From the NCBI RefSeq assembly GCF_007747215.1, contig NZ_CP036273.1, positions 2,464,322 through 2,528,321 on the forward strand: a stretch of DNA of 64,000 nt, given 5' to 3'. A program made the translations under genes and the position numbers. This document shows, piece by piece, positions 1 to 64,000 of this stretch. This DNA is from Urbifossiella limnaea. Its GTDB lineage: Bacteria > Planctomycetota > Planctomycetia > Gemmatales > Gemmataceae. The notes under the pieces are model-generated. The model was not told the DNA's origin. It worked only from the letters and a program-made list of their open reading frames with translations, and searched no databases. Positions within the stretch are counted from its first letter, which is position 1. Every line of letters begins with the position of its first letter.

Positions 1-1
1 C

Positions 2-3000
2 GCGCAGCGCGGACAGGGGCACAAGGAACTCGCCGAGGCCGTCGCCCGGCCGAACGAACTGCCGCAGCGCACCCAGGCCGCGAACGGCCGCTTCACCGAG
101 GCGATGAAGCACTTCACGCTGGCGCGCGAAGCCTTCGAGAAGAAGCCGGACGCGGCGTGGGCCGCCCGCGCCCGCTGCGACCAGGCCGAGATGGAACTGC
201 GGCTCGGCAAGACGAAGGAGGCCCGCGCCACCACCGAGCCCTTCGCCAAGGACGCCGCCTTCGCCGCGAGCAAAAGCCGGCCGCTCGGCCTGTACTACCA
301 CGGCGTCGCCAGCTTCCTCCTCACCGACTACCCCGCTGCCGGCAAGTCGCTGAGCCTGCTGGCGCCGTTCGAGCAGCCGTTCGGCCCGCACGCGCGGTAC
401 CTGCGCGGCCGGGTGCATTCCGCCGCCGGCGAGAAGGCCGAGGCCGCCGCCGCGTTCGACGCGGTCATCGCCGGCTACGAGAAGCAGAAGAAAGACGCGC
501 AGACCGCGCTACAGCAGCCGGACCGCTTCAAGAGCGACCCGTGGGAGAAGGCCCGGCTCGAAGCGCTGGTGAAGAACCCGGCCCCGGACTACGTCGCGGG
601 CAGCGTCTTCTACGGGGCCTGCCTCGGCTACGAGGCCGGCAAGTTCGGCGAGGCGCTCGGCAAGTTCCAGGCGTTCGTGAAGGACAACCCCGCGGCCGCG
701 CTCAAGGACGACGCGCAGTTGCGCGCCGGCTTCTGCCTCGTGCAGCTGAAGCAGAACGACGACGCGCTGAAGGCGCTGCAGCCGCTGGCGAACCACCCGA
801 AGCTCGCCGACCAGGCGCTGTACTGGCTCGGCAGGGCGCACGCCGGCCGGGCCGCTGCCGCCGACCCGAACAACGCCCAGCAGAAGGCGCAGCTGTTGAA
901 CGAGGCGATCGGCGTCCTCCGGCAGGCGAGCGACCGCGCCGGCCAGCTCGCCGGCTCCGCCCCCGACGCGAAGGCCCGCCGTGGCGAGATCCTGCTCGAA
1001 CTCGCCGACACGCACCTGACCGCCAAGCAGCCGTCGGACGCCGCCCGCACCTACGAGGCACTGCTTAACGAGAAGCTGCTCCCCGATCGTGCCGAGGAGA
1101 CGCTCGAACGCCTCGTCAGCGCGCTGCACCTGGCTGGCGACCTACCCGCCTCCGACGCCCGTGCCGCGGCGTTCCAGCAGCAGTACCCGCAGAGCCCGCT
1201 GCTGCCGTCGGTGCTGTTCCGCGTCGCGGAGAACCAGTACGCCCGCGCCGAGAAGGCCGGCAAGGAGAACAACGCCGCCGCCGCGAAGGCCGGGTTCGCC
1301 GACGCGGCCAAGAAGTACGAGGCGCTCGTCGCCAAGTTCCCGGAGTTCGAGCGGGTGCAGCGCGCCCGCTACGGCATGGCCCTGTGCCACGTGGCCGCCG
1401 ACGACTTCGAGAAGGCCGCGGAAGTGCTCGACCGCATCCCCGGCCCCGACCGCACCGGCGACCTCGCGGCCGTGCCGTTCGTGCTGGCCGACTGCCTGAT
1501 TCGCACCGCCCCGGCGAAGGCCGAGGACGCGCTGCAGGACAACATGCTCCGCGAGAAGCTCGGCAAGGCGGCCGACATGCTGGACGCCTTCGTGGCTGCG
1601 AACCCGAAGGCGCCCGAGGCGGCCGACGCGCTCGTGAAGTTCGGCTACTGCCAGAAGCGGCTCGGCGTCCAGCTCGCCGCCGGGAACGAGAAGAACGAAG
1701 CGCTGAACAAAGCCCGCGCCGCGTTCGAGCGTGTCGGCCGCGAGTACGGGGCGTCGCCCGTCGCCGGGAACGCGGCGCTGGAGCGGGCGCAGGTGATGGC
1801 GTTGCAGGGCGACAAGGGCGGGGCCACGAACGCGCTGGCCGCGTTCGCCAACGACCCGCTGGCCAAGTCGCCGGTGGCGCCGCTGGCGTTCGTGTCGCGG
1901 GCCACGCTGCTCCGCGAGCAGAACCAGGCCGGCAACGCCGCCGGCGTGATGCAGGACGCCCGCAACCGCTTCGAGGGCCAGCTCAACGGCGACACCGCCC
2001 GGCGCGACTGGGTGCATCTGCTTCGCTATCACCACGCGGTGGCGCTGTTCGAGAGCAACAAGTCGCAGGAGGCGCGGAACCTGTTCGACCAGGTGACGCG
2101 CGAGGCCGTGCAGAAGCCGATCGGAGCCGAGGCCGGGCTCCGCGGCGGCCAGTGCCTCGTGGCCGAACAGAAGGCGGCGCTGGCGGACGCCGAGAAGGCC
2201 AAGGCCGCGGCAAAGGCCGACCAGCTGGCCGCGGCCGACGCCAAGGTGAAGGGCGCGAAGGCGGGGCTCGTGGAAGCGGCGAAGGTGCTGGAGCGGCGGG
2301 CCGACGAGTTCAAGCCGCACCAGCCGCAGGGCGAGGCCCGCGCCCGGATGCTGTACGACGCCGCGTGGGCCTACAAGGCCGCGGGCGCCGACCCGACGCC
2401 GGCCTACACGAAGCTCATCGCCGAGTTCCCGACGCTGTCGCTCGCCGTGGACGCGAGGCTAGAACTGGCCGAGTTGCTGGCCGACGCCAAGAAGCCCGAC
2501 GACGCGGCGAAGCTGCTCAAGGACGCGCTCGACGCCGAGCCGGTCGACAAGGCGACGCCGCCGGACACGACCGACCGCGTGCGGGTGCGCTACGGCGCGG
2601 CGCTGTTCGCCAAGAAGGACGTGGCCGGGGCGCTGGCGCAGTTCGAGGCCGTGGCCGGGAACGAGAAGTCGGCGCAGCGCGGCGTGGCGACCTACCGCGC
2701 CGCGGAGTGCCTGCTCGCGGCCGGCAAGACGGAGGAGGCACGGGCGAAGCTCGTCGTCTTCCGCGACAACGGGGCGTTCCACAACGTGCCGGGCGTCAGC
2801 GACCGGGCCGTCCTGCGGCTCGGCCACGCCCTCAGCGACCTGAAACAGTGGGAGCCGAGCCGGCAGACGTTCGAGACGCTGATCGGCCGCTACGGCGACG
2901 GCAGCGCGTGGGCCGTGGACGCCCGTTACGGCATGGGCTGGGCGCTGCAGAACCAGGGCCGCTTCGACGACGCCGTGAACCAGTACGCCCAGGTGGCCCA

Positions 3001-3289
3001 GAAGACGACGGACGACCGGGCCGGCAAGGCGCACCTTCAGATCGGCCTGTGCCGCGCCGCGCAGAAGCGGTGGGACGACGCCGGGAAGGCGTACTCGACG
3101 GTGTACTACGGGGCGTTCCCGGCGGAGTTGCAGGCGGCGGCGATGGTCGAGCACGCGCGGGTGCTGCTGGAGCAGAAGAACGTCGCGGAGGCGACGCGAC
3201 TGTTGGACCGGGTGCCGCGCGACCTGCCGGCGGACAGCCCGTGGACGACCGCGGCGCGGGAACTGCGGCAGCGGATCGGGAAGCAGTAA
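2..3289 (+). CDS. Large tetratricopeptide-repeat protein (5' end outside window)
   Basis: The frame is open from the window edge to a TAA stop, so at least 1,095 codons are visible and the true start lies upstream; an internal ATG at 104 is not convincing. The protein is Ala/Lys/Asp-rich and built almost wholly of helix-turn-helix pairs with TPR spacing, for example YGMALCHVAADDFEKAAEVL and the closing units AVNQYAQVAQKTTDD and LLDRVPRDLPADSPW. No catalytic motif or membrane segment is seen. Such proteins act as scaffolds, often in the periplasm, but location cannot be judged without the N-terminus. It ends at a large palindrome and faces the FKBP genes convergently. Confidence 0.8.
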   Translation, partial: AQRGQGHKELAEAVARPNELPQRTQAANGRFTEAMKHFTLAREAFEKKPDAAWAARARCDQAEMELRLGKTKEARATTEPFAKDAAFAASKSRPLGLYYHGVASFLLTDYPAAGKSLSLLAPFEQPFGPHARYLRGRVHSAAGEKAEAAAAFDAVIAGYEKQKKDAQTALQQPDRFKSDPWEKARLEALVKNPAPDYVAGSVFYGACLGYEAGKFGEALGKFQAFVKDNPAAALKDDAQLRAGFCLVQLKQNDDALKALQPLANHPKLADQALYWLGRAHAGRAAAADPNNAQQKAQLLNEAIGVLRQASDRAGQLAGSAPDAKARRGEILLELADTHLTAKQPSDAARTYEALLNEKLLPDRAEETLERLVSALHLAGDLPASDARAAAFQQQYPQSPLLPSVLFRVAENQYARAEKAGKENNAAAAKAGFADAAKKYEALVAKFPEFERVQRARYGMALCHVAADDFEKAAEVLDRIPGPDRTGDLAAVPFVLADCLIRTAPAKAEDALQDNMLREKLGKAADMLDAFVAANPKAPEAADALVKFGYCQKRLGVQLAAGNEKNEALNKARAAFERVGREYGASPVAGNAALERAQVMALQGDKGGATNALAAFANDPLAKSPVAPLAFVSRATLLREQNQAGNAAGVMQDARNRFEGQLNGDTARRDWVHLLRYHHAVALFESNKSQEARNLFDQVTREAVQKPIGAEAGLRGGQCLVAEQKAALADAEKAKAAAKADQLAAADAKVKGAKAGLVEAAKVLERRADEFKPHQPQGEARARMLYDAAWAYKAAGADPTPAYTKLIAEFPTLSLAVDARLELAELLADAKKPDDAAKLLKDALDAEPVDKATPPDTTDRVRVRYGAALFAKKDVAGALAQFEAVAGNEKSAQRGVATYRAAECLLAAGKTEEARAKLVVFRDNGAFHNVPGVSDRAVLRLGHALSDLKQWEPSRQTFETLIGRYGDGSAWAVDARYGMGWALQNQGRFDDAVNQYAQVAQKTTDDRAGKAHLQIGLCRAAQKRWDDAGKAYSTVYYGAFPAELQAAAMVEHARVLLEQKNVAEATRLLDRVPRDLPADSPWTTAARELRQRIGKQ

Positions 3290-3310
3290 CGGGGAGCAAC
3301 CAGAAGTGTT

Positions 3311-3354
3311 GCCGCATGCGGCTTGGCGCTGCGCAGCGCCAAGCCGCATGCGGC
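3311..3354. terminator. 44-base perfect palindrome between convergent genes
   Basis: Two 22-base arms are exact reverse complements with no loop (left arm begins GCCGCATGCGGCTTGGCG). It lies 22 bases after the TPR stop and 22 bases before the end of the FKBP gene on the other strand, so it can terminate both. There is no clear T-tract. It may be a dispersed palindromic repeat used as a terminator. Confidence 0.6.
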
Positions 3355-3376
3355 GAAGACCCGAGCCGTCGACACT

Positions 3377-3757
3377 TTACTTCGTGCCCAGCAGTTCGAC
3401 GCGGAACACGAGCGTGGCGTTCGGGCCGATCAGCCCGCCGGCGCCCCGGCTGCCGTAGGCCACCTCCGGGGCGAGGTGCAGCACCCGGGTGCCGCCCACC
3501 TTCATCCCCACCAGGCCGTCCCGCCAGCCCGCGATGACCTGGCCCAGCCCAAACTCGATTTCCTCGTTCCGCTTTACGCTGCTGTCGAAGATCGTGGCCT
3601 TGTCGTCGGTCAGCCAGCCGGTGTAGTGGACCTTCACCCGCCCACCGGCCTTGACCGCCTCGCCGGCGCCCACGACCTCGTCGTGGTACTTCAGCCCCGG
3701 CTTCATCTCCTGCCACGGCGTCGCGGCGAGGTCGGGCCGCTTGAGTTTCTCTTCCAT
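3377..3757 (-). CDS. FKBP-type peptidyl-prolyl cis-trans isomerase (cytoplasmic form)
   Basis: The 126-residue product is one FKBP domain. Family features are VKVHYTGWLTD, FDSSVKR, FGLGQVIAGW and VGGTRVLHLAPEVAYG, ending in FRVELLGTK. It would catalyse proline cis-trans isomerisation during folding. There is no signal peptide, so it should be cytoplasmic. A GGAGG lies about 7 bases before the ATG. It sits 36 bases downstream of a second, secreted FKBP gene on the same strand; the two probably arose by duplication and are co-transcribed. Length is normal for a minimal FKBP. Confidence 0.92.
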   Translation of the reverse strand: MEEKLKRPDLAATPWQEMKPGLKYHDEVVGAGEAVKAGGRVKVHYTGWLTDDKATIFDSSVKRNEEIEFGLGQVIAGWRDGLVGMKVGGTRVLHLAPEVAYGSRGAGGLIGPNATLVFRVELLGTK

Positions 3758-3793
3758 CGGTGTGCCTCCGTTGTGGGTTCGCCCGCCGGGTGG

Positions 3794-4246
3794 TTACTTC
3801 GTCCCGAACAGCTCGATCTCGAACACCAGCGTGCTGTTCGCCGGGATGCCCCCCCGGGCCCGCTCGCCGTACGCCAGCTCCGGCGGGATGCGCAGCCGGC
3901 GGACGCCGCCCACCTTCATCCCCGGAATCCCCACCTGCCAGCCCTTGATGAGGTTCTCCAGCGGGAACTCGGCCGTCTTCCCCCGCTTCACGCTGCTGTC
4001 GAACACGGTCCCCTCGGCGTCGGTCAGCCAGCCGGTGTAGTGGATCGTCACCGTGTCGCCCGGCTTGGCCTCGGCGCCCTTGCCGACCTTCGCGTCCCAC
4101 ACCTCGACGCCGCCCGGCAGCTTCTTCCAGTCCTTCGCCTTCAGGTCCGGCCGCGGCGGCAACTTCGCCCCGTCCTGGGCGGTCGCCCCCGCGCCGGCGG
4201 CGACCACGGCCGCGGCGGCGAGGGCGAAGGCGGACAGCACACGCAT
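3794..4246 (-). CDS. Secreted FKBP-type peptidyl-prolyl isomerase
   Basis: The 150-residue product starts with a signal peptide (MRVLSAFALAAAAVVAAGAG, likely cleaved after ATAQ). One FKBP domain follows: VTIHYTGWLTDAEG, FDSSVKRGK, LIKGWQVGIPGMKVGG, LRIPPELAYGERARGG and FEIELFGTK. It would help fold envelope proteins. The ATG at 4246 is preceded by GGAGGAGT. The open frame extends further upstream without other support, so this start is preferred because it creates the signal peptide. It lies upstream of the cytoplasmic FKBP gene and is probably in the same transcript. Confidence 0.92.
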   Translation of the reverse strand: MRVLSAFALAAAAVVAAGAGATAQDGAKLPPRPDLKAKDWKKLPGGVEVWDAKVGKGAEAKPGDTVTIHYTGWLTDAEGTVFDSSVKRGKTAEFPLENLIKGWQVGIPGMKVGGVRRLRIPPELAYGERARGGIPANSTLVFEIELFGTK

Positions 4247-4293
4247 CGGGACTCCTCCGAGGGTTGGAAATTGGGCTACTTCGGTATACGGAT

Positions 4294-5535
4294 TCAGCCC
4301 GGCGGCGGGCGGTCCGGCTTCGGCCGCGGCGCCGACGCGCTCGCCCGCGTCCCCGGCCGCCGGCGGACGCGCTTCAGCTTCGGCACCGGCACGTCGTGCT
4401 CGTCCTCCAGTTCGCCCACGATCTCCTCCAGCACGTCCTCCAACGTGATCAGGCCGAGCACTTTTCCGGCCTCGTCCCGCACCACGGCCATCGGCCGGTG
4501 CGACCGCTGAAACAGCTTGAAGGCGTTGGCGATCGACTCGCCGGGGGCCAGGAACGTGGCCGGGTACAGCGCGTCCTCCAGCAGCACCGCCCCGTGCGTG
4601 CTGAACAGGAAGAACAGGTCCTTCGTGTTGACGATGCCGACGACGTTGTCCGGCGTGCCGTCGTACACCGGCAGCCGGGTGTGCGCCCCGAGCCGGGCCT
4701 GCTCCATCACCTTGTCCGGCGGCGAGTTCACGTCCAGGCCGATCACCTTGTCCCACGACACCATGCTGTCCGCGACGGTCTTCTCGTTCAGGGCGAACAC
4801 GTTCAGCACCATCTCAGCCTCGGCCGCGTCGATCTCGCCGGCCTCCTCGCTGTCCTCGACCAGCAGGCGCAGCTCGTCGATGGTGTGGACCTCGCCGTCT
4901 TCGCTGCTCCCCTTGTAGCCGAGGCGGTGGAGGAACCAGTTGCTCGACCCGTTCATAAGCGAGATGAGCGGCCCGCTCATCCGGCCGAACCAGTTGATCG
5001 GCACGGCGATCAGCAGCGCCACCCGCTCGCTGGACTGGAGCGCGGCCAGCTTCGGCATCTGCTCGCCGAACACGACGTGAAGGTACGTGATGAGCCCGAG
5101 CGTGACACTGATGGAGACGACGCGGGTGAGGAGGCCGGCGTCGCCGCCGGGGAGCGCGGCGAAGAGCGGGTGGAGCGCCTCGTGGATGGCCGGCTCGCTG
5201 ACGAACCCGAGGGCCAGGCTGGCGACGGTGATGCCGAGCTGGCACGCGGCGACGCTGCGGTCCAGGTCGGTCACGGCGGCCATCAGCGCTGCCGCCCCGG
5301 CCTTCCCCTGGTTGACGAGCTCCTCGACGCGCGTCCGCCGCACGGCCACGAGCGCGAACTCGGCGGCGACGAAGAACCCGTTGATACCCACCAGAATCGG
5401 GATGGCGACGAGCCCGACGATGGTTTTCACGGGGTCGCCGCCGGGTGGGTCGGCGGCGAGGAGGGCGGGGAGAACGGCGAACGTGGCGGGTGACAAGTCG
5501 GTTCGTCCGGGGACGTGGGGCCGGTTCTCGGGCAT
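4294..5535 (-). CDS. CNNM/CorC-HlyC family membrane protein lacking the C-terminal domain
   Basis: The 413-residue product has an N-terminal DUF21 membrane region (about residues 30-220, with NGFFVAAEFALVAVRRTRVE typical of the family) and a cytoplasmic CBS pair (about 240-365, with LPVYDGTPDNVVGIVNTKDL). Family members are linked to Mg2+/Co2+ efflux. Most have a C-terminal CorC_HlyC domain; here the CBS pair is followed only by an Arg/Pro-rich tail (KRVRRRPGTRAS), so that domain is absent. A start nearer VKTIVGLVAI is possible because the first 30 residues look non-conserved. Substrate is inferred from the family only. Confidence 0.85.
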   Translation of the reverse strand: MPENRPHVPGRTDLSPATFAVLPALLAADPPGGDPVKTIVGLVAIPILVGINGFFVAAEFALVAVRRTRVEELVNQGKAGAAALMAAVTDLDRSVAACQLGITVASLALGFVSEPAIHEALHPLFAALPGGDAGLLTRVVSISVTLGLITYLHVVFGEQMPKLAALQSSERVALLIAVPINWFGRMSGPLISLMNGSSNWFLHRLGYKGSSEDGEVHTIDELRLLVEDSEEAGEIDAAEAEMVLNVFALNEKTVADSMVSWDKVIGLDVNSPPDKVMEQARLGAHTRLPVYDGTPDNVVGIVNTKDLFFLFSTHGAVLLEDALYPATFLAPGESIANAFKLFQRSHRPMAVVRDEAGKVLGLITLEDVLEEIVGELEDEHDVPVPKLKRVRRRPGTRASASAPRPKPDRPPPG

Positions 5536-5565
5536 TCTACGAGCGAATGCCGCGCCGCGGGCCGG

Positions 5566-8500
5566 TCAGTCCCACCGGCGCAGCCCCTCGACCACCTCGC
5601 GGACCTCGTTCTTCCGCTTCTCGAACACGGCGAATAGGGCCAGGATGGCGGCCCCGAGCACGATCCCGGCGGCATACCACACCCACGTCTGGGCGCGGTC
5701 CACGGCGGCGTGCCAGATCATCGCCAGAACGTCCAGCAGCAGGAACGCCGCGCCGAGGAACAGGAACGCCCGCACCCGCAGCAGAATGCCGCCGAGGATG
5801 CCGGCGACGCAGAACACCGCCAGCACCACCGGCAGCCAGAGCGACTGCCCGACGCCGGCGATGAACATGTCCGCGGCCGACGACACGTACAGCAGCCCGA
5901 CGCCCGCGTAGCGGAGGCCGGTCGCCAACTCCCGCTTCAGCTCGCGGCGGTTCACGTGCTCGGCGACGAGCACGATCAGCGCCAGCGGCACGACCCACAC
6001 CTGCGGGTGAACCGTAGCCGAGATGCCGGTGTGCGCCAGCAGCGACCACACGCCGGCGTTCGCCGCCAGGGCCGCGAGCACCGCCCACCCGATGGAGCGC
6101 CGCCGCAGCGCGACGAGGCCGTACAGGAGCCCGCCGAGGAACCAGAGGCCGGCGTACGAGTCGAACTGTTGGGGCAGCTTTTCGAGGTAGCCGAGGAACG
6201 GCCGCAGACCGGGGGCGTTGTCGTCCGCGAACGCGAGGACGAACCCCGGCGGCTTTGCCCAGAACGCCAACAGCGGCACCAGCGGAAGCAGCACGCCGGT
6301 GCGCCGCAGCGGCCCGGAGAGCACCGTCAGGCGGCGCCGCTCGGCCACCTCCGCGGCGCCGACGCCGGCGAACGCCAGAAGCATAACGACAAACGTCCAG
6401 TAGCGCGCGATGGCGCCGACGAACAGCTCCGGGAGGTTGAGGCGGACGTGGGCGAAGAACAGCACGAGCAGCACTTCCGCGAGGTATACGTAAGCCGTGC
6501 GGCGGCGCTCCGGCAGGCCGAACGGGTCGGCCCCGGGGCGTAGAGCGGCGAGGAGCGACAGCGCGGTCAGGGCGCCGATGCCGGCGAGTATCGCCAGCGC
6601 TTCGGCGAGGTCGAGCGGCGTGCGGCGGGTGACGGGGTCGAACGTCGGTACCTGTTGCAGCAGCACGACCGACAGCGCCGCGAGCGCCACGACCGAGAGT
6701 ACGCCGCAGGCCCGTCGCAGCGCCGCGGCCGGTGCGGTCGCGCACGCGGCGGCGACGAGGGCGACGAACGCCCAGCCGTTCCGCTTCAGCCACACGGCCG
6801 ACTCGGCGGGGTCGGGCACGGCCCAGCCCGTCAGCGCGAGCGCGGCGGCTCCGAGGAGAATCGCTACAGTCCGTAGGTGCACAAGGGCTGGCGCCTTCAC
6901 CGACAGTACGCCGGCGGCGACGGCGAGCAGCAGCACCGCGACGGGGCCGCCGAGACGGTCGGCGAGCGTGAACGGACCCACGGCCAGGGCCGGCGCGAGG
7001 AGCCCGATCGCTAGCCCGACGACGCACTGCGCCACGAGCAGGCGGCGCCAGCGATAGCCGACGCGGACGGCGGGCGCGGCGAGCCACGCGGCGAGCGCCG
7101 CGACCAGCACCGAATACCCGGCCAGGCCGACGGGCGCGCCCCAGTGCCGGAACCGTTCTGCGGGGCCGACCAGAGCCGCCAGTACCAGCCCGGCCGCGAC
7201 CACGACGAGCCAGCTGCCGCGGCACAATAGCGGTGCGCGAAACAGCGCCGCCGTCAGGCCGAGCCCCACGGCCGCCCACGTCGCCGCGAGCGTTTGGAAC
7301 GACACGCGCTGCCCCGGCTCGTCGAGCGGTTGCACGGCGCACGCTGCGACGACGCCAGCGATGATTCCCCCGAAGCCGACGACGTGCGCCCGCAGGCCCG
7401 GGGCGTACGGCGTCGCCCGGTTCCAGCACGCCCACCCGGCCAGCGCCATCAGCGGACCGCCGGCCGCACCGAACTCGGCGAGCGCGCCGACGAGCCCCCG
7501 GTCGGGAAACGCGAACAGCTGGGCCAGTGGCACGAGTGCGATCAGGCCGACGCCGAACAGTCCCGCCGCAGCCTGCAAGTCCAGCAGCACGCCGCCGGGG
7601 ACACGCCGCCCGGCGGCGATCCACAGCGCCGCCCACGCCGCGACACTGCCGACGGTCAGCATTCCGAGCCGCAACTCCTCGAGCGGCCCGAACGACCCGC
7701 CGGCGGTGACGACGCCGAGGGCGTAGCCACCGGCCACGGTCGCGGTGAAAGTCAGTCCCGCGGCGAAGGCGTAGCCGGCAAGTCGCTCGCGTGCCGCCGT
7801 CCCGGCGAGGCCGAGCACCACCAGCGCCATCGGCACCACGTTCGACCACGTCCAGCCGAGGCGGGCGAACACCGACTCCGCAGCCGGCCCACTGGGTGTT
7901 CGCCGGCTGAGCCCGAGCCGCGCCACGTCGGCCGTCAGCAGCACCACGACCGCCGCCGCGGCCGCGAGCAGCACGTACGCCCCGCGGGTCGCGGCGGGCG
8001 TGGTCGCGGGGCGGAAGCCGAGGCGGTCCGCGACTTCACCCAACGGTCGGCGTGCGAACACGAGCGCGGACCCGGCCGCGAACGCGGCCGCCAGCCCCCA
8101 GCGCAACGCGGACGCAGTTGCCAGTTCCTCGGCGAACGTGCCAGCGATCAGAAGGGCCGCCGTCAGCAGTAGCGCGAAGAGGCCGACGATCGCCGCGTCG
8201 CCGGCCGGTTCGCCGTCGGTGCGGAGTCGGAGCCAGCCGAGTAGTACGGCCGCGAGCAACGCGGGCACCAGCCACGCTGCCGGCTCGAACGCGAACGCCA
8301 GGTCCGGGTGCGCCGCACGGAGCGGCCAGCCGAGCGGCGTCAGCTCGGCGCGCGCGAACGGCTCGACGGCGGCTGCTAGAAGTACTACCTGCACCACGAC
8401 GACTGCGCCGACCACGATCTGGTCGAGTGCGAACGGGTCGGCGAGCCATAGTTGTCGTAACCGGCCGCTGCCGGCGGCGAGTCGTCGGGCGGCGACCCAC

Positions 8501-11175
8501 ACGAGGCCGAGGACGCCAAGCGCGACGCCGAACGCACGAAGCGCGCGCGGGTCGGTCAGGCCGAGGTCGGCGGCAGCCCACCAGTCCTGCCGCTCGACCC
8601 ACGCCAGCCCGAGGAGCACGGTCGCGGCGGTGAGCGCCGCCTGTGCCGCGGTGAAGCCGGCGGCCTCGCGCGAGCCCCACGCGGCGGCAAACAGCAGCGC
8701 CGCCAACCACGCCGCGGCCCCGGCCCATTCCAGCGCCTGACCGGCCGGCGGCAGGAACAGCAGCACGCCGGCGAGGCACGCCGTCACCCGCGTCGTGTCG
8801 CGGAGCGGGTTCGAGAACAGCCGCTCCCGGCTCCGCTTGCCACGGAACGGGAGTGCCAGCAGGGCCGCCGCCGTGGCATGCGTCAGCGCCGCCGGCAGCA
8901 GCGCCGCCCGCGTCGGCCGCAAGTCCAGCGTGTAGTACGCGAGGTGCGCAAGCCCCACGAGCGCGGCCGCGGACCCTGCGTAGGTGTAGACGGACCGGCC
9001 GGCGACTCGAGCCAGCAGAAGCCCGGTCGGGAACAGTGCCAGAAACGTCGCCGCGTGGAGGCCGCTGGTTGTTCCGTCGAAAGTGAGCACGGCCCCGAGT
9101 ACGGCGGCGGCCGCCGCCACGTCGCGGCAGCCGATGCGTAGCTGGCCGAGCATGACGCCGCGCGGCCCCGGGCGCGCGGCGAGCGGCGTGAGAGCAAGCG
9201 CGGCCGCGGCCAGAGCCAGTGCCTCGAGCGCGATTGTCACGCTCCACGTGGCCGGCGGTTCCGGTCGAATGGCCCATAGCGTCCACAGCGTCGCGGGCAG
9301 GAGGAGCCACACCCCGGCCTGGGCGACGGTCCGCAGCTTCCAACGCACGTTGGCCGCGAGCATCCCGACCGCGGCCGCGAGGTGTGCCCCCGCCGCCGGC
9401 CACGGCTCGCTCGCGCCGTGCCCGTTCACCAGCAGCAGCCCGGCCGCCCCGGCCGCGAGAGCGCCCGCAGCCGAGCCGCGGGCCGGTGCCCTTCGCCCTC
9501 GCGCGGCCCCGAGTTCGGCTGCGACGGCGAGTAGCAGCCCGAGCCCGGTCAGCGTCACGCCTGCGGCCGACGACGTGAGCAACTGCCGTGTCGACGCGGC
9601 CGGCGTGTCGTCGAGAAGGGTCCAGCGGCCGGCGGCGCCCTGTACTGCCAGGACGGACGCGAGCCCCAGCAACGGCACGGCTCCGAGCTGGAACCACGGC
9701 AGCCCGTCGCGCCACGCCACCCGCGTTAGCACGGCGCCGGCGGCCGCGGCGGCGAGGGTCAGCCGCAGCGGGTCCGGCCAGGCCAGCATCACGCCGGTCG
9801 CCAACAGGGCCGCGCCAGCGAGTGCGGTGCCGGTCGCGGTGGCCCTCAGCCCGCCGTGCCCGGTGACGAGGCGGCGTTGCACGAGCAACCCCGCTTCGAG
9901 CAGCGGGATTGCCCCGATCACCAGTGGCGCCGCGAGTCCGCGCACGGCCTGCGACACGTCGGCGGCGCGCGTCAGCAGCAGCCCCCACGCGGCGCACAGG
10001 GCGAACAGGCTGACGCCGACGAACACCAGCACCGCGGACGCGGGTTGTTCATTCAGCGGCTCCGCGGCGCGTTCCCGGCGGTACCACGTCAGCCCGCCGA
10101 GGACGGCGGCGCACGCGGCGGCATGGCACGCCAGCGGCAACCACGCCGCCGCGACGCCGGCCTGGACCCACACCGCAACCGGCGCTCCCACCACCGCCAG
10201 CGCCAAGAGCCAACGCCGATCGACCGGACCGGGAAGCCAGCCGGTGCCGATGAGGTCGCGGCCGGCGGCTCGGGCCATCGCCACGAACCCGATCAGCGCC
10301 GCCGCCTTCACGCCGAGATCGAGTACGCCGCCGTCCGCCGCGGGCGTGGCGAGCAGGAGCAGGTTCAGCGGCGCCAGCAGCAGCGCGATAACGAGTAGCC
10401 CGCGGCTCGTGGACGCCAGCCGCCAGTGGTGCAGCGTGTACTGGCCGGCGCCGAACAGCGCCGCCGTCACGGCGGCGGCCAGGGCAAACGGCGCGTACGG
10501 CAGCTGCTCCAGCGTCCGCCACAACGAGAGAACCAGCGCGATCGAACAGCCGACGATGAGGAGCCCGCCGACGAGCTCGCCCCAGAAGATGTTCCGCTCT
10601 TCCATGAACCCGGCGAGCGAGCCGCCGCGCCGCGGCGGCTCCGCGGGCGCCACCGGCTCCGCTACGCGGACCGCCGTCGGAATCGCCTCGGTGTTCGGTT
10701 CGGCGGCGAGCGTCGCAACCGGGATCGCTTCATCCGGAAGGGCCGGACGGGGTTCGAGCGGCGGGACGGTGTCGAGCGGGCGGACGAGGACGGGTTTCGC
10801 GGGCGCCGCTACGGTGGCGCGGCCGCCCAGGGTGGCGATGCGGGCGCGGAGGGCGGCGGTCACGGGCTCGGCGGCGTCCGCGGCGAGCTCGCCACGGTCA
10901 ACGAGCCCGCCCACCTCGCGGACGGCGAAGCGGGCGTGTTCGAGCTGGGCGGCGCGGCGGCCGTCTTGGTCGAGGCCGCAGCTCGGGCAGTTCTGGTGGT
11001 GCGGGAGGAGTTCGTGCTCGCAGCCGGGGCACCAGCGTCGGCGGCGCGGGGAGTGCTGCGGCGCGGGTTGGTTCCCCGACAGTGCCCTGTAGCCGGCGAC
11101 GGCCGCGACCCACAGCGCGTGCCCGAGCACGACCACGAAGCCGAGCACGAGAACGGAGCCGCAACAGAATTCCAT
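5566..11175 (-). CDS. Giant multi-pass membrane protein with N-terminal zinc ribbon
   Basis: The 1,869-residue product starts with one membrane segment (about residues 6-28), then a zinc ribbon with cysteines 49, 52, 63 and 66 (CPGC, ten residues, CPSC). A Pro/Ala-rich linker runs to about residue 215. The rest is almost continuous hydrophobic helices, probably several dozen. The first membrane block (FWGELVGGLLIVGCSIALVL) resembles large actinobacterial and planctomycete membrane proteins of unknown function. No transporter, transferase or protease signature was recognised. A strong hairpin separates it from the FemAB gene upstream, so it is probably transcribed separately from the polysaccharide genes. 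Function unknown. Confidence 0.8.
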   Translation of the reverse strand: MEFCCGSVLVLGFVVVLGHALWVAAVAGYRALSGNQPAPQHSPRRRRWCPGCEHELLPHHQNCPSCGLDQDGRRAAQLEHARFAVREVGGLVDRGELAADAAEPVTAALRARIATLGGRATVAAPAKPVLVRPLDTVPPLEPRPALPDEAIPVATLAAEPNTEAIPTAVRVAEPVAPAEPPRRGGSLAGFMEERNIFWGELVGGLLIVGCSIALVLSLWRTLEQLPYAPFALAAAVTAALFGAGQYTLHHWRLASTSRGLLVIALLLAPLNLLLLATPAADGGVLDLGVKAAALIGFVAMARAAGRDLIGTGWLPGPVDRRWLLALAVVGAPVAVWVQAGVAAAWLPLACHAAACAAVLGGLTWYRRERAAEPLNEQPASAVLVFVGVSLFALCAAWGLLLTRAADVSQAVRGLAAPLVIGAIPLLEAGLLVQRRLVTGHGGLRATATGTALAGAALLATGVMLAWPDPLRLTLAAAAAGAVLTRVAWRDGLPWFQLGAVPLLGLASVLAVQGAAGRWTLLDDTPAASTRQLLTSSAAGVTLTGLGLLLAVAAELGAARGRRAPARGSAAGALAAGAAGLLLVNGHGASEPWPAAGAHLAAAVGMLAANVRWKLRTVAQAGVWLLLPATLWTLWAIRPEPPATWSVTIALEALALAAAALALTPLAARPGPRGVMLGQLRIGCRDVAAAAAVLGAVLTFDGTTSGLHAATFLALFPTGLLLARVAGRSVYTYAGSAAALVGLAHLAYYTLDLRPTRAALLPAALTHATAAALLALPFRGKRSRERLFSNPLRDTTRVTACLAGVLLFLPPAGQALEWAGAAAWLAALLFAAAWGSREAAGFTAAQAALTAATVLLGLAWVERQDWWAAADLGLTDPRALRAFGVALGVLGLVWVAARRLAAGSGRLRQLWLADPFALDQIVVGAVVVVQVVLLAAAVEPFARAELTPLGWPLRAAHPDLAFAFEPAAWLVPALLAAVLLGWLRLRTDGEPAGDAAIVGLFALLLTAALLIAGTFAEELATASALRWGLAAAFAAGSALVFARRPLGEVADRLGFRPATTPAATRGAYVLLAAAAAVVVLLTADVARLGLSRRTPSGPAAESVFARLGWTWSNVVPMALVVLGLAGTAARERLAGYAFAAGLTFTATVAGGYALGVVTAGGSFGPLEELRLGMLTVGSVAAWAALWIAAGRRVPGGVLLDLQAAAGLFGVGLIALVPLAQLFAFPDRGLVGALAEFGAAGGPLMALAGWACWNRATPYAPGLRAHVVGFGGIIAGVVAACAVQPLDEPGQRVSFQTLAATWAAVGLGLTAALFRAPLLCRGSWLVVVAAGLVLAALVGPAERFRHWGAPVGLAGYSVLVAALAAWLAAPAVRVGYRWRRLLVAQCVVGLAIGLLAPALAVGPFTLADRLGGPVAVLLLAVAAGVLSVKAPALVHLRTVAILLGAAALALTGWAVPDPAESAVWLKRNGWAFVALVAAACATAPAAALRRACGVLSVVALAALSVVLLQQVPTFDPVTRRTPLDLAEALAILAGIGALTALSLLAALRPGADPFGLPERRRTAYVYLAEVLLVLFFAHVRLNLPELFVGAIARYWTFVVMLLAFAGVGAAEVAERRRLTVLSGPLRRTGVLLPLVPLLAFWAKPPGFVLAFADDNAPGLRPFLGYLEKLPQQFDSYAGLWFLGGLLYGLVALRRRSIGWAVLAALAANAGVWSLLAHTGISATVHPQVWVVPLALIVLVAEHVNRRELKRELATGLRYAGVGLLYVSSAADMFIAGVGQSLWLPVVLAVFCVAGILGGILLRVRAFLFLGAAFLLLDVLAMIWHAAVDRAQTWVWYAAGIVLGAAILALFAVFEKRKNEVREVVEGLRRWD

Positions 11176-11259
11176 GGGCGACCCGGGAGGGCGGCGTCAC
11201 AGACCGGACACCGTAGCCTGACCGGTATTCCCGCGGACCGCAAGGGGTGGGGGACGAGA

Positions 11260-11314
11260 TGGGGCCGGCTTCCCGCCGGCCGGGGCGGTGGTGGCGGGCG
11301 GGAAGCCGGCCCCA
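11260..11314 (-). terminator. 18-bp stem hairpin after the FemAB gene
   Basis: Arms 11260-11277 and 11297-11314 are exact reverse complements (TGGGGCCGGCTTCCCGCC) around a 19-base loop. The hairpin starts 3 bases beyond the FemAB stop codon in the direction of transcription, so it is placed to end the six-gene minus-strand polysaccharide operon. Confidence 0.65.
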
Positions 11315-11317
11315 CGA

Positions 11318-12394
11318 TTACGGGATGCCGCGCACGATCGCCGGGCCGAGCAACTTGGTGACGCCGACGGGCAGCCTCTGCCACACGCGGATGGCCCGCT
11401 GGTAGCGCGGGTTGTCCGGGTGCAACTCGCGGCCGCCGGCGTGCCCGGCGTACTGCCACACCGCCGGCCGCGGTTCCGCACCCCACTGCTTCTTGAACCG
11501 AAACGTCGGGCCGTCGGCGGTCGAGCGGCCGAAGTCGAACTCGGTCTGCCCCCGCTCCACGGCCCGCTTCAGCAGCTGCCAGTACATCAGCATGTTCACG
11601 CAGGTGGGGTTCAGCTCCTTCAGCGCGGACGCCGTCGGGACCTCCGTCGTGCCCCAGCCGTGGAGGAGCAGCGCTGCTGCGGCCGGCTTCCCGCCGGTGC
11701 GAAGCACGCACACTTCCGCCGCGCCGGGGAACGCGGCCAGGATTTCGCGGAACAGGCCGATGCCGTACACCGGCGTGCCCAGGTCGCGCATGTTCTCCGT
11801 CAGCACGGCGTAGAAGTCGGCCAGCAGTTCGGCCCCGCCCCACGCCACGGCGAATCCGTGCCGCTCGCCCTTGCGGACCTGGTTCCGCACCTTCGGGGCG
11901 AACCGCTTCCACAGGGCGTCGGCCGTCTTCGGCAGCGCGAGCCGCATGTGTACCTTGCTGGTGACCTCGACCGTCAGGTCGGGGTGGTCGACGGGTGCCT
12001 CCTGCCGCAACTCCAGGTAGCGGACGTTCAGCTCGTCGGCGAGGGTGGCGGCGCGGGACACCAGGAGCGCCTGCACGTCGGCGGACGCGGCCACGACGCC
12101 GTTCGAGTTGAGGTACGGCAGGCTGACGAGGAACCGGCCGAACAGCGGCCCGCTGACGTGCGCCAGCGGCAGGAAGCCGTGCGTGGTTCCGCCGCTCACG
12201 GCTTCGAGCGCGAACACCTCGTGACCGAGGCCCGCGTTCAGCACGCCGAGCCACGCCGGGTGCTTGCCGAGCGGCACGACGGGCGCGGAGCGGCGCACGA
12301 AGTCGGTGAGCGCCGGCAGGCGGGCGGCAAGCGCGGCCCGGGGGTGGACGACGACGGCGAGTTCCGGCGCGGGCGGAGACATCAGGCGAATCAT
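11318..12394 (-). CDS. FemAB-like PEP-CTERM/XrtA-associated acyltransferase
   Basis: The 358-residue product matches in length and layout the FemAB-type GNAT proteins found beside exosortase loci. Visible landmarks are PYLNSNGVVA, LELRQEAP, the KVRNQVRKGERHG region, FYAVLTENMRDLGTPVYG, NMLMYWQLLKRAVERG and FDFGRSTADGPTFRFKKQWG. The family is thought to transfer an aminoacyl or acyl group during envelope or exopolysaccharide assembly; the substrate is not known. Its ATG overlaps the stop of the upstream glycosyltransferase (ATGA), implying translational coupling. It is the last gene of the operon starting at 18703. A start at MSPPAPE (15 bases later) is also possible. Confidence 0.87.
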   Translation of the reverse strand: MIRLMSPPAPELAVVVHPRAALAARLPALTDFVRRSAPVVPLGKHPAWLGVLNAGLGHEVFALEAVSGGTTHGFLPLAHVSGPLFGRFLVSLPYLNSNGVVAASADVQALLVSRAATLADELNVRYLELRQEAPVDHPDLTVEVTSKVHMRLALPKTADALWKRFAPKVRNQVRKGERHGFAVAWGGAELLADFYAVLTENMRDLGTPVYGIGLFREILAAFPGAAEVCVLRTGGKPAAAALLLHGWGTTEVPTASALKELNPTCVNMLMYWQLLKRAVERGQTEFDFGRSTADGPTFRFKKQWGAEPRPAVWQYAGHAGGRELHPDNPRYQRAIRVWQRLPVGVTKLLGPAIVRGIP

Positions 12395-13572
12395 CGGGGT
12401 GGGGCTCCGGCGGCCGGCTCACACGCTACTGTAGCACGGGCCGCGAGCCTGCGGCCGAGGAGATCGTCGTACACCGCCGCCAGCTTCCGCATCCGGCCCG
12501 CAAAGCTGAACCGGCCCTCGACCGTCTCGCGGCCCGCGGCGCGGAACCGCTCCCGCAGTGCGGCGTCGCCGAGCAGCCGGCCGAGCGCCGCGGACAGGAC
12601 GGCGGCGTCGCCGCTGTCGACGAGCGTCCCGTTGACGCCGTCCTGCACGAGCCGCGGCACGCCGTTGACGCGCGTCGCCACCACCGGCACCTCCAGGGCC
12701 ATCGCCTCCAGCACGACGTTCGGCAGCCCCTCGCGGAGGCTCGACAGCGCGAACACGTCCATCGCCTCGAAGTACCCGCGCACGTCGGCCTGCCAGCCGG
12801 CCAGCCTCACGCGGTCGGTCAGGCCCAACTCCGCGATCAGTCGCTCGAGAGTGCCCCGCTCGCCCCCCTCGCCGACGATGACGAGCCGCACACCCGGCAG
12901 CGCGGCGACGGCGCGGAGCAGCACGTCGAACGCCTTCTCGCCCGACAGCCGGCCGACGGCGCCGACCAGCGGCGCGGCCGGCGGGAAGCCCAGCGCCAGC
13001 TTCGCCTCCGCGACCGACCGGCGGCGCGCGTAGTCGGCTGCGTCGATGCCGTTGTCCAGCAGCAGCAACCGCTTCTCCGGCACGCCCGCGGCACGGCACG
13101 CTTCCACGAGGTCGGTCGAGACGCACACCACGCGCTCGTACCGTCGCAGGCACCACTTGTCGATGCCGTAATAGAGCGGCGTGCGGCTCGTCTGCTGCAC
13201 CCAGCCGTGGGCCGTCGTCACCAGCCGCATCCGGTGGAAGCGCGTCAGCAGGAGGCCGAGCGCGTTGGTCTTGTAGTCGTGACCGTGCCACACGGTCACC
13301 TTGTGCTCGCGGCACGCCCGCAGAAGCTGCCGCACGGCGCGCCAGTCCCAGAAGCCGCGGTCGGGGATCGACACCAGCGGAGCGTTCGCCTCCGCGGCCT
13401 TCCTGCGAATCACCTCGTAGCCGGGGTCGCCGGGCGGGTGGAGGTAGCCGCACACCATCCGGTAGCCGAGCGGCTCCAGGAAGCGCGGCGAGTTCAGAAT
13501 CGTCTTCTCCGGCCCGCCGCCGGCCCCGGTCACGACCCGGGTGTCGAAGACGACCGGCGCGTCAGCCGTCAT
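12391..13572 (-). CDS. Glycosyltransferase, GT4-like (group 1)
   Basis: The 393-residue product has the two-Rossmann-domain GT-B layout. Landmarks are HGHDYKTNALGLLLTRFH in the N-terminal domain, VGAVGRLSGEKAFDVLLRAV at the start of the donor domain, and the EX7E motif (E281 and E289 in REGLPNVVLEAMALEVPVVA). It would transfer a sugar from a nucleotide donor onto the growing exopolysaccharide lipid intermediate at the inner membrane. Its start overlaps the end of the next glycosyltransferase by 11 bases, and its stop overlaps the FemAB start by 4. Sugar specificity cannot be read from the sequence. Confidence 0.93.
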   Translation of the reverse strand: MTADAPVVFDTRVVTGAGGGPEKTILNSPRFLEPLGYRMVCGYLHPPGDPGYEVIRRKAAEANAPLVSIPDRGFWDWRAVRQLLRACREHKVTVWHGHDYKTNALGLLLTRFHRMRLVTTAHGWVQQTSRTPLYYGIDKWCLRRYERVVCVSTDLVEACRAAGVPEKRLLLLDNGIDAADYARRRSVAEAKLALGFPPAAPLVGAVGRLSGEKAFDVLLRAVAALPGVRLVIVGEGGERGTLERLIAELGLTDRVRLAGWQADVRGYFEAMDVFALSSLREGLPNVVLEAMALEVPVVATRVNGVPRLVQDGVNGTLVDSGDAAVLSAALGRLLGDAALRERFRAAGRETVEGRFSFAGRMRKLAAVYDDLLGRRLAARATVACEPAAGAPPR

Positions 13573-14857
13573 GCGGCACGACCCGCGAGAGGAAGGGGTC
13601 GAGGCACGTCGCCCAGCGGTGATTCGCCTCCACGTAGCGGCGGCCGGCGGCGCCGAGGGCGGTGCCGCGGGCGTGGTCCGTCAGCAGCGTCGAACAAGCG
13701 CCCACCCACTCGGCGGGCGACTCGGCGCGGAGCAGGTGCTCGCCGGGGGTCGTTCCCAGCGCCGCGAGGGCGGGCGGGGCGGCGACCACGGGGCGGGCCA
13801 GCGCCAGCGCTTCGAGCACCTTGTTTTGGATGCCGCGGGCCAACCGCAGCGGCACCACCGCGGCCGCAGCGCCGAGCACGAACGGGCGCACGTCGGGCAC
13901 GGTGCCCACTACCTTCACGCCGGGCAACTCCACTAGCCGCCGCACCTCGGGGGCGGGTGATCGCCCGACGATGCGGAACTCCGCCTCGGGGTGCTTCGCC
14001 CGCAGTTCGGGCCAGACGCTTCGCGCGAACCACACGGCCCCGTCGATGTTCGGCAGGTAGTCCATTGCCCCGACGAACGCCAGCGCCGGCTCGACCGGCA
14101 CGACCCGCGGTGCGAAGTAGTCGAGGTCGACGCCGTTGGACGCGACGGTCGCGGCGCCGGGCGCCGTGAACGAGTCGTACACGTCGGCCTCGGCACGGCT
14201 GACCACCGCCCGCGCCGCGGTCCATGTCGGTAGCGTCCGTTCGAGCTTGCGCACGCGGCGGGCTTCGAGGCGGTAGACCCAGCGCTTCGGGCCGCGGACC
14301 GTCGTCGCGAAGTCAAGCCACTTCTGGCTGTCCACGTCCATCAGGTCCACGAACCGCAGCACACCGGCGAGTGCGTCACCCGCGAGGTACGGCGCCAGGC
14401 TCGACGCCGACACGACGGCCGCGGCGAAGCCCGCTTCCTTCGCCCAGCCGCGGACCACGTCGAACAGCGCCGGCTCGCGGAAGATGCCTTCGGAGATGCT
14501 GCCGCCGCTGAGGACGCTCCAGCCGGCGCGGAGCCACTTGCGCGTCCCGGCCGCGGGCACGATTGCCACGCGCTCGCAAAGCCGGTCCAGCTCGGAGCGC
14601 GTCTCCGCGGAAACGGGCTCGTCCGCGAGACAGCCCAGCCACACGCGCCCCCGGGCGGCGAGGCCGCGCAGCATGTGGTAGTTGCGGATGCGATCGCCCT
14701 TGTCGGGCGGGAACGGGACGCGGTGCGTGAGGTAAAGAACCCGCGGAGCGCGGGACTGACCAATTTCCAATGACCCACCACTGACCAAGGAAGACAGCTG
14801 GGTTCTGTCCTTGGTCAGTGGTGGGTCATTGGTCAACTGGTCATGGGCCGCGGTCAT
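13562..14857 (-). CDS. PEP-CTERM/XrtA-type glycosyltransferase (TIGR03087-like) with a palindrome inserted at its N-terminus
   Basis: The 431-residue product carries VLYLTHRVPFPPDKGDRIRN, the hallmark opening of the TIGR03087 (Stp1-type) exosortase-linked glycosyltransferases. The donor-domain motifs FVGAMDYLPNIDGAVWF and GIQNKVLEALALARPVVAAP follow. The ATG at 14857 overlaps the stop of the sugar transferase (ATGA), which supports it as the ancestral start. Residues of about 6-34 are encoded by an 87-base palindromic element (14757-14843) and look foreign (TNDPPLTKDRTQLSSLVSGG). Removing 29 codons would leave MTAA followed almost at once by PRVLYLTHR. Function: sugar addition in exopolysaccharide synthesis. 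Confidence 0.9.
   Translation of the reverse strand: MTAAHDQLTNDPPLTKDRTQLSSLVSGGSLEIGQSRAPRVLYLTHRVPFPPDKGDRIRNYHMLRGLAARGRVWLGCLADEPVSAETRSELDRLCERVAIVPAAGTRKWLRAGWSVLSGGSISEGIFREPALFDVVRGWAKEAGFAAAVVSASSLAPYLAGDALAGVLRFVDLMDVDSQKWLDFATTVRGPKRWVYRLEARRVRKLERTLPTWTAARAVVSRAEADVYDSFTAPGAATVASNGVDLDYFAPRVVPVEPALAFVGAMDYLPNIDGAVWFARSVWPELRAKHPEAEFRIVGRSPAPEVRRLVELPGVKVVGTVPDVRPFVLGAAAAVVPLRLARGIQNKVLEALALARPVVAAPPALAALGTTPGEHLLRAESPAEWVGACSTLLTDHARGTALGAAGRRYVEANHRWATCLDPFLSRVVPHDG
14757..14843. repeat. Palindromic element inside the glycosyltransferase 5' end
   Basis: Core arms 14767-14791 and 14808-14832 are 25-base exact reverse complements (left begins CCAATGACCCACCACTGACC) with a 16-base loop. 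Weaker TGACCA-type similarity extends the arms to about 14757 and 14843. It is built of reiterated TGACCA/TGGTCA units and is less GC-rich than its surroundings. The stretch is about 87 bases (29 codons) and keeps the host gene in frame. Confidence 0.75.
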
Positions 14858-15645
14858 GCCGGCAGCGGCGGCGTGAGGACGGCGGAGTGGACGACGCGGC
14901 CGAACTCGGCGGCCACGGCGTCGCGGCCGGGCAGCAGGAACGAGACGCGGATCAGCCGCGGGTTCAGGCCGGCCGCCTTCAGGCCCGTCGCCAGCACCAG
15001 CCGCAGGTCCAGCCACAAGCCCTGCTGGCGAACGTAGTACACGTCGTAGGCCACCTTGTGCCGTACGCCGGTGATGTCGCTGTCGGCCGGCAACTGCACC
15101 TGGGCCAGCCCCGTCACTCCCGGCTTCACCAGTAGTCGGGCCGAGTAGCCGGGGACGAGACGCTCCAGCCCCTTCGACTCGATCACCTCCGGGCGTTCCG
15201 GCCGCGGGCCGACCAGGCTCATCTGCCCGAGCAGCACGTTGAACAGCTGCGGCAGCTCGTCGACGTGCGTGCGGCGGAGCCACTTCCCGACGCGGAACAC
15301 GCGGTCGTCGTCCTTGCCGGCCCACTTGATGCCGGACTTCAGCTCGACGTTGTGGTGCATCGTCCGCAGCTTCACGATGCGGTACCGGCGGCCGCGCAAG
15401 CCGAGGCGAGTTTGGGTGTAGAACACGGGGCCCGGCGAGGACAGCTTCACTGCGACGGCCGCGACGCAGATGAGAAGCAGGGCCGGGGCGAGCGCCGCGA
15501 GGGCGACTGCGTAGTCGAACACGACCTTGCCGGCGTTGTACCACGTCGGGCACAGCGCCACGCTCACGCCGATGTCACCGGCGAGGCGGTCGATCTCCGG
15601 CCACGGGTCGCGGGCGGTGGGCGGTGGTGTGGGCGTTACACTCAT
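14854..15645 (-). CDS. Undecaprenyl-phosphate sugar phosphotransferase (initiating transferase)
   Basis: The 263-residue product is a minimal bacterial sugar transferase with one hydrophobic hairpin (about residues 42-68). The conserved blocks are SSPGPVFYTQTRLGLRGR, YRIVKLRTM, LRRTHVDELPQLFNVLLGQM and SLVGPRPE. It would move a sugar-1-phosphate from a nucleotide sugar to undecaprenyl phosphate, the first step of exopolysaccharide assembly. It lacks the N-terminal four-helix CoA-binding-like domain of WcaJ/WbaP, so it is PglC/ExoY-sized. It lies between epsI and the TIGR03087-like glycosyltransferase. Confidence 0.93.
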   Translation of the reverse strand: MSVTPTPPPTARDPWPEIDRLAGDIGVSVALCPTWYNAGKVVFDYAVALAALAPALLLICVAAVAVKLSSPGPVFYTQTRLGLRGRRYRIVKLRTMHHNVELKSGIKWAGKDDDRVFRVGKWLRRTHVDELPQLFNVLLGQMSLVGPRPERPEVIESKGLERLVPGYSARLLVKPGVTGLAQVQLPADSDITGVRHKVAYDVYYVRQQGLWLDLRLVLATGLKAAGLNPRLIRVSFLLPGRDAVAAEFGRVVHSAVLTPPLPA

Positions 15646-15696
15646 GGGCGTCCGTGAAGGCCGTGGCTCGGGGAGAGTAGAGCCTGGGGGTTTGCG

Positions 15697-16374
15697 TTAG
15701 CCGGGGCCCAGCGCCGTGCGCAGGACCGGCAGGAACTCGGTCAGCAACTCGTGGACCGGGTCGCCGGTCTGGGCGGTGCCGGCGGCGGCGAGGCTGCGGG
15801 TCGCGTAAATCTTGTAGAGGTACGCGTGGCCGGTGAAGTCCAGGCGTGGGGTGGCTGCCGCGTGCCAGGTGCCGTCGGCGCCCCAGGCCCAGTTCACCTC
15901 CAGGCCCGGGTCCGCGTCCCCCTTGTCGAACCGCGCCGTCCAGTACGTCGCGTCACCGAGCGTCTTCTTGACTTCCCCGCCCTGCATCTTGTAACCGAGG
16001 CCGGCGTAGCACACGTCGGGCGTGTGCGAGGCGATCGGCCCGGTCGGCCCGCACAGCACCATCACTGTGACGCTCGAGCCCGACTTCTGGTTCCGATAAA
16101 CCCGAGACACCGAACCGACGGCCTCGGCCCGCTCCAGGATTTTGCGGTCGACCGGAACTTCGACACTCGTCCAGTCGCCGAACGCCGGCGGGACGCGGTC
16201 CAGGCGGGCGGCGGCGGCCTTCAGGTCTTCGGGCACGCCCCAGCGGTTGGAGAGCACCCCCTCGAACACGGCCGCGGCGACCAGCCCGCCGAGGACGATC
16301 ACCACCAGCACGCCCGCAGCGCCGCGCGACAGCGGCGGCGACGAGACGGGTCGTGATGACGGGCGCCGAGGCAT
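15697..16374 (-). CDS. epsI: EpsI-family exosortase-associated protein
   Basis: The 225-residue product has one N-terminal membrane anchor (about residues 20-40), then an EpsI (DUF3485) domain with the signature HTPDVCYAGLGY (H117, C122). FGDWTSVEVPV and VNWAWGADGTWHAA are also family-like. In other bacteria EpsI is a separate gene next to, or fused to, the exosortase XrtA/XrtB, and is needed for exopolysaccharide or PEP-CTERM processing; its exact role is unsettled. No exosortase gene is present beside it here. It is in the operon between the BY-kinase and the initiating sugar transferase. Confidence 0.9.
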   Translation of the reverse strand: MPRRPSSRPVSSPPLSRGAAGVLVVIVLGGLVAAAVFEGVLSNRWGVPEDLKAAAARLDRVPPAFGDWTSVEVPVDRKILERAEAVGSVSRVYRNQKSGSSVTVMVLCGPTGPIASHTPDVCYAGLGYKMQGGEVKKTLGDATYWTARFDKGDADPGLEVNWAWGADGTWHAAATPRLDFTGHAYLYKIYATRSLAAAGTAQTGDPVHELLTEFLPVLRTALGPG

Positions 16375-16444
16375 GAGCGGTGCGCGTTTGAGTTAAGGGC
16401 TCCTCGATAGCCTGACCCGTCGCGGCGGGTGGGCCCCGGCTGGA

Positions 16445-18703
16445 CTACGCCGGCAACTGCTTCACGTAGTTGTACCCGTAGGCGTAGTACGCGCTCCCCA
16501 TGTGGACGCCGTTCACCACCGCGCCCAGCAGGTTGATGCTCAGCTGGTGCAGCTTCTCCGACGCCACCATCACCTTCGGCAGCTGGCTGATGTCCTGCAT
16601 GATCGAGAACACCACGCCGTCCACGTGCTGACCGATCAGGAGCGCGTCGGCCACCGGCAGCACCGGGCAGCTGTCCACGACCACGAAGTCGAACTGCCCC
16701 CGCAGGCGGTTGAACAGCGTCTCCAGCGGGTGCCCCTGGGCCAGGGCCGCGATCACCCGCGTGCTGCACTGCCCGGCCGGGATCACCCACAGGTTCGGCA
16801 CGGCCGTCGGCTGCACGGCGTCGCTCGGGTCCACCTCCTGGCACAGCACCTCGCTCACGCCGGGCGTCAGCGGCAGGTCGAACAGCTTGTGGATCGACGG
16901 GTTCCGCAGGTCGCAGTCCACGATCAGCGTCCGCATCCCGGCCGTGGCCATGCTGCTCGCAAGCTGGCTCGACAGCGACGTCTTGCCCTCGCCCTGGGTC
17001 GCGCTCGTCACCATCACCACCTGCATCGACTGGCTCCGGGCCGTGTGCAGCAGCATGGTGCGGGTGCTGTTGATCGACTCGTTCAGGATGAACCGCCAGT
17101 TGGCGTTTCCCGCGGCCTCGGCGGCCTTCAGGCTGGCCCGGTTCGGGAACGCCGGCACCGTGCCGATGACGCGCATCCCCAGCTCGGTCACCACCTGGTC
17201 CACGCCGTCCACCCGGCGGTTCCGCCACTCCAGCAGCGCGATGAGCGCGAGCACGCCGAGGAACCCGGCCACGCCGACGGCCCCGGACAGCATGACCTTC
17301 TGCTTCAGGTTCTCGTTCAGGATCAACACGGCCGCCTCGCGGACGCTGACCCGCGACTCCATGCCGCGCTCGATGACGATCTGAATCTTCTGGTCCTCGA
17401 GCGTGTCGAGCCGCTTCTTCATCGGCTCCAGCCCGCGGGTCAGGCTCTGGATGTCGAACCCGGTCTTGGCGATGTTGCCGGCGTTCTTCGTCAGCTCGGT
17501 GAGCGTCCGCTCCTTCCGCTCCAGCCGGGCGCGGTCGAGGGTCAGCTGCTCCTGAAGTTCCGCGTGCTTCGCCTTGAGCATCTCCTCGCCGTACTCCTGC
17601 AGCGCGGCACGGACGTCGGGGAGGACCTCGGTCCGGGCCTTGTCGATCGCCTTCTGCAGCTGCTTCACCTCGGCGTCGAGGGCGAGCACGACGGGGGCGT
17701 CGGGCACGGTGCCGGCGGCGGTCTTGGCCTGCCCCAGGTCGATCTCGCGGGCCAGCTTCTGCTTCACCAGCGTGTCCACCCGCGGGTGCTTGGCCACCCA
17801 GTCGCGGAGCATCAGCGTGTCGGCGTCGAGCTTGGTCTTGTCCGTCTTGGCCTGCTCGACCTTCTCCTTCACCTTCTCCAGCAGCAGCTCGTTGTCCTGG
17901 TTGATGGTCTTGAGGGCGGCGACCTCCTGGGACAGCTGCGTCTCCATCAGCTTGAGGGTGCTCAGCTGTTTGTTCGTGTCCTCGATGCCGATGGTGCCGT
18001 TGAACTCGGCCTTCCGCTTGATCTCGCGCTCGTCCTGCTCCACCTTGGCCCGCAGGTCGCCGATCAGCTTCTCGAGCCGGTCGGCCTTGTCCATCAGGTT
18101 CTTGCGGACGGCGTTGTTGGCGTCGTCGACGTACTTGCCGACCAGCGCGTCCACGATCTTGACGAGGTCGTCGCGGTTGTTGCCGTTGAACGACACCTGC
18201 ATCAGGTCGGGGGCGATCGACCCGTCCACCCGGACGCCGGTCTCGAGCAGCGCCACCGGGTCGTCGGCCTCGCGGATGGTCTGCAGGCTGGCGACCTTCG
18301 GCTCGGCGATCGTGCGGTTGATCAGGTCGCGCGACTTCACCAGGTACATCTGCGAGCGGCGGAACGAGTCGAAGTCTTCGACCTGCCCCTTGCCCGACTC
18401 GACGGTGGACGGCCGCAGCTGCACGGTGGCGCGGGCGGTGTGCTTGCCGCCGGGGAGGATGAACCACACCCCGGTCCCCAGCGCCGAACCGACGAGCAGG
18501 CCGAGGAAGGTGGCGAGCACCCAGCGGCGACGAAGGGCGTTCAGCAGGCCCAGCGGCGTGGGCGGGGTCTTGCCGGTACCGCCGGGGATTGTGACGCTCG
18601 GCCCGTAGGGGCCGCCGCCGGGGGCGAGCATCCCGCCGGGCGGGTTGTTGTACGGCTGCAGCGGCCCGGTCGGGGGGTTCTCACCGTTGTTCGAGCGGGC
18701 CAT
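16445..18703 (-). CDS. Polysaccharide co-polymerase / bacterial tyrosine kinase (Wzc-like)
   Basis: The 752-residue product has a Wzz-type chain-length domain with membrane segments at about 60-83 and 470-492, and a long periplasmic coiled-coil stretch between (about 200-430). The cytoplasmic BY-kinase domain has Walker A SATQGEGKTS (567-576), Walker A' LIVDCDLR (593-600) and Walker B FVVVDSCP (673-680). The tail has a tyrosine cluster (Y739, Y740, Y742, Y744, Y746) for autophosphorylation. It controls polymer length and export with the Wza-like lipoprotein encoded divergently. It is the first gene of the minus-strand operon. Confidence 0.95.
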   Translation of the reverse strand: MARSNNGENPPTGPLQPYNNPPGGMLAPGGGPYGPSVTIPGGTGKTPPTPLGLLNALRRRWVLATFLGLLVGSALGTGVWFILPGGKHTARATVQLRPSTVESGKGQVEDFDSFRRSQMYLVKSRDLINRTIAEPKVASLQTIREADDPVALLETGVRVDGSIAPDLMQVSFNGNNRDDLVKIVDALVGKYVDDANNAVRKNLMDKADRLEKLIGDLRAKVEQDEREIKRKAEFNGTIGIEDTNKQLSTLKLMETQLSQEVAALKTINQDNELLLEKVKEKVEQAKTDKTKLDADTLMLRDWVAKHPRVDTLVKQKLAREIDLGQAKTAAGTVPDAPVVLALDAEVKQLQKAIDKARTEVLPDVRAALQEYGEEMLKAKHAELQEQLTLDRARLERKERTLTELTKNAGNIAKTGFDIQSLTRGLEPMKKRLDTLEDQKIQIVIERGMESRVSVREAAVLILNENLKQKVMLSGAVGVAGFLGVLALIALLEWRNRRVDGVDQVVTELGMRVIGTVPAFPNRASLKAAEAAGNANWRFILNESINSTRTMLLHTARSQSMQVVMVTSATQGEGKTSLSSQLASSMATAGMRTLIVDCDLRNPSIHKLFDLPLTPGVSEVLCQEVDPSDAVQPTAVPNLWVIPAGQCSTRVIAALAQGHPLETLFNRLRGQFDFVVVDSCPVLPVADALLIGQHVDGVVFSIMQDISQLPKVMVASEKLHQLSINLLGAVVNGVHMGSAYYAYGYNYVKQLPA

Positions 18704-19476
18704 TCAGACTCTCCCGGCAGGGTCGTCGGTGCGGGTGGGTCGGCGGTCCGTCCCACAGGTCCGGCCCCGGTGGTAGCCGGGGGAGGGCATCGCGCTCGGC
18801 GCGGGGGAGTCGTCTCCCACGGGTCAGCACCCGGAGTGCCGGAACGGGGATTCGTGGCGGGGGCAAAACCCGCACAGCTACCGCGTTCACGGAAGCGTTT
18901 GGCCTGGCGGAAGTTACGCCGCCGACGCGACACGGGCGATTCTTGCCCGTTTGTGAGTGTTCAGGCGGCACCCGGCAAGGATTACCGCGGTGGTGCAAAC
19001 CATCTGTAACGCCCGTGCTCCAACCGTTACGTCCCCACCAATCCGGCTTACTGTACTGGATCAACCACAGGATACGAAAGGGCAGCTGTCAAGCGGAAGG
19101 CCGATCTGCGGGACCCTTGCATGGGAAACCCTGCGGGTGGCGCCTGTTGTGGCGCGGAAACAGGGTTGAGACTCGGTCTCACACTCTTTCGTGTCATTGA
19201 CTCAATGCGTGCCCTGACCCCCCGGGGGGTCGGCTACACACAATGACGCCGGCTCGAGTGTCACGACCGCGTGGGCTGGCAAAACTGGGACTTGGGGCGT
19301 GTCAAGCGGCTTCGGGCGGTTTCTGGCCGGCCGGGCGGTTCGGGAATGACGGGGGGTTTTGGTTACAGCGGGAATCCGGGTGGGCCGATGAAGAGGGCTA
19401 GTCCGGGAGGTGCGGCCGTGCCGAATGCGCGGCGCCCCCTGCGAGTCGACCCCCGTTCCGTGCCGGAGGAGTTGCG
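18704..19476. promoter_or_regulatory. 773-base divergent intergenic region of the polysaccharide locus
   Basis: No credible gene is seen between the BY-kinase and the export lipoprotein, although both outgoing operons must be controlled from here. It is less GC-rich around 18950-19210. It holds an imperfect operator-like palindrome at 19195-19207 (CATTGACTCAATG) and a perfect 16-base palindrome at 19216-19231 (GACCCCCCGGGGGGTC). No sigma-70 or sigma-54 promoter with correct spacing could be assigned. The length suggests a long leader or several regulator sites. Confidence 0.5.
19195..19231. promoter_or_regulatory. Candidate operator palindromes upstream of the export gene
   Basis: CATTGACTCAATG (19195-19207, 6-base arms around a central C) and GACCCCCCGGGGGGTC (19216-19231, exact) lie 8 bases apart, about 250 bases before the lipoprotein start. 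Symmetry suggests protein binding; the second could also form a hairpin. No regulator can be named. Confidence 0.3.
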
Positions 19477-20571
19477 ATGGTCCGCCTGAGCGTCAACCGG
19501 AGGCTGGTGGCCGCGGCGGTCGTCGCCGTGCTGGCCGCCTTCGGGGGCGGGTGTCACAGCCTGCCGAGCGGTCACAAGTGCTGCAAGCCGCCGAAATTCG
19601 ACCCGTGCTGCATCCCCGAACTGCCCGTGCCGCGGGAACTGAACAAGGTGACGCTGCCGCCCTACGTCATCGAGACGCCGGACATCCTGATCATTGAGGC
19701 GACGCGGCTGATCCCGCTGCCGCCATACCGGGTCGAGCCGCTGGACGTGCTGTACGTCAGCGCCCGCGGCGTGTTCGACACCGACCCGATCAACGGCCTG
19801 TACCCGGTGGACCCGGACGGCACGATCAACCTCGGCCCGGCCTACGGCGGGGTGGTGCGGGTCGCCGACCTGACGACCGAGCAGATTCAGGCGGCCGTAC
19901 AGGCGAAGGTGAAGGCCGTGGCCCCGAACGGCACGGTGACCGTGTCGCTGGCCCAGAGCCGCGGGGCGCAGGCGGTGAGCGGCCAGCACATCGTGCGGCC
20001 GGACGGTACGGTCGGCCTCGGCAGCTACGGCAGCGTGTACGTGGCCGGCATGACCATCGCCCAGGCCAAGGCGGAGATCGAGAAGCACCTGTCGCGCTAC
20101 CTGTACCGGCCGGAAGTGAACGTGGACGTGTACGCGTTCAACAGCAAGTTCTACTACGTGATCACTGACTTCGCCGGGGCCGGCGAACAGGTCGTACGGC
20201 TGCCGCACGTCGGCAACGAGACGGTGCTCGACGCGGTGTCGAACATCGGCGGCCTGTCGGCGGTGTCGAGCAAGAAGATTTGGGTGGCCCGGCCCGCGCC
20301 GACGGACTGCGCCGCGGACCAGATTCTGCCCGTGGACTGGTGCGGGATCACACAGCGCGGGCAGGTGAAGACGAACTACCAGTTGCTGCCGGGCGACCGG
20401 GTGTACATTCTGAGCCAGCCGCTGACGAAGTTCGACACCTACCTGGCCCGGGTGCTCGCTCCGATCAACCGGACGATGGGCAGCGTACTGCTCGGGGCGT
20501 CCACGTACCAGACCTTCACCCAGCAGAACGGTCAGAACGGGGTGCAGCCGTTCATCCCGGTCGGGTTCTGA
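19477..20571 (+). CDS. Wza-like outer-membrane polysaccharide export lipoprotein
   Basis: The 364-residue product has a signal peptide with a lipobox ending at Cys26 (FGGGC). It carries polysaccharide-export and SLBB-like repeats: YRVEPLDVLYVSARG, YPVDPDGTINLGPAYGGVVR, VRPDGTVGLGSYGSVYVAGM, and YVITDFAGAGEQVVRLP followed by TVLDAVSNIGGLSAVS. It would form the outer-membrane exit channel for the polysaccharide, paired with the BY-kinase co-polymerase encoded divergently. GGAGGAG lies about 6 bases before the ATG. A strong hairpin follows the stop. Extra cysteines near the N-terminus (CCKPP, CCIPE) are unusual for the family. Confidence 0.93.
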   Translation: MVRLSVNRRLVAAAVVAVLAAFGGGCHSLPSGHKCCKPPKFDPCCIPELPVPRELNKVTLPPYVIETPDILIIEATRLIPLPPYRVEPLDVLYVSARGVFDTDPINGLYPVDPDGTINLGPAYGGVVRVADLTTEQIQAAVQAKVKAVAPNGTVTVSLAQSRGAQAVSGQHIVRPDGTVGLGSYGSVYVAGMTIAQAKAEIEKHLSRYLYRPEVNVDVYAFNSKFYYVITDFAGAGEQVVRLPHVGNETVLDAVSNIGGLSAVSSKKIWVARPAPTDCAADQILPVDWCGITQRGQVKTNYQLLPGDRVYILSQPLTKFDTYLARVLAPINRTMGSVLLGASTYQTFTQQNGQNGVQPFIPVGF

Positions 20572-20622
20572 CGGTAGCGGTAGTGCCCGGGGTGCGGCCG
20601 ACCGGCCCCGGGAATCTCCCCA

Positions 20623-20662
20623 CGGCGGCGGCGGGCTTGCGGAAGCAAGCCCGCCGCCGCCG
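20623..20662 (+). terminator. 18-bp perfect stem with GGAA loop
   Basis: Arms 20623-20640 and 20645-20662 are exact reverse complements (CGGCGGCGGCGGGCTTGC) around GGAA, 52 bases after the export-gene stop. It has no long T-tract but is very stable and well placed to end that transcript. Confidence 0.75.
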
Positions 20663-20727
20663 ATGTCGTTGGCAGGCGGCATAGCATGGGGGGTAGCCCC
20701 GTCGCCCCACCCCCCGAGAGTCGCACC

Positions 20728-21258
20728 ATGCGCGTCCGCACCCCCGCCGTCGCCCTCGTGCTCATTGCGTGCGCGGGCGAGGTCGCGGCCCAGCCGATCG
20801 CGCCGCCGCGACGGCCGACGTTCAGTTCGTACTCGAATCTGTACTCGCCCGGCGGCGGGTACTACGGGTACGGCGCGGGTGCGGGTGGCTTCAACCCGTA
20901 CGGGTTCGGCGCCGGCGTCCAACAGGCGGCGGTGTTGAACCAGCTGAACCAGACGAACGCGGCCGTCGCCAACCTGCAGCAATTCCTGGCCTTCGGCGTC
21001 AACCCGATGTCCAGCCCGACGGGCCGAGGTGCGACGTTCAACAACCTGAGCCACTGGTACCCGACGTACCGCGGCCAGGGCGTGCCGTTCGCCGCCGGCG
21101 GCGGCGGATTCGGCGGACCCGTGCCGTACCGCGGCACGGGTGCGATGGGGCTGATGAACACGGCGATGACCGGCGCCGCCACGGCGAACGCCATCGGCGG
21201 CGCGGCGGCCCCGCGGACGTCGGGCAACGGCATTCCGGTCGGCGGTGCGAAGCGGTAG
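20728..21258 (+). CDS. Small secreted Gly/Tyr/Asn-rich protein of unknown function
   Basis: The 176-residue product starts with a signal peptide (MRVRTPAVALVLIACAGEVAA, cleavage near AAQ). The mature part is low-complexity, rich in Gly, Tyr, Phe, Asn and Ala (SPGGGYYGYGAGAGGFNPYG), with a Gln/Asn-rich helix (VLNQLNQTNAAVANLQQF). There are no catalytic motifs or cysteines in the mature protein. The ATG at 20728 is chosen because it creates the signal peptide; the frame extends 14 codons upstream. It sits between the export lipoprotein and another small secreted protein, so a structural or matrix role is possible but unproven. Confidence 0.75.
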   Translation: MRVRTPAVALVLIACAGEVAAQPIAPPRRPTFSSYSNLYSPGGGYYGYGAGAGGFNPYGFGAGVQQAAVLNQLNQTNAAVANLQQFLAFGVNPMSSPTGRGATFNNLSHWYPTYRGQGVPFAAGGGGFGGPVPYRGTGAMGLMNTAMTGAATANAIGGAAAPRTSGNGIPVGGAKR

Positions 21259-21313
21259 CGGATCGAGTACACGGGTCGAGGACCGACCCGGAATCCCGAA
21301 CAGGAGTGGGGCG

Positions 21314-21784
21314 ATGAACGTCGGACGTGTGCTCGGCCGGTTCGCGGCCGTCGGAGTAGTAGCGGGGTCGGTTGGGCTGGCGACCGCCGCCGACGAGCCG
21401 ATCGTCGTGGTGCCCGCGGCCCCGGTTGCGGAAGGCTGCCCGACCTGCGCCGCGGGACCGGGCGGCGCCCCGTGCAGGCTGGGCGGGTGCAAGACGTGCA
21501 ACACGTGCAGCCCGAGGAAGCCGGTGGTCGGCCAGCTGCGGCCGGGTGCGTGCTACGGCTACTTCCAGACGCAGTGGCACCGCTGGGAGGACGTGTGCCC
21601 GATCCCGTACCAGGGGGTCGGCCTCCCCGACGCCCCGCCGCGCGTCCCGGTGCCCCTGGCCGCCCCACTCGCCACGCCCCGCAGCGACGCCCCGGCGAAG
21701 TCGGCCCCGATGCCGATGCCCACCCCGGGCGCGAAGAGTGGGCTGCCGACCATCCCGCCGCCGGACGGGAAGTTCGGGAAGTGA
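21314..21784 (+). CDS. Small secreted Cys/Pro-rich protein of unknown function
   Basis: The 156-residue product has a signal peptide (MNVGRVLGRFAAVGVVAGSV, cleavage near ATAA). The Cys-rich segment CPTCAAGPGGAPCRLGGCKT continues CNTC, giving CxxC pairs that could bind metal or form disulfides. YGYFQTQWHRWEDVCPIPYQ follows, then a Pro-rich tail. Similar short proteins with an aromatic FxTxWxxWxxVCP-type motif occur widely in planctomycetes with no known function (from general knowledge). GGAG precedes the ATG by about 8 bases. A strong terminator follows, closing a likely unit with the preceding secreted protein. Confidence 0.75.
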   Translation: MNVGRVLGRFAAVGVVAGSVGLATAADEPIVVVPAAPVAEGCPTCAAGPGGAPCRLGGCKTCNTCSPRKPVVGQLRPGACYGYFQTQWHRWEDVCPIPYQGVGLPDAPPRVPVPLAAPLATPRSDAPAKSAPMPMPTPGAKSGLPTIPPPDGKFGK

Positions 21785-21801
21785 CCCTGGCCCTGTAGAA
21801 C

Positions 21802-21833
21802 TACCGAGCCCCGGGTGATCCCGGGGCTCGGTA
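21802..21833 (+). terminator. 14-bp stem-loop terminator
   Basis: TACCGAGCCCCGGG (21802-21815) pairs exactly with 21820-21833 around a TGAT loop, followed by TCGTTTC. It lies 17 bases after the Cys/Pro-rich gene stop and 17 bases before the epimerase start, so the epimerase probably has its own promoter or reads through. Confidence 0.85.
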
Positions 21834-21850
21834 TCGTTTCGGGAGGTCGT

Positions 21851-22777
21851 ATGGCTGGACTGCATCTGGTCACGGGCGGGGCGGGGTTCATCGGCTCGCA
21901 CCTGGTCGAAGCGCTGCTCGCCGCCGGCCGGCCGGTCCGCGTCTTCGACAACCTCAGCACCGGACTCCGCACCAACGTACCGGCCGGCGTCGAGTTCGTG
22001 GAAGGCTGCCTCACGGACCCCGCGGCAGTGGCGCGGGCCGTGGCGGGCTGCGAGGTCGTGTTCCACCTCGCAGCACTGGCCTCGGTGGCCAAGAGCGTCG
22101 AAGACCCCGGCCTGAACCACGCCGTGAACGCCACCGGCACCCTGCACGTGCTCGACGCGGCGCGGAACGCCGGCGTGCGGCGCCTGGTCTACGCCGGCAG
22201 CGCCAGCGCCTACGGCGGCGCCGACGACCCCGCGGGCCAGGGCGAAGACACGCCGCTGTGCGCCCTCTCGCCCTACGCCGCGGCGAAACTGGCCGGCGAG
22301 TTCTACTGTCAGGCGTTCGCGGCGAGCTACCGCCTGGAGACGGTGCGGCTCCGCTTCTTCAACGTGTTCGGCCCCCTGCAGCGGCCCGACAGCCCGTACT
22401 CGGGCGTGATCGCCATCTTTAGCGCCATGCTGGCCGCGGGCCGGGTGCCGAGCGTCCACGGCGACGGCTTGCAGTCGCGCGACTTCGTGGCCGTCGAGGA
22501 CGTGGCCCGCGCCCTGATCCTCGCCGCGGACACGCCGGGCGTGTCGGGCCGTGTCTTCAACGTGGGAACCGGACGCAGCGTGACGCTACTCCAACTGCTC
22601 GACACTCTGAACTCGCAGCTGGGGACGAGCGTCGTCCCGACGCACGGCCCGGCCCGCGCCGGCGACATTCGGCACTCTCGTGCGAAGATCGAGCGGATCA
22701 CCGCGGAGCTGGGTTTCGTCCCGAAGGTGAGTTTCGAGGAGGGCTTGCGGCGAACGCTCGCCTGGTCCCGCGGGTGA
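21851..22777 (+). CDS. NAD-dependent sugar-nucleotide epimerase/dehydratase (extended SDR)
   Basis: The 308-residue product has the Rossmann motif VTGGAGFIGSHL at the N-terminus. The SDR catalytic pair is in LSPYAAAKLAGEFYCQAF (Tyr and Lys spaced YxxxK), and LRFFNVFGPLQRPDSPYSGV and RDFVAVEDVARAL are substrate-site blocks. It resembles UDP-glucose or UDP-GlcNAc 4-epimerases of the GalE/WbpP group. It would supply an activated sugar to the polysaccharide locus just upstream. The ATG at 21851 follows GGGAGG. The exact sugar cannot be decided by eye. Confidence 0.9.
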   Translation: MAGLHLVTGGAGFIGSHLVEALLAAGRPVRVFDNLSTGLRTNVPAGVEFVEGCLTDPAAVARAVAGCEVVFHLAALASVAKSVEDPGLNHAVNATGTLHVLDAARNAGVRRLVYAGSASAYGGADDPAGQGEDTPLCALSPYAAAKLAGEFYCQAFAASYRLETVRLRFFNVFGPLQRPDSPYSGVIAIFSAMLAAGRVPSVHGDGLQSRDFVAVEDVARALILAADTPGVSGRVFNVGTGRSVTLLQLLDTLNSQLGTSVVPTHGPARAGDIRHSRAKIERITAELGFVPKVSFEEGLRRTLAWSRG

Positions 22778-22784
22778 CGTTCGG

Positions 22785-22828
22785 GCGGAAATCCTTGTTT
22801 CCGCGCGGTGGGGGTGGGGTCGCGGAAA
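22785..22828. terminator. Alternative hairpins between convergent epimerase and purL
   Basis: GCGGAAA (22785-22791) can pair with TTTCCGC (22798-22804). The overlapping TTTCCGCG (22798-22805) can instead pair with CGCGGAAA (22821-22828). The two hairpins are mutually exclusive. Stems are short (7-8 bp), so terminator function is only possible. Confidence 0.35.
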
Positions 22829-22868
22829 CATGTCACGTCGCCAGAATGACGTGGCCTCATACGTACCG

Positions 22869-25760
22869 TCACCACCGCAGCGGCTTCTGCCACGCCTCCT
22901 TCAGCTCCGCCAACTTCGCCCAGATGAGCCACTCGCCGCCAGCCCCGGCGACGCGCAGCCGCGGCTCCGCGAGCGTCACGCCGACCTTCGCCAGCGGCAG
23001 CCCCGCGAACGCCGCCGCCAGCCCGGCCGCGGCGCCCGGCTTCGCCTCGATCACGAACCGGGTCGGCGACTCGCTGAAGAGCCGCGCCTCGTCCGTAAGC
23101 CCGTCGGCGCCGGGGAGATGTGACAGCCCGGTGACGTCCGCCCCGACGCCGCCGGCGAACGCCATCTCCGCCAGCGCCACCGCCAGCCCGCCCTCGCTCA
23201 GGTCGTGGCACGAGCGCACCAGCCCGTCGGCAATGGCGCGGTGAACGGCCGCGAACACCTTTGGCGCTTGTTGAAGATCGACCTTCGGCACCCCGCCGCC
23301 GCTGCGGCCCGTGACCAGATGCAGGTGCGAGCCGCCGAGTTCGTCGCGGGTGAGGCCGACGACGTACAGGTCGTTGCCGGGCTCCTTCAGGTCCATCGTC
23401 ACGCACTTCCGCACGTCCGGGACGCGGCCGAGGGCCGACACCAGGAGCGTGCTCGGGATGTCGAGCCGCTCGCCGTGCTTGCCGGCGTAGGTGTTGTTCA
23501 AACTGTCCTTGCCGCTGATGAACGGCGTGCCGTACGCCACCGCCACGTCGTGGCACGCCTCCGCGGTGCGGACCAGCGCCCCGAGCACCTTCGGGTCGTT
23601 CACATTCCCCCAACAGAAGTTGTCGAGGATGGCCGTGCGGCTCGGGTCGGCGCCGACGGCGACGACGTTGCGGACCGCCTCGTCGATCGCGCACGCGGCC
23701 ATGTGGTACGGGTCGAGGTCGGCGTACTGCGGGTTCACGCCGCAGCCGACCGCGGCACCGGTCCACGAGCCGAGTACGGGCATTACCACCGCGGCGTCCG
23801 AAGGGCCGTCGTTCTTCACCCCGACCAGCGGCTTGACGACGCTGCCCCCCTGCACCTCGTGGTCGTACTGGCGGACGATCCATTCTTTCGAGCAGACCGA
23901 GTAATGGCCCAGGATGCGGGTCAGCGCCTCCTGCGGGGCGAGCGTCTGCGGGGCGCCGGTAGCCACCGGAGCGGGCGGCGTGTACTCCGCGCTCCGCACT
24001 TGGGTGGGCCGGCCGTCGTGCAGGAAGTGCATGTCCAGGTCGGCGACCTCGTTCCCGTTGAACCGGAGCTTCAGCCGGCCGGTCGCCTCGAAGGTGCCGA
24101 GCACGGCCGCTTCCACGTCCTCGGCGTCGCACAGCGCCTTCAGCTCGGCCCACTTCGCCGGGGGCACCGACAGCACCATCCGCTCCTGGCTCTCGCTGAT
24201 CCAGATTTCCGTGTAGCTGAGGCCGTCGTACTTCAGCGGTGCGGCGTCGAGGTCCACCGCGGCGCCGAGCTCGGCCCCCATTTCGCCCACGGCCGAGCTG
24301 AACCCGCCGGCCCCGCAGTCGGTGATGGCGCTGAACAGGCCGCGGTCGCGGGCCTGCAGGATCACGTCGGCGACCTTCTTCTCGGTGATCGCGTTACCGA
24401 TTTGAACTGCGCCGCCGCTCACCGTCTCGGACTCGTGGGTGAGTTCGAGCGACGAGAACGTCGCGCCGTGGATGCCGTCGCGGCCGGTGCGCCCGCCGAC
24501 GGCGACGACCAGGTCGCCGGGGTGAACCTGCTTGAACGCCTTGTCGGCGGGAATGATGCCGACGGTGCCGCAGAACACGAGTGGGTTGGCGAGGTAGCGC
24601 TCGTCGAACAGCACGGCCCCGTTCACGGTGGGGATGCCCATGCGGTTGCCGTAGTCGCGCACCCCGGCCACGACCCCGTGCATCACGCGCCGCGGGTGGA
24701 GCACGCCCTGCGGCAGGTTGTCCGGCGACAGGTCCGGCGGGGCGAAGCAGAACACGTCGGTGTTGCAGATCGGGCGGGCGCCGAGGCCGGTGCCGAGCAG
24801 GTCGCGGACGACGCCGCCGAGGCCGGTATTCGCGCCGCCGTAGGGCTCGATCGCCGACGGGTGGTTGTGCGTCTCGACCTTGAAGCACAGGTGGTTCGCG
24901 TCGTCGAACTTCACCACGCCGGCGTTGTCGGCGAACACGCTGACGCACCAGTCGTCGTCGCCGAGCTTCTGGCGGATGGCCTGCGTCGCGGCGAAGACGG
25001 TTTCCTTGAGGAGGTTCTTGTACGTCCGCGTCTCGCCGGTCGTGTGGTCGGTGAGGGTGATCGTCCCCTTCAGCGTCTTGTGCGAGCAGTGCTCGGACCA
25101 CGTTTGCGCAATAGTCTCCAACTCCACGTCCGACGGGTCGCGGCCGACCTCGCGGAAGTGGCGCTGTACGGCCGTCATCTCGTCCAGCGTCAGCGCGAGC
25201 ATCCCGTCCTTGCTCAGCTTGACGAGCCCGGCGTCGTCCAGGCCGCGGAGCGGGACGGTGACGCGCTGGAACGAGTAGGCGGAGCCGAGCCCGAGGTGGT
25301 CGGCGCGGACGGGGCCGACCACGATGTGCTCGATGGCGTCGTTGGCCAGCACCTTGCGGAACAGCACGTCGCGGTCGGGGGACGAGAGCTCCGGCGGGCC
25401 GAAGTAGCGGCGGAAGGTGCGGACCGCCGCGACCGGCAGCTTCAGCATCCGGCACACGTCGAGGACGGTCTGCGCCACCGGGTCCATCACGCCCGGCTTC
25501 AGCAGCACGGTGTACGCCAACTCGCTGCTGCCGCCGGCGGCGCGGACGAGGCCGGATTCGATCAGCGGATCGACCAGCACCTCGGCGGCGAGGCGGGCGG
25601 CGTCGGCCTCGGTGAGCTCGCCCTCCAGCAGCACGCCGCGGGCGCTGGCAGCGACGAGGTCGCCGCCGCGCTGGGCGTGCGTCAGCAGGTCGAACTCGTC
25701 GCACACCCGCTCGCGCTCGCCGTCACGCCCGAGCGGCCGGATTTCCACTTCCCAGAGCAT
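22869..25760 (-). CDS. purL: Phosphoribosylformylglycinamidine synthase, PurS-like/PurL fusion
   Basis: The 963-residue product is the ATP-dependent synthetase of step 4 of purine synthesis. The signature TWSEHCSHKT is at 220-229, followed by ATP- and substrate-binding blocks such as FKVETHNHPSAIEPYGGANT and SGKDSLNNTY. Stand-alone PurL is about 740 residues; here about 160 extra N-terminal residues include a PurS-like unit (YTVLLKPGVMDPVAQTVLDV). The C-terminus ends after the second AIRS-like domain with no glutaminase domain, so a separate PurQ is needed and is not in the window. Its start overlaps the tyrA end by 38 bases. Confidence 0.95.
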   Translation of the reverse strand: MLWEVEIRPLGRDGERERVCDEFDLLTHAQRGGDLVAASARGVLLEGELTEADAARLAAEVLVDPLIESGLVRAAGGSSELAYTVLLKPGVMDPVAQTVLDVCRMLKLPVAAVRTFRRYFGPPELSSPDRDVLFRKVLANDAIEHIVVGPVRADHLGLGSAYSFQRVTVPLRGLDDAGLVKLSKDGMLALTLDEMTAVQRHFREVGRDPSDVELETIAQTWSEHCSHKTLKGTITLTDHTTGETRTYKNLLKETVFAATQAIRQKLGDDDWCVSVFADNAGVVKFDDANHLCFKVETHNHPSAIEPYGGANTGLGGVVRDLLGTGLGARPICNTDVFCFAPPDLSPDNLPQGVLHPRRVMHGVVAGVRDYGNRMGIPTVNGAVLFDERYLANPLVFCGTVGIIPADKAFKQVHPGDLVVAVGGRTGRDGIHGATFSSLELTHESETVSGGAVQIGNAITEKKVADVILQARDRGLFSAITDCGAGGFSSAVGEMGAELGAAVDLDAAPLKYDGLSYTEIWISESQERMVLSVPPAKWAELKALCDAEDVEAAVLGTFEATGRLKLRFNGNEVADLDMHFLHDGRPTQVRSAEYTPPAPVATGAPQTLAPQEALTRILGHYSVCSKEWIVRQYDHEVQGGSVVKPLVGVKNDGPSDAAVVMPVLGSWTGAAVGCGVNPQYADLDPYHMAACAIDEAVRNVVAVGADPSRTAILDNFCWGNVNDPKVLGALVRTAEACHDVAVAYGTPFISGKDSLNNTYAGKHGERLDIPSTLLVSALGRVPDVRKCVTMDLKEPGNDLYVVGLTRDELGGSHLHLVTGRSGGGVPKVDLQQAPKVFAAVHRAIADGLVRSCHDLSEGGLAVALAEMAFAGGVGADVTGLSHLPGADGLTDEARLFSESPTRFVIEAKPGAAAGLAAAFAGLPLAKVGVTLAEPRLRVAGAGGEWLIWAKLAELKEAWQKPLRW

Positions 25761-26583
25761 CGCGCACCTGCTTGGCCTCGGCCAGCCACCGCCCGAGGCC
25801 GGCCCCGTCGCCGGCCTCCAGCAGCAGCCGGAACTCGGCCAGTCGTGTCGTGAATTGTTGCGTCGCCGCCAGCACCGCGTCGCGGTTGGCGAGAAAGATC
25901 GGCACCCACATCCCGGGGTCGCCGCCCGCGATGCGGGTGGTGTCGCGCCAGCCGCCGGCCGTGAGTTGCAGCCACTCCGGCGGCGTCACGCCGGCCGTCG
26001 TCGCGGCGACGACGTGCGGCAGGTGGCTCGTCGTGGCCAGTGCGGTGTCGTGGTCGTCGGCGGTCATGCGGACGACGCGAGAGCCGAGCGCGCGCCAGAA
26101 GGTAGCGACGCGCTCCGCCGCGGCCTCGTCGCCGGGTTCCGGCGTGAGGATGTTGACTCGGCTCTCGAACAGATCGGCACGGCCGTGCTCGCAGCCGGCC
26201 TTCTCGGAGCCGGCCAGCGGGTGGGCGGGAACGAACGCCTGCCCCGGCTTCAGCGCCGCCCGCGCCGCGGCGTGGAGGTTACGCTTCGTGCTGCCGGCGT
26301 CGGTGAAGAGCGCGTCGGGTGGGGCAAATGGCGCCGCATCAACGATGGTGCTGCTGATGCGATCGACCGGCGTACACACGACGACGAGCGAAGCCCCGGC
26401 CACGCCTTCGGCCAGCGACGTGGTGCCGGCGTCGATGGCGCCGAGCGTCACGGCGGCGTCGAGTTTCGCGCGGTCGCGGCCGACGCCGACCACGCGGGCG
26501 GCCACGCCCTTCGCCTTCGCGGCGAGTCCGACCGACCCGCCGATCAGGCCGACACCCACAATCGTGATCTGCTCGAACCGCAT
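25723..26583 (-). CDS. tyrA: Prephenate dehydrogenase
   Basis: The 286-residue product has an N-terminal NAD(P)-binding fold (ITIVGVGLIGGSVGLAAKAK, G10/G12/G15) and TyrA motifs VCTPVDRIS, DAGSTKRNL, PAHPLAGSEKAG (conserved His) and SHLPHVVAA. It converts prephenate to 4-hydroxyphenylpyruvate for tyrosine synthesis. Length is normal for the single-function enzyme; no ACT or chorismate mutase domain is seen. The start is the ATG at 26583, just downstream of a -10-like TACAAT, suggesting a leaderless transcript. It overlaps purL by 38 bases, so the two are probably co-transcribed. Confidence 0.93.
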   Translation of the reverse strand: MRFEQITIVGVGLIGGSVGLAAKAKGVAARVVGVGRDRAKLDAAVTLGAIDAGTTSLAEGVAGASLVVVCTPVDRISSTIVDAAPFAPPDALFTDAGSTKRNLHAAARAALKPGQAFVPAHPLAGSEKAGCEHGRADLFESRVNILTPEPGDEAAAERVATFWRALGSRVVRMTADDHDTALATTSHLPHVVAATTAGVTPPEWLQLTAGGWRDTTRIAGGDPGMWVPIFLANRDAVLAATQQFTTRLAEFRLLLEAGDGAGLGRWLAEAKQVRDALGSGNPAARA

Positions 26584-26590
26584 GAGGTCG

Positions 26591-26596
26591 ATTGTA
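26591..26596 (-). promoter_or_regulatory. -10-like box of tyrA (leaderless arrangement)
   Basis: On the minus strand TACAAT ends 7 bases before the tyrA ATG. With usual -10 to +1 spacing, transcription would begin at or beside the start codon. No good -35 is seen. The divergent DUF1501 gene has the same layout. Confidence 0.5.
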
Positions 26597-26632
26597 TGAC
26601 GGCGGCCGCTGGCACCGCGGGCCGGCTTCGGA

Positions 26633-26638
26633 GATAAT
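26633..26638 (+). promoter_or_regulatory. -10-like box of the DUF1501 gene (leaderless arrangement)
   Basis: GATAAT ends 7 bases before the ATG at 26646, so the transcript would start at or next to the first codon. It mirrors the tyrA promoter within the 62-base divergent gap. Confidence 0.5.
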
Positions 26639-26645
26639 CCACCCC

Positions 26646-28043
26646 ATGACCGGCGTGTCCGCGCAACTCGGTTCAACCGGCCGCCCGCCCAGCCGCCGCG
26701 AGCTGCTTCGCCTCGCCGCGCCCGCGCTCCTTGCGGGTGCGGCGCCGGCCGGCTCGCCCGGGTTCGGCCGCGCCAGGTCGGTCGTCGTCGTCTTCACCAG
26801 CGGCGGTCAAAGCCAGCTCGACACCTGGGACCCGAAGCCGGACGCGCCCGAGGAAATCCGCGGCGTCTTCCGCACGATCGGCACCCGCACGCCGGGCCTG
26901 CGCGTGTGCGAGCACATGCCGCGGCTCGCGGCGCTGAGCCACCGCTACGCCGTGCTGAAGTCGATGACGCACGACGACCTCGACCACGGGTCGGCGTGCT
27001 ACCTGGCGCTGACGGGGCAGTTCCACCCGCGGAAGTCGTCCAACCCGCCGCCGCGGCCGACCGACTTCCCGGCGCTCGGGGCGGTGCTGAAGCGGGTGCG
27101 GCCGGCGAGAACGTTCCCGCACACCGCGGTCCACGTCAACGGGCCGCTGCTGGCCCCGAAGGAAGTGTCGCCCGGCCAGTATGGCGGCTTCCTCGGCCGC
27201 GGGTTCGAGCCGTTCGAGATCGGCAACGTCCTCGAAACCGACCGCTTCCTCGAAGGGCTCGACCTCCCCGCCGGCGTTACTCCCGACCGCCTCGGCGGCC
27301 GCGAGGCACTTGCAAACCGACTCGAAGCCGCGGCGCGGACGGACGTGCGGCTCCCCGCCGCGGCCGACCGCGTGACGCTGGCGCGGCAGGCGTTCGAGCT
27401 GATCCGCGCCCCGCAGGTGCGCGCCGCCTTCGACCTGTCGCGCGAGCCGGCCGCGGTGCGCGAGCGGTACGGGCTCCATCGCTCCGGGCAAGCGTGCCTG
27501 ATGGCCCGGCGGCTGGTCGAAGCGGGGGTGCCGTGGACGACGGTGTTCTTCAACCACGGCATCCGCGGCCAGGACGACGCCCCCGACGACACCGACGCCT
27601 ACGGCTGGGACACCCACAACGACATCTTCGAGGCGCTGAAGGACCATCTCCTGCCGCGGTTCGACCATTCGGTCTCGGCGTTCCTGGAGGACTTGCACCA
27701 GCGCGGGCTGCTGGACTCGACGCTGGTGTGCGTCATGGGCGAGTTCGGCCGGGCGCCGCTGGTGGCGCTGGAGAAAAACTTCGCGGGCACGACACCGGGC
27801 CGCAAGCACTGGGGTGGCTGCTACTCGGTGGTGCTGGCCGGCGCGGGTGTGACGCCGGGCGCCGTCGTGGGTCGGTCGGACCGCATCGCCGCGTACCCCG
27901 GCTCGGAGCCGACCACGCCCGGCGACCTGGCGGCGACGCTGTTCCACGCCCTCGGCGTGTCCGCCGACACGCACTACGACGACCTCACGAACCGCCCGCA
28001 GCGCGTCGTGTCGGGCCACCCCGTGAGCAAGCTGTACCGCTGA
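26646..28043 (+). CDS. DUF1501 family secreted protein (sulfatase-fold)
   Basis: The 465-residue product belongs to DUF1501, a family highly expanded in Planctomycetes with an alkaline-phosphatase/sulfatase-like fold. A Tat-like leader (SRRELLRLAAPALLAG) precedes VVVVFTSGGQSQLDTWDPKP. Later blocks are PRLAALSHRYAVLKSMTHDD, FNHGIRGQDDAPDDT, YGWDTHNDIF, VCVMGEFGRAPLV and GRKHWGGCYSVVLAGAG. The Asp/His residues in these blocks would bind metal if active. Biochemical function is unknown. It is followed 20 bases later by a secreted M61-like peptidase gene in the same direction. Confidence 0.92.
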   Translation: MTGVSAQLGSTGRPPSRRELLRLAAPALLAGAAPAGSPGFGRARSVVVVFTSGGQSQLDTWDPKPDAPEEIRGVFRTIGTRTPGLRVCEHMPRLAALSHRYAVLKSMTHDDLDHGSACYLALTGQFHPRKSSNPPPRPTDFPALGAVLKRVRPARTFPHTAVHVNGPLLAPKEVSPGQYGGFLGRGFEPFEIGNVLETDRFLEGLDLPAGVTPDRLGGREALANRLEAAARTDVRLPAAADRVTLARQAFELIRAPQVRAAFDLSREPAAVRERYGLHRSGQACLMARRLVEAGVPWTTVFFNHGIRGQDDAPDDTDAYGWDTHNDIFEALKDHLLPRFDHSVSAFLEDLHQRGLLDSTLVCVMGEFGRAPLVALEKNFAGTTPGRKHWGGCYSVVLAGAGVTPGAVVGRSDRIAAYPGSEPTTPGDLAATLFHALGVSADTHYDDLTNRPQRVVSGHPVSKLYR

Positions 28044-28063
28044 CCCAACCCCCGGAGGCCGTC

Positions 28064-29911
28064 GTGCCCCGTTCGCTCCTTGCGCTCCTGCTCCTCGCGG
28101 CCCCCGCTCGCGCCGCCGACCCGGTGCAACTCGCCGTCGATCTGGCCGACGTGTCCGGCCGCATCATTCACTCACGGGTCGAAATCCCCGCCGCCCCCGG
28201 GCCGCTCACGCTCCTGTACCCGAAGTGGATTCCCGGCACGCACGGCCCGACGACGCCGCTCGCCGACGTGGCCGGGTTCCGCGTCAAGGCGAAGGGGGCC
28301 GACGTGCCGTGGACGCGCGACCCGGCCGACTCGCACGCGGTGAACGTCACCGTGCCGGCCGGGGCGAACGCCGTGGAAGTCACGTTCGACCTGCTCCTGC
28401 CGGGGCTGAACGAGCCACCGGCGCGGCAGAACACGGTCGCGTCCGGCCGGCTCGCGGTACTGAACTTCTGCGACCTGCTGGTGTACCCGAAGGCGGCGAA
28501 GGCGATGGACACGCCGTTTCGCCTCACGCTCACGGTGCCCGAGGGGTGGAAGCACGGCAGCGCCCTGAACCCGGTGGAGCAGGGGCACAACATCACCGGC
28601 TTCGCCCCGTGCACGCTCGAAACGCTCATCGACTCGCCGCTCCTGTGCGGGCTCCACACGAAATCCGTGGCGATCGGCACCGACGGCAAGCATCGCGTCT
28701 TCCTGGCGTGCGACAGCGAGGCGGGGCTGGGCGTGCCCGCGGACGTGAAGGCCGGCTGGGACAAGCTCGTCGAGCAGTCCGACAAGATGTTCGGCTCGCG
28801 GCCGTACGGGTCGTACACGTTCCTGCTGGCGCTTTCGGACAAGATTCGCTTCCGCGGGCTGGAGCACCACGAGTCCAGCGACAACCGGCTGTCGGAGATG
28901 ACGCTCCAGACGCCGCACCTGCGGCTGTACGCGGCGTCGCTGTTCCCGCACGAGTACGTCCACGCGTGGTGCGGCAAGTTCCGCCGGCCGGCGGGGATGA
29001 TCGTGCCCGACTTCCAGGCCACGCCCGACACCCGGATGCTGTGGGCCTACGAGGGGCTCACCAACTACCTCGGCTGGGTGCTGACCGCCCGCAGCGGATT
29101 GATCTCGGCGGAGGCGGCGCGCGACGACCTGGCCGGCACCGCGGAGCGGATGAAGAACGCCCGCGGCCGCAGCTGGCGCCCGCTCGAAGACACCGGCACC
29201 AGCAGCCACGTCCTCGCCGGCTCCCGCGGGGCGTGGGGGGCGTGGCGGCGGTCCCTCGACTACTACGACGAGGGCACCCTGCTGTGGCTCGAAGCCGACG
29301 CGATCATCCGCAAGGAGACGAACGGCGCGAAGTCGCTCGACGACTTCTGCCGCGCCTTCTTCGCGTGCCCGGCGGGCCGGCCGGCCGTGAAGGGGTACTC
29401 GTTCGACGACATCGTGAGCGGGCTGAACGCGGTTTGCCCCTACGACTGGAAGACGCACCTGACGCGCCGCGTGACGCTGCCGTCGGCCGACGCGCCGCTC
29501 GACGGGTTGCTCCTCGGCGGCTGGTCGCTCGGCTACGCGGACAAGCCGAACGACACGCTCAAGGCGAACGAGAGCGTGTCGAAGGGGACGGACCTGACGG
29601 CGTCTTTGGGGGTGAAGGTGTCGGCCGACGGGGTGATCGGCGACGTGATCCCGGACAGCCCGGCGGCGAAGGCGAAGCTGGCGCCGGGGGCGAAGGTCGT
29701 GGCGGTGAACCAGCGGAAGTTCACGCCCGAGCTGCTGAAGTCGGCCGTGGCCGCGACGCGGACGGGCGGGAAGCTGGAACTGCTGATCGAGAACGGCGAC
29801 TGGTTCAGCACCGCGGCGGTGGCCTACGCCGGCGGGCTGCGGTATCCGAAGCTGGAACGCACGCAGTCGGAGCCGGATCGGATGGGAGCGATCCTGGCGC
29901 CGCGGCAATGA
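28064..29911 (+). CDS. Secreted M61-like metallopeptidase with PDZ domain
   Basis: The 615-residue product starts at a GTG (28064) after GGAGG, giving a signal peptide (VPRSLLALLLLAAPARA). The N-terminal beta-sandwich is M61-like. The zinc motif HEYVHAW is at 296-302, and a downstream Glu in WAYEGLTNYLG is the likely third ligand. A PDZ-like domain occupies about 505-590 (GVIGDVIPDSPAAKAKLAPG). Family members (glycyl aminopeptidases) trim Gly- or Ala-starting peptides. A much longer open frame upstream runs through the DUF1501 gene in another frame and is a shadow. The stop is 2 bases before a 24-bp hairpin. Confidence 0.92.
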   Translation: MPRSLLALLLLAAPARAADPVQLAVDLADVSGRIIHSRVEIPAAPGPLTLLYPKWIPGTHGPTTPLADVAGFRVKAKGADVPWTRDPADSHAVNVTVPAGANAVEVTFDLLLPGLNEPPARQNTVASGRLAVLNFCDLLVYPKAAKAMDTPFRLTLTVPEGWKHGSALNPVEQGHNITGFAPCTLETLIDSPLLCGLHTKSVAIGTDGKHRVFLACDSEAGLGVPADVKAGWDKLVEQSDKMFGSRPYGSYTFLLALSDKIRFRGLEHHESSDNRLSEMTLQTPHLRLYAASLFPHEYVHAWCGKFRRPAGMIVPDFQATPDTRMLWAYEGLTNYLGWVLTARSGLISAEAARDDLAGTAERMKNARGRSWRPLEDTGTSSHVLAGSRGAWGAWRRSLDYYDEGTLLWLEADAIIRKETNGAKSLDDFCRAFFACPAGRPAVKGYSFDDIVSGLNAVCPYDWKTHLTRRVTLPSADAPLDGLLLGGWSLGYADKPNDTLKANESVSKGTDLTASLGVKVSADGVIGDVIPDSPAAKAKLAPGAKVVAVNQRKFTPELLKSAVAATRTGGKLELLIENGDWFSTAAVAYAGGLRYPKLERTQSEPDRMGAILAPRQ

Positions 29912-29913
29912 GT

Positions 29914-29965
29914 TTCGCCGCTTGCGGCGTAGCGGCGTTTGCGCCGCTACGCCGCAAGCGGCGAA
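29914..29965. terminator. 24-bp perfect-stem bidirectional terminator
   Basis: Arms 29914-29937 and 29942-29965 are exact reverse complements (left begins TTCGCCGCTTGCGGCGTAGC) around TTTG. It lies between the convergent M61 peptidase and glycoside-hydrolase-like genes, 2 and 5 bases from their stops. The arm itself contains a smaller inverted unit (CGCCGCTTGCGGCG). Confidence 0.8.
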
Positions 29966-29970
29966 CCGAA

Positions 29971-31788
29971 CTACTTCGCCAATTCCACCCGTGCGACGGC
30001 GTACACCAGGAACCGCGGCACCGCGAACCGCAGCCGCCCGTCGCGGGCCTCGAACGGCACCGCCACCGGCTCCCCCTCGGGCGTCACGACGCGCACCGCG
30101 GTCACCCGTGCCCCGGCCGGTAGCACCACGTCCGCCTTCACGCCGTCCACGGCCCGCGGCTTCTCGTCCTTGATGCCGCCGCCGGGGCTCCGCTTCTCCT
30201 TCGGCTCGTCGCGGTCGTAGTTCACGAAATGGAGGGTCAGTTCCTTTCCCGACGCCGACACGTTCGCCGACACGCGGACGGTCTTCGGCGCCGCGAACGT
30301 GCTCAATCCCGTCGGCAGTTCGATTCCTCTCGCGGAATCGACCACGGCGCGATACCCCCTCACCCGTTCCGGTGTCGCCAGGTCGTCGGGGAGAACGTCG
30401 AACAGGACGTGCCGGTCGAGTAGGTCGCGGCCGGCTGTCTTGAACGCCTCGACGCTCGCCACGTCGCCCTGGTGTACCTTCGACCTCGGGAACAGCAGCA
30501 CCGCCTCGGCGTGCGGCCGGTTCCCCTTGAAGGCCGAATCGTTCGCGGCCATGAAGCGGTAGTAGTGGACCAGTTCCTTCCGCGCCTCCGGGTCCTTGTG
30601 GCGGGCGTAGAAGCCCATCGGGGCGCCGCCGTTCGCAGCGAGTTCGGCGATGGCCACGCGCGTCCGCGTGGCCTCGTACTTCCCGAGGGTGAACGGCTTG
30701 TCGTCGAACGCCCCGCGGATGTAGCGGGCCTGCAAAGTGCCTTCCCCCAGCACGCCGGCGGCCAGGTCGGTGAAGTTGGCCGCGCCGCCGGTGCTGTACC
30801 ACAGATAGTCCTCGTCCTTCCCCCACACCTCCTTCGGCAGCAGGCACCGTTCGTCGCCGCTAATCTGGCCGAAGTCGCCGAGGTGGTTCCACTGCGCCAC
30901 CAGGAACCCCGGCTTCAGCCCCTTCGCGTACCGCACGAACACCTCGTCGAACGCCGCCTTCTGGCTGATCTGGCTCCACCGCAGCATCTCGCGCCGCAGC
31001 GGCGTGCTCTCCTTCGGGTCGTGCCATCCGACGATCTCGGGGAATTTGTGTGTCTTGATGTCGTCGATGCCGAACTGCTTCAGCGCGGCGGGCGTGTGCC
31101 GCTCGGCGAGGTAGCCGCGAAAGCCGGTCTGGCAGTGGTCGCAGAGGCAGTTGTGGCGGTAGAAGTAGTTCGCGATCAGGCCGTCCACGCCGCGCTCGGC
31201 GGCGCGTTTCGTCCAGGCCTTCAGCACGGTTCGCCAGTGCGGGTTGTTCAGGCACGCGGTGTACTCGCGCATGCCGCCGATGCTGTACTGCTTGGATGCC
31301 ATCGGCGTGCCGTCCGCGTTGCGGGCCAGGAGTTGCAGCGGGTCGGCGACGGGTTTGGGGCCGAACTCCTTCTCGTCCCACAGGTCGCGGTAGAACTTGA
31401 AGAACCCCTTCGGGCCGTCCTTGCCGTCCGGCTCGCCGACCAGAAACGTGACGTTGAAGTGCCCCACCACCTTCGCCCCGAGTTTGTGGACGGCGGCGTT
31501 CCGCTGCTCGAACCACTTGCCGCACTCGGCGACGCCGCGGACCGGGAAGTGGGCGGGATAACCCTTGTAGTCCGGCGTGTGGACGAGGCTGTAGAAGTGG
31601 CCGCCGTAGAAGCCGAGCTGGCACACCTCGGGCCGCGCCTCGGCGACGAACGCGAGGTAGTCGTCGTCCCCGTAAGCGTCCCAGTGGGCGATGAGCCGCG
31701 TGAACTCGGCGCGCGGCGCGGGCGGGTCGGCGACGACAACCGGGGAGGCGAACGAGGTCAGCAGGAGCACGGCGAACAGCGGACGCAT
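29971..31788 (-). CDS. Secreted glycoside-hydrolase-like TIM-barrel protein
   Basis: The 605-residue product has a signal peptide (MRPLFAVLLLTSFASPVVVA). The barrel-like body resembles putative glycosyl hydrolases of the GHL6/alpha-fucosidase-like type: RLIAHWDAYGDDDYL, KVVGHFNVTFL, YTACLNNPHWRTVLKAWTKR, and a cysteine knuckle CLCDHCQTGFRGYL. The C-terminus is a beta-sandwich with VRVSANVSASGKELTLHFVN. It is probably active on an extracellular sugar polymer; substrate unknown and activity unproven. The start at 31788 is preferred over an upstream ATG because it gives the signal peptide. Confidence 0.75.
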   Translation of the reverse strand: MRPLFAVLLLTSFASPVVVADPPAPRAEFTRLIAHWDAYGDDDYLAFVAEARPEVCQLGFYGGHFYSLVHTPDYKGYPAHFPVRGVAECGKWFEQRNAAVHKLGAKVVGHFNVTFLVGEPDGKDGPKGFFKFYRDLWDEKEFGPKPVADPLQLLARNADGTPMASKQYSIGGMREYTACLNNPHWRTVLKAWTKRAAERGVDGLIANYFYRHNCLCDHCQTGFRGYLAERHTPAALKQFGIDDIKTHKFPEIVGWHDPKESTPLRREMLRWSQISQKAAFDEVFVRYAKGLKPGFLVAQWNHLGDFGQISGDERCLLPKEVWGKDEDYLWYSTGGAANFTDLAAGVLGEGTLQARYIRGAFDDKPFTLGKYEATRTRVAIAELAANGGAPMGFYARHKDPEARKELVHYYRFMAANDSAFKGNRPHAEAVLLFPRSKVHQGDVASVEAFKTAGRDLLDRHVLFDVLPDDLATPERVRGYRAVVDSARGIELPTGLSTFAAPKTVRVSANVSASGKELTLHFVNYDRDEPKEKRSPGGGIKDEKPRAVDGVKADVVLPAGARVTAVRVVTPEGEPVAVPFEARDGRLRFAVPRFLVYAVARVELAK

Positions 31789-31862
31789 GGGGCGGCTCCG
31801 GGGGCGGGCGGGCGTCAATCGTACCACGCGACACGCGGTCGGGCGCTTCCGATAAAACCGCC

Positions 31863-31891
31863 TTGTGTCGACTGCCCCGCCTGCTTATATC
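31863..31891 (+). promoter_or_regulatory. Candidate sigma-70 promoter of the peptidase-MA-like gene
   Basis: TTGTGT (31863-31868), a 17-base spacer and TATATC (31886-31891) lie in the 159-base divergent gap. Predicted start near 31898 would leave a leader of about 50 bases before the ATG at 31948. Confidence 0.35.
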
Positions 31892-31947
31892 CTCCCGTCC
31901 CCGTGGGCGGGCCAGGACGGTCCCGCTCCCTCCGGCAGGGCTGCCGC

Positions 31948-33414
31948 ATGTCCCGCTCGCTCGCTCCCCTCGCGCTCGTGCTCGCGCTGACCGCCGCCGC
32001 AACCGGGCAAGACCCGGTCGAACGGGCGCTCGGCGTTCAGCAGGCGATTGCCGCCGCCGAAAAGCACCTCGCCGCCGACCGGCCCACCGAAGCCGTCGCC
32101 GTTCTCGAAACCCAACTCCCGAACGCCGACGGCCGCGCCCCGTTCCTGGACGCCCTCCGCCGGGCGTACGCCGCCGAGCTGAAGCAGCTTGAACGCACCC
32201 CGAACGCCGAGCGCGCCGCGGCCCTCGCCCGCCGGCTGGCGCTGCTCGGTGCGGAAGCCACGATGACCGTCGCGGTCATGCTCCCCGACGCGCCGGGCGC
32301 TGCCGCACCGTTGCCAGCGGCGCCGGCCGCTGCCGAACCGTTGCCCGATGCGCCGGCCGTCGCCGCAACGGCGCCGGGCACGGCCGAGGCGCGGGGGCTG
32401 TTCAACCAGGGGAAGTACGCCGAGGCCGCGGCGAAGTTCGCGGCCGCCCGCGGGGCCGCGCCGCTGACGCAGGACGAGGCCGTTGCGTGGGCGTACTGCC
32501 GCATCCGCGCTGCCGCCGACACGGTGAACCCGTCCGGCTGCGATCCCACTGCCGCGGCCGCCGCCGAAGCCGATGTGATCGAGGCGCTGAAGCTCGCGCC
32601 CGGGAACGCTGAGCTGGAGCGCGTCGGCAAGCAGGTGCAGGCCGTCGCCCGCGCCCGGGCCGGGAACAAGGCCGCGGGCGCGCCCGCGGCCGCGGTTCCC
32701 GGCGACTGGGAGGCCGTAGAATCGCCGAGCTTCCGCGTGCGGCACAAGGGGAACAAGGCGCTCGCCGACGCGGTCGCCGCCGCGGCCGAGGTCAGGCGCG
32801 CGGAGACGTTTACCCGCTGGAGCGGCCCCCCCGGCGGGGCGTGGGGCGCGAAGTGCGAGATCGTCCTGCACCCGACCGCCGCGTGCTACGCCGCCATGAC
32901 CAACCGACCCGCCGCGGGCACCGGGCACGCCACCGTCAAGCTGTCCGGCGGCCGGCCGACCGAGCGCCGCCTCGACCTCCGCGCCGACGATCCCGACCTG
33001 ATCCCGAACGCGCTGCCGCGCGAACTCACGCACGTCGTGCTGGCCGACCTGTTCCCCGGCACCCCGCCGCCGAAGTGGGCCGAGGAAGGCATGGCGGTGC
33101 TGGCCGGGTCGCCGGACGAGGTGAGCCGGTACGTCCGCACCCTGAGCCGCTGCGCCCGCGCCGGCGAGTTGGTGCCGATGGCGTCGCTGCTGGAACTGAC
33201 CGACTTCCCCGCGGCGGACAAGGTGACGGGCTACCTCTGCGCCAGCGTCACGCTCGTGGACTACCTCGTGAAGTTGAAGGGCGAGCAGCACTTCCTGATG
33301 TTCGTGCGCGACACGCAGCGGTATGGCACCGCCCAGGCGCTGCGCCGGCAGTACGACCTGGACGGCCCCGCGGGGCTGGAGCAGGCGTGGCGGCGGGCGG
33401 CGGTGCTTCCGTAG
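31948..33414 (+). CDS. Secreted peptidase-MA-like protein with degenerate zinc motif
   Basis: The 488-residue product has a signal peptide (MSRSLAPLALVLALTAAATG). An Ala/Pro-rich helical region with a TPR-like unit (GLFNQGKYAEAAAKFAAARG) follows, then a C-terminal gluzincin-like domain: FRVRHKGNKALADAV, LPRELTHVVLADLFPGTPPP, KWAEEGMAVLAGS. The expected HExxH reads RELTH, so the first zinc ligand is Arg and catalysis is doubtful. The Glu of WAEEG is kept. The start at 31948 is chosen over a longer open frame upstream because of the signal peptide. The stop codon lies inside the inverted-repeat element at 33409. Confidence 0.8.
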   Translation: MSRSLAPLALVLALTAAATGQDPVERALGVQQAIAAAEKHLAADRPTEAVAVLETQLPNADGRAPFLDALRRAYAAELKQLERTPNAERAAALARRLALLGAEATMTVAVMLPDAPGAAAPLPAAPAAAEPLPDAPAVAATAPGTAEARGLFNQGKYAEAAAKFAAARGAAPLTQDEAVAWAYCRIRAAADTVNPSGCDPTAAAAAEADVIEALKLAPGNAELERVGKQVQAVARARAGNKAAGAPAAAVPGDWEAVESPSFRVRHKGNKALADAVAAAAEVRRAETFTRWSGPPGGAWGAKCEIVLHPTAACYAAMTNRPAAGTGHATVKLSGGRPTERRLDLRADDPDLIPNALPRELTHVVLADLFPGTPPPKWAEEGMAVLAGSPDEVSRYVRTLSRCARAGELVPMASLLELTDFPAADKVTGYLCASVTLVDYLVKLKGEQHFLMFVRDTQRYGTAQALRRQYDLDGPAGLEQAWRRAAVLP

Positions 33415-33563
33415 GTCGGGTCGAGGCTTCGAGACTCGAAACGGGACGCCACCGACGCCAGAGCTCAGATCGAAACCCGAACCCACGGGGGTTCGGGTTT
33501 CTCCGTTCTCGCTGAACTCCCCCACCCCCGCGTCGGGTCTCGAAGACTCGACCCGACCTACGG
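33409..33563. repeat. 155-base element with 30-base terminal inverted repeats
   Basis: Arms 33409-33438 (begins CCGTAGGTCGGGTCGAGGCT) and 33534-33563 are reverse complements with 2 mismatches in 30. The element starts at the last sense codon of the peptidase-like gene and provides its TAG stop. Inside is a perfect 12-bp hairpin at 33473-33500. There is no transposase, so it would be a non-autonomous (MITE-like) or REP-type repeat. Confidence 0.75.
33473..33500 (+). terminator. 12-bp stem-loop inside the 155-base element
   Basis: AAACCCGAACCC (33473-33484) pairs exactly with 33489-33500, which ends in TTT and is followed by CTCCGTTCTC. It can terminate the peptidase-like gene before argG. Confidence 0.75.
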
Positions 33564-33617
33564 AAGGCAGCCGCCCCGGTTCATACGCTACCCCCCACAC
33601 ACCGAGGACCCACTACG

Positions 33618-34874
33618 ATGACCACCGTCGCCGACCTGAAGGGCCAGACCGTCGCCTTCGCCGCATCCGGCGGGCTGGACAGCTGCACCGTCACCCGCTG
33701 GCTCACCGACCACGGCGTCAAGGTCGTCGCCGTCACCGCCGACATCGCCCAGCCTGACGAGACGGACTTCGGCGCCATCGAGCGCCGCATGCGCGCCAGC
33801 GGCGCCGCCGACTACGTCGCCGTGCCGCTCCACGACATGATCGCCGAGAGCGGCGTCGAGGTGATCCAGTTCCAGGCCCGCTACGAGGGCGCGTACTGGA
33901 ACACGACCGGCATCGGCCGGCACGTCATCGTCGCGGGGCTGGTCCCGGAGTTGCGGAAGCGCGGCATCGGCGTACTCGGCCACGGGGCGACCGGCCGCGG
34001 CAACGACCAGGTGCGGTTCCAGCTGTGCACGAACATGCTCGCCCCGGACGTGACCGTGTACGCCCCGTGGCGCGACCCGGCGTTCCTGGCCCGGTTCCGC
34101 GGCCGCACCGAAATGATCGACTACTGCGAGAGCCACAAGCTCCCCATCACCGCGAGCAAGACCGCCCCGTACAGCACCGACGCCAACCTGCTCGGCCTCA
34201 CGCACGAGGCCGGCAAGCTCGAACACCTCGACTGCCCGCCGTGGTTCGTCACCCCCGGCATGGGCGTGCTGCCGACCGACGCCCCCGAGGCGCCCGAGAC
34301 AGTGACGGTGCGGTTCGAGGAGGGCCGGCCGGTGTCGCTGAACGGCAAGCCGACGACGCCGTTCCAGGCGATCCAGCAGGCGAACGCGATCGGCGGCCGC
34401 AACGCCGTCGGCATCGCCACGCACCTCGTCGAGAACCGCTTCGTCGGCATCAAGAGCCGCGGCGTGTACGAGGCGCCGGGCATGGAGCTGCTCGGCACCG
34501 CCTACGCCTACCTGCTGCAACTCGTGCTCGACCGCCGCAGCCGCGACCTGTTCGACCACCTGTCCGGCTTCGTGTCGAAGCAGATTTACCAGGGCTACGG
34601 CTTCGACCTGGGTACGCACATGGCCCGGCAGGCGCTCGCGCCGATCAACCGGCTGGCGACCGGCACCATCCGCCTGAAGCTGTACAAGGGCCGCGCCGAG
34701 TTCGACGCCGCGGCCGACGTGCCGCACCAGATTTACTCCGAGGCGAACGCCAGCATGGAGGCCATCGGCGCGTTCGACCACGCCGACAGCGAGGGCTTCC
34801 TGCGCGTGCTCCAGGTGTCGGCCCGCGCGCTGGCGGCGCACGGGCAGGTCGTGGCGCCCGCGTGGGCGAAGTGA
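33618..34874 (+). CDS. argG: Argininosuccinate synthase
   Basis: The 418-residue product has the N-type ATP pyrophosphatase P-loop (VAFAASGGLDSCT). Family blocks are HGATGRGNDQVRFQ, YAPWRDP, YSTDANLLGLTHEAGKLE and GVYEAPGMELLGTAY. It joins citrulline and aspartate to form argininosuccinate in arginine synthesis. Family members usually read SGGLDTS in the P-loop; here it is SGGLDSC, a mild change that keeps the Asp and Ser-Gly-Gly. Length is normal. No other arginine gene is adjacent. It ends 6 bases before the convergent Maf gene. Confidence 0.96.
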   Translation: MTTVADLKGQTVAFAASGGLDSCTVTRWLTDHGVKVVAVTADIAQPDETDFGAIERRMRASGAADYVAVPLHDMIAESGVEVIQFQARYEGAYWNTTGIGRHVIVAGLVPELRKRGIGVLGHGATGRGNDQVRFQLCTNMLAPDVTVYAPWRDPAFLARFRGRTEMIDYCESHKLPITASKTAPYSTDANLLGLTHEAGKLEHLDCPPWFVTPGMGVLPTDAPEAPETVTVRFEEGRPVSLNGKPTTPFQAIQQANAIGGRNAVGIATHLVENRFVGIKSRGVYEAPGMELLGTAYAYLLQLVLDRRSRDLFDHLSGFVSKQIYQGYGFDLGTHMARQALAPINRLATGTIRLKLYKGRAEFDAAADVPHQIYSEANASMEAIGAFDHADSEGFLRVLQVSARALAAHGQVVAPAWAK

Positions 34875-34880
34875 CGGAGG

Positions 34881-35477
34881 TCAGTGGCGCTCGGTCGATC
34901 CCAGCCACGAGAGCGCCCGTGCCAGCGACTCCATGGGCAGTCCGATGACGTTGCTCACCGACCCCTCCTCGACGGTGAGGTAGGGGTCGTTCGGCAGCTC
35001 GATCGCGTAGGCCCCGCTGCACCCCTCCCACTTCCGCGTCCGCAGGTAGGCGTCGATCTCGGCCGCCGTCAGCGCCTTCATCCGCACCAGACTTCGCTCC
35101 TGCCAACACAGCTGGAAGTCGCCGGGCCGGCGCCACAGGCACACGCCCGTCCACAACTCGTGAACCGTGCCCGCGAGCGACGTGATGATGCGGCGGGCGT
35201 CCGCCTCGTCTTCCGGCTTGCCGACCACCTTGCCGTTCAACCAGCCGACCGTGTCGGCGGCGATGACGACGCCGTCGGACACCTTCGGGGCGACCGCCGC
35301 GGCCTTCAGCCACGCCAGCTCGCCGACGTAGTGGCGGCAGTCGCCGAGCCGCGCCTCGGTCGGCTCGTCGATGTCGGCGGGGAGCACGTCAAAGGCGTAG
35401 CCGGCCTGCGACATCAGCCACCGGCGGCCGTGCGAGCCGCTGGCCAGCGTCAGGCGGAACGGGAGGGGCGGGGCCAT
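34881..35477 (-). CDS. Maf family nucleotide pyrophosphatase
   Basis: The 198-residue product has the Maf layout: N-terminal LTLASGSHGRRWLM (family LASxSPRR), ADIDEPTEARL, ADTVGWLNGKVVGKPEDEAD, WTGVCLWR and a C-terminal GAYAIELPNDPYLTVEEGSV (family GAYxIQG). Maf proteins hydrolyse non-canonical or modified nucleoside triphosphates to monophosphates. The usual Pro of the first motif is His here. Its start overlaps the end of the GT9 gene by 28 bases, so the two, with the MFS gene, form one transcript. Confidence 0.9.
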   Translation of the reverse strand: MAPPLPFRLTLASGSHGRRWLMSQAGYAFDVLPADIDEPTEARLGDCRHYVGELAWLKAAAVAPKVSDGVVIAADTVGWLNGKVVGKPEDEADARRIITSLAGTVHELWTGVCLWRRPGDFQLCWQERSLVRMKALTAAEIDAYLRTRKWEGCSGAYAIELPNDPYLTVEEGSVSNVIGLPMESLARALSWLGSTERH

Positions 35478-36499
35478 GCGTCGAGTGCCTCGGCGAGCGG
35501 CGGCCACAGCCGGTCGGGGGTGAGTTCCGCGAAGCAGACGAACCCGTGCGGGCAAGTCTTCAGGTAGCTGCCGCCGCACGGCACCGTCGTCTCCACGCCG
35601 CCGGCCGGGGAGCCGTAGGGACCGTGCTTCGCGGCCCGGGTACAGGTATACGGGGCGACGCACGGCCGACCCAGCGCCGCGGCCAGGTGGAGCGGGCCGG
35701 TGTCGTTCGACAGCATCACGTCGCACGCCGCCAGGACCGCGGCCAGCTGCGGGAGCGAGGTCTTGCCGGTGAGGTCGAGCGAGGGGCCGGTAAGGCCGCG
35801 GGCCGCCTCCTGAGACATCGGGCTGTCATCGCCGCCGCCGACGAACACGGTCGACCCGCCGGAGTGCGCGTGTGCCCGCCGCAGCAGCGCCGCGAAGTGC
35901 CCCGGCGGCCAGCGCTTCGTCACCCACCGGGCGCCGACGCCGACCGCGACGAGCGGCCGGGGCAGGGCGGCGAGCTGCTCGTTCGCCCAGCTCACGGCGT
36001 CGGGCCGTAGCGGGACGTGGAAGCCCTTCGGGCCGTCGCCCGCGCCCACGGCTTCGGCCACCCGCCAGTAGCGATCGACCGCGTGGATGCGGTCGGCGTC
36101 CGGCACCTTCACCCGCTGCGTGTATGCGAAGCGGGCGCCTTCGCGGGCGTTCGCAAACCCGACCCGCCGGCGGGCGCCGGTAGCGAGCGTCATCAGACCG
36201 GAGCGGAGCAGGCCTTGCAGGTCGAGGACGAGGTCGAATCGGCGGCCGCGAAGTTCGGCGGCGAACCGGGCCGAGTACGCGGCCGCGGCGCGCCACCCCT
36301 TGCGGACTGCGCCCCGGTCGAACGCCAGCGTGTCGGTGAGGTCGGGGTGGCCGATCAGGAGCGGCTCGTACGCGGCGTTGACGACCCAGGTGATATGCGC
36401 TGCGGGATAGGATCGGCGCAGCGCCGTCAGCACCGGCAGGGCGTGGACCACGTCGCCCAGCGCGCTCGGCTTGATGAGGGCGATCCGCTCCGGCGTCAT
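35450..36499 (-). CDS. Glycosyltransferase family 9 (heptosyltransferase-like)
   Basis: The 349-residue product opens with IALIKPSALGDVVHALPVLT and continues with FDLVLDLQGLLRSGLMTL, VGVGARWVTKRWPPGHFAAL and SNDTGPLHLAAALGRP, all typical of ADP-heptose:LPS heptosyltransferases. It would add heptose or a similar sugar to lipopolysaccharide core or another surface glycan on the cytoplasmic face. The C-terminus has TVPCGGSYLKTCPHG, a cysteine-bearing loop also seen in some planctomycete relatives. Its ATG overlaps the MFS stop (ATGA), so it is translationally coupled to that gene. Confidence 0.93.
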   Translation of the reverse strand: MTPERIALIKPSALGDVVHALPVLTALRRSYPAAHITWVVNAAYEPLLIGHPDLTDTLAFDRGAVRKGWRAAAAYSARFAAELRGRRFDLVLDLQGLLRSGLMTLATGARRRVGFANAREGARFAYTQRVKVPDADRIHAVDRYWRVAEAVGAGDGPKGFHVPLRPDAVSWANEQLAALPRPLVAVGVGARWVTKRWPPGHFAALLRRAHAHSGGSTVFVGGGDDSPMSQEAARGLTGPSLDLTGKTSLPQLAAVLAACDVMLSNDTGPLHLAAALGRPCVAPYTCTRAAKHGPYGSPAGGVETTVPCGGSYLKTCPHGFVCFAELTPDRLWPPLAEALDAWPRPSRSA

Positions 36500-37761
36500 G
36501 GCCGTTCGCCCCGCACCCGCGGGAGCAGCGCCGCGACCAGCAGCAGCAGCCCGACCGCCAGCAGGTACGGCGTCGCGTGCCGCGGGTCGGCCTGGAACGC
36601 CACCGAGCCGACGAACGGCCCGATGATGCGGCCGAGCGACGCGAACGACTGGTTCACGCCCAGCACCTCGCCCTGCCGGGCCGGGTCCGCCCGCTTCGAC
36701 ACCAGCGCCGATACGGACGGGTTCACGAACGCGAAGCCGACCACCGCCACCGACACCGCCAGGTAGAACATCGGCTTCGAGCCCGTCCCCGCGTCGGCCG
36801 TCCACGCCACGCCGGCCATCCCCGCGAGCCCGAGGATCATCAGCACGAGGCCCGTCGCCAGCAGGCGGTGCTCGGCGCCGCGCTTGGCCAGCGGGCGGTA
36901 CAGCCCGCCGGCGAACGTCAGCACGGCGCCGACGAACGCGAACACCAGGAAGTTGTCCTCGACGCTCATGCCGAACGCCGCTTCGGTGAGCAGGGCCAGC
37001 GTCGCCTCCAGGTTGGCGAACGCGCAGATCGCCAGGAAGTAAATCAGCACCAGCGGCCCGACGGTCGGCATCCGCAGTACTTCCGCCGTCCGTGCCATGC
37101 TGAAGAACTCCTTCCCCGCCTTGTTCGACGGGTCGCGCGTCTCTTTGAAAATGCCGACGGCGAGGAGCAGCGCCACGAGGGACAGTCCGGAGGCGAGGGC
37201 GCCGACGCCCCACGGCTGCTGGTCGAACGCGGCGAGGCCGAAGTACGCGATTAGCGGCCCGAACGTGAACCCGGCCCCGAACGCGATGCCGATCAGGGCC
37301 ATCCCCTTCGCGCGGCGCTCCGGCGTCGTACAGTCGGCGATCACCGCCGCCGCCGTGCCGACACTCGCCCCCGCGACGCCGGCGCCGATTCGCGCGGCCA
37401 GCATCAGCCCCAGCGCCAGCGCCGCGGACTCGGCCGGCAGCGTGACCGCGAACCCGTACAGGGCGTAGAAGACGACCGAGCCGAGCAGGCTGATGAGCAG
37501 CACGGGCCGGCGGCCGACGCGGTCGGAGATGCGGCCCCACACCGGCGAGAACACGAACTGCATGAGCGAGAACACGGAGAACAGCACGCCGATGGCGACG
37601 CCGGCGGCGGCGGGCGAGAGGGCGAGCCCCTTCTCCCCGAGGTACGGCTCGGCCTGCCGCGGCATCACCGGGAGGACGATCCCGAACCCAAGCAGGTCGA
37701 TGAAGACCACCAGGAAGACGACGAGCATCGCCTTCCGCGGCGGATTCGTGGGCGGAGTCAT
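36496..37761 (-). CDS. MFS transporter, TetA/TCR-like
   Basis: The 421-residue product has twelve predicted membrane helices and the major-facilitator motif A in GRISDRVGRRPVLLIS, with FSLMQFVFSPVWG just before it as in tetracycline-efflux-type drug/proton antiporters. The central loop (FKETRDPSNKAGKEF) matches the usual break between six-helix halves. The substrate cannot be inferred. It precedes the GT9 gene with a 4-base overlap, so it could serve an envelope pathway rather than drug efflux. It is divergent from rsmD with a 46-base gap. Confidence 0.9.
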   Translation of the reverse strand: MTPPTNPPRKAMLVVFLVVFIDLLGFGIVLPVMPRQAEPYLGEKGLALSPAAAGVAIGVLFSVFSLMQFVFSPVWGRISDRVGRRPVLLISLLGSVVFYALYGFAVTLPAESAALALGLMLAARIGAGVAGASVGTAAAVIADCTTPERRAKGMALIGIAFGAGFTFGPLIAYFGLAAFDQQPWGVGALASGLSLVALLLAVGIFKETRDPSNKAGKEFFSMARTAEVLRMPTVGPLVLIYFLAICAFANLEATLALLTEAAFGMSVEDNFLVFAFVGAVLTFAGGLYRPLAKRGAEHRLLATGLVLMILGLAGMAGVAWTADAGTGSKPMFYLAVSVAVVGFAFVNPSVSALVSKRADPARQGEVLGVNQSFASLGRIIGPFVGSVAFQADPRHATPYLLAVGLLLLVAALLPRVRGERP

Positions 37762-37794
37762 CCGGAGAGGATACGGCCGCCGCGGGTCGGCGTG

Positions 37795-37800
37795 TAGAAT
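37795..37800 (+). promoter_or_regulatory. -10-like box of rsmD (leaderless arrangement)
   Basis: TAGAAT ends 7 bases before the ATG at 37808, the same spacing as at tyrA and the DUF1501 gene. An in-frame ATG at 37799 overlaps the box, so 37808 is preferred as start. Confidence 0.45.
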
Positions 37801-37807
37801 GGACCCG

Positions 37808-38419
37808 ATGAACGAAAAGACCATGGTCCGCATCGTGGCCGGATCGCTGCGCGGGCGGCGCGTGTACACCGTCGTCCATGAGGGGATGCGGCCGACGCCG
37901 CAGCTGGTGCGCGAGGCGCTGTTCAGCATCCTCGGCAACGCCGTGCCCGGCCGCCTTTTCTACGACATTTTCGCCGGTACTGGCGTGGTCGGGCTGGAGG
38001 CCGTGAGCCGCGGCGCCAGCGGCACGCGCTCGGTCGAGAAGGACGGTAAACTCGGGGCCGCGATCCAGAAGTACGCGACCGAGTTCGGCGTCGCCGACAA
38101 GCTCCAGGTGCTCAAGGCCGACGTGTACCGCTGGGGCGAGCGGTGGATTCCACCCGGGAACGCTCCGGTGAACCTGTTCCTGAGCCCGCCGTTCCCCGAC
38201 CTGAGCGAGCGCGGCGACGAGTTCCTCACGCTCGTGGATCAGCTCCTGGAGAAGGCGCCGGACGAGTCGGTGCTGGTAATTCAGGCGGAGGACGGCTTCC
38301 CACTGGACCGGCTCCCGGACCTGCCGGCGTGGGACGTGCGGAAGTACGGTCGCAACCTGCTCCTGTTCCGCGTCAAGGGCGAGCCGGTGCCGGCGGCCAC
38401 AACCGAGGAGACACCGTGA
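37808..38419 (+). CDS. rsmD: 16S rRNA G966 N2-methyltransferase-like protein (RsmD) with altered catalytic motif
   Basis: The 203-residue product has RsmD features: VRIVAGSLRGRRV, RPTPQLVREALFSIL and the SAM-binding loop YDIFAGTGVVGLEAVSRGAS. RsmD methylates guanine 966 of 16S rRNA. The catalytic DPPY motif reads SPPF here (NLFLSPPFPDL), so the Asp and Tyr are both replaced; activity or target may differ. Its stop overlaps the GTG of the next small gene (GTGA), starting a four-gene coupled run. Confidence 0.85.
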   Translation: MNEKTMVRIVAGSLRGRRVYTVVHEGMRPTPQLVREALFSILGNAVPGRLFYDIFAGTGVVGLEAVSRGASGTRSVEKDGKLGAAIQKYATEFGVADKLQVLKADVYRWGERWIPPGNAPVNLFLSPPFPDLSERGDEFLTLVDQLLEKAPDESVLVIQAEDGFPLDRLPDLPAWDVRKYGRNLLLFRVKGEPVPAATTEETP

Positions 38420-38673
38420 GCGCGACCGCGACCCCGTCGGTCCTTGACCGGATGCTTGATCCGGTCCGCGACTGTCTGACGCCCGAAGTGGCTCGGCGGA
38501 TTCTGGCACTCCGCGCCGACCCCGTGACCCAGGCGAAGCTCGACGAGTACGCGGAGAAGAACGCCGGGGGTACGATCACACCCGCCGAGCTCGACGAGTA
38601 CGACGCGATGGTTCAGGCAGGGAATATGATCGCCGTCCTCCAGGCGAAAGCCCGCGCGGTCGTCGGGAGGTGA
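38416..38673 (+). CDS. Small protein of unknown function coupled to HNH nuclease
   Basis: The 85-residue product starts at a GTG overlapping the rsmD stop. It is acidic and mostly helical (LDRMLDPVRDCLTPEVARRI; AELDEYDAMVQAGNMIAVLQ), with no signal peptide or recognised domain. It ends 4 bases before the HNH nuclease gene, the spacing expected for a translationally coupled partner. It could be an accessory or control protein for the nuclease, but nothing in the sequence proves that. Confidence 0.7.
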   Translation: MSATATPSVLDRMLDPVRDCLTPEVARRILALRADPVTQAKLDEYAEKNAGGTITPAELDEYDAMVQAGNMIAVLQAKARAVVGR

Positions 38674-38677
38674 CCGG

Positions 38678-39082
38678 ATGGACCGTGCGACCCTGCGACG
38701 GGTTCGTGAGCGGGCCGCCGGCGTGTGCGAGTACTGCCGTGCGCGGCAGGACGATGAACCGTACTACGTCTACCAGATCGAACATGTGATTCCGAAGCAG
38801 CACGGCGGGTCGGACCACGTGTCCAACCTTGCGCTGGCTTGCCCTCACTGCAATCGTTACAAGGGTCCGAACCTTGCCGGCCTGGACTCCTTCGACGACG
38901 CACTCGCGCCACTATTCAACCCGCGAACACAGAGTTGGGATGACCACTTCGCACGCCGCGGCCCGCTCATCATGGGGCAGACAGCGGTCGGCCGGGCGAC
39001 CGTTCGCGTTCTCAACATGAACGACCGCTGGCGCGTTCAGGCCAGAGCCGCGCTCGACGCCGTCGACGGGGACGACGCATGA
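38678..39082 (+). CDS. HNH endonuclease
   Basis: The 134-residue product has two zinc knuckles and a beta-beta-alpha metal finger: CEYCRARQ near the N-terminus, then IEHVIPKQHGGSDHVSNLAL and ACPHCNRYKGPNL. The His of EHV, the Asn of VSNL and the CNRYKG block match HNH nucleases of the HNH_5 type. It would cut DNA; target unknown. A C-terminal extension (about residues 75-134) is unlike restriction enzymes and may bind the substrate. Its stop overlaps the start of the next gene (ATGA). Confidence 0.9.
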   Translation: MDRATLRRVRERAAGVCEYCRARQDDEPYYVYQIEHVIPKQHGGSDHVSNLALACPHCNRYKGPNLAGLDSFDDALAPLFNPRTQSWDDHFARRGPLIMGQTAVGRATVRVLNMNDRWRVQARAALDAVDGDDA

Positions 39083-39555
39083 TGCACCCACTACCGCTTC
39101 TCCGCCGGCGCGAGATCGAGGCGGGCGTGATCGCCCCGCTGGTCGCGGTGTTCGCCGCCGAGGTCGGGGCCGACCGCGCCCGCGAAATCGCCGCCGGCGT
39201 CATCAAAGAGCTGGCCCGTCAGGGCGGCTGTGCCGCGGCCGCGGTCCTTGGCGGCAACGGCCTCCGCGAACTGAAACGCGCCGTCGAGCGGTGGACCGAC
39301 GACGACGCGCTCGAACTCGTCGTGCGGCGCGACGACGCGGAGGCGTTCGAGTTCGACGTGGTGCGCTGCCGGTACGCCGAGATGTACCGCCGGCTCGGGC
39401 TCGCCGACCTGGGGCCGGTGCTGTCGTGCAACCGCGACGCGGCGATGATCGAGGGCTTCAACCCCGCCATCGCCTTCACCCGCACGCAGACGCTGATGGA
39501 AGGCGCGACGCACTGCGACTTCCGTTATCGATCGGGAAGTCAGACGCAGGATTAA
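39079..39555 (+). CDS. L-2-amino-thiazoline-4-carboxylic-acid hydrolase-like protein
   Basis: The 158-residue product resembles the ATC hydrolase family, which opens the thiazoline ring in cysteine formation. Landmarks are FEFDVVRCRYAEMYRRLGL, VLSCNRDAAMIEGFNPAI and TLMEGATHCDFRYR, with the conserved Cys and His/Asp at the usual C-terminal sites. Its start overlaps the HNH gene by 4 bases. The last two codons (Gln-Asp) and the TAA stop lie inside the inverted-repeat element at 39546, so the original C-terminus may have been longer or shorter. Confidence 0.85.
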   Translation: MMHPLPLLRRREIEAGVIAPLVAVFAAEVGADRAREIAAGVIKELARQGGCAAAAVLGGNGLRELKRAVERWTDDDALELVVRRDDAEAFEFDVVRCRYAEMYRRLGLADLGPVLSCNRDAAMIEGFNPAIAFTRTQTLMEGATHCDFRYRSGSQTQD

Positions 39556-39686
39556 CCACAGAGTCACAGAGAGCACAGAGGAAAGACAAAAAGCAGAGTG
39601 GTGACAAAGTCTGGTTTCAGACTCTGCTCCGTCTCGGTCTTCTCGTCTTCCCTCTGTGCTCTCTGTGACTCTGTGGTTAATCCTGC
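39546..39686. repeat. 141-base element with 36-base perfect terminal inverted repeats
   Basis: Arms 39546-39581 (begins GCAGGATTAACCACAGAGTC) and 39651-39686 are exact reverse complements. The internal part holds AGTCTG/CAGACT (39609-39614, 39619-39624) and GCAGAGT/ACTCTGC pairs, so the whole folds as one long hairpin. The AACCACAGAG core matches a repeat type I know from many bacterial genomes. There is no transposase. It supplies the stop codon of the upstream gene and can end both convergent transcripts. It is AT-richer than the flanks. Confidence 0.85.
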
Positions 39687-39702
39687 TTTCGTTCTCCCGC
39701 CA

Positions 39703-41010
39703 CTACGGCGTGACGGGCTGCGTCCAGGCGGCTTCCGTGTCGCCCTTCGCGTACGGGTTTGGGTGCGGCTTCGTGCTCGTCACTTTGGCCCGCACGTACA
39801 GCTCGTTCCCGGTCAGCCGGTAGCTCGGCCGCGCAGCCGTCGAGGTCGCCACCACCTTCCCCACGTCGGCGCCGTACACCCGCGTCACCGGCAGCTCCTG
39901 GCCGTCCTTGTCGAGCCGGGCCGTCGAGTCGAGGTTGGCCCCCTTCAGCGTCGCCACGAACTCCGTCTTGTAACTCACGCCCGGCTCGGTGCGGATGCTC
40001 AGCGTGTAGTCGCCGCCGTCGCGCCGCACGTCGTCCAGCAGCACGCCGGTCGTGGAGTAGAAGTCGCCGGCGTCGATCGCCTTCACGACGGTGTCCGGGG
40101 TCAGGTGAGCGGCCTTCACCATGACCCAGCCGCGGCCGGGGTTCGTCTTGCCCAGGCCCCACTCGTGGTAGGCGTGGGAGTCGTCGGTCGCCAGGCCGTA
40201 CACCACGCCGAGGCCGTGCTTGCCGAGCCGCAGCGCGAGGGCGATGTCCCACACGCGCTCGGTCGAGGCGTGCGTCTCGTCGCCGTAATTCTTCACGCCC
40301 GGGTGGCCGTTGAACACCTCGAAGTACTTGAGCCCGTCCACCAGCAGCATCTCCTCGGCGCGGACGCCCCAGCCGAAGTTCGGGTGGTTCAGGAAGGCGA
40401 TCATGAACCGGCCCGTCTTCGTCCGCTGGTCGGCGACCTGGCGGAGGTTCACGCTGATAGTCTCGGTCGCGTCCTTCCCGTCGATCGGCTTCACCACGTC
40501 GCGGAGGTTGATGCCGTTCATGTGGATCGGCCGCTTGGCGTAGCTGTGGGTGATCTCCTCGGCCGGCACCAGGAGGAATTTGCCCGGCTCCTCCAGCAGC
40601 CCGCGGTACTCGGCGAGGGGCTTCAGCCGCACCTGCGGCTTGCCGTCCTTCTCGCGCCGCTCCAGCCAGCGCTCGCCGAAACGGGCGGCGTACTTCTGCA
40701 CGGCCTGGACGCGCTTCGGGGTGCCGTCGGCGGGCGCCCACTTCTCGCCCTCGGCGAGGACGTTGTGGTCGGTGAGCGCCAGGAAGTGGTAGCCGTGGGT
40801 GCGGTACCAGTCGGCGATCATCTCGGGGAAGTCGTCGCCGTCGGACCACAGCGAGTGCGTGTGGAGGTTCCCCTTCCAGTACTGCGGCGCGGCGACCGCG
40901 ACCGGCAGCGGCGAGGGCGGGGCGGGGGCGTCGGGCGCCGGGTTCTGGAACGCAACCGCGGCGGCCAGTAGCGCGAGCGTGGCGCCGACGGCGAGGAGGG
41001 CACGGGGCAT
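39703..41010 (-). CDS. Secreted CehA/McbA-type PHP metallohydrolase
   Basis: The 435-residue product has a signal peptide (MPRALLAVGATLALLAAAVA). The PHP domain has metal-binding blocks YWKGNLHTHSLWSDGDD, LALTDHNVLAEG, VPAEEITHS, HMNGINL, FLNHPNFGW and a C-terminal LATDDSHAY. Relatives hydrolyse phosphoesters or carbamates outside the cytoplasm. A beta-rich C-terminal domain (about 320-435) contains LSIRTEPGVSYKTEFVATLK. It is separated from the convergent ATC-hydrolase-like gene only by the 141-base element. The start at 41010 is chosen for its signal peptide. Confidence 0.88.
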   Translation of the reverse strand: MPRALLAVGATLALLAAAVAFQNPAPDAPAPPSPLPVAVAAPQYWKGNLHTHSLWSDGDDFPEMIADWYRTHGYHFLALTDHNVLAEGEKWAPADGTPKRVQAVQKYAARFGERWLERREKDGKPQVRLKPLAEYRGLLEEPGKFLLVPAEEITHSYAKRPIHMNGINLRDVVKPIDGKDATETISVNLRQVADQRTKTGRFMIAFLNHPNFGWGVRAEEMLLVDGLKYFEVFNGHPGVKNYGDETHASTERVWDIALALRLGKHGLGVVYGLATDDSHAYHEWGLGKTNPGRGWVMVKAAHLTPDTVVKAIDAGDFYSTTGVLLDDVRRDGGDYTLSIRTEPGVSYKTEFVATLKGANLDSTARLDKDGQELPVTRVYGADVGKVVATSTAARPSYRLTGNELYVRAKVTSTKPHPNPYAKGDTEAAWTQPVTP

Positions 41011-41099
41011 GACATGGGTCCGGCGAGGGCGGGTCGGGAATAGCATACCACCCCGCGGGGCCGTGTGTGCCACCGCCCCCCATCCCGGTGAGCCGCCAC

Positions 41100-41783
41100 A
41101 TGCTTCGCCGCAGCGCGACCGCGATTCTTCTCCTGATTTTCACCATCCTGCCGGCCGCGGCCGACGACTCGCCGCGCGTCGTGCGCGAGAACATCGAGTG
41201 GCTCGACGTGTGGATTCCCGGCAACAACACGACCGGCCAGCCGCGGGTGCTCCTGGTCGGCGACTCGATCACGCGCGGGTACTACAAGGCCGTCGAGGAC
41301 GCGCTGAAGGGGAAGGCGATCATATGCCGGCTGGCGACGAGCAAGAGCCTGGGCGACCCCGGCCTGCTCGACGAGGTGCGGCTGGTGCTCGGGCAGGCGA
41401 AGTTCGACGTGGTCCACTTCAACAACGGGATGCACGGCTGGGGCTACACCGAGGCCGAGTACGCGAAGGCGCTCCCGGAGTTGGTCGCCGTGCTGCGGAA
41501 GGGTGCTCCGCAGGCCAAGCTGGTGTGGGGCCACACGACGCCGGTTCGCGTGTCGGGCAAGCTCGACCAGGTGGACGCGAAGACCGACCGCGTGAAGGCG
41601 CGGAACGCGGCCGCGGCGGCGGTGATGGCGAAGGAGGGGGTCCCGGTGAACGACCTGTTCGCGCCGCTGGCTGAGCACCCCGAACTGTTCTCGAACGACG
41701 GCGTTCACCTTACCGCGAAGGGCTCAGCGGCACTCGGCGAACAGGTGGCCGGGCACGTGCTCAAGGTGTTGGTGGCGAAATGA
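41100..41783 (+). CDS. Secreted SGNH/GDSL-type hydrolase
   Basis: The 227-residue product has a signal peptide (MLRRSATAILLLIFTILPAAA). The SGNH blocks are I (VLLVGDSITRGYY, nucleophile Ser), III (FNNGMHGWGY, Asn) and V (NDGVHLTAKG, Asp and His). The block II Gly lies in KSLGDPG. Such enzymes are esterases that often deacetylate polysaccharides. The 3' end overlaps the convergent DUF1990 gene by 23 bases. An in-frame ATG at 41067 lies upstream but would put a Pro-rich stretch before the signal peptide. Confidence 0.9.
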   Translation: MLRRSATAILLLIFTILPAAADDSPRVVRENIEWLDVWIPGNNTTGQPRVLLVGDSITRGYYKAVEDALKGKAIICRLATSKSLGDPGLLDEVRLVLGQAKFDVVHFNNGMHGWGYTEAEYAKALPELVAVLRKGAPQAKLVWGHTTPVRVSGKLDQVDAKTDRVKARNAAAAAVMAKEGVPVNDLFAPLAEHPELFSNDGVHLTAKGSAALGEQVAGHVLKVLVAK

Positions 41784-42339
41784 CGGCCCGCCGCATCGCG
41801 GCCGCGGAGTCGTGGGCGAAGCGGCGCTGGGCGCGGCGGGTGAGCGGGTAACCGAGCCGGGTCAGCGGGTGCCGCGGCCGCGAAAACGCGACGATGTCGT
41901 ACCACACGGTGTCGGTCGCGCGGTCCCACTCCACGAGGAACCGCTCCTCGCCGGATTCCGCGTGGTCGGGCAGGGTGCCGTAGGCGAAGCCGAACCTCGT
42001 CGGCTCGTCCACGGCGTAGGCGATCCGCGCGGCGTTCACCCACCAAACGCCGACGAGCCGGGCCACGACCGCAACCACCTCGCCGGGCCGCAGCGGCAGG
42101 TCGGCCGGGTGCGCGCTCGCCCAGCCGAGGTTGAACTGCTCCCAGCGCACCAGTGCGGCACGGGCGGTACGGAACACCGCTTCCCCCTCGCCGAGCCGGA
42201 CCCGGGTGCGGTCCACGGTGTACCCCGGCGGCGGCGTGGCGGCGGTCGAGCCGACCGAGAGGTAGGTGAAAGACAACTTGGCCTGTGCCGCGCGGAAGGC
42301 GTCGAGCGCGGCAGGTGTCGGCCGGCGGAACAGGATCAT
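41761..42339 (-). CDS. DUF1990 family protein
   Basis: The 192-residue product matches DUF1990 in size and pattern: FTYLSVGSTAATPPPGYTVD, WEQFNLGWAS, VVAVVARLVGVWWVNAARIA, FGFAYGTLPDHAESGEERFL and a C-terminal PLTRLGYPLTRRAQRRFAHD. The family has no assigned activity; the fold is predicted to be related to lipid- or small-molecule-binding START-like proteins. It overlaps the SGNH hydrolase gene at the 3' end by 23 bases and diverges from the metallophosphoesterase gene 94 bases away. Confidence 0.9.
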   Translation of the reverse strand: MILFRRPTPAALDAFRAAQAKLSFTYLSVGSTAATPPPGYTVDRTRVRLGEGEAVFRTARAALVRWEQFNLGWASAHPADLPLRPGEVVAVVARLVGVWWVNAARIAYAVDEPTRFGFAYGTLPDHAESGEERFLVEWDRATDTVWYDIVAFSRPRHPLTRLGYPLTRRAQRRFAHDSAAAMRRAVISPPTP

Positions 42340-42433
42340 TGTGGCGCATCCGGGTTATGTGCGTGTTCAACCGCGGCGCGGAAGGTGTCGCAACGGTTCG
42401 CCCGCTACAACAATAATTCCGCTCAGAGGCACC

Positions 42434-43294
42434 ATGACCCGCCGCCTCCCCCGGCTGACCCGCCGCCGCTTCTGGGGCGCCGCCGCGCTCACCGGGCTCG
42501 GGCTCGGGCTGTACACCTGGCGCGTCGAACCCCACTGGCTCGAATTCGTCCGCCGCGACCTCCCGATCCGCGACCTGCCCGACGCCCTGGTCGGCCGCAC
42601 CCTCGCGCAGGTCAGCGACATCCACGTCGGGCCGCGCGTCGATCCCGACTACCTCGCTGCGTCGTTCCGCGCGCTGTCGGCGCTGAACCCTGACGTGGTC
42701 ACGCTCACCGGCGACTTCGTGAGCGCCACCGGCACCGAGCGCGTGGACGAGGCGGCGCAGCTGCTGGAGAACCTGTCGCGGCCGTCGCTTGGCACCTTCG
42801 CCGTGCTCGGCAACCACGACTACGGCGCCGGCTGGAACAACCCCCGCGTCGCCGACCAGCTCACGAAGCGCCTCGCCGACGTCGGCGTCCGCGTGCTGCG
42901 GAACCAGAGCGCGGACGTGTCCGGCCTGCGCCTCACCGGGCTCGAAGACGTGTGGGGGCCGAACTTCGACCTGCGGACGGTGCAGGCCGCGCTCGCGGCC
43001 GAACCGCCGGGGCTGGTGCTGTGTCACAACCCCGACGCCGCCGACGTGAACGTGTGGGGCCGCTACCGGGGCTGGATTCTCTCCGGCCACACGCACGGCG
43101 GGCAGTGCAAGCCGCCGTTCCTGCCGCCGCCGCTGCTGCCGGTGGCGAACAAGCGGTACACCGCCGGCGAGTTCGACCTCGGCGACGGCCGCCGCCTGTA
43201 CATCAACCGCGGCCTCGGCCACCTGACGCGGGTGCGGTTCAACGTCCGCCCCGAGATTACACTGTTCCGCCTCGTCCGCGAGGAACCGACGTGA
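42434..43294 (+). CDS. Tat-exported or membrane-anchored metallophosphoesterase
   Basis: The 286-residue product has a twin-arginine leader (TRRRFWGAAALTGLGLGLYT). The complete calcineurin-like metal set is present: SDIHVG, TGDFV, LGNHDYG, CHNPD and SGHTHGGQ. It is most like YkuE/LpxG-type enzymes that hydrolyse phosphate esters of lipids at the envelope; the substrate is not certain. GAGG lies a few bases before the ATG. Its stop overlaps the GTG of the downstream GNAT gene (GTGA), indicating coupling. Confidence 0.92.
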   Translation: MTRRLPRLTRRRFWGAAALTGLGLGLYTWRVEPHWLEFVRRDLPIRDLPDALVGRTLAQVSDIHVGPRVDPDYLAASFRALSALNPDVVTLTGDFVSATGTERVDEAAQLLENLSRPSLGTFAVLGNHDYGAGWNNPRVADQLTKRLADVGVRVLRNQSADVSGLRLTGLEDVWGPNFDLRTVQAALAAEPPGLVLCHNPDAADVNVWGRYRGWILSGHTHGGQCKPPFLPPPLLPVANKRYTAGEFDLGDGRRLYINRGLGHLTRVRFNVRPEITLFRLVREEPT

Positions 43295-43779
43295 CCCTGC
43301 GGGACGCCACCGCCGCCGATTCGGACGCCATCTGGGCCATCTTCCGCGCCGTCGTCGCCGCCGGCGACGCCTTCCCGTTCCCCGACGACTATTCCCGCGA
43401 GCAGGCGCTCGCCTACTGGTTCGCGCCGGGCACGCACGTTCGCGTCGCGGAGGCCGACGGCCGCGTCGTCGGGTCGTACACGGTGCGGCCGAACCAGCCG
43501 GGCCGCGCCGCGCACCTCGCCAACGGCGCGTACCTCGTCGATCCCGCTGCCCGGGGCATGGGGATCGGCCGAGCGCTCGGCGAAGACTCGGTAAAGGAAT
43601 GTCGCCGCCTCGGCTATCGTGGTATGCAGTTCAACCTCGTCGTCGCCACGAACGAGGCCGCCGTCCGCGTCTGGACCGCCTGCGGGTTCCGTATCATCGG
43701 CACCGTTCCCGGTGCGTTCCGCCACGCCACCCTCGGCTTAGTCGACGCCCACGTCATGTATCGATCGCTGCTCGACTGA
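43291..43779 (+). CDS. GNAT N-acetyltransferase
   Basis: The 162-residue product is a single GNAT domain. It opens VTLRDATAADSDAIWAIFRA, has the acetyl-CoA loop in VDPAARGMGIGRALGEDSVK (Q/RxxGxG/A), and motif B in NEAAVRVWTACGFRIIGTVP. The GTG start overlaps the metallophosphoesterase stop. The substrate is unknown; the FRIIGTVPGAFRH ending is common in amino-acid or phosphinothricin-type acetyltransferases. Confidence 0.92.
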   Translation: MTLRDATAADSDAIWAIFRAVVAAGDAFPFPDDYSREQALAYWFAPGTHVRVAEADGRVVGSYTVRPNQPGRAAHLANGAYLVDPAARGMGIGRALGEDSVKECRRLGYRGMQFNLVVATNEAAVRVWTACGFRIIGTVPGAFRHATLGLVDAHVMYRSLLD

Positions 43780-43797
43780 CCCCTCCCGGAGACCGCC

Positions 43798-45051
43798 ATG
43801 CCCCGAGTCGTCGCCGTCGTCCTACTCACCGCATCGGTTGCCGCCGCGGCCGACTGGCCCGCGTGGCGCGGCCCCACCGGCCAGGGGCTCGCCGACGAGC
43901 CGGCCGTGCCGCTGAAGTGGGGTCCGAAAGAGAGCATCAAGTGGAAGGTGCCGCTGGCCCACCCCGGCAACTCGACCCCGGTCGTGTGGAAGGATTCGAT
44001 CTACCTCACGCTGGCGACGAAGGGCGGCGCCACCCGAAGCCTCCTGTGCCTGTCCCGCGCCGACGGCTCGACACGCTGGCAGAAGGACGTGCAGTACGAG
44101 GAGCAGGAGCGGAACTGGAACGAGACGTGGTACGCGAACGCCTCCCCGGTCGTGGACGCCGAGCGCGTCGTCGTCAGCTTCGGCTCGGCGGGGATGTTCT
44201 GCTTCAACCACGCCGGCGCGGAGCAGTGGCGGCGCACGGACCTGGGCCGCTGGGAGCACGCATTCGGCAACAGTTCGTCGCCGGTGTTGCACGGCGGCCG
44301 CGTCATCCTGTGGTGCGGCCCGAACGAGAAGGAAGGCCGCAACTACCTCCTCGCCGTTGACGCACGCACCGGCAAGACCGCCTGGGAGCACGACGAGCCG
44401 ACCGGCTCGTGGGCCACGCCGGTGCTCGCCAAGGTGAACGGGCAGGACCAACTGATCCTCGGCCTGTCGAAGGATGTGAAGACGCAGCCCGAGGAGAAGC
44501 ACGGCCACCTGAAGGGCTACGACCCGGCCACCGGTTCTGAGCTGTGGTCGGCGCGCGGCCTGAACAGCTACGTCTACACGTCGGCACTCGTGGCCGACGG
44601 CGTGGTCGTTGGCATGTCCGGCTACGGCGGCTCGGCGATGGCCGTGAAGCTGGGCGGCCGCGGCGACGTCACCGCGGACCGGCTGTGGATTCACCCGAAG
44701 AACACGCAGCGCGTCGGCTCGGGGGTGGTCGTCGGCGGGCACATCTACCAGGTGGACGAGGACGGCCGACCGCACCGCTACGACCTGCGGACCGGGGCCG
44801 ACGCCTGGGCCGAGGAGGCGAAGCTGAAGGGCGGCGTGACGTGGGGCTCGATGGTCCACGCCGGCGGCCGGCTGTACGTGATGATGCGCGACGGCAGCAC
44901 GCACGTGCTGGCGCCGGCGGCGAAGTTCGAGCTACTGGCGACGAACCTACTCGGGCCGGGTGAGCAGACGAACGCCTCCCCGGTGGTGGCCGGTGGCGAG
45001 TTGTTCCTGCGGACGTTCCGCCACCTGTGGTGCGTCGCGGTGAAGAAGTGA
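43798..45051 (+). CDS. Secreted PQQ-like beta-propeller protein
   Basis: The 417-residue product has a signal peptide (MPRVVAVVLLTASVAAAA) and repeated PQQ-type blades: ADWPAWRGPTGQGLADE, STPVVWKDSIYLTLAT, NASPVVDAERVVVSFGSAGM, LLAVDARTGKTAWEHDEPTG and LKGYDPATGSELWSARG. Planctomycetes encode many such outer-membrane-beta-barrel-assembly-like propellers of unknown role. There is no dehydrogenase active site, so it is not a PQQ enzyme. It starts 18 bases after the GNAT gene and may share its transcript. Confidence 0.9.
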   Translation: MPRVVAVVLLTASVAAAADWPAWRGPTGQGLADEPAVPLKWGPKESIKWKVPLAHPGNSTPVVWKDSIYLTLATKGGATRSLLCLSRADGSTRWQKDVQYEEQERNWNETWYANASPVVDAERVVVSFGSAGMFCFNHAGAEQWRRTDLGRWEHAFGNSSSPVLHGGRVILWCGPNEKEGRNYLLAVDARTGKTAWEHDEPTGSWATPVLAKVNGQDQLILGLSKDVKTQPEEKHGHLKGYDPATGSELWSARGLNSYVYTSALVADGVVVGMSGYGGSAMAVKLGGRGDVTADRLWIHPKNTQRVGSGVVVGGHIYQVDEDGRPHRYDLRTGADAWAEEAKLKGGVTWGSMVHAGGRLYVMMRDGSTHVLAPAAKFELLATNLLGPGEQTNASPVVAGGELFLRTFRHLWCVAVKK

Positions 45052-45056
45052 GGGCG

Positions 45057-45398
45057 TCAGAAGTCGCGGACCGCGTCGTCGAGTGTCTCGAACGTGGGGA
45101 TGAGGCGGTCCAACTTCGTCAGCCGGAGTTCCTCCCGCGCCGGTCCCTCGGGGCAACACAGCCGGAATTGGGTGCCGCGGGCGGCCTGCACCCGCCGGTG
45201 GAGCAGGATCAGTTTCCCGAGAACCCACGATGGTAAGGCCACCTTCGGGGGTAACTCCAGGACCACGCGCCCGCGCTCAAGTGCGATCACCTTCGCGAGC
45301 CCGTCGTCGGCCAGCTCCGTGCTGCCGTCGCGCTCCGTGAGGGACACCACGGCCACGCCGTGGTGATAGCGCAGCCACCATGCCAGGTCGTCGGTCAT
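45057..45398 (-). CDS. STAS-like domain protein
   Basis: The 113-residue product has the beta-alpha pattern of anti-sigma-factor-antagonist (STAS) domains: VAVVSLTERDG, GRVVLELPPKVALPSWVLGK and LILLHRRVQAARGTQFRLCC, ending in TKLDRLIPTFETLDDAV, which matches the usual last helix. The Ser/Thr phosphorylated in true antagonists would sit in the PSWVLGK loop, where a Ser is present. It may act in a partner-switching pathway, but no anti-sigma kinase is nearby. It follows the DoxX-like gene by 16 bases on the same strand. Confidence 0.7.
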   Translation of the reverse strand: MTDDLAWWLRYHHGVAVVSLTERDGSTELADDGLAKVIALERGRVVLELPPKVALPSWVLGKLILLHRRVQAARGTQFRLCCPEGPAREELRLTKLDRLIPTFETLDDAVRDF

Positions 45399-45414
45399 GT
45401 GACCCCGGGGCCGC

Positions 45415-45831
45415 TCAGCGGCCGAGGAAGATGGTGCCGAACAACCGCGGCTCGCGGAGGGCGAGGCCGAGCCACGCCAGCACGCCGAGGCCGACCGCGA
45501 AGCCGACCGGGAAGCCCACGTCGCCGGCGTTCACGTGCGTCGCCGCCGCCCCGCCGAGGTAGCCGGTCAGGAGGATCGCCCCGAGAACCGCCGTCCGCGG
45601 CAGCGCGTACAAAGTTGTGCTCGCCAGCAGCACCAACCCGATGCCGCGGATCGCGTCCGTCGGAATGCCGAGTCTGGCGCTCGCCTCCAGTACCGGACCG
45701 GCCCCGACGACCTTCATGCCGGCGTCGACCAGTAGAAACGCCACGACCAGCCCGCTGATGACGCGTCCGGCCCACTGCACGACCGGCGCCTGGTTCGAGC
45801 CCACGTCCATCTCATCTCTCCGTAGAGTCAT
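45415..45831 (-). CDS. DoxX-like membrane protein
   Basis: The 138-residue product has four predicted membrane helices and a DoxX_2-like pattern: RVISGLVVAFLLVDAGMKVV, GIGLVLLASTTLYALPRTAV and LLTGYLGGAAATHVNAGD. Function of this group is poorly known; some relatives take part in redox processes. The start at 45831 overlaps the upstream membrane-protein stop (ATGA). A second ATG at 45810 has a better ribosome-binding site (GGAGAG), so the true N-terminus may be 7 residues shorter. Confidence 0.85.
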   Translation of the reverse strand: MTLRRDEMDVGSNQAPVVQWAGRVISGLVVAFLLVDAGMKVVGAGPVLEASARLGIPTDAIRGIGLVLLASTTLYALPRTAVLGAILLTGYLGGAAATHVNAGDVGFPVGFAVGLGVLAWLGLALREPRLFGTIFLGR

Positions 45832-46460
45832 CGCACCACGGTCGGCGGCGGGCGGAACAGCCACTTCAGCAGCAGGTGCGTCGGCAAGTAAACGAGCAGC
45901 GGCAGGCCCGCCATGAGCAGCGCCAGCCAGGCCAGGGGCGGCATCAACGTCTGGGCCTGGTTGTCGTCCATGCCGTACACGTAGTTCACGTTCACCGGCA
46001 CGTCCGGGTTGGCCGGGTCGGGCGGCGGGGCCGGCAGCAGGAAGTAGCACACCGGCATCAGCACCCACGCCAGCGTCGCCCACGCCCAGAACGCCCGGCG
46101 GTCGTAGCCGAGGCGGTAGATGAACCAGAGGAGCACCAGCGGCAGCCAGAAGTGGAAGAAGGAGAGGCCGCGGGTGAACAGCGAGAGGCTGTCGCGGAAC
46201 ATGTACGCCGTCATGCCCGTGAGCGGGAAGCCGGCGAGGGTGGCGAGGAAGTCCGCGATCCACACGGACTGCGGGACGAGAATGCCGACGGCCGGTGCGG
46301 ACGCGAGTAGGGAGCGGTTCGTCCACGCGGCGGCGAGGCCCATCAGGAGGGCGATGTCGCAGTAGTACAGGAAGTTCGTCGGGCCGTAGGCGTGCCAGTA
46401 GTACGGCACCAGCACGGCGACGAACGCAGTGTACGCCAGCTTCGCCGGGAGCGGGATCAT
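45828..46460 (-). CDS. Multi-pass membrane protein of unknown function
   Basis: The 210-residue product has about six to seven membrane helices: AYTAFVAVLVPYYWHAYGPT, NFLYYCDIALLMGLAAAW, FPLTGMTAYMFRDSLSLFTR, FHFWLPLVLLWFIYRLGYD and a C-terminal LAWLALLMAGLPLLVYLPTH. The HxYGPTNFLYxCD and HFWLPLxL motifs suggest a conserved family I recall from planctomycetes and other phyla, without assigned function. It overlaps the DoxX-like gene (ATGA), so both, and probably the STAS-like gene, form one operon. Confidence 0.8.
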   Translation of the reverse strand: MIPLPAKLAYTAFVAVLVPYYWHAYGPTNFLYYCDIALLMGLAAAWTNRSLLASAPAVGILVPQSVWIADFLATLAGFPLTGMTAYMFRDSLSLFTRGLSFFHFWLPLVLLWFIYRLGYDRRAFWAWATLAWVLMPVCYFLLPAPPPDPANPDVPVNVNYVYGMDDNQAQTLMPPLAWLALLMAGLPLLVYLPTHLLLKWLFRPPPTVVR

Positions 46461-46509
46461 CGAGGGGGCTCCGCGACCGTGTCGCCGTCCAGTCTACGCA
46501 CTCACCGCG

Positions 46510-48399
46510 TCACGGCTCGTTGGTCACGACCAGCACGTCGCAGTTGCGGTAGAAGTCGAACCGGCGGGCAACGACCCGATGCGGCGCGGTCGTCAGCGGC
46601 CGCACCCACTGTGTCCAGGTCGGCTCGGGGATGAGCAGGTAGCCGGGCGTCGGCACGGCGAGAAAGTCGGCGGCGGCGTGCGGGCCGGGCAGCTTCGACA
46701 CCTCACGCTTGGCGTAAAAGACCACGCTCGGCTGGAACCAGTCGTACCCGCCGACGCGGAGGTCGCGGGTCGGGTCGTCGAGGCGGGCGTCGGCGACGAG
46801 GCCGCGCGGCGCCTTGTACGGATCCATGCCGGCGGGGACCACCGCCGCCACACCCGCCACGAATGCGACGGACGAAGCCGCCATCGCAACCAGGAACCCG
46901 TGCCGGTCGCCGAGCCGCAGGCGCCACGCCATCGCGGCGGCGCCGACCAGCGGAATCAGTCCGAGGACCGCCCACCGCTCCAGTCCGGGGAACGTCCGCA
47001 GCTTCGGGACTGGGATCGTCCCGGCGACGACGAGCAGCCCCGCGGCGAACAGGACGCCGACAAGCGCGACGCCGACGACGGCGGCGAAGACGAGCCAGCG
47101 CGGCACGGCGAGGCCGTCGCGCCAGCGGACGAGGAAGCGGGCGGTGAGGATCGCCAGGGCCGGGTACAGCGGCAGGACGTAGTTCGGCAGCTTCGTCGAG
47201 ACGAGCGAGAAGACGGTGAGGTACGAGAGGAACCAGCAGAGCAGGTAACGATTAGCGCGGTCGCCCGGCGGTTGGCTGCCGTCGTGCGTGGTTACCCCCC
47301 TCACCCCGCGTGCTTCGCCGCGACCCTCTCCCCCGAGGGGAGAGGGTGGCGAGACACCATCCGTTTCGGGTCGTGGTGTGCGGTGCAATGCCCGCCCGTG
47401 ATGAGGGTCGGGAGCGCCCACCCTCTCCCCTCGGGGGAGAGGGTCGCGGCGAAGCACGCGGGGTGAGGGGGTTAACCACGCGCGACGAAGTCCTGGAACT
47501 GCGTTCCACACGCGAACCACGAACGCCGGCACCCGCGCTTCGGCCGCCGCGTACCACAGCGTCGCACACAGGACGACGCTCCACGGCGCGAACAACACCA
47601 GCAGCGCCGCCGCGTGGTAGAAGATCGGCCCGCTGTGGTTCTCCATCGGCGTCAGCGCCCGGTTCACGTTCTCGTTCAGGAAGAACGCCTTCGGCCACGC
47701 CCCGCGCGTCTCCGCCGCCACCAGCCCGTACCACGGCCCCGCCACCAGCAGGAACGTCAGCAGCGCCCACCCGAGCCGCCGGTCCAGCAACCGCCGTAAC
47801 TCGCCGTTCCACGCGAAGTACAGGAGGAACACCAGCCCCGGCACCGCCACGCCGACCGGGCCTTTCGACAAGGCCGCCAGCCCGCACGCGGCGGCCGTCG
47901 GCACCCACCAGCCGCGGCCGCCGGCCTCGTGGCCGACCCAGAACATCAGGTACGTCAGCACCGTGAACAGCAGCAGCGTGGCGTCCGGCGTGGCGGCGTG
48001 GGCCAGCACGCAAAACTCGATCGCCGACGCGAGCACGATTCCGGCCAGCAGGCCGGTGCCGCGGCCGAACATGCGCCGGGCCAGTTCGTAGGTGAGGAGG
48101 ATCGTGAGCCAGCCGCACAGCACCGACGGCAGCCGCGCCGAGAACTCGCTGACACCGCACGCCGCGTAGCTGAGGCGCAGCAGCCAGTACTGCATCACCG
48201 GCTTCTGCGTCCGCAGCTCGAAGTTGAACGTCGGCACGACCCACGAGTCGGCCTCACGCATCTCGCGGCCGGCCTCGGCGTTCACGCCCTCGTCCACGTC
48301 CCACAGGCTCGACACGCCGAGGTTCGGCAGCGTCAGCACCGCGGCGGCGCACAGCAGTACGGCGTAGTCGGCGGCCCGGGTTCGGAACCAGCCCGGCAT
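46510..48399 (-). CDS. ArnT-like glycosyltransferase (GT83/GT39-type) with an in-frame palindromic insertion
   Basis: The 629-residue product is a polytopic lipid-linked-sugar transferase. The family active-site loop is present near the N-terminus (LWDVDEGVNAEAGREMREAD), then many helices, and the end is soluble (LLIPEPTWTQWVRPLTTAPH). It would add a sugar, such as aminoarabinose in ArnT, to lipid A or another envelope lipid. About residues 304-372 (LTPSPRVLRRDPLPRGERVG up to GVSPPSPLGGEGRGEARGVR) are encoded by a palindromic repeat and have no place in the family; flanking membrane blocks join naturally when it is removed. Whether the protein still works is uncertain. Confidence 0.88.
   Translation of the reverse strand: MPGWFRTRAADYAVLLCAAAVLTLPNLGVSSLWDVDEGVNAEAGREMREADSWVVPTFNFELRTQKPVMQYWLLRLSYAACGVSEFSARLPSVLCGWLTILLTYELARRMFGRGTGLLAGIVLASAIEFCVLAHAATPDATLLLFTVLTYLMFWVGHEAGGRGWWVPTAAACGLAALSKGPVGVAVPGLVFLLYFAWNGELRRLLDRRLGWALLTFLLVAGPWYGLVAAETRGAWPKAFFLNENVNRALTPMENHSGPIFYHAAALLVLFAPWSVVLCATLWYAAAEARVPAFVVRVWNAVPGLRRAWLTPSPRVLRRDPLPRGERVGAPDPHHGRALHRTPRPETDGVSPPSPLGGEGRGEARGVRGVTTHDGSQPPGDRANRYLLCWFLSYLTVFSLVSTKLPNYVLPLYPALAILTARFLVRWRDGLAVPRWLVFAAVVGVALVGVLFAAGLLVVAGTIPVPKLRTFPGLERWAVLGLIPLVGAAAMAWRLRLGDRHGFLVAMAASSVAFVAGVAAVVPAGMDPYKAPRGLVADARLDDPTRDLRVGGYDWFQPSVVFYAKREVSKLPGPHAAADFLAVPTPGYLLIPEPTWTQWVRPLTTAPHRVVARRFDFYRNCDVLVVTNEP
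47283..47487. repeat. About 205-base palindromic repeat inside the ArnT-like gene
   Basis: Arms of about 66 bases (about 47283-47348 and 47421-47487) are reverse complements with about three mismatches. Each arm carries CCCTCACCCCGCGTGC and its own small hairpin CCCTCTCCCC/GGGGAGAGGG. The CCCTCTCCCC-type repeat is common between genes in several phyla (general knowledge). Here it lies inside a coding region and the reading frame stays open through it. Exact ends are uncertain by a few bases. Confidence 0.85.
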
Positions 48400-48531
48400 G
48401 TCGGCCTCCGGAGCGGTCGGCGGATCGGCCGCGCAGGTTACCCCAACCCCGCCGCCGGGCGGAAGCCGAGTTCGGCTTGCGTCGGGCGGGCGGAATCGGG
48501 TCCAATCCGACCTCCCCGCACGGAAGCGGCC

Positions 48532-51500
48532 ATGATGGCGCCTCTGCCGAGCCCCACCCCGCCGCCCGACCGGCCCGAACTGCCGCGGGCCCGGGTCGAG
48601 GTGCGCGCCGGCGGCGGCAGGCCCGTCAGCTACGAGATCGCCACCGACGAGTTCCTGGTCGGCCCCGCCGCCGGCTGCGACCTGCGGCTCCCGCTCCCCG
48701 GCACCGCCCCCGTCGCGGTGCAGTTCCTCCGCCGGGCCGACGGCCTGAAGGTCCGCCGCCTCGCCCCGTCGCTCGTCGTGCAGCTGAACAACGTTTCGCT
48801 TCCCGCGAACACACCGACGCCGGTCGGCCACCGCGACCGCGTCACCATCGGCGACGTGGAACTGACGCTGAGCGTGGACGCCCCCGCGTACCTGTCGCCG
48901 AAGCTCGTGCTGCTCCCCGCCGAGGAGCCCTCCGCGCCGCCGCAGTGGCCGCCCGGCGCGGACGCGCTCGCGCAGCGAGCAGAGGAAATGGAACGCCGCG
49001 AGGCCGAGGTCGTCCGCCGGCAGCGTGAGCTGGACCGGCAGACGGAGGAACTCGAAGCCGACCGGGCGCTGTGGTACGCCCGCCGGCAGGAGATGGAGGA
49101 AGAGGCGTCGATCTTCCGCAAGGCCACGGCCGCGCTGCCGGCGCGGGAGCACGAGGCGGAGCGCGTCCGCAGCGAGCTGACCGCGCTGCGGCAGCAGTTC
49201 GCCACCGAGTGCGAGGACCGCCGCGACCGGCTCGCCGCCGAGCGGCAGGAGTTCGAGCGCGAGAAATCGGCCTTCGCCGCCGAGTTGGACCGCCGCCGGG
49301 CCGGGGTCGAAGCCGAGGTGCTGGACCGCTACCGGGCGAAGATGGAGGAACTGGACCGGTCGCAGGCGACCGTCCGCGACGCGGCCGCGCACCTCGCCGA
49401 ACGCCGCGATCAGACCGAGGCCGAGTGCGCCGACCGGCTGCGGGCCGTCGAGGAGGAGGTGGCCCGTCGACGGGCGGCGCTCGACGCCGAACTGGAGCGG
49501 CACGCCCCGGTGCTGGCCGAGCGGGCCGAGCTGGAGCGGCAGCGGGCCGCGTTCGCCGCGGATCAGGAGCTTCTGGTCCGCGCCCGCGCGACGTTCGAGG
49601 CCGAGCGCGCCGCGGAGCTCGACCGCCTCGCCACCCGCGAGAGCCGGCTGGCGGACCGCGAGGCCGATCTGACACGCCGTGAGACGACGCTTCAGGCGGA
49701 CCGCGCGGCGTTCGACCAGGACCGCACGCTTCTGAACGACGACTTGCTGCGCCTCGACCGCCGCCGGGCCGAACTCGACGACCGCGAACAGGCGCTGGCG
49801 TCCCGCGGGCGCGACGCCGAGGTGCGGCTCGACCAGCTGAAGCGCGACGCGGCCGAGTGGGAGGAGACCGTCCGCCTCGCCGCGGCGGAGCAGGACCGGC
49901 AGCGCGAGGAGGCCGACCGGCTCGACCGCGCCCGCGCCGAACTGGACTCGCAAACGGCCCGCCTGAGCGAGCGGGCGGCGCAGCTCGAGGCGCAGCAGGG
50001 GGTGTTGGCGGTCGTCCGCGCCCGGCTCGACCGAACGCGCGAGGACGTGGAACGCGAGGCCGGGTTGCTCGCCGCGGCGAGGGTGCGCGAGGACTCGGCG
50101 CACGGCGAGCTACGCGACCGCATCCGCGAGGCCGAACAACTTCGTGCCGAACTGTCCACGGTGCAGGAGAGCGCGGCCCTGGAGCGCGAGCGACTCGACG
50201 AACGCGACGCGCTCCTGAGTGCGGGGCTGGACGAGCTCCGCAGGCTGAAGGAGGCCGTGGCCGCAGACGAGGCGCGGGTACGGGAGCGCGAGGCGGCGCA
50301 GGACGCGCGCTCGGCCGAGTTCGCGGAGCAGGCCGGGGCTCTAAAGGGGCGGATGGCCCAGGCACTTGACCTACAGGCGCGGCTCGAAGCGGACCGCGTG
50401 GCGCTGCGGGAACGCGAGGCGGCACTGGCCCGTGCCGAAGACGCGCGGGCCGCGCTGCAGGAGCAGCTGCGGAAGCGCGCGGAAGACCTGGCGGCCCGCT
50501 CGCAGGCCCTGGACGAAGCCGTCCGCCGGCTCGCCGCCGACCAGGGGGCCATCGACCAGGCGCGGGCCGCGGTCGCCGCGGAGCAAGTCGCCGCAGGCGA
50601 AACCATAACGCTCAACCGCGCCGACCTGGACGCCCGCGCCGCGGAGCTGGAGCGGCAGGGTGCCCAACTCGCCGGGCGCGAGGCGGCGCTGGGCCGGCAG
50701 GTGGAGAAGCTGAAGGACGTGGGCCGGGCCGTCGCCGCGGAGCGGAAGGCGCTCGCCGACGCCCGCGCCACCTGGGACGCCGACCGCCGCGCCGCGGTCG
50801 CTTCGGCGGACGCCGTCCGCGCCGAGTACGCGGCGTTGAAGGCCGACGCGCCGGCGCTCGAGGAGCAGGCCGCCGCCGCCGCCGCGAAGATGACGACGGC
50901 CCGCGACGCGCTCCGCGGCCACCTCGCCGAGCTGAACGACTTCGCCCGCCAGAGCCGCGACGACCTGGAGGCCGTGCGGGTGCAGGTGCGGGCCGACGCC
51001 GAACGGCTCCGCGACCAGGAAGCGACGCTCGACCGCGCCCGTGCCGAGCACCGCCTCGCGGTCACCGGGTTCCGGCAACAGCTGGTCGATTGGCAGGCCC
51101 GCGTCGCGGAGATGCGGCGCCTCTTGCAGCAGGGGGAGACGCGGCTGGACGCCCGGCAGGCGGCGGTCGATCAGGCGGCCCGCGACGCCGAGGCCGCGAC
51201 CGTGCAGCTGGCGGAGGAGGCCGAGCGGCTGCGGCGCGAGCGCGACGAAGTCGTGCAGCGCCGCACCGAGGTCGAGCGGCACCTCGCCGACATGCGCGAG
51301 TGGTACCGCCGCAAGTTGCGCGAGGTGACCGGCGCGGAACCGGCCCGCGGCGACGAGCCGCCGGCTCTCAAACTTCACACCGCCCCCGACGACCTCGAAC
51401 CCGGCGACCGGCAACTCGGCGAGCTGTTGAAGTCGCACGGGCTCGTGGACGCCGACACGCTCGCCGCCCTGTGGGCCGAAGCTTCCCGCCAGCGGCGAAC

Positions 51501-52386
51501 GCTGCGGCAGGTACTCCTCGCCGGCGGCGCCGTTACTCTCTACCAGCTGGCGCTGATCGAAGCCGGCAACCTCGACGGGCTCGTGCTCGGCCGCTTCCGC
51601 GTCATCGACCGGCTGCGGGCGGCCGCGCGCGAGACGCTGTACCGCGTCTCGGACCCGACCCGCGGCGGGGGCGTGTTCCTCCTTCGCCAGCTCGCCGAGG
51701 CTGAGGTGCACGACGCGGTGCGGCCCGACGAGTTCCGCCAGCGCTTCGCCGCCGCCCGCGACGCGGCCCACCCGAACCTCGCCGCCGTTCTCGAAGTGCT
51801 CGACCTGAACGGCCGACCGGCCGCCGTGCAGGAGTGGCTGACCGGGCTGTTTAGCGCCGACTGGCCCGCGCAGGCCGCGCACCCCGGCTGCTGGGTCCGC
51901 CTCGCCACGATGGCCGCCGAGGGTATCGAGGCCGCACACCGCGCGGGGCTTGCGCACGGCCGGCTCACGTCCGATTCGGTGGTGCTCACGGCGACCGGAG
52001 TCGTGAAGGTGACGGGGTTCGGGGAGCCGCCGTGGCTGACCACCGGCCCGGTGCCGCCGGAGCCGACGCCGGACGCCGACCTGCGGGCGTTCGGGCAGGT
52101 GCTGTTCGGGTGGGCGCAGCTCGCGGCCAAGAAGAAGGGCGTGCGGCCGAAGCCGTTCCCGGCCGAGCTGATGGCTGTGATTCGCCGGCTGGAGGCCGAC
52201 CCGGAGCCGCCGATGGCCGACACCGTCGCCGCCGACCGACCGTACGGCAGTGCCGCCGAGCTGGTCGCCGACTTGAAGCGCGTGGCCCGCGACACCGGGT
52301 TCAGCGACGACGCCTGGGACAAGCTGCTTAAACACGTCGTCGAGAACGCCCCCGACGCGCCGGCGGCCCTGCGGCAGTCGGCGTGA
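48532..52386 (+). CDS. FHA-like / long coiled-coil / pseudokinase protein
   Basis: The 1,284-residue product has an FHA-like beta domain (about 20-122: EFLVGPAAGCDLRLPLPGTA, VQLNNVSLPANTPTPVGHRD). Charged Ala/Arg/Glu heptad repeats run from about 145 to 930. A short segment typical of planctomycete kinases follows (LRQVLLAGGAVTLYQLALIE), then a kinase-like domain at about 1020-1255 (LGRFRVIDRL). The catalytic loop reads HGRLTSDSVVL instead of HRDxKxxN, the metal loop TGFG instead of DFG, and the VAIK Lys position is Arg, so it is a pseudokinase. There is no signal peptide or membrane segment. A cytoplasmic scaffold role is inferred. Start: first of two adjacent ATGs. Confidence 0.88.
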   Translation: MMAPLPSPTPPPDRPELPRARVEVRAGGGRPVSYEIATDEFLVGPAAGCDLRLPLPGTAPVAVQFLRRADGLKVRRLAPSLVVQLNNVSLPANTPTPVGHRDRVTIGDVELTLSVDAPAYLSPKLVLLPAEEPSAPPQWPPGADALAQRAEEMERREAEVVRRQRELDRQTEELEADRALWYARRQEMEEEASIFRKATAALPAREHEAERVRSELTALRQQFATECEDRRDRLAAERQEFEREKSAFAAELDRRRAGVEAEVLDRYRAKMEELDRSQATVRDAAAHLAERRDQTEAECADRLRAVEEEVARRRAALDAELERHAPVLAERAELERQRAAFAADQELLVRARATFEAERAAELDRLATRESRLADREADLTRRETTLQADRAAFDQDRTLLNDDLLRLDRRRAELDDREQALASRGRDAEVRLDQLKRDAAEWEETVRLAAAEQDRQREEADRLDRARAELDSQTARLSERAAQLEAQQGVLAVVRARLDRTREDVEREAGLLAAARVREDSAHGELRDRIREAEQLRAELSTVQESAALERERLDERDALLSAGLDELRRLKEAVAADEARVREREAAQDARSAEFAEQAGALKGRMAQALDLQARLEADRVALREREAALARAEDARAALQEQLRKRAEDLAARSQALDEAVRRLAADQGAIDQARAAVAAEQVAAGETITLNRADLDARAAELERQGAQLAGREAALGRQVEKLKDVGRAVAAERKALADARATWDADRRAAVASADAVRAEYAALKADAPALEEQAAAAAAKMTTARDALRGHLAELNDFARQSRDDLEAVRVQVRADAERLRDQEATLDRARAEHRLAVTGFRQQLVDWQARVAEMRRLLQQGETRLDARQAAVDQAARDAEAATVQLAEEAERLRRERDEVVQRRTEVERHLADMREWYRRKLREVTGAEPARGDEPPALKLHTAPDDLEPGDRQLGELLKSHGLVDADTLAALWAEASRQRRTLRQVLLAGGAVTLYQLALIEAGNLDGLVLGRFRVIDRLRAAARETLYRVSDPTRGGGVFLLRQLAEAEVHDAVRPDEFRQRFAAARDAAHPNLAAVLEVLDLNGRPAAVQEWLTGLFSADWPAQAAHPGCWVRLATMAAEGIEAAHRAGLAHGRLTSDSVVLTATGVVKVTGFGEPPWLTTGPVPPEPTPDADLRAFGQVLFGWAQLAAKKKGVRPKPFPAELMAVIRRLEADPEPPMADTVAADRPYGSAAELVADLKRVARDTGFSDDAWDKLLKHVVENAPDAPAALRQSA

Positions 52387-52393
52387 GCGGCGG

Positions 52394-52399
52394 TACAAT
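52394..52399 (+). promoter_or_regulatory. -10-like box upstream of 52406 (leaderless arrangement)
   Basis: TACAAT ends 6 bases before the ATG at 52406 and 7 bases after the pseudokinase gene's stop. This is the same layout as at tyrA, rsmD and the DUF1501 gene. It suggests the next gene has its own start even though the intergenic gap is 19 bases. Confidence 0.5.
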
Positions 52400-52405
52400 C
52401 CCGCC

Positions 52406-53221
52406 ATGAACGACGCCGAACTCGCCGCCGCCCGCGGCCGCATCACCCGCGGCCGAATCATCTTTCTGTTCTGCCTGTTGATGGCCCCGGCGTCGTTCGT
52501 GCTTTCATGCTGCTGCACCCTTTTCTTCCCACCGGAGGTGGACCTGGCGTTCGGCCTGATGCCAGCGCTGGTGCTGCCGGTCGTGTTCCTCATCGCGGCG
52601 TTCTTCGCACGGCGGCCGGTGAAGGCGGCCGCGGCCGAGGTCGAACTTATCCGCTGGGCCGACGAGAACGGCTTCCGCTACCGCCGCCGCGCGGAGAAGA
52701 CGGCCGCCGACGCGGTGTACACGATGGGCGGCGAGAACGAGCGGAAGTATCACATGACCGGCGAGGTGGGAGGGGGCCGCGTCGAGGTGCTCAACCGGTG
52801 GAGTCGGTCGGGCTTCTCCGAGGTCGTGGAGGTGGAGGCGGAGCAGACGGAGGCGGCGCTCGTGGGCGTGCTGCCGCGGGAGCTCGACTTCGTGCTCCTG
52901 CCGAAGGGCGAGATGGGCGAGGTGCTCGACCTCACGCGCGGCGAGCGGCTGCGGTTCCGCGACGACCCCGAGTTCGACCGGGCGTTCATCGTTTACTCGG
53001 AGAACCCGGACTCGATCGAGGGTGGGTTACCGGAGCGGTTCGTGGTGCGGTGCCTGAAGCGGCCGGAGTACACGGTGGCGGCCCGGCTCGGCACGCTGCT
53101 AGTGTTCCGGCTGAACTACGTGTGTACGCCCGACGGCTACGACTCGCTCCTCGACCACACACTGGCGCTCGCCGCCGCCCTCGGCGGAGCGGGCGGGACC
53201 CCGCGTCACGTCACGACGTGA
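52406..53221 (+). CDS. Membrane protein of unknown function
   Basis: The 271-residue product has two N-terminal membrane helices (about residues 17-40 and 48-68: IIFLFCLLMAPASFVLSCCC and LMPALVLPVVFLIAAFFARR). A soluble C-terminal domain follows with FRYRRRAEKTAADAVYTMGG and VRCLKRPEYTVAARLGTLLV. No known family was recognised. The cytoplasmic domain is acidic and probably mixed alpha/beta. It follows the pseudokinase gene by 19 bases and ends with an 11-base overlap of the convergent Crp/Fnr gene. Confidence 0.75.
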   Translation: MNDAELAAARGRITRGRIIFLFCLLMAPASFVLSCCCTLFFPPEVDLAFGLMPALVLPVVFLIAAFFARRPVKAAAAEVELIRWADENGFRYRRRAEKTAADAVYTMGGENERKYHMTGEVGGGRVEVLNRWSRSGFSEVVEVEAEQTEAALVGVLPRELDFVLLPKGEMGEVLDLTRGERLRFRDDPEFDRAFIVYSENPDSIEGGLPERFVVRCLKRPEYTVAARLGTLLVFRLNYVCTPDGYDSLLDHTLALAAALGGAGGTPRHVTT

Positions 53222-53924
53222 GGAAGTCGTAGGCCTTGCGGAGCACCCGGTAGCACTCGCAGCTGGCCGCCTCCAGCGCCTTGCGGTCGCGCACCCGCAC
53301 CTTGCCGCGCTGGTACGCGATCGTCCCCGCGGCCTGCAACTCGCCGGCCACCACCGTCACCTTCTGCCGGCTGGCACCGATCATCCCGCTCAGCACCTCC
53401 TGCGTCACCACGAACTCGTCCGAGCCGGTGCGGTCGTGGACGCTCAGCAGCCACCGGGCCGTCCGCTCGCGGACGTTGTGCCGGAGGTTGCACGCGATCG
53501 TCTGGTTCGCGGTCTGCCAGCTGACGGCGAGGAAGCGGCGGACCAGGGCGTCGAGCACGGTGCCGTCGGCCCGCAGCACCCGGAGGAACGTCTCGGCGGG
53601 CACGCGGAGGCACGACCCGGCGGACTGGGCGACGGCCCGGACGGGGTTCTCGGCCATGCCGAGTACGACCGGGATGCCGAGCATCCCCTCGCTGTCCACC
53701 ACCCCCACCTCGACGGGGTTTTCGGCCTTCATCGGCAGCAACAGCGAGTACACGCCCGAGGTGGGAAAGTACACCGGCTGGTCCTCCCACCGGAGGCCGT
53801 CCACCTCCTCGCGCGGGGCAAAGGTAACAGATGTGGCGGCGTCCAGCAGCGGCGCCTGCTCGGCGGCGGGGAGGCGGTCGAGGAGGTGGTTGCCGGTATG
53901 CCGGCGCGCGGCGGGTCGGGGCAT
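53211..53924 (-). CDS. Crp/Fnr family transcriptional regulator
   Basis: The 237-residue product has an N-terminal cyclic-nucleotide-binding-like beta-roll (about 15-130: VYFPTSGVYSLLLPMKAENP, VGVVDSEGMLGIPVVLGMAE), a dimer helix, and a C-terminal winged helix with FVVTQEVLSGMIGASRQKVT as recognition helix region. Fnr-type iron-sulfur cysteines are absent; a Cys pair (SCEC) sits near the C-terminus. The effector is unknown. The start at 53924 is preferred over 54026 because the extra 34 residues are Arg-rich and unlike the family. It diverges from the receiver gene, separated by 243 bases. Confidence 0.9.
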   Translation of the reverse strand: MPRPAARRHTGNHLLDRLPAAEQAPLLDAATSVTFAPREEVDGLRWEDQPVYFPTSGVYSLLLPMKAENPVEVGVVDSEGMLGIPVVLGMAENPVRAVAQSAGSCLRVPAETFLRVLRADGTVLDALVRRFLAVSWQTANQTIACNLRHNVRERTARWLLSVHDRTGSDEFVVTQEVLSGMIGASRQKVTVVAGELQAAGTIAYQRGKVRVRDRKALEAASCECYRVLRKAYDFLTS

Positions 53925-54129
53925 GCGTGAATCCAACCCCCGTTGTCGGGCGCGGCCGCGGGGCGGGCGGTGGTGTCGAGAAAGGCGGTGTTCTCCAACT
54001 TTTACCCGGCGCGGCACCGCGGGCAACGTGGGTTCCCCGGCCGACGGACGATTTTTCGCCTTTTCCGACCAGGAGTGTCACGCAGTTGACAGACAAACCC
54101 GGCTGCCGAAGCCTACCATGCAGGAGTTC

Positions 54130-54141
54130 CGATTCGAATCG
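54130..54141. promoter_or_regulatory. 12-base perfect palindrome upstream of the receiver gene
   Basis: CGATTCGAATCG is an exact palindrome, 27 bases before the receiver start and about 200 bases from the divergent Crp/Fnr start. A TTGACA (54085-54090) lies 39 bases upstream but has no well-spaced -10. It could be an operator for the neighbouring Crp/Fnr protein. Confidence 0.3.
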
Positions 54142-54167
54142 TGTGCGAGTGACAACGGGGTGTCCCG

Positions 54168-54527
54168 GTGGGCCGGAGCGTCCTGATCGCCGACGGGTTC
54201 GCCGACGCGGCCGACAGCCTCGCCGAACTCCTACGCCTGTTCGGCCACTTCCCGTACGTCGCGCGGAGCGGCCCGGAAGCGGTAGAACTGGCCGCCGCGC
54301 ACCGGCCGGACGCGGCGTTCGTGTCGCTCCACCTCGCGGGGCTGGACGGGTACGGGGTGGCGCGGGCGATGGCGGCGGCGGGGTGCCGGCCGCGGCTACT
54401 GGTGGCACTGACCGGCCGCGGCGCTGAAGCGGACCGGGCGGCGGCGGCCGCGGCCGGCTTCGACCGGCACGTCCTGAAGCCGGCCGAACCGATGGAACTG
54501 GTCCGGCTCCTGGACGGCCTCGCTTGA
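54168..54527 (+). CDS. Stand-alone receiver domain lacking the phospho-acceptor Asp
   Basis: The 119-residue product has the CheY fold: VLIADGFADAADSLAELLRL, a beta3-alpha3 segment PDAAFVSLHLAGLDGYGVAR, LLVALTGRGAEADR and DRHVLKPAEPMEL. The Thr and Lys switch residues are kept. However, the acidic pair reads AD, and the acceptor Asp is Ser (VSLHLAGLDG, where the family has LLDIxLPGLDG). It should therefore not be phosphorylated normally. The start is a GTG; a 23-codon ATG frame at 54118 overlaps it out of phase. No histidine kinase is adjacent. Confidence 0.85.
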   Translation: MGRSVLIADGFADAADSLAELLRLFGHFPYVARSGPEAVELAAAHRPDAAFVSLHLAGLDGYGVARAMAAAGCRPRLLVALTGRGAEADRAAAAAAGFDRHVLKPAEPMELVRLLDGLA

Positions 54528-54635
54528 CACTCGACCGGACGGCCCTTCAACTTCACCTTTTCTCACCCCCCGGGTCGTGCTATGGTCCGCCCGTTCGCGG
54601 GCAAAACGGGTGGCGGCCGGCACGGAGGGCGGCGG

Positions 54636-55400
54636 ATGCGCCGGGTACCGGGTTGGGTCTGGACGGTCGGGGCCGTGGTCGCAATGACCACGCCCAAAAC
54701 AGCACACGCGGCGGGCGTGTGGGTCACCCTGGCGGCCGGGCTCTCGGGGGCTGCCCCGACGTCCGAGGCCGACCTGTGGTTCGACTCCCCGCACGCCCCG
54801 CCGTACGTGGCGGTGACCAGCGTGCCCGGTACGCTGGAGGCCGGCACCACCGGCGGCACGGTCAGCTTCGGCGGCCTCGGCACACCACTGCTCCTGAACC
54901 TGGCTGACGGGTCGGCCTACCTCGCCGGTGGAGCCGGTTCCGTGCCCGAGGGTGGCAAGAACCGCGGACCCAAGGGCGGGAACGCCGGTAGCCCCGCCGG
55001 TGCCACCCCGTTGGTAAACGCCACCGTCCCCGACACCGCCGCGCTGCTCGGCCTGAAACTCGCCGACCCCGATTCCAGCGGCTCCCGCGACCTGACCGCG
55101 ACCGTTACCGACGCCGGCGGAAACGTGATCGGCACTGGCACCGTGAGCGTTCCCGACGGTGGGTACTACGTGATCGGCCTCGGCCCGGACGCGGGTACCA
55201 CCCCGCCGCCGGTCATCGACCCCCCGCCCACTCCGACACCCGATCCGACTCCCACCCCGACGCCCGAGCCGCCGGTCGTGGACCCGGTGCCAGAGAGCCC
55301 GGGCCCGGTGGCCACGCCGGAGCCCTCGTCGCTGGTACTGGCCGCCGTCGGCGGCATCGCCGCGACGACGCTCCGCCGCTACCGCACGCGGAAGGCGTGA
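54636..55400 (+). CDS. PEP-CTERM sorting-signal protein
   Basis: The 254-residue product has a signal peptide (RRVPGWVWTVGAVVAMTTPK, cleavage near AHAA), a beta-rich mature domain, and a Pro/Thr-rich spacer (PTPTPDPTPTPTPEPP). The C-terminal sorting signal is ATPEPSSLVLAAVGGIAA with a basic tail (RRYRTRKA). Exosortase should cut at the PEP motif after export. It is the only visible PEP-CTERM substrate here and lies 33 kb from the epsI/FemAB locus. The start at 54636 gives the signal peptide; an upstream in-frame ATG at 54582 would add 18 residues. Confidence 0.9.
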   Translation: MRRVPGWVWTVGAVVAMTTPKTAHAAGVWVTLAAGLSGAAPTSEADLWFDSPHAPPYVAVTSVPGTLEAGTTGGTVSFGGLGTPLLLNLADGSAYLAGGAGSVPEGGKNRGPKGGNAGSPAGATPLVNATVPDTAALLGLKLADPDSSGSRDLTATVTDAGGNVIGTGTVSVPDGGYYVIGLGPDAGTTPPPVIDPPPTPTPDPTPTPTPEPPVVDPVPESPGPVATPEPSSLVLAAVGGIAATTLRRYRTRKA

Positions 55401-55414
55401 GCAAAACTCACCCC

Positions 55415-55467
55415 GCGTGCGGGCTGTCCCTGAACGTGCCCGAGACGCTCAGGAACAGCCCGCACGC
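55415..55467 (+). terminator. 19-bp stem terminator after the PEP-CTERM gene
   Basis: GCGTGCGGGCTGTCCCTGA (55415-55433) pairs with 55449-55467 with one mismatch, around a 15-base loop, 14 bases after the stop. CCCGTTTCCCC follows. Confidence 0.75.
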
Positions 55468-55501
55468 CCGTTTCCCCCTCACCCCGTGAAGGAGTCACAT
55501 C

Positions 55502-57361
55502 ATGGGGACTACCGTCCTGCTGGCCGCGCTGCTCGCCCCCGCCGCTGAACCGCCCGGGCCGGAACTGGTGCTGCACCCGTCGGCCCGTGCCGGGCGGCCG
55601 GACCTGTTCCTCACCGACCCGGTCAAGGGCGACACCAAGAACCTCACCAACACGCCCGACGCCGACGAAATCGGCCCCGCGTTCGGCCCGGACGGCCGCC
55701 GCGTCGTTTACCTGTGCAAGACGAAGGACCACGACTTCGAGGTCTACGCGTGCGGCAGCGACGGCGGGAACCGCAAGCAACTCACGAAGCCCGGCGCGGA
55801 GCCGTCGGCCTGCTACTACCCGAGTTGGTCGCCGGACGGGAAGCGCGTCGCGTACACCCGGCTGCACCCCGGTGGCGATAAGTGCGAACTCCGCGTCGTC
55901 ACCGCCGACGGTGAGACGGACGACGTCATCCGGGACGACGCCGTCGGCGCCGCGTGGGGGCCGGACGGGCGGATAGCCTTCGTCCGCCGCACGGCCGGCA
56001 AGAAGCAGGCGCTCTGCGTCTGCGACGCGGACGGCGAGAACCTGTCGGTGCTGATCGCGGACATCGGCAAGGTCGATCTTCCGGCACCGGCGTGGAGCCC
56101 GGACGGCGGCGTGATCGCCTGCCCGGTCGAGACGCCGTACGGCTGGCAGCTCGCGCTCGCCCCGGCGACCGGCGGCCCCGTCCGGCAACTCACGACGCTG
56201 CCCGGCATGAACACGAATCCGGTGTGGGTCGCACCGGATCGCGTCATGTTCGGCCACGCGACGGGCCCGGCCGGCGGCGCGTACGGCGTGGTGAAGGCCG
56301 ACGGCACCCGGCTCGACCTGCACCCGATGACGAAGGTGGAGCCGTCCAGCCCGCTCGGCCGGCCGGCCGTGTTCGTGCCGCGGCCCGAGCGGCCGGCCAC
56401 GAACCCGATCCGCCCGGTGACGCACCTCGAGCCGGCGCCGGTGAGGGCGCCGTTGCAGCCGGTGTTCTTCGTGCCGGGCACGGTGCCGGGGTCCGCGGCG
56501 AGCGTGGCGTGGTCGGCCGACGGCACGCAGGTAGCCGTCGGCCTCCAGGCCGGCCCGGTCGCGGTCGGCAGCTTCGACGGCAAGCGCTTCACCCCGACGG
56601 CACCGCTGCTCGGCCACGGCGGTTCAGTGACCGGGCTACTGTTCACGCCGGACGGCACGGGCGTGATCTCGGCCGGCGGCGACAAGACCGTCCGCACCTG
56701 GGACATCGCCAAGAAGGGGACCACGGCCATCGAGTCGGACGTGACCGCGGAATGCGAGTCGGTAGCGGCGTCGGCCGACGGCAAGTGGCTCGTGACCGGC
56801 CACCGCGACGGCACGCTGAAGGTCCGCGAGTTGGGCGGCGAGGCGCGAACGATCCGGGTGTGCGAGCCGAAGCGCGGCGCCGTTCTGGGAACGGCGGTTA
56901 CCGCCGACGGGAAGCAGGCCTTCGCCGGCTGCGGCCGGTGGGAGCTGCCGATGCTACACGGCTGCGTCGCGGCCTTCGACCCGACGACGGGCAAGGAAGT
57001 GTGGCGGTCGAAGGGCTGCGGCGGGGTGATGGCCCTGGCCGTGTCGCCGGACGGCAAGAAGCTCGCGGGTGCGTGCCTGGACACGTTCGTGCGCGTCTGG
57101 GACGCAACGACCGGCGCCGAACTGGCCGCGTGGAAGGGGCACACCGACCGCTGCACCGGCGTCACCTGGGCGCGCGGCGAGTTGGTGGTGTCGTGCGGCC
57201 TCGACCACACCGTGCGGGTGTGGGACGCCGCGACCGGCGCGAACGTGCAGACGGTGGCGGCGCACGTCGGCCCGGCGCTGCGGGTTGCGGCGAGCCCCGA
57301 CGGGCGGCACGTCGCCAGCACCGGCGCCCAGGGGGCGGTGTTCTTCTGGCGGCTCGATTAG
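55502..57361 (+). CDS. TolB-like/WD40 beta-propeller protein
   Basis: The 619-residue product probably has two propellers. The N-terminal one has TolB-type repeats ([45 protein letters not shown]); the C-terminal one has WD40 repeats ([55 protein letters not shown]). The short N-terminus ([15 protein letters not shown]) may be a signal peptide. Such proteins give protein-binding platforms, probably in the periplasm; the partner is unknown. AAGGAG precedes the ATG. It ends on a 4-base overlap with the convergent EVE gene. Confidence 0.9.
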
Positions 57362-57768
57362 CCCTCGCCGCCGAGTTCCTCGACCCGCGCCCACTGCTCG
57401 GCCGTCACCGGCATCACCGACAGTCGCGGCAGCCGCACCAGGTCCCACCCGGCGAACGCCGGGTCGGCCTTGATCGTCGCCAGCGCCACCGGTGTCGCGA
57501 GCTTCCGGACCGGCTTCACGGTCACGTACACCTTCTTTCCCGCCTCGTCGGCCGGGTCGATCGTCGGCCCGACGGTCACCTCCATGACGCCGACCACGCT
57601 CTTCTCGTCGCCGGTGTGGTACAGGAAGACGCGGTCGCCCTTCGCCACCGCGCGCAGGTGCTTCTGCGCCGCAGCGTTGCTCACGCCGTCCCAGTTCGTT
57701 TTCTTGTCGCGGGCCAGGTCGGCGTAACTGTAGCAATCGGGTTCGACCTTGAACAACCAGAACGCCAT
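57358..57768 (-). CDS. EVE-domain protein
   Basis: The 136-residue product is one EVE domain: [80 protein letters not shown] and a C-terminal [17 protein letters not shown] domains bind modified bases in DNA or RNA and are often fused to or near restriction or RNA-modification genes. None of these is adjacent here, so a general role is assumed. The stop overlaps the WD40 gene end. Confidence 0.93.
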
Positions 57769-57939
57769 GCGTCGGCCCTCCGGGGTGGCGCTGCCCGTTG
57801 TACCGGATGTGCCGGTTGCGCGGCAACCGCCATCGCGTTCGGCGCGGCGGGCGGCTCAGCTCACGGAGTGGTGTTGGAGGCCGCGCGACGGGTGCCGATG
57901 ATGGTGGGGATACCCCGGACCCTGCGGAAGGCGACTGCG

Positions 57940-58500
57940 ATGGGCGTGCTCCCGGACTGGATGATCGAGCGGGACGTGAAGATCGTGCCGTTCGCGGCCC
58001 AGCAGAGCCGCCCCGGGGTAATCTCCTACGGGGTGACGAGCTACGGCTACGACGTGCGCGTGGACCGCAAGTACAAGGTGTTCACGAACGTGTGGGGCCG
58101 TACGGTCGACCCGAAGCAGTTCGACCCGAAGTCGTTCGTGGACGTGGACGCCGACCACTGCATCATCCCGCCGAACAGCTTCGCCCTGGCCGAGACGGTG
58201 GAGTACCTGGAAATCCCGCGGGACATCCTGTGCGTCTGCGTGGGTAAGAGTACGTACGCCCGGTGCGGCATCATCGTGAACGTGACGCCGCTGGAGCCCG
58301 AGTGGCGCGGCCGGGTTACGATCGAGATCAGCAACACGACGCCGCTGCCGGCGAAGATCTACTCCGGCGAGGGGATCGCGCAGATCATCTTCCTGAAGGC
58401 GGCGGAGGTGTGCCGCACCAGCTACGCCGACAAGAAGGGGAAGTACCAGGACCAGACCGGGCTGACGCTGCCGTTCGTCCCCGGGTCGGAACAAGGCTGA
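57940..58500 (+). CDS. dcd: dCTP deaminase
   Basis: The 186-residue product has the trimeric dUTPase/Dcd fold: [77 protein letters not shown] and [20 protein letters not shown], ending with [10 protein letters not shown]. It deaminates dCTP to dUTP for thymidylate synthesis. The catalytic Glu of the LEPEWRGR block is kept. The start at 57940 matches the family N-terminus; the open frame extends upstream. Confidence 0.95.
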
Positions 58501-58538
58501 ACCCACCCTCACGGCTCGAACGACACCTGCGACAACCG

Positions 58539-58964
58539 TTACCGAAGGTCGGGAGCGGTTTCCCCACGTATGACCCAGCACGAGTCGTGCGGCGCCATCC
58601 CGATGTGCGGGTAGTAGTCCCGCGCCTTCGGCGCCGCCAGCAGAATGAGCATCGTCCGCCGGCCGGCGGCGGCGTGTGTCCGACGAATCAGCTCGCGGCC
58701 GATGCCTCGCCGCTGGAAGGCTTCGTCCACGGCTAGGTCCGACAGGTAACAGCAATAGCTGAAGTCGGACACCGCCCGCGCCACCCCGACGAGCCGCCCG
58801 CCGACGCGGGCGGTCACCACGATGTCGGCGTAGGCCAGCATTGCGGCGATGCGGTCGGGCTCGTCCACCGGCCGCCGTTCGGCCAGTGTCGAGCGGACCA
58901 GCACGTCGATGAACTCGGCCGCCGTCAGGGCGGGTTCGATGGCGTAGTCCACGTCGGTCGTCAC
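58539..58964 (-). CDS. GNAT acetyltransferase, PaiA-like partner of PaiB
   Basis: The 141-residue product is a compact [44 protein letters not shown] (acetyl-CoA loop QRRGIG) and [19 protein letters not shown]. The GTG start at 58964 follows GGAGGA and overlaps the PaiB stop (GTGA), indicating coupling. In Bacillus, PaiA is a polyamine N-acetyltransferase paired with PaiB. By this context a polyamine or amine substrate is plausible, but the sequence resembles generic GNATs more than PaiA itself. Confidence 0.88.
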
Positions 58965-59593
58965 GGTTGGTCCTCCGCCGAGAGCATCTGCCGCATCGCC
59001 GCCGCGACCGCCAAACCGTTCTCGCCGCCGGCCGCCTCCAGGGCGCGGATCACTTTCGCACGCCGCTCGGCCGGGTGGTTCTGGTTTAACTTCCACTTCC
59101 CTTCGAGCCGCCCGATCCGCAGCCGGAAGCCCACGATGCCGGCGAGCAACCGATCCACATAAGCCGAGTCGGCGTCGAACTGCCACGGCCGCGGCATGCC
59201 CGACTCGTAGACGGCAACGGACCGGCGGACGATGTCGCGCAGTTCGTCGCGGGCGTCGATCAGTTCGGTCCGGCCGGTGGCGTGGACGGCGAGGTAGTTC
59301 CACGTCGGCACCGCGGGCTCGGCCTCGTACCACGTCGGCGAGACGTAGGCGTGCGGGCCGCTGAAGACGGCCAGTGCCGCGGCGCCGCCGAGATCCTGCC
59401 AGTGGGGGTTGCCGCGGGCGACGTGGCCGACGAGGGTGCCGCACGGGCCGGCGGCACGGTCGAGGAGGAATGGCAGGTGAGTGGCGAAGGGCACCCCGCC
59501 GAGCTGCGACACGAGGAGGCCGAAGCTGTGGGAGTTGATGAAGTCGTGGAGCTTGTCCTGGTCGGTTTCGGCGAAGTGCGGCGGGACGTACAT
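58961..59593 (-). CDS. paiB: PaiB-type FMN-binding negative transcriptional regulator
   Basis: The 210-residue product follows the PaiB pattern: [93 protein letters not shown] and C-terminal [20 protein letters not shown]. PaiB represses sporulation and protease genes in Bacillus; the fold is a split-barrel flavin-binding domain. The gene precedes and overlaps the GNAT gene (paiAB-like order reversed). Confidence 0.93.
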
Positions 59594-59668
59594 GCGGGTC
59601 CGGGGCTGACGGCGCGGGGCACGCTTCCCAGGATAGTACCACCGGCTCAAAGGTTCGGAGGCGTCGCC

Positions 59669-60490
59669 GTGGTCCGCGTCATTCCCGCCGTACTGCTGGT
59701 GCTGCCGGCCCTCGCCGCCGGGCCGGCGCCGACTCCCGCCGTGGCCCGTGCCGCGGCCGGCGTGCGCGAGGTGATCGGCCACCAGGGGTCGTGCGCCGAC
59801 CGGCCCGGTAACACGCTCGCCGGCCTTCGCCGGGCGATCGAGGCGGGGGCGCACGCCTCTGAGGTGGACGTGCGGACCACCCGCGACGGCGTACTCGTCT
59901 GCCTTCACGACGCCGAAGTGGATAAGACGACGGACGGCACCGGGAAAGTGGCCGCGCTGACCCCTGCCGACGTGCGTCGGCTCGACGCCGGAACGCGGTT
60001 CGACGCCAAATTCCGTGGCGAACGGGTGCCGACGCTCCGCGAGGTGCTGGCGGCGGCGTTCGGCAAAGTCGGCGTGATGCTGGACCTGAAGGAGGACGGC
60101 GACGCGTACCTGGCGCAGATCGCCGCGGAGGTCCGGAAGCACGGCGAGCCGAAGCGGGCGGTCGTGGGCGTGCGGTCGGTCGCACACGCGACGACGATGC
60201 GGAAGCTGCTCCCCGAGGCGCGGCAGATCGGCCTCGTGCCGACGCTCGACGACGTCCGCCCGTTCGCGGCCGCGGGGGTAACGGTGATCCGCCTGTGGCC
60301 GCGGTGGCTGTCGGACGCGGGGGCCGTGGCGCGAGTGCGGGAGGCGAAGTGCGAGCTGCACCTGGGCACTGGCGGCGGCACGCCGGCGGAGGTGGTGCCG
60401 CTGCTGGCCCACGCGCCGGAGTCGCTGGCCAGCGACGACCCGACGCGGCTGGTGCGAACACTGCGGGAGCTGCGCGGCCGTCGGCCGTGA
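59669..60490 (+). CDS. Secreted glycerophosphodiester phosphodiesterase-like protein with altered active site
   Basis: The 273-residue product starts at a GTG after GGAGG and has a signal peptide ([18 protein letters not shown]). The GDPD barrel follows: [54 protein letters not shown] and [13 protein letters not shown]. The family reads HRGxxxxxPENTL; here the Arg is Gln and the PENT Glu is Gly, while the ExD and HD residues are kept. It may act on glycerophosphodiesters weakly or on another ester. It faces the HAD gene convergently. Confidence 0.85.
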
Positions 60491-60501
60491 CTGCGGGCGC
60501 G

Positions 60502-61227
60502 TCACGCCCCGGTGGTGGCCACCGGCCCTGGCGGGTGCCGTGCCGGGTTCGGCCGTACGCCCGCCAGGTCGTCCGCCAGCAGCCGGTCGATCAGCTCGAT
60601 GACGCCGGCCCCGCGCGCACCGGTGGTCACGACGTCGGCCGTGGCCTTCACCGCCGGCAGGGCGTTCGCCACTGCCGCCGACAAGCCGCACAACTGCAAG
60701 AAGGCGTGGTCGTTCTCCGCGTCGCCGACGCCGACCACGGCCCCCGGTGGAATGCCCAACTCCTCCAGCGCCGGGGCCAGGCCGGTGGCCTTCGTCACGC
60801 CCGGCGGCAGGGCCATCACCGCGCCCTTGTTGAAGACGAGGTGCCACTCCAGCCCCAGGTCGCGGATCGCCGCCAGCACGGCGTGTTCGTGCGGCACCAC
60901 CGTGGCAAGGATCGACCGGCCGGCCGACAGCGGCACGCCGCGCTTCAGCAACTCGGCAACGAGTTGCGGCGGCGGCGGGGCCGCGATCGGGCGGACGCGG
61001 TTCGAGGCCGGATCGTACAGCAGGGCGCCGTTCTCCAGCACCAGCCGGTCGAACAGGTGGGCGTGCGCGAACGTGGCGAGGAAGTCCTCCAGCTCGCGGC
61101 CGCTCACGAGGACGAGCTTGCGGCCCGAGGCGCGGACACGGCGGAGGGCGGCGAGGGTGGCGTCGTCCACGACGCCGTCGTGGGCGAGGGTGCCGTCGAA
61201 GTCGGTCGCCAAGGCCAGGTACTTCAC
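60502..61227 (-). CDS. HAD-IIB family phosphatase
   Basis: The 241-residue product has HAD motif I DFDGTLAHDG, motif II LVLVSGRELEDF, motif III Lys (GVTKATGL) and motif IV VVGVGDAENDHAFLQL. The cap is of the Cof/sucrose-phosphate-phosphatase C2 type. It would hydrolyse a sugar phosphate or similar small metabolite. The start is a GTG at 61227 after GGAGGAAT. The last 20 residues (Pro/Arg-rich) look non-conserved. It follows the ROK kinase gene by 12 bases, so phosphatase and kinase are co-transcribed. Confidence 0.92.
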   Translation of the reverse strand: MKYLALATDFDGTLAHDGVVDDATLAALRRVRASGRKLVLVSGRELEDFLATFAHAHLFDRLVLENGALLYDPASNRVRPIAAPPPPQLVAELLKRGVPLSAGRSILATVVPHEHAVLAAIRDLGLEWHLVFNKGAVMALPPGVTKATGLAPALEELGIPPGAVVGVGDAENDHAFLQLCGLSAAVANALPAVKATADVVTTGARGAGVIELIDRLLADDLAGVRPNPARHPPGPVATTGA

Positions 61228-61239
61228 CGATTCCTCCGG

Positions 61240-61941
61240 TCAGCGGACGACCCGCCACGGCGCTTCGGGCGGGCAGCGGTGCGGGTCCACGTCCTCGGCC
61301 CACACGCGGAACCCCCCGGCGAAGGCGTCCTCGTTGCCGCCGCGGCGGGTGTGCGGCGGCAGCGGGTCCACGCGCTTCGCGTTGCCGCCGCCGAGGACCA
61401 CGTAATCCGCCTTCATCGCGTCGCGGACGTGCTCCACCACGCGGATCACGGTGGCGAGCCACACCGCCTCGCCGAGGTACTTGAGGCCGCGCTTCCCGAC
61501 GTGGTCGGCGACCGTCCGCCGCCGGCCGTAGGGGAGGCTGCCCAGCTCCAGCGGCATGACGACGTGGTCGGTCACAATCGCCGAACCGAGCCCAGTACCG
61601 AGGCCGAGGAACAACATCCGCCCGCCGGTGTACGCGCCGAGTGCCTGCATGGCGGCGTCGTTCACGACGCGGACCGGGCCGCCGAACGCGGCGGCGAAGT
61701 CGAATCCGACCCAGCCCGGCCCGAGGTTTCCGGGTTCCACCTCCGGGCCGTCCGGCCCGACCGCGCCAGGGATTCCGATCGACACCGCCTCGTACGGCCA
61801 GTCGTGCGTCCGCAGCTTCACTTCCTCCACGAGAGACTCCGGCGCGAGGGTGCGGCCGGATTCGAACCGGCGCGGCGCCGGCTGACCTGTGGCTAGTAGC
61901 TTGACGTGCGACCCGCCCACGTCGATGACCAGAACGTTCAC
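61240..61941 (-). CDS. ROK-family sugar kinase-like protein (polyphosphate glucokinase-like)
   Basis: The 233-residue product has the ROK phosphate-binding motif VLVIDVGGSHVKLLATGQ, IGIPGAVGPDGP, VRVVNDAAMQALGAYTGG with the catalytic Asp, FLGLGTGLGSAIVTD and VVLGGGNAKRVD. The order is closest to polyphosphate/ATP glucokinases. The zinc-binding CxCGxxGC motif of many ROK kinases is absent, as in that group. GTG start at 61941 follows GAGGG. It is paired with the HAD phosphatase, suggesting phosphorylation and dephosphorylation of related sugars. Confidence 0.88.
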   Translation of the reverse strand: MNVLVIDVGGSHVKLLATGQPAPRRFESGRTLAPESLVEEVKLRTHDWPYEAVSIGIPGAVGPDGPEVEPGNLGPGWVGFDFAAAFGGPVRVVNDAAMQALGAYTGGRMLFLGLGTGLGSAIVTDHVVMPLELGSLPYGRRRTVADHVGKRGLKYLGEAVWLATVIRVVEHVRDAMKADYVVLGGGNAKRVDPLPPHTRRGGNEDAFAGGFRVWAEDVDPHRCPPEAPWRVVR

Positions 61942-62085
61942 GCGGCCCTCCGACGTCCGACAGAGCGAACGGCGTGCCGCGCGCCGGCGCGGCAGCCGTG
62001 CCAGGACACCGGGCACCCAGAGGGGATAGAACGAACTTCACCGGCAGATTGTGCCGAAACCTGTGGTAGCGCCCTGGAGCAGACC

Positions 62086-62394
62086 GTGATTCACGTGATC
62101 GCCACGATTCGCCTCAACCCCGGCACCCGGGCCGCGTTTCTGGATGTGTTTCACAAGCTCGTGCCGCTCGTGCTCGCGGAGGACGGCTGCCTCGCGTACG
62201 GCCCCACCGTGGACGAGCCGACCGGCCTGGCCGTGCAGGAACTGGCAGGCGAGGACGCGGTGGTGGTCGTGGAGCAGTGGGCGAGCCCGGACGCGCTGCG
62301 GGCGCACAGCGCCGCCCCGCACATGGCGGACTACCGCGTGGCGGTGAAGGACTACGTGCGCGGGGTGTCGCTGCTGGTGCTACGGCCGGCGTAG
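62086..62394 (+). CDS. Antibiotic-biosynthesis-monooxygenase-fold protein (YgiN-like)
   Basis: The 102-residue product is a single ABM domain: HVIATIRLNPGTRAAFLDVF, CLAYGPTVDEP, VVVVEQWASPDALRAHSAAP and HMADYRVAVKDYV. Relatives act as quinol monooxygenases or small redox enzymes, or bind heme. GTG start follows GGAG. It starts about 145 bases after the divergent ROK start. Confidence 0.88.
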   Translation: MIHVIATIRLNPGTRAAFLDVFHKLVPLVLAEDGCLAYGPTVDEPTGLAVQELAGEDAVVVVEQWASPDALRAHSAAPHMADYRVAVKDYVRGVSLLVLRPA

Positions 62395-62532
62395 GGCGTG
62401 GTCGGCCACGTGTGTACGCATCCTCCGACCGGTGCGGCCGGTCGGCCTTCTCCAGATTCACACGTCTTCCCCGCCGGGGCAGGTCGGGGGTTCAAGGTAA
62501 TCCGCGGGGGTAGCCGAAAACCCCAAAGCCGC

Positions 62533-62555
62533 GGGACCGGTAGCCTACCGGTTCC
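62533..62555 (+). other. Hairpin in the porin leader region
   Basis: GGGACCGGTAG (62533-62543) pairs with 62545-62555 with one G-T pair and almost no loop. It lies 139 bases after the monooxygenase stop and 52 bases before the porin start. It could be a terminator of the former or a leader structure of the latter. Nothing else was found in 62395-62607. Confidence 0.35.
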
Positions 62556-62607
62556 GCTCGGGCTGTACCACGGCCCGACCACCATCCCCATAGGTCACGG
62601 ACGACCC

Positions 62608-63927
62608 ATGTTCACGTCCCTGCTACTGACGACCGCCGTCGCCGCCGGCCAGCCGCCGGCCGGCGGCTACTACCCGCCGGGCACGCTGCCGACGCGGCAG
62701 GTGCCGGTTCAGGTGATCCAGCCCGGTCAGCTCCCGATGACCGCCCAGCCGACCCCGATGCCGATGACCGAGGCCAAGAATGGCAACGGTGCTCCCGCCG
62801 CCGAGGCGCCGGCCGCGGAGGAGCCGGAGGAGGCTCCGGAGAAGTACTTCCTGGAGCGGACGATCGAGGGCACCCGGTTCGGCGAGTTGCTCAACAACCG
62901 GGGCATCAAGATCTACGGCTGGACCGAAATGTCCTACAGCCCGAGCACGGCCAGCGGCTCGAACGCCCCGATCTACATGAACGACCGGGCCAACGAGTTC
63001 CTGATGAACCAGAACTACCTCGTCGTCGAGAAGACGCTCGACACCGAGAAGGACTGCTTCCAGCTCGGTTGGCGTGTGGACATGATCCTGCCCGGTAGCG
63101 ACTACCGCACCACCCTGCCGCGCGGCATCTGGAACAGCCAGCTGACGCGGAACAACGGCGGCCCCGAGCTGTACGGCATCGACCCGTTCCAGTTCTACAC
63201 CCAGGCCTACCTGCCGGGCAGCGGCACCACGGTGAAGTTGGGCCGGTTCGCCACCCACGTCGGGTACGAGCTGGTGCAGGCCGCCGACACGCCGTTCGTG
63301 AGCCGGTCGTACATGTTCCAGTACAACCCGTTCACCCACACCGGTGTGTACGCCACCACCCCGGTCGGTGACAACTGGACCGTCGGCTACGGTCTCTCGA
63401 CGGGCACCGACACGTTCATCGACGCCCCGACGAACCGGCTGACGTACCTGGGTGCCCTCAAGTGGGCGCCGAAGGACGGCGACACGACGGTGACCGCGAA
63501 CGTGGTGGTGACGAACCCGTCGTTCGTCGCGGCCGAGAATTTCGCCCACTACAACTTCTACAACCTGGTGGTCACCCACAAGCTGACCGAGAAGTTGAGC
63601 TACGTCCTGGACGCCGGCTACGCCCACATGAACAACGCTCCGAACGTCGGGTTCACCAACTGGTACGGGGCCGCCAACTACCTCAGCTACGCCCACTGTG
63701 ACAACCTGACGAGCACCCTCCGGGCCGAGGTGTTCGACGACGCCGACGGGTTCCGCACGGGGTTCGAGGGGCTGTACACGGCCGTCACCTACGGCCTGGC
63801 GTGGAAGCCGATGACCGGGCTGATGGTCCGCCCGTTCGCCCGGTACGACAACAACAACCGGACCAACGTGTGGGAGGGGAACCAGAACCTCTTCACCGGC
63901 GGGATGGACCTGATCGTCCGCTGGTAA
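62608..63927 (+). CDS. Outer-membrane beta-barrel porin (BBP2/OmpL-like)
   Basis: The 439-residue product has a short hydrophobic leader (MFTSLLLTTAVAAG), a Pro/Met-rich linker, then an acidic region (APAAEEPEEAPEKYF). The barrel starts with GIKIYGWTEMSYSPSTASGS and shows alternating polar/hydrophobic strands: FQLGWRVDMILPGSDYRTTL, YTQAYLPGSGTTVKLGRFAT, VTYGLAWKPMTGLMVRPFAR. The C-terminus ends GGMDLIVRW, with the aromatic last residue expected for outer-membrane assembly. It would let small solutes through; specificity unknown. A strong terminator follows. Confidence 0.85.
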   Translation: MFTSLLLTTAVAAGQPPAGGYYPPGTLPTRQVPVQVIQPGQLPMTAQPTPMPMTEAKNGNGAPAAEAPAAEEPEEAPEKYFLERTIEGTRFGELLNNRGIKIYGWTEMSYSPSTASGSNAPIYMNDRANEFLMNQNYLVVEKTLDTEKDCFQLGWRVDMILPGSDYRTTLPRGIWNSQLTRNNGGPELYGIDPFQFYTQAYLPGSGTTVKLGRFATHVGYELVQAADTPFVSRSYMFQYNPFTHTGVYATTPVGDNWTVGYGLSTGTDTFIDAPTNRLTYLGALKWAPKDGDTTVTANVVVTNPSFVAAENFAHYNFYNLVVTHKLTEKLSYVLDAGYAHMNNAPNVGFTNWYGAANYLSYAHCDNLTSTLRAEVFDDADGFRTGFEGLYTAVTYGLAWKPMTGLMVRPFARYDNNNRTNVWEGNQNLFTGGMDLIVRW

Positions 63928-63950
63928 CCGGCGGGTAGTGGACGGGTAAG

Positions 63951-63980
63951 GGAGCCCGGGGACGACCGTCCCCGGGCTCC
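63951..63980 (+). terminator. 13-bp stem-loop terminator after the porin gene
   Basis: GGAGCCCGGGGAC (63951-63963) pairs exactly with 63968-63980 around GACC, followed by ACTCGTTGTG, 23 bases after the stop. Confidence 0.85.
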
Positions 63981-64000
63981 ACTCGTTGTGCCTACGCTGC

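Follow-up and report, generated by a model that had tools for sequence, protein, structure and literature searches.

The closest described systems are the GTAG and CGTC REPs, which, in the available extracts of their description (PMC3733652), are dispersed palindromes of 20–40 bp located mostly between tandem or convergent genes, downstream of coding regions. Neighboring genes often take their stop codon from the ends of these REPs, which lie inside genes in a minority of cases and bear an unpaired GTAG or CGTC tetranucleotide at one end; GTAG REPs flank a RAYT/Y1_Tnp gene, while CGTC repeats are presented in the same extracts without one (PMC3733652). For the Rickettsia palindromic elements, an excerpt of the review PMC10969869 indicates that nearly half of the copies are found inside genes. 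As to the effects of such structures, Liang et al. (2015), as cited in a passage of PMC12306157, reported that REP hairpins located at no more than 15 nt from a stop codon stall ribosomes, and a part of PMC7518266 describes the ribosome termination structure, a stable mRNA structure placed right after the stop and expected to cut re-initiation in operons.

The element considered here lies in a stretch of 64,000 nucleotides of the Urbifossiella limnaea genome (the window), where a palindrome spanning positions 14757 to 14843 is found within the gene for a TIGR03087-family XrtA/PEP-CTERM glycosyltransferase of 431 residues (13562–14857, minus strand). The initial annotation had described a palindrome placed between an ATG that overlaps the upstream stop and the conserved opening of this protein, keeping the frame and encoding about residues 6–34, and all of this was confirmed, the residue limits being correct within one residue. 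The left (14767–14791) and right (14808–14832) inner arms are 25 nt each, 100% complementary, and separated by a 16-nt loop (14792–14807) whose sequence is highly variable among copies; neither the element nor its parts are assigned to a strand. Minus-strand RNA from 14730 to 14870 was computed to fold at −83.8 kcal/mol (z −9.4), with none of 200 shuffles folding equally well. The ATG (14855–14857, minus strand) overlaps the TGA of a bacterial sugar transferase gene (PF02397; 14854–15645, minus strand), whose 3′ end is occupied by the element and whose stop precedes the element edge by 10 nt. The TIGR03087 match covers residues 40–422 of the glycosyltransferase (452 bits, versus a cut-off of 317), and the element sits between the ATG at 14857 and the conserved VLYLTHRVPFPPDKG opening; the product read from this ATG would include the N-terminal sequence MTAAHDQLTNDPPLTK. 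Just past the element on the glycosyltransferase strand, at 14740–14754, there is a small GC hairpin of 6 bp followed by TTCTTT, and this hairpin (14754–14740) is the sole terminator-like site found by a terminator scan of 14650–15700.

The closest orthologue is located at L052 in a genome of the same genus (G001), with 304 of 392 aligned residues (78%) identical from residue 40 on. At L052, too, the upstream gene is the same and its stop forms an ATGA overlap with the start, but the palindrome is lacking, and the protein begins with MTTLPRVLYLTHR; the element is therefore an in-frame insertion relative to L052. The expectation that exactly 29 codons would be missing from an orthologue was not borne out, for the N-terminal tail of L052 is 33 codons shorter than that of the window protein. 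This net difference, 4 codons larger than the element accounts for, counts against the explanation preferred below; the four extra codons belong to a tail that is variable anyway. Indeed, the tails at L053 and L054 are unrelated, and the N-terminal tail of the glycosyltransferase is not conserved. Hence, the observation that would have told against the initial annotation, namely orthologues sharing the same N-terminal residues, was not made. The differences between the window gene and L052 number 60, 61 and 163 at the three codon positions, which indicates protein-level constraint on the two genes taken together and is silent on the period after the insertion.

The palindrome is one member of a dispersed family, of which the window copy represents the TGACCA...TGGTCA core. 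The initial annotation had proposed counting its genomic copies, and a search with the 87-base query yielded 65 alignments, both strands counted, merged by hand into about 35 separate places, with the window copy alone lying within coding sequence. The full form of the family is about 91 bp long and consists of a 39-pair stem and a variable loop. In an alignment of 24 full copies, the paired ends are GAATGACC and GGTCATTC, 94.7% of the stem cells are paired, and 16 of the 39 pairs have changed on both sides, a figure reached by none of 500 shuffles. Likewise, among 25 copies, the arms are more similar within a copy (mean 0.93) than between copies (0.85). This likeness and the covariation fit selection for the hairpin, and they also fit a process in which one arm is copied from its partner. 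Among 41 genomes searched, the family was present in its own genome and in four of five other members of the genus, and in none of 35 genomes outside it. A scan of a species-genome collection with the core pattern retrieved 102 stretches, and all of the 80 listed belonged to MAGs of Planctomycetota or to an unnamed bacterium isolate (SCN18), with one of them labelled Fimbriiglobus and another Singulisphaera. Rfam gave only weak matches, far under the gathering scores and mainly to microRNA precursor models, and no published description of these elements was found in a search that reached a minority of the subscription papers. In a relative (L236), the L030 gene has an orthologue that is likewise followed by a family copy, though its distance from the stop differs slightly, a situation for which either common ancestry or a second insertion would account.

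The family follows a rule of placement at gene 3′ ends, which the window copy respects at the end of the sugar transferase gene. Gene contexts were taken from a custom gene finder, crude enough to misplace the start of the glycosyltransferase to 14674, within the conserved part, and according to its predictions the 35 own copies comprise 14 in convergent, 17 in tandem and 4 in divergent arrangements, with none inside a predicted gene. A stop was found inside the element or within 15 nt of its edge on 38 of 45 stop-facing sides, and on 15 of the 45 the gene ends at a stop within the element (12 right at the edge and 3 lying 17 nt inside), the nearest stop being at 25 nt or less for 28 of 31 stop-facing copies. 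Start-facing distances exceed the stop-facing ones, and for tandem copies the upstream stop is closer than the downstream start in 14 of 17 own cases and in 74 of 84 cases from other genomes, the latter including a few copies that were called twice (e.g., at L106). Where the spare gap measures 60–400 nt, 39 of 43 copies (with the same few double calls included) lie at 25 nt or less from a stop, against 11.4 expected if they were uniformly distributed. In five genes that use a TGA of the element as their stop, most of the proteins end within a few residues of their relatives; for the gene at L040, with an element TGA as its stop, the protein ends of the relatives are more variable. Were it not for the next gene starting at the sugar-transferase stop, the window copy would lie in no reading frame.

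With regard to reading frames, the family consensus carries stops in all six, and only 27 of the 180 frames in 30 copies are open, compared with 73% for 91-mers drawn at random from the loci and 25% for shuffles. Palindromes rebuilt from shuffled arms keep about one third of their frames open and are closed in all six in 17–23% of cases, and on the basis of this frequency an all-frame stop design was rejected as significant and stays as a lead. In the window copy, exactly one of the six frames is open, and it is the frame used by the glycosyltransferase; its length (87 nt) is divisible by three, as happens in just 4 of 30 copies. When frames were traced outwards, in three of 29 sufficiently long own copies an open frame continued on one side into a coding-like stretch, corresponding to the glycosyltransferase for the window copy and to the region ahead of a gene start for L033 and L047; seven similar matches were found among 107 copies in relatives, on L088, L117, L125, L126 and L132. 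Altogether, just one of the 35 family places, that of the window, belongs to the reading frame of a gene.

A further palindrome of 208 nt (47280–47487), unrelated in sequence to the TGACCA family and found as well in four of five genus relatives, lies within an ArnT-like gene (46510–48399, minus strand) that matches PRK13279 with an E value of 1e-42 and 146 bits, under the model cut-off of 567. Among 21 genome places examined for this second family, 47280–47487 is the only one inside a predicted gene. From the two cases, the initial annotation had argued for selection for frame-preserving insertions. Two unrelated palindromes do lie inside genes; the inference of selection is not supported, in view of the single intragenic place in each family, the closed consensus and the scarcity of open frames. 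Since both families lie mostly outside genes, the window and ArnT cases look like tolerated exceptions, and these fit the removal of damaging insertions rather than a frame-preserving drive.

These observations can probably be integrated by assuming that the element is a dispersed, REP-like palindrome of gene 3′ ends that became established behind the sugar-transferase stop and is read in frame by virtue of the gene overlap. Briefly, a copy would have settled 10 nt behind this stop, where the ATGA overlap makes the 3′ end of the sugar-transferase gene double as the N-terminal leader of the glycosyltransferase. The insertion would have been tolerated because the tail before VLYLTHR is unconserved, the copy measures 87 nt and its sole open frame is the one in use. 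The RNA hairpin would then be located where the terminating ribosome stands, probably lowering the efficiency of termination and re-initiation and so the output of glycosyltransferase, as the accounts of stop-proximal REPs (PMC12306157) and of ribosome termination structures (PMC7518266) would lead one to expect, and the protein would gain a presumably dispensable tail of 29–30 residues. Counter to this explanation, the four own copies in divergent arrangement lie between gene starts, and the role as a 3′-end hairpin is one that we infer. Under the preferred explanation, the apparent selection for in-frame insertion gives way to a simpler rule, that of 3′-end placement, with intragenic copies only at gene overlaps.

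Several other explanations must be weighed against the 3′-end reading. The palindrome might be protein-coding in the manner of the Rickettsia palindromic elements, that is, adapted to in-frame gene entry and yielding tolerated peptide inserts, as the open frame and length of the window copy and the single ArnT-like case of the second family would suggest. This possibility is very remote and already largely refuted by the rarity of coding-sequence places, the consensus closed in six frames and the few lengths divisible by three. A different question is where translation begins, as the initial annotation had recognized that a start downstream of the palindrome would undo its proposal. No ATG, GTG or TTG exists between the element and the conserved opening, and to that extent the proposal stood; ahead of that opening, the ATG has in-frame rivals only in TTG, CTG and ATT codons located within the element. 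The most downstream possible TTG start (14768–14770, minus strand), in the distal arm, would leave a tail of 10 residues before VLYLTHR, near the 6 of L052, with the element supplying the start and serving for the most part as untranslated leader. We regard this as rather improbable, given that L052 shares the ATGA overlap, ATG included, and that the TTG at 14770 falls within the stem of a very stable hairpin.

The placement itself could be neutral if copies inserted at random and purifying selection cleared them from genes and promoter regions, with 3′ ends remaining. The absence of copies from genes and the longer start-facing distances agree with this account, and removal from regulatory DNA could explain part of the hugging of stops; however, copies with ample gaps still hug the stop well beyond the uniform expectation, and the stem arms covary, so that neutrality may be considered possible but less than an even prospect. 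An unlikely view takes the palindromes as transcription terminators, one family replacing another at a given gene end in the course of evolution. In its favor, long inverted repeats (arms of at least 14, one mismatch being allowed, no farther off than about 110 nt) accompany 38 of 181 element-free stops (21%), compared with 17 of 190 positions ahead of starts and, as mid-gene controls, 3 of 238. In other genomes they accompany 61 of 253 stops and 3 of 376 controls. In these stop tallies convergent pairs may count a single hairpin twice. Some orthologous gene ends bear unrelated palindromes, two of which include the stop codon. Against it, the consensus ends ...TTGGTCATTC with no T run directly after the stem, at the hairpin foot, unlike an intrinsic terminator, and long hairpins occur in 10 of 33 orthologues of six element-bearing genes, against a background of 61 of 253 (p 0.28). 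Interchange of hairpin families at orthologous ends was consequently rejected, after a promising 8/18 (p 0.088) for three genes; for the sixth gene, only the close orthologue L243 was used of L243–L249, the others being distant, and locus L222 was left out as too short. It is doubtful, finally, that the palindromes are mobile gene-end cassettes whose TGA-bearing 7–8-bp units would give a stop in every frame of both strands with a very stable hairpin behind, several unrelated planctomycete-group families having converged on this design; if they were, a single element could end two convergent genes at once.

Other gene-end palindromes were observed. A perfect 24-bp palindrome with a 4-nt loop (29914–29965) fills a convergent gap at 2 and 5 nt from the predicted gene ends, and long palindromes lie between convergent genes at 3311–3354 and 39533–39699, the latter bearing the motif CCACAGAGTCACAGAG. 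Unrelated gene-end palindromes closed in six frames were found at L024 (stops 1243 and 5548), L019 (2380) and L030 (848), with arms made of tandem 7- or 8-bp units containing a TGA in each, and the L030 palindrome has the same sequence as that of L024 at 5548. The minus-strand gene of L042 has orthologues in two relatives (L213 and L214) whose final residues, EAAR, and TGA are provided by an unrelated palindrome.

The mobility of the element is inferred from its dispersal and one empty site. Flanking direct repeats, of the sort that a target-site duplication would leave, are not in excess among 25 copies (p 0.16), and insertion into a pre-existing hairpin was rejected, the outer flanks being no more complementary than permuted ones (p 0.12). 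The own genome has three Y1_Tnp loci of 3.2–3.3 kb, and mobilization by a Y1_Tnp/RAYT gene of this genome was discarded, as the core was found in none of them. Neither a target-site duplication nor, in this genome, a palindrome-flanked transposase was detected, and this counts against the preferred explanation. At L081 (1400–2100), a Y1_Tnp-type transposase gene adjoins a cluster of a different REP-like palindrome, of the CAGGCTGAAGGCCTG type.

Comparison with the systems described above can now be made, within the extracts cited. Like enterobacterial RU-1/ERIC and other MITEs, the family consists of short repeats scattered over the genome, able to become fused to the ends of genes and to provide their stops, and it differs from them in that neither a target-site duplication nor a parental insertion sequence was found, the latter among the Y1_Tnp genes of the own genome (extract of PMC2759123). 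With the Rickettsia palindromic elements it shares an in-frame palindrome within a functional gene, and it departs from them in its intragenic frequency (1/35) and in a consensus with stops in all frames (PMC10969869, in the excerpt cited). Its position relative to the stop codon is that of the stop-proximal REP hairpins, although it is planctomycete and has a longer stem (PMC12306157, same passage). A stable structure directly past the stop is also what defines the ribosome termination structure, which is a general feature of many genes, whereas the window element belongs to a repeat family (PMC7518266, in the part cited). The closest likeness is to the GTAG and CGTC REPs as portrayed in the extracts of PMC3733652: a multi-copy palindrome, mainly outside and downstream of genes, that supplies stops. 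In contrast to their 20–40 bp, the full form measures about 91 bp with a 39-pair stem; its ends, GAATGACCA...TGGTCATTC, are fully paired and carry no GTAG or CGTC tetranucleotide tag, and, in the own genome, the only one tested, no RAYT gene is flanked by the family, as opposed to GTAG REPs (PMC3733652). It behaves as a REP and fails the defining features of both classes, and for this reason it is called REP-like. The best reading is that of a long REP-like family, new and neither a GTAG nor a CGTC REP, which adds an untagged member in a planctomycete group, where 3′-end hairpins merit experiment.

Follow-up and report, generated by a model that had tools for sequence, protein, structure and literature searches.

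Introduction

Rickettsia palindromic elements (RPEs) are found in frame in many genes (Ogata et al. 2000, 2002; reviewed in PMC10969869). The title of Ogata et al. 2002 presents protein-coding palindromes as a "unique but recurrent" feature of Rickettsia, and scattered reports of intragenic REPs appeared later. The GTAG/CGTC REPs occur genome-wide, both between genes and, in part, inside open reading frames (ORFs), including in the PVC relative Opitutus terrae (PMC3733652). These REPs consist of 20- to 40-bp units with stems of 5 to 13 bp, and they mostly add 20 to 30 residues to the interrupted proteins (PMC3733652). In two Xanthomonas species, different REPs occupy approximately the same position of recB (PMC3733652), which is a precedent for site reuse. 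MITEs and other small mobile sequences, such as ERIC and QMITE1, are short, dispersed, non-autonomous inverted-repeat elements that sometimes generate in-frame fusions (PMC10969869, PMC2229807). Finally, long inverted repeats are located within coding genes of nematomorph mitochondria (PMC6649704).

Here, we analyze a palindromic repeat carried in frame by a gene for an ArnT-like glycosyltransferase in a 64-kb window, i.e., the whole stretch of DNA under study. This repeat and those of related genomes resemble RPEs in being palindromes of ~100 to 200 nt that lie in frame within unrelated genes, to which they add residues without introducing a stop codon, and in comprising several families bordered by conserved flanks. 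The 208-nt palindrome of the window, with 10 full copies, satisfies the RPE criterion of a palindromic dispersed repeat of ~100 to 200 nt, as well as that of an in-frame gene insertion absent from orthologues. The criterion of many intragenic copies is not met by the family of the window (1 of 15 copies, plus one relative in a congener) but is met by other families in three related genomes (G005, G059, and G063). The differences from RPEs include the phylum, the high G+C content, the mostly intergenic location of the window family, and the reuse of orthologous sites by different families. Since the window family is mainly intergenic and descent lacks the support of a sequence comparison, we did not classify the element as an RPE and do not claim that it descends from one.

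The other known systems fit less closely. The REP unit-size criterion is not met, as the arms are 70 nt long and the inserts comprise ~35 to 85 residues. Neither is the criterion of an associated RAYT transposase, because the only strong Y1 transposase of the genome adjoins a different repeat. The element has the terminal inverted repeats expected of a MITE, but no consistent target-site duplication was detected at its approximate ends, and no parent transposase was identified within the one family searched. In the nematomorph palindromes, both arms encode conserved residues (PMC6649704), whereas the window block is extra, lineage specific, and predicted to be disordered. No report of in-frame palindromes in Gemmata or other planctomycetes was found in the open-access literature searched. 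Within that literature, RPEs and intragenic REPs are already known, whereas the occurrence of such inserts in the Gemmata clade, the families involved, and the extensive reuse of the same sites appear to be new. Inserts in single-copy conserved genes of free-living planctomycetes would provide a test bed that is larger and, with Gemmata, cultivable, for asking how selfish DNA adds peptides to proteins, which loops tolerate them, and whether the sites are targeted or merely permissive.

Results and Discussion

The palindrome (positions 47280 to 47487, 208 nt, minus strand) lies wholly inside a minus-strand gene (46510 to 48399) encoding an ArnT-like GT-C glycosyltransferase of the PMT family. 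The ATG-to-stop frame of this gene, which encodes 629 residues, stays open across the palindrome, which encodes approximately 70 Arg/Gly/Pro-rich residues (~305 to 374). Inverted-repeat searches delineated a left arm (47280 to 47349) and a right arm (47418 to 47487), each of 70 nt and 97% complementary to the other. They are separated by a 68-nt spacer (47350 to 47417), which varies in the alignment of the ten full copies and is partly self-complementary in the predicted fold. A 15-bp CCCTCTCCCC hairpin is present within each arm, the CCCTCTCCCC/GGGGAGAGGG hairpin of the left arm being located at 47319 to 47351 and its counterpart in the right arm at 47420 to 47448. By a wide margin, the palindrome is the longest inverted repeat of the window, and its RNA fold has an energy of -186.6 kcal/mol, in comparison to -95.3 ± 4.7 for shuffled sequences (z = -19.6). 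An Rfam search of positions 46000 to 49000 returned no match. Relative to orthologues, the extra DNA extends approximately from 47262 to 47540 if the less conserved ends of the element are included. These outer limits are based on an outer motif, GGTT.CC.TCG..CGTGGTT, that is conserved in other copies and on a loop ~77 to 80 residues longer than that of typical orthologues. The exact ends of the insertion could not be determined in the absence of a same-species empty site, the nearest orthologues being only ~70 to 80% identical.

The host protein matched PMT_2 (E value, 9e-28), and a profile built from 27 orthologues matched the solved structure of ArnT from Cupriavidus metallidurans, 5EZM (7e-66). 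ArnT (5EZM/5F15) was the best solved match by both sequence and fold, the AlphaFold2 model displaying the ArnT fold with 5F15/5EZM as the top match (TM-score of 0.80 by target length). The protein did not pass the equivalog test for ArnT, a lipid A L-Ara4N transferase, with 146 bits versus a cut-off of 567; we therefore refer to it as ArnT-like only and name no substrate. The mean pLDDT of the model was 86.6, with most of the core above 90, whereas residues 312 to 375, located between helices 273 to 300 and 378 to 399, were unstructured with pLDDT values almost all below 50. Thus, the model predicts that the extra ~70 residues form a disordered loop joining two membrane helices. From a helix count starting at the catalytic DVDEG loop, we infer that the insert-bearing loop is cytoplasmic, between approximately TM8 and TM9, and away from the active site; an Arg-rich helix end agrees with this placement. 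Conserved residues are retained on both sides of the insert, where the model is confident.

An earlier note, made from the sequence alone, had proposed that positions 47283 to 47487 contain a palindrome in frame within an ArnT-like glycosyltransferase, with two ~66-base arms, each bearing a hairpin, and ~65 Arg/Gly/Pro-rich residues added between membrane segments. These proposals were borne out by the inverted repeat and the open 629-residue frame: the coordinates were correct to within 3 nt, the measured arms are slightly longer (70 nt), and the added residues number roughly 70. The ArnT-like assignment also stood, as supported by PMT_2 and 5EZM/5F15, although the substrate is not shown and the score is below the equivalog cut-off.

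A homologue of the protein was found in 57 of 59 related genomes, and the alignment breaks at the loop in nearly all of them. Palindrome-free orthologues mostly have loops of 20 to 54 residues, versus 106 in the window protein, and positions ~102 residues apart in the latter are separated by 18 residues in ArnT 5EZM. The palindrome block is therefore an addition, and this particular block was absent from every homologue found. No fewer than six further genomes of the Gemmata clade have other palindromes in this loop; four of these palindromes (those of G005, L122, L123, and L144) are clearly in frame, and L124 contains an open gap of 183 nt. In G005, which belongs to the same genus, 81 loop residues originate from a different palindrome. 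The loop block is part of a many-copy repeat in G005 and in the genomes of L122, L126, and L144, one family being common to the L122 and L144 genomes; for the blocks of L123 and L124, the searches returned just a few relatives. In a maximum-likelihood gene tree, supported branches impose at least two changes between presence and absence of a palindrome. The comparison genomes with inserts are nearly all draft MAGs.

Two additional observations concern these orthologues. The ArnT-like genes of L126 and L130, whose sources are a draft isolate genome of Gemmata and a MAG, contain C-rich loop blocks whose halves are in different frames, which could reflect either real decay or homopolymer errors. 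The protein of L140, in a record labelled Bacteroidales bacterium, groups inside the Gemmataceae beside L134 and L139 (Limnoglobus), and this record is probably a mislabelled or contaminated MAG.

The window genome, a single 7.8-Mb contig, contains 10 full-length copies of the repeat (~205 to 237 nt) and ~11 partial copies, as counted by sequence searches. Alignment of the ten full copies showed that the arms are nearly invariant across ~62 nt and that the spacer and the outermost ends are variable. Fifteen copies were inspected with their flanks and assigned to genes or intergenic regions based on ORFs, the G+C content of codon positions, and a codon model, the latter call depending on one threshold and one training genome. 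Fourteen were outside genes, the sole intragenic copy being that of the window. The intergenic copies adjoin gene ends, several of them between convergent genes. Stop-free frames accounted for 20 of the 60 frames of the ten full copies. With about one-third of the frames open, and the additional condition of phase, ~1 in 9 insertions landing at random in genes would therefore be both in phase and open. The intragenic rates of the window family (1/15) and of the G005 repeats (13/40) did not differ significantly (p = 0.08), and neither was there significant copy-specific matching of the outer arms (p = 0.08), which would have suggested arm-to-arm correction. The nearest full-length relative of the window element, L060, is in frame in congener G001, where it occupies the linker of what appears, on reading of the sequence, to be an E2 acyltransferase gene.

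To evaluate generality, repeat copies were retrieved with their flanks, leaving out the ArnT-like gene, and the continuity of the coding frame was scored. Of 48 flank pairs coding on the same strand, 32 shared a frame versus one-third expected (p = 2e-6), and 27 of these 32 were stop-free. Three genomes (G005, G059, and G063) have many copies in frame within unrelated conserved genes, such as those for NuoL, FolC, and QueG. Based on Pfam or on our own reading, the insert-bearing proteins comprise NuoL, FolC, QueG, ThiL, a NagB-like deaminase, CobW, GalT, MobA, an aldehyde dehydrogenase, and protein kinases. Unrelated proteins share recurrent inserts such as EEPLPPTPSPKKGGG...SPPPFLGEGVGGRGS, and single Pfam domains (AIRS, Aldedh, QueG_DUF1730, and Mur_ligase_M) are interrupted. 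FolC carries an insert in both G005 and G063, in each case in the sole copy found. In the window genome, the orthologues of the NagB-like protein, QueG, the aldehyde dehydrogenase, and ThiL lack inserts and are continuous through the joints; in G002, the joints at which the aldehyde dehydrogenase and QueG carry inserts hold different palindromes. As a separate observation, three protein kinase genes of G005 (L090, L107, and L110) have a palindromic insert at one common spot of the kinase N-lobe, for which paralogous copying and repeated insertion are both conceivable.

Frame keeping was also evaluated at orthologous sites. Eleven copies from G059 (the L122 genome), not selected for frame, were sought in G063 (the L144 genome), and nine orthologous sites were found. 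The length differences between the two genomes were 84, 9, 30, 12, 6, 15, 45, 75, and 132 nt, all nine being multiples of three (probability by chance, 5e-5). One of these sites (L221), in a gene that we read as TrmL-like, is empty in the related genome; the TrmL-like gene of G004 contains yet another CCCTCTCCC-type palindrome. Several of the nine sites harbor different sequences in the two genomes, and at one of them G063 holds a CCCTCTCCC type resembling that of the window.

The remaining proposals of the earlier note can be appraised against these comparisons. That the flanks join well without the repeat held, since both flanks align with orthologues and the alignment is interrupted at the block, as did the description of the repeat as an intergenic type. 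The searches for the repeat in this genome and its relatives and the alignment of ArnT homologues, both proposed as checks, recovered the copies and the congener relative reported above and showed the block to be unique to the window protein among the homologues found. The occurrence of the same block in homologues from many species, which would have refuted the proposal, was therefore not observed. The resemblance to RPEs was correct in kind but understated. The idea that in-frame carriage is unusual held only in part, such carriage being less of a one-off than supposed: it is frequent in related genomes, and other palindromes occupy the same loop.

Together, and without transcript or protein data, we consider it likely (probability of ~0.8) that genome-wide non-autonomous palindromic repeats insert at many locations and are retained inside genes only if they are in frame in a permissive loop. 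The existence of the repeat family, the absence of the block from orthologues, the open frame, frame keeping elsewhere, and site reuse are shown. Mechanistically, a REP- or MITE-like repeat, putatively moved by a transposase that has not been identified, would have landed in an inter-helix loop of the ArnT-like glycosyltransferase. The gene would be read straight through, because the length of the repeat preserves the phase and the frame used has no stop codon. The repeat would thereby add ~70 disordered Arg/Gly/Pro-rich residues to an already variable loop located off the catalytic face; that the insert is translated, that the enzyme remains active, and that the insert is neutral are all inferences. 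More generally, repeats would land anywhere, gene-breaking copies would be purged, and in-frame copies in tolerant loops would survive; several repeat families of the Gemmata clade would act in this manner, using the same loops repeatedly. By analogy, tolerance of 'selfish' palindromes within protein-coding genes is a trait that this lineage likely has in common with Rickettsia.

The least improbable alternative, although itself less likely than not, concerns how reuse of the site arose and is compatible with this main reading. One ancient palindrome may have occupied the loop and been overwritten later by lineage-specific repeats via recombination. The presence of different families at the same sites in several genes and the similar C-rich ends common to several families are in favor of overwriting. 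Against it, short-loop close relatives are interspersed in the tree, supported branches forcing the changes mentioned above, and L221 is an empty site. Independent insertion and palindrome replacement cannot be distinguished so far, and both may occur.

It is unlikely that the palindrome is kept for a function, either as an mRNA hairpin tuning expression or stability or as a peptide linker. In favor of a function, the RNA structure is very stable, and intergenic copies are near gene ends, several between convergent genes. However, the element is missing in most orthologues, its sequence and length differ where it is present, and the peptides seem to be dictated by the repeat. A function of the mRNA hairpin, albeit doubtful, is not excluded.

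A recent pseudogene, in which the repeat disrupted the gene and left the frame open by luck, is very unlikely. With 20 of 60 repeat frames open, ~1 in 9 random hits would indeed appear intact. This explanation is opposed by the conserved residues and the confident model on both flanks, by the orthologues of other species that keep the frame with other palindromes, and by folC, for which the genome yielded a single copy, itself carrying an insert. Also very unlikely is excision of the palindrome from the mRNA like an intron, or its bypass by ribosomes, in which case the residues would not be synthesized. In yeast mitochondria, ribosomes hop over mobile bypassing elements. A hairpin of -186.6 kcal/mol would hinder the ribosome, and the flanks join well without the block. 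Since neither excision nor bypass requires open, phase-keeping inserts, both are disfavored by the avoidance of stops, the nine of nine length differences in multiples of three, and the 32 of 48 shared frames. An assembly or sequencing artefact is all but excluded, since, although long palindromes are difficult to sequence and two orthologues have homopolymer-type frame shifts, the genome is a single 7.8-Mb contig with many other copies of the element, and comparable blocks are present in several independently assembled genomes.

A bolder version of the insertion-and-persistence reading is conceivable, though less likely than not, in which several families of protein-coding palindromes are colonizing Gemmata-clade genomes one gene at a time, the same loops being preferred or re-targeted by an active process that exchanges palindromes in frame. 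If true, this would be a natural experiment, still running, in which disordered linkers are inserted into conserved enzymes.

Concerning the mobility of the repeat, no consistent direct repeat indicative of a target-site duplication was detected at the ends of the element, which are not exactly known. No transposase was linked to the window repeat, Y1 being the one family searched. A RAYT was rejected as the mover, the one strong Y1 transposase of the genome adjoining a different repeat. The gene for this RAYT-like enzyme (L067:1405-2100) has its own palindromes, of the CAGCCCAGGGC/GCCCTGGG type, next to it.

The window contains other inverted repeats. The second-longest palindrome (39546 to 39686) has 42-nt arms of the TTAACCACAGAGTCACAGAGAGCACAGAGG type and a 57-nt spacer and is located between ORF ends, seemingly in an intergenic region. 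An inverted repeat at 33406 to 33566, with 34-nt arms and a 93-nt spacer, lies at an ORF end, and perfect hairpins are present at 14767 to 14832 (25-nt arms) and 29914 to 29965 (24-nt arms).
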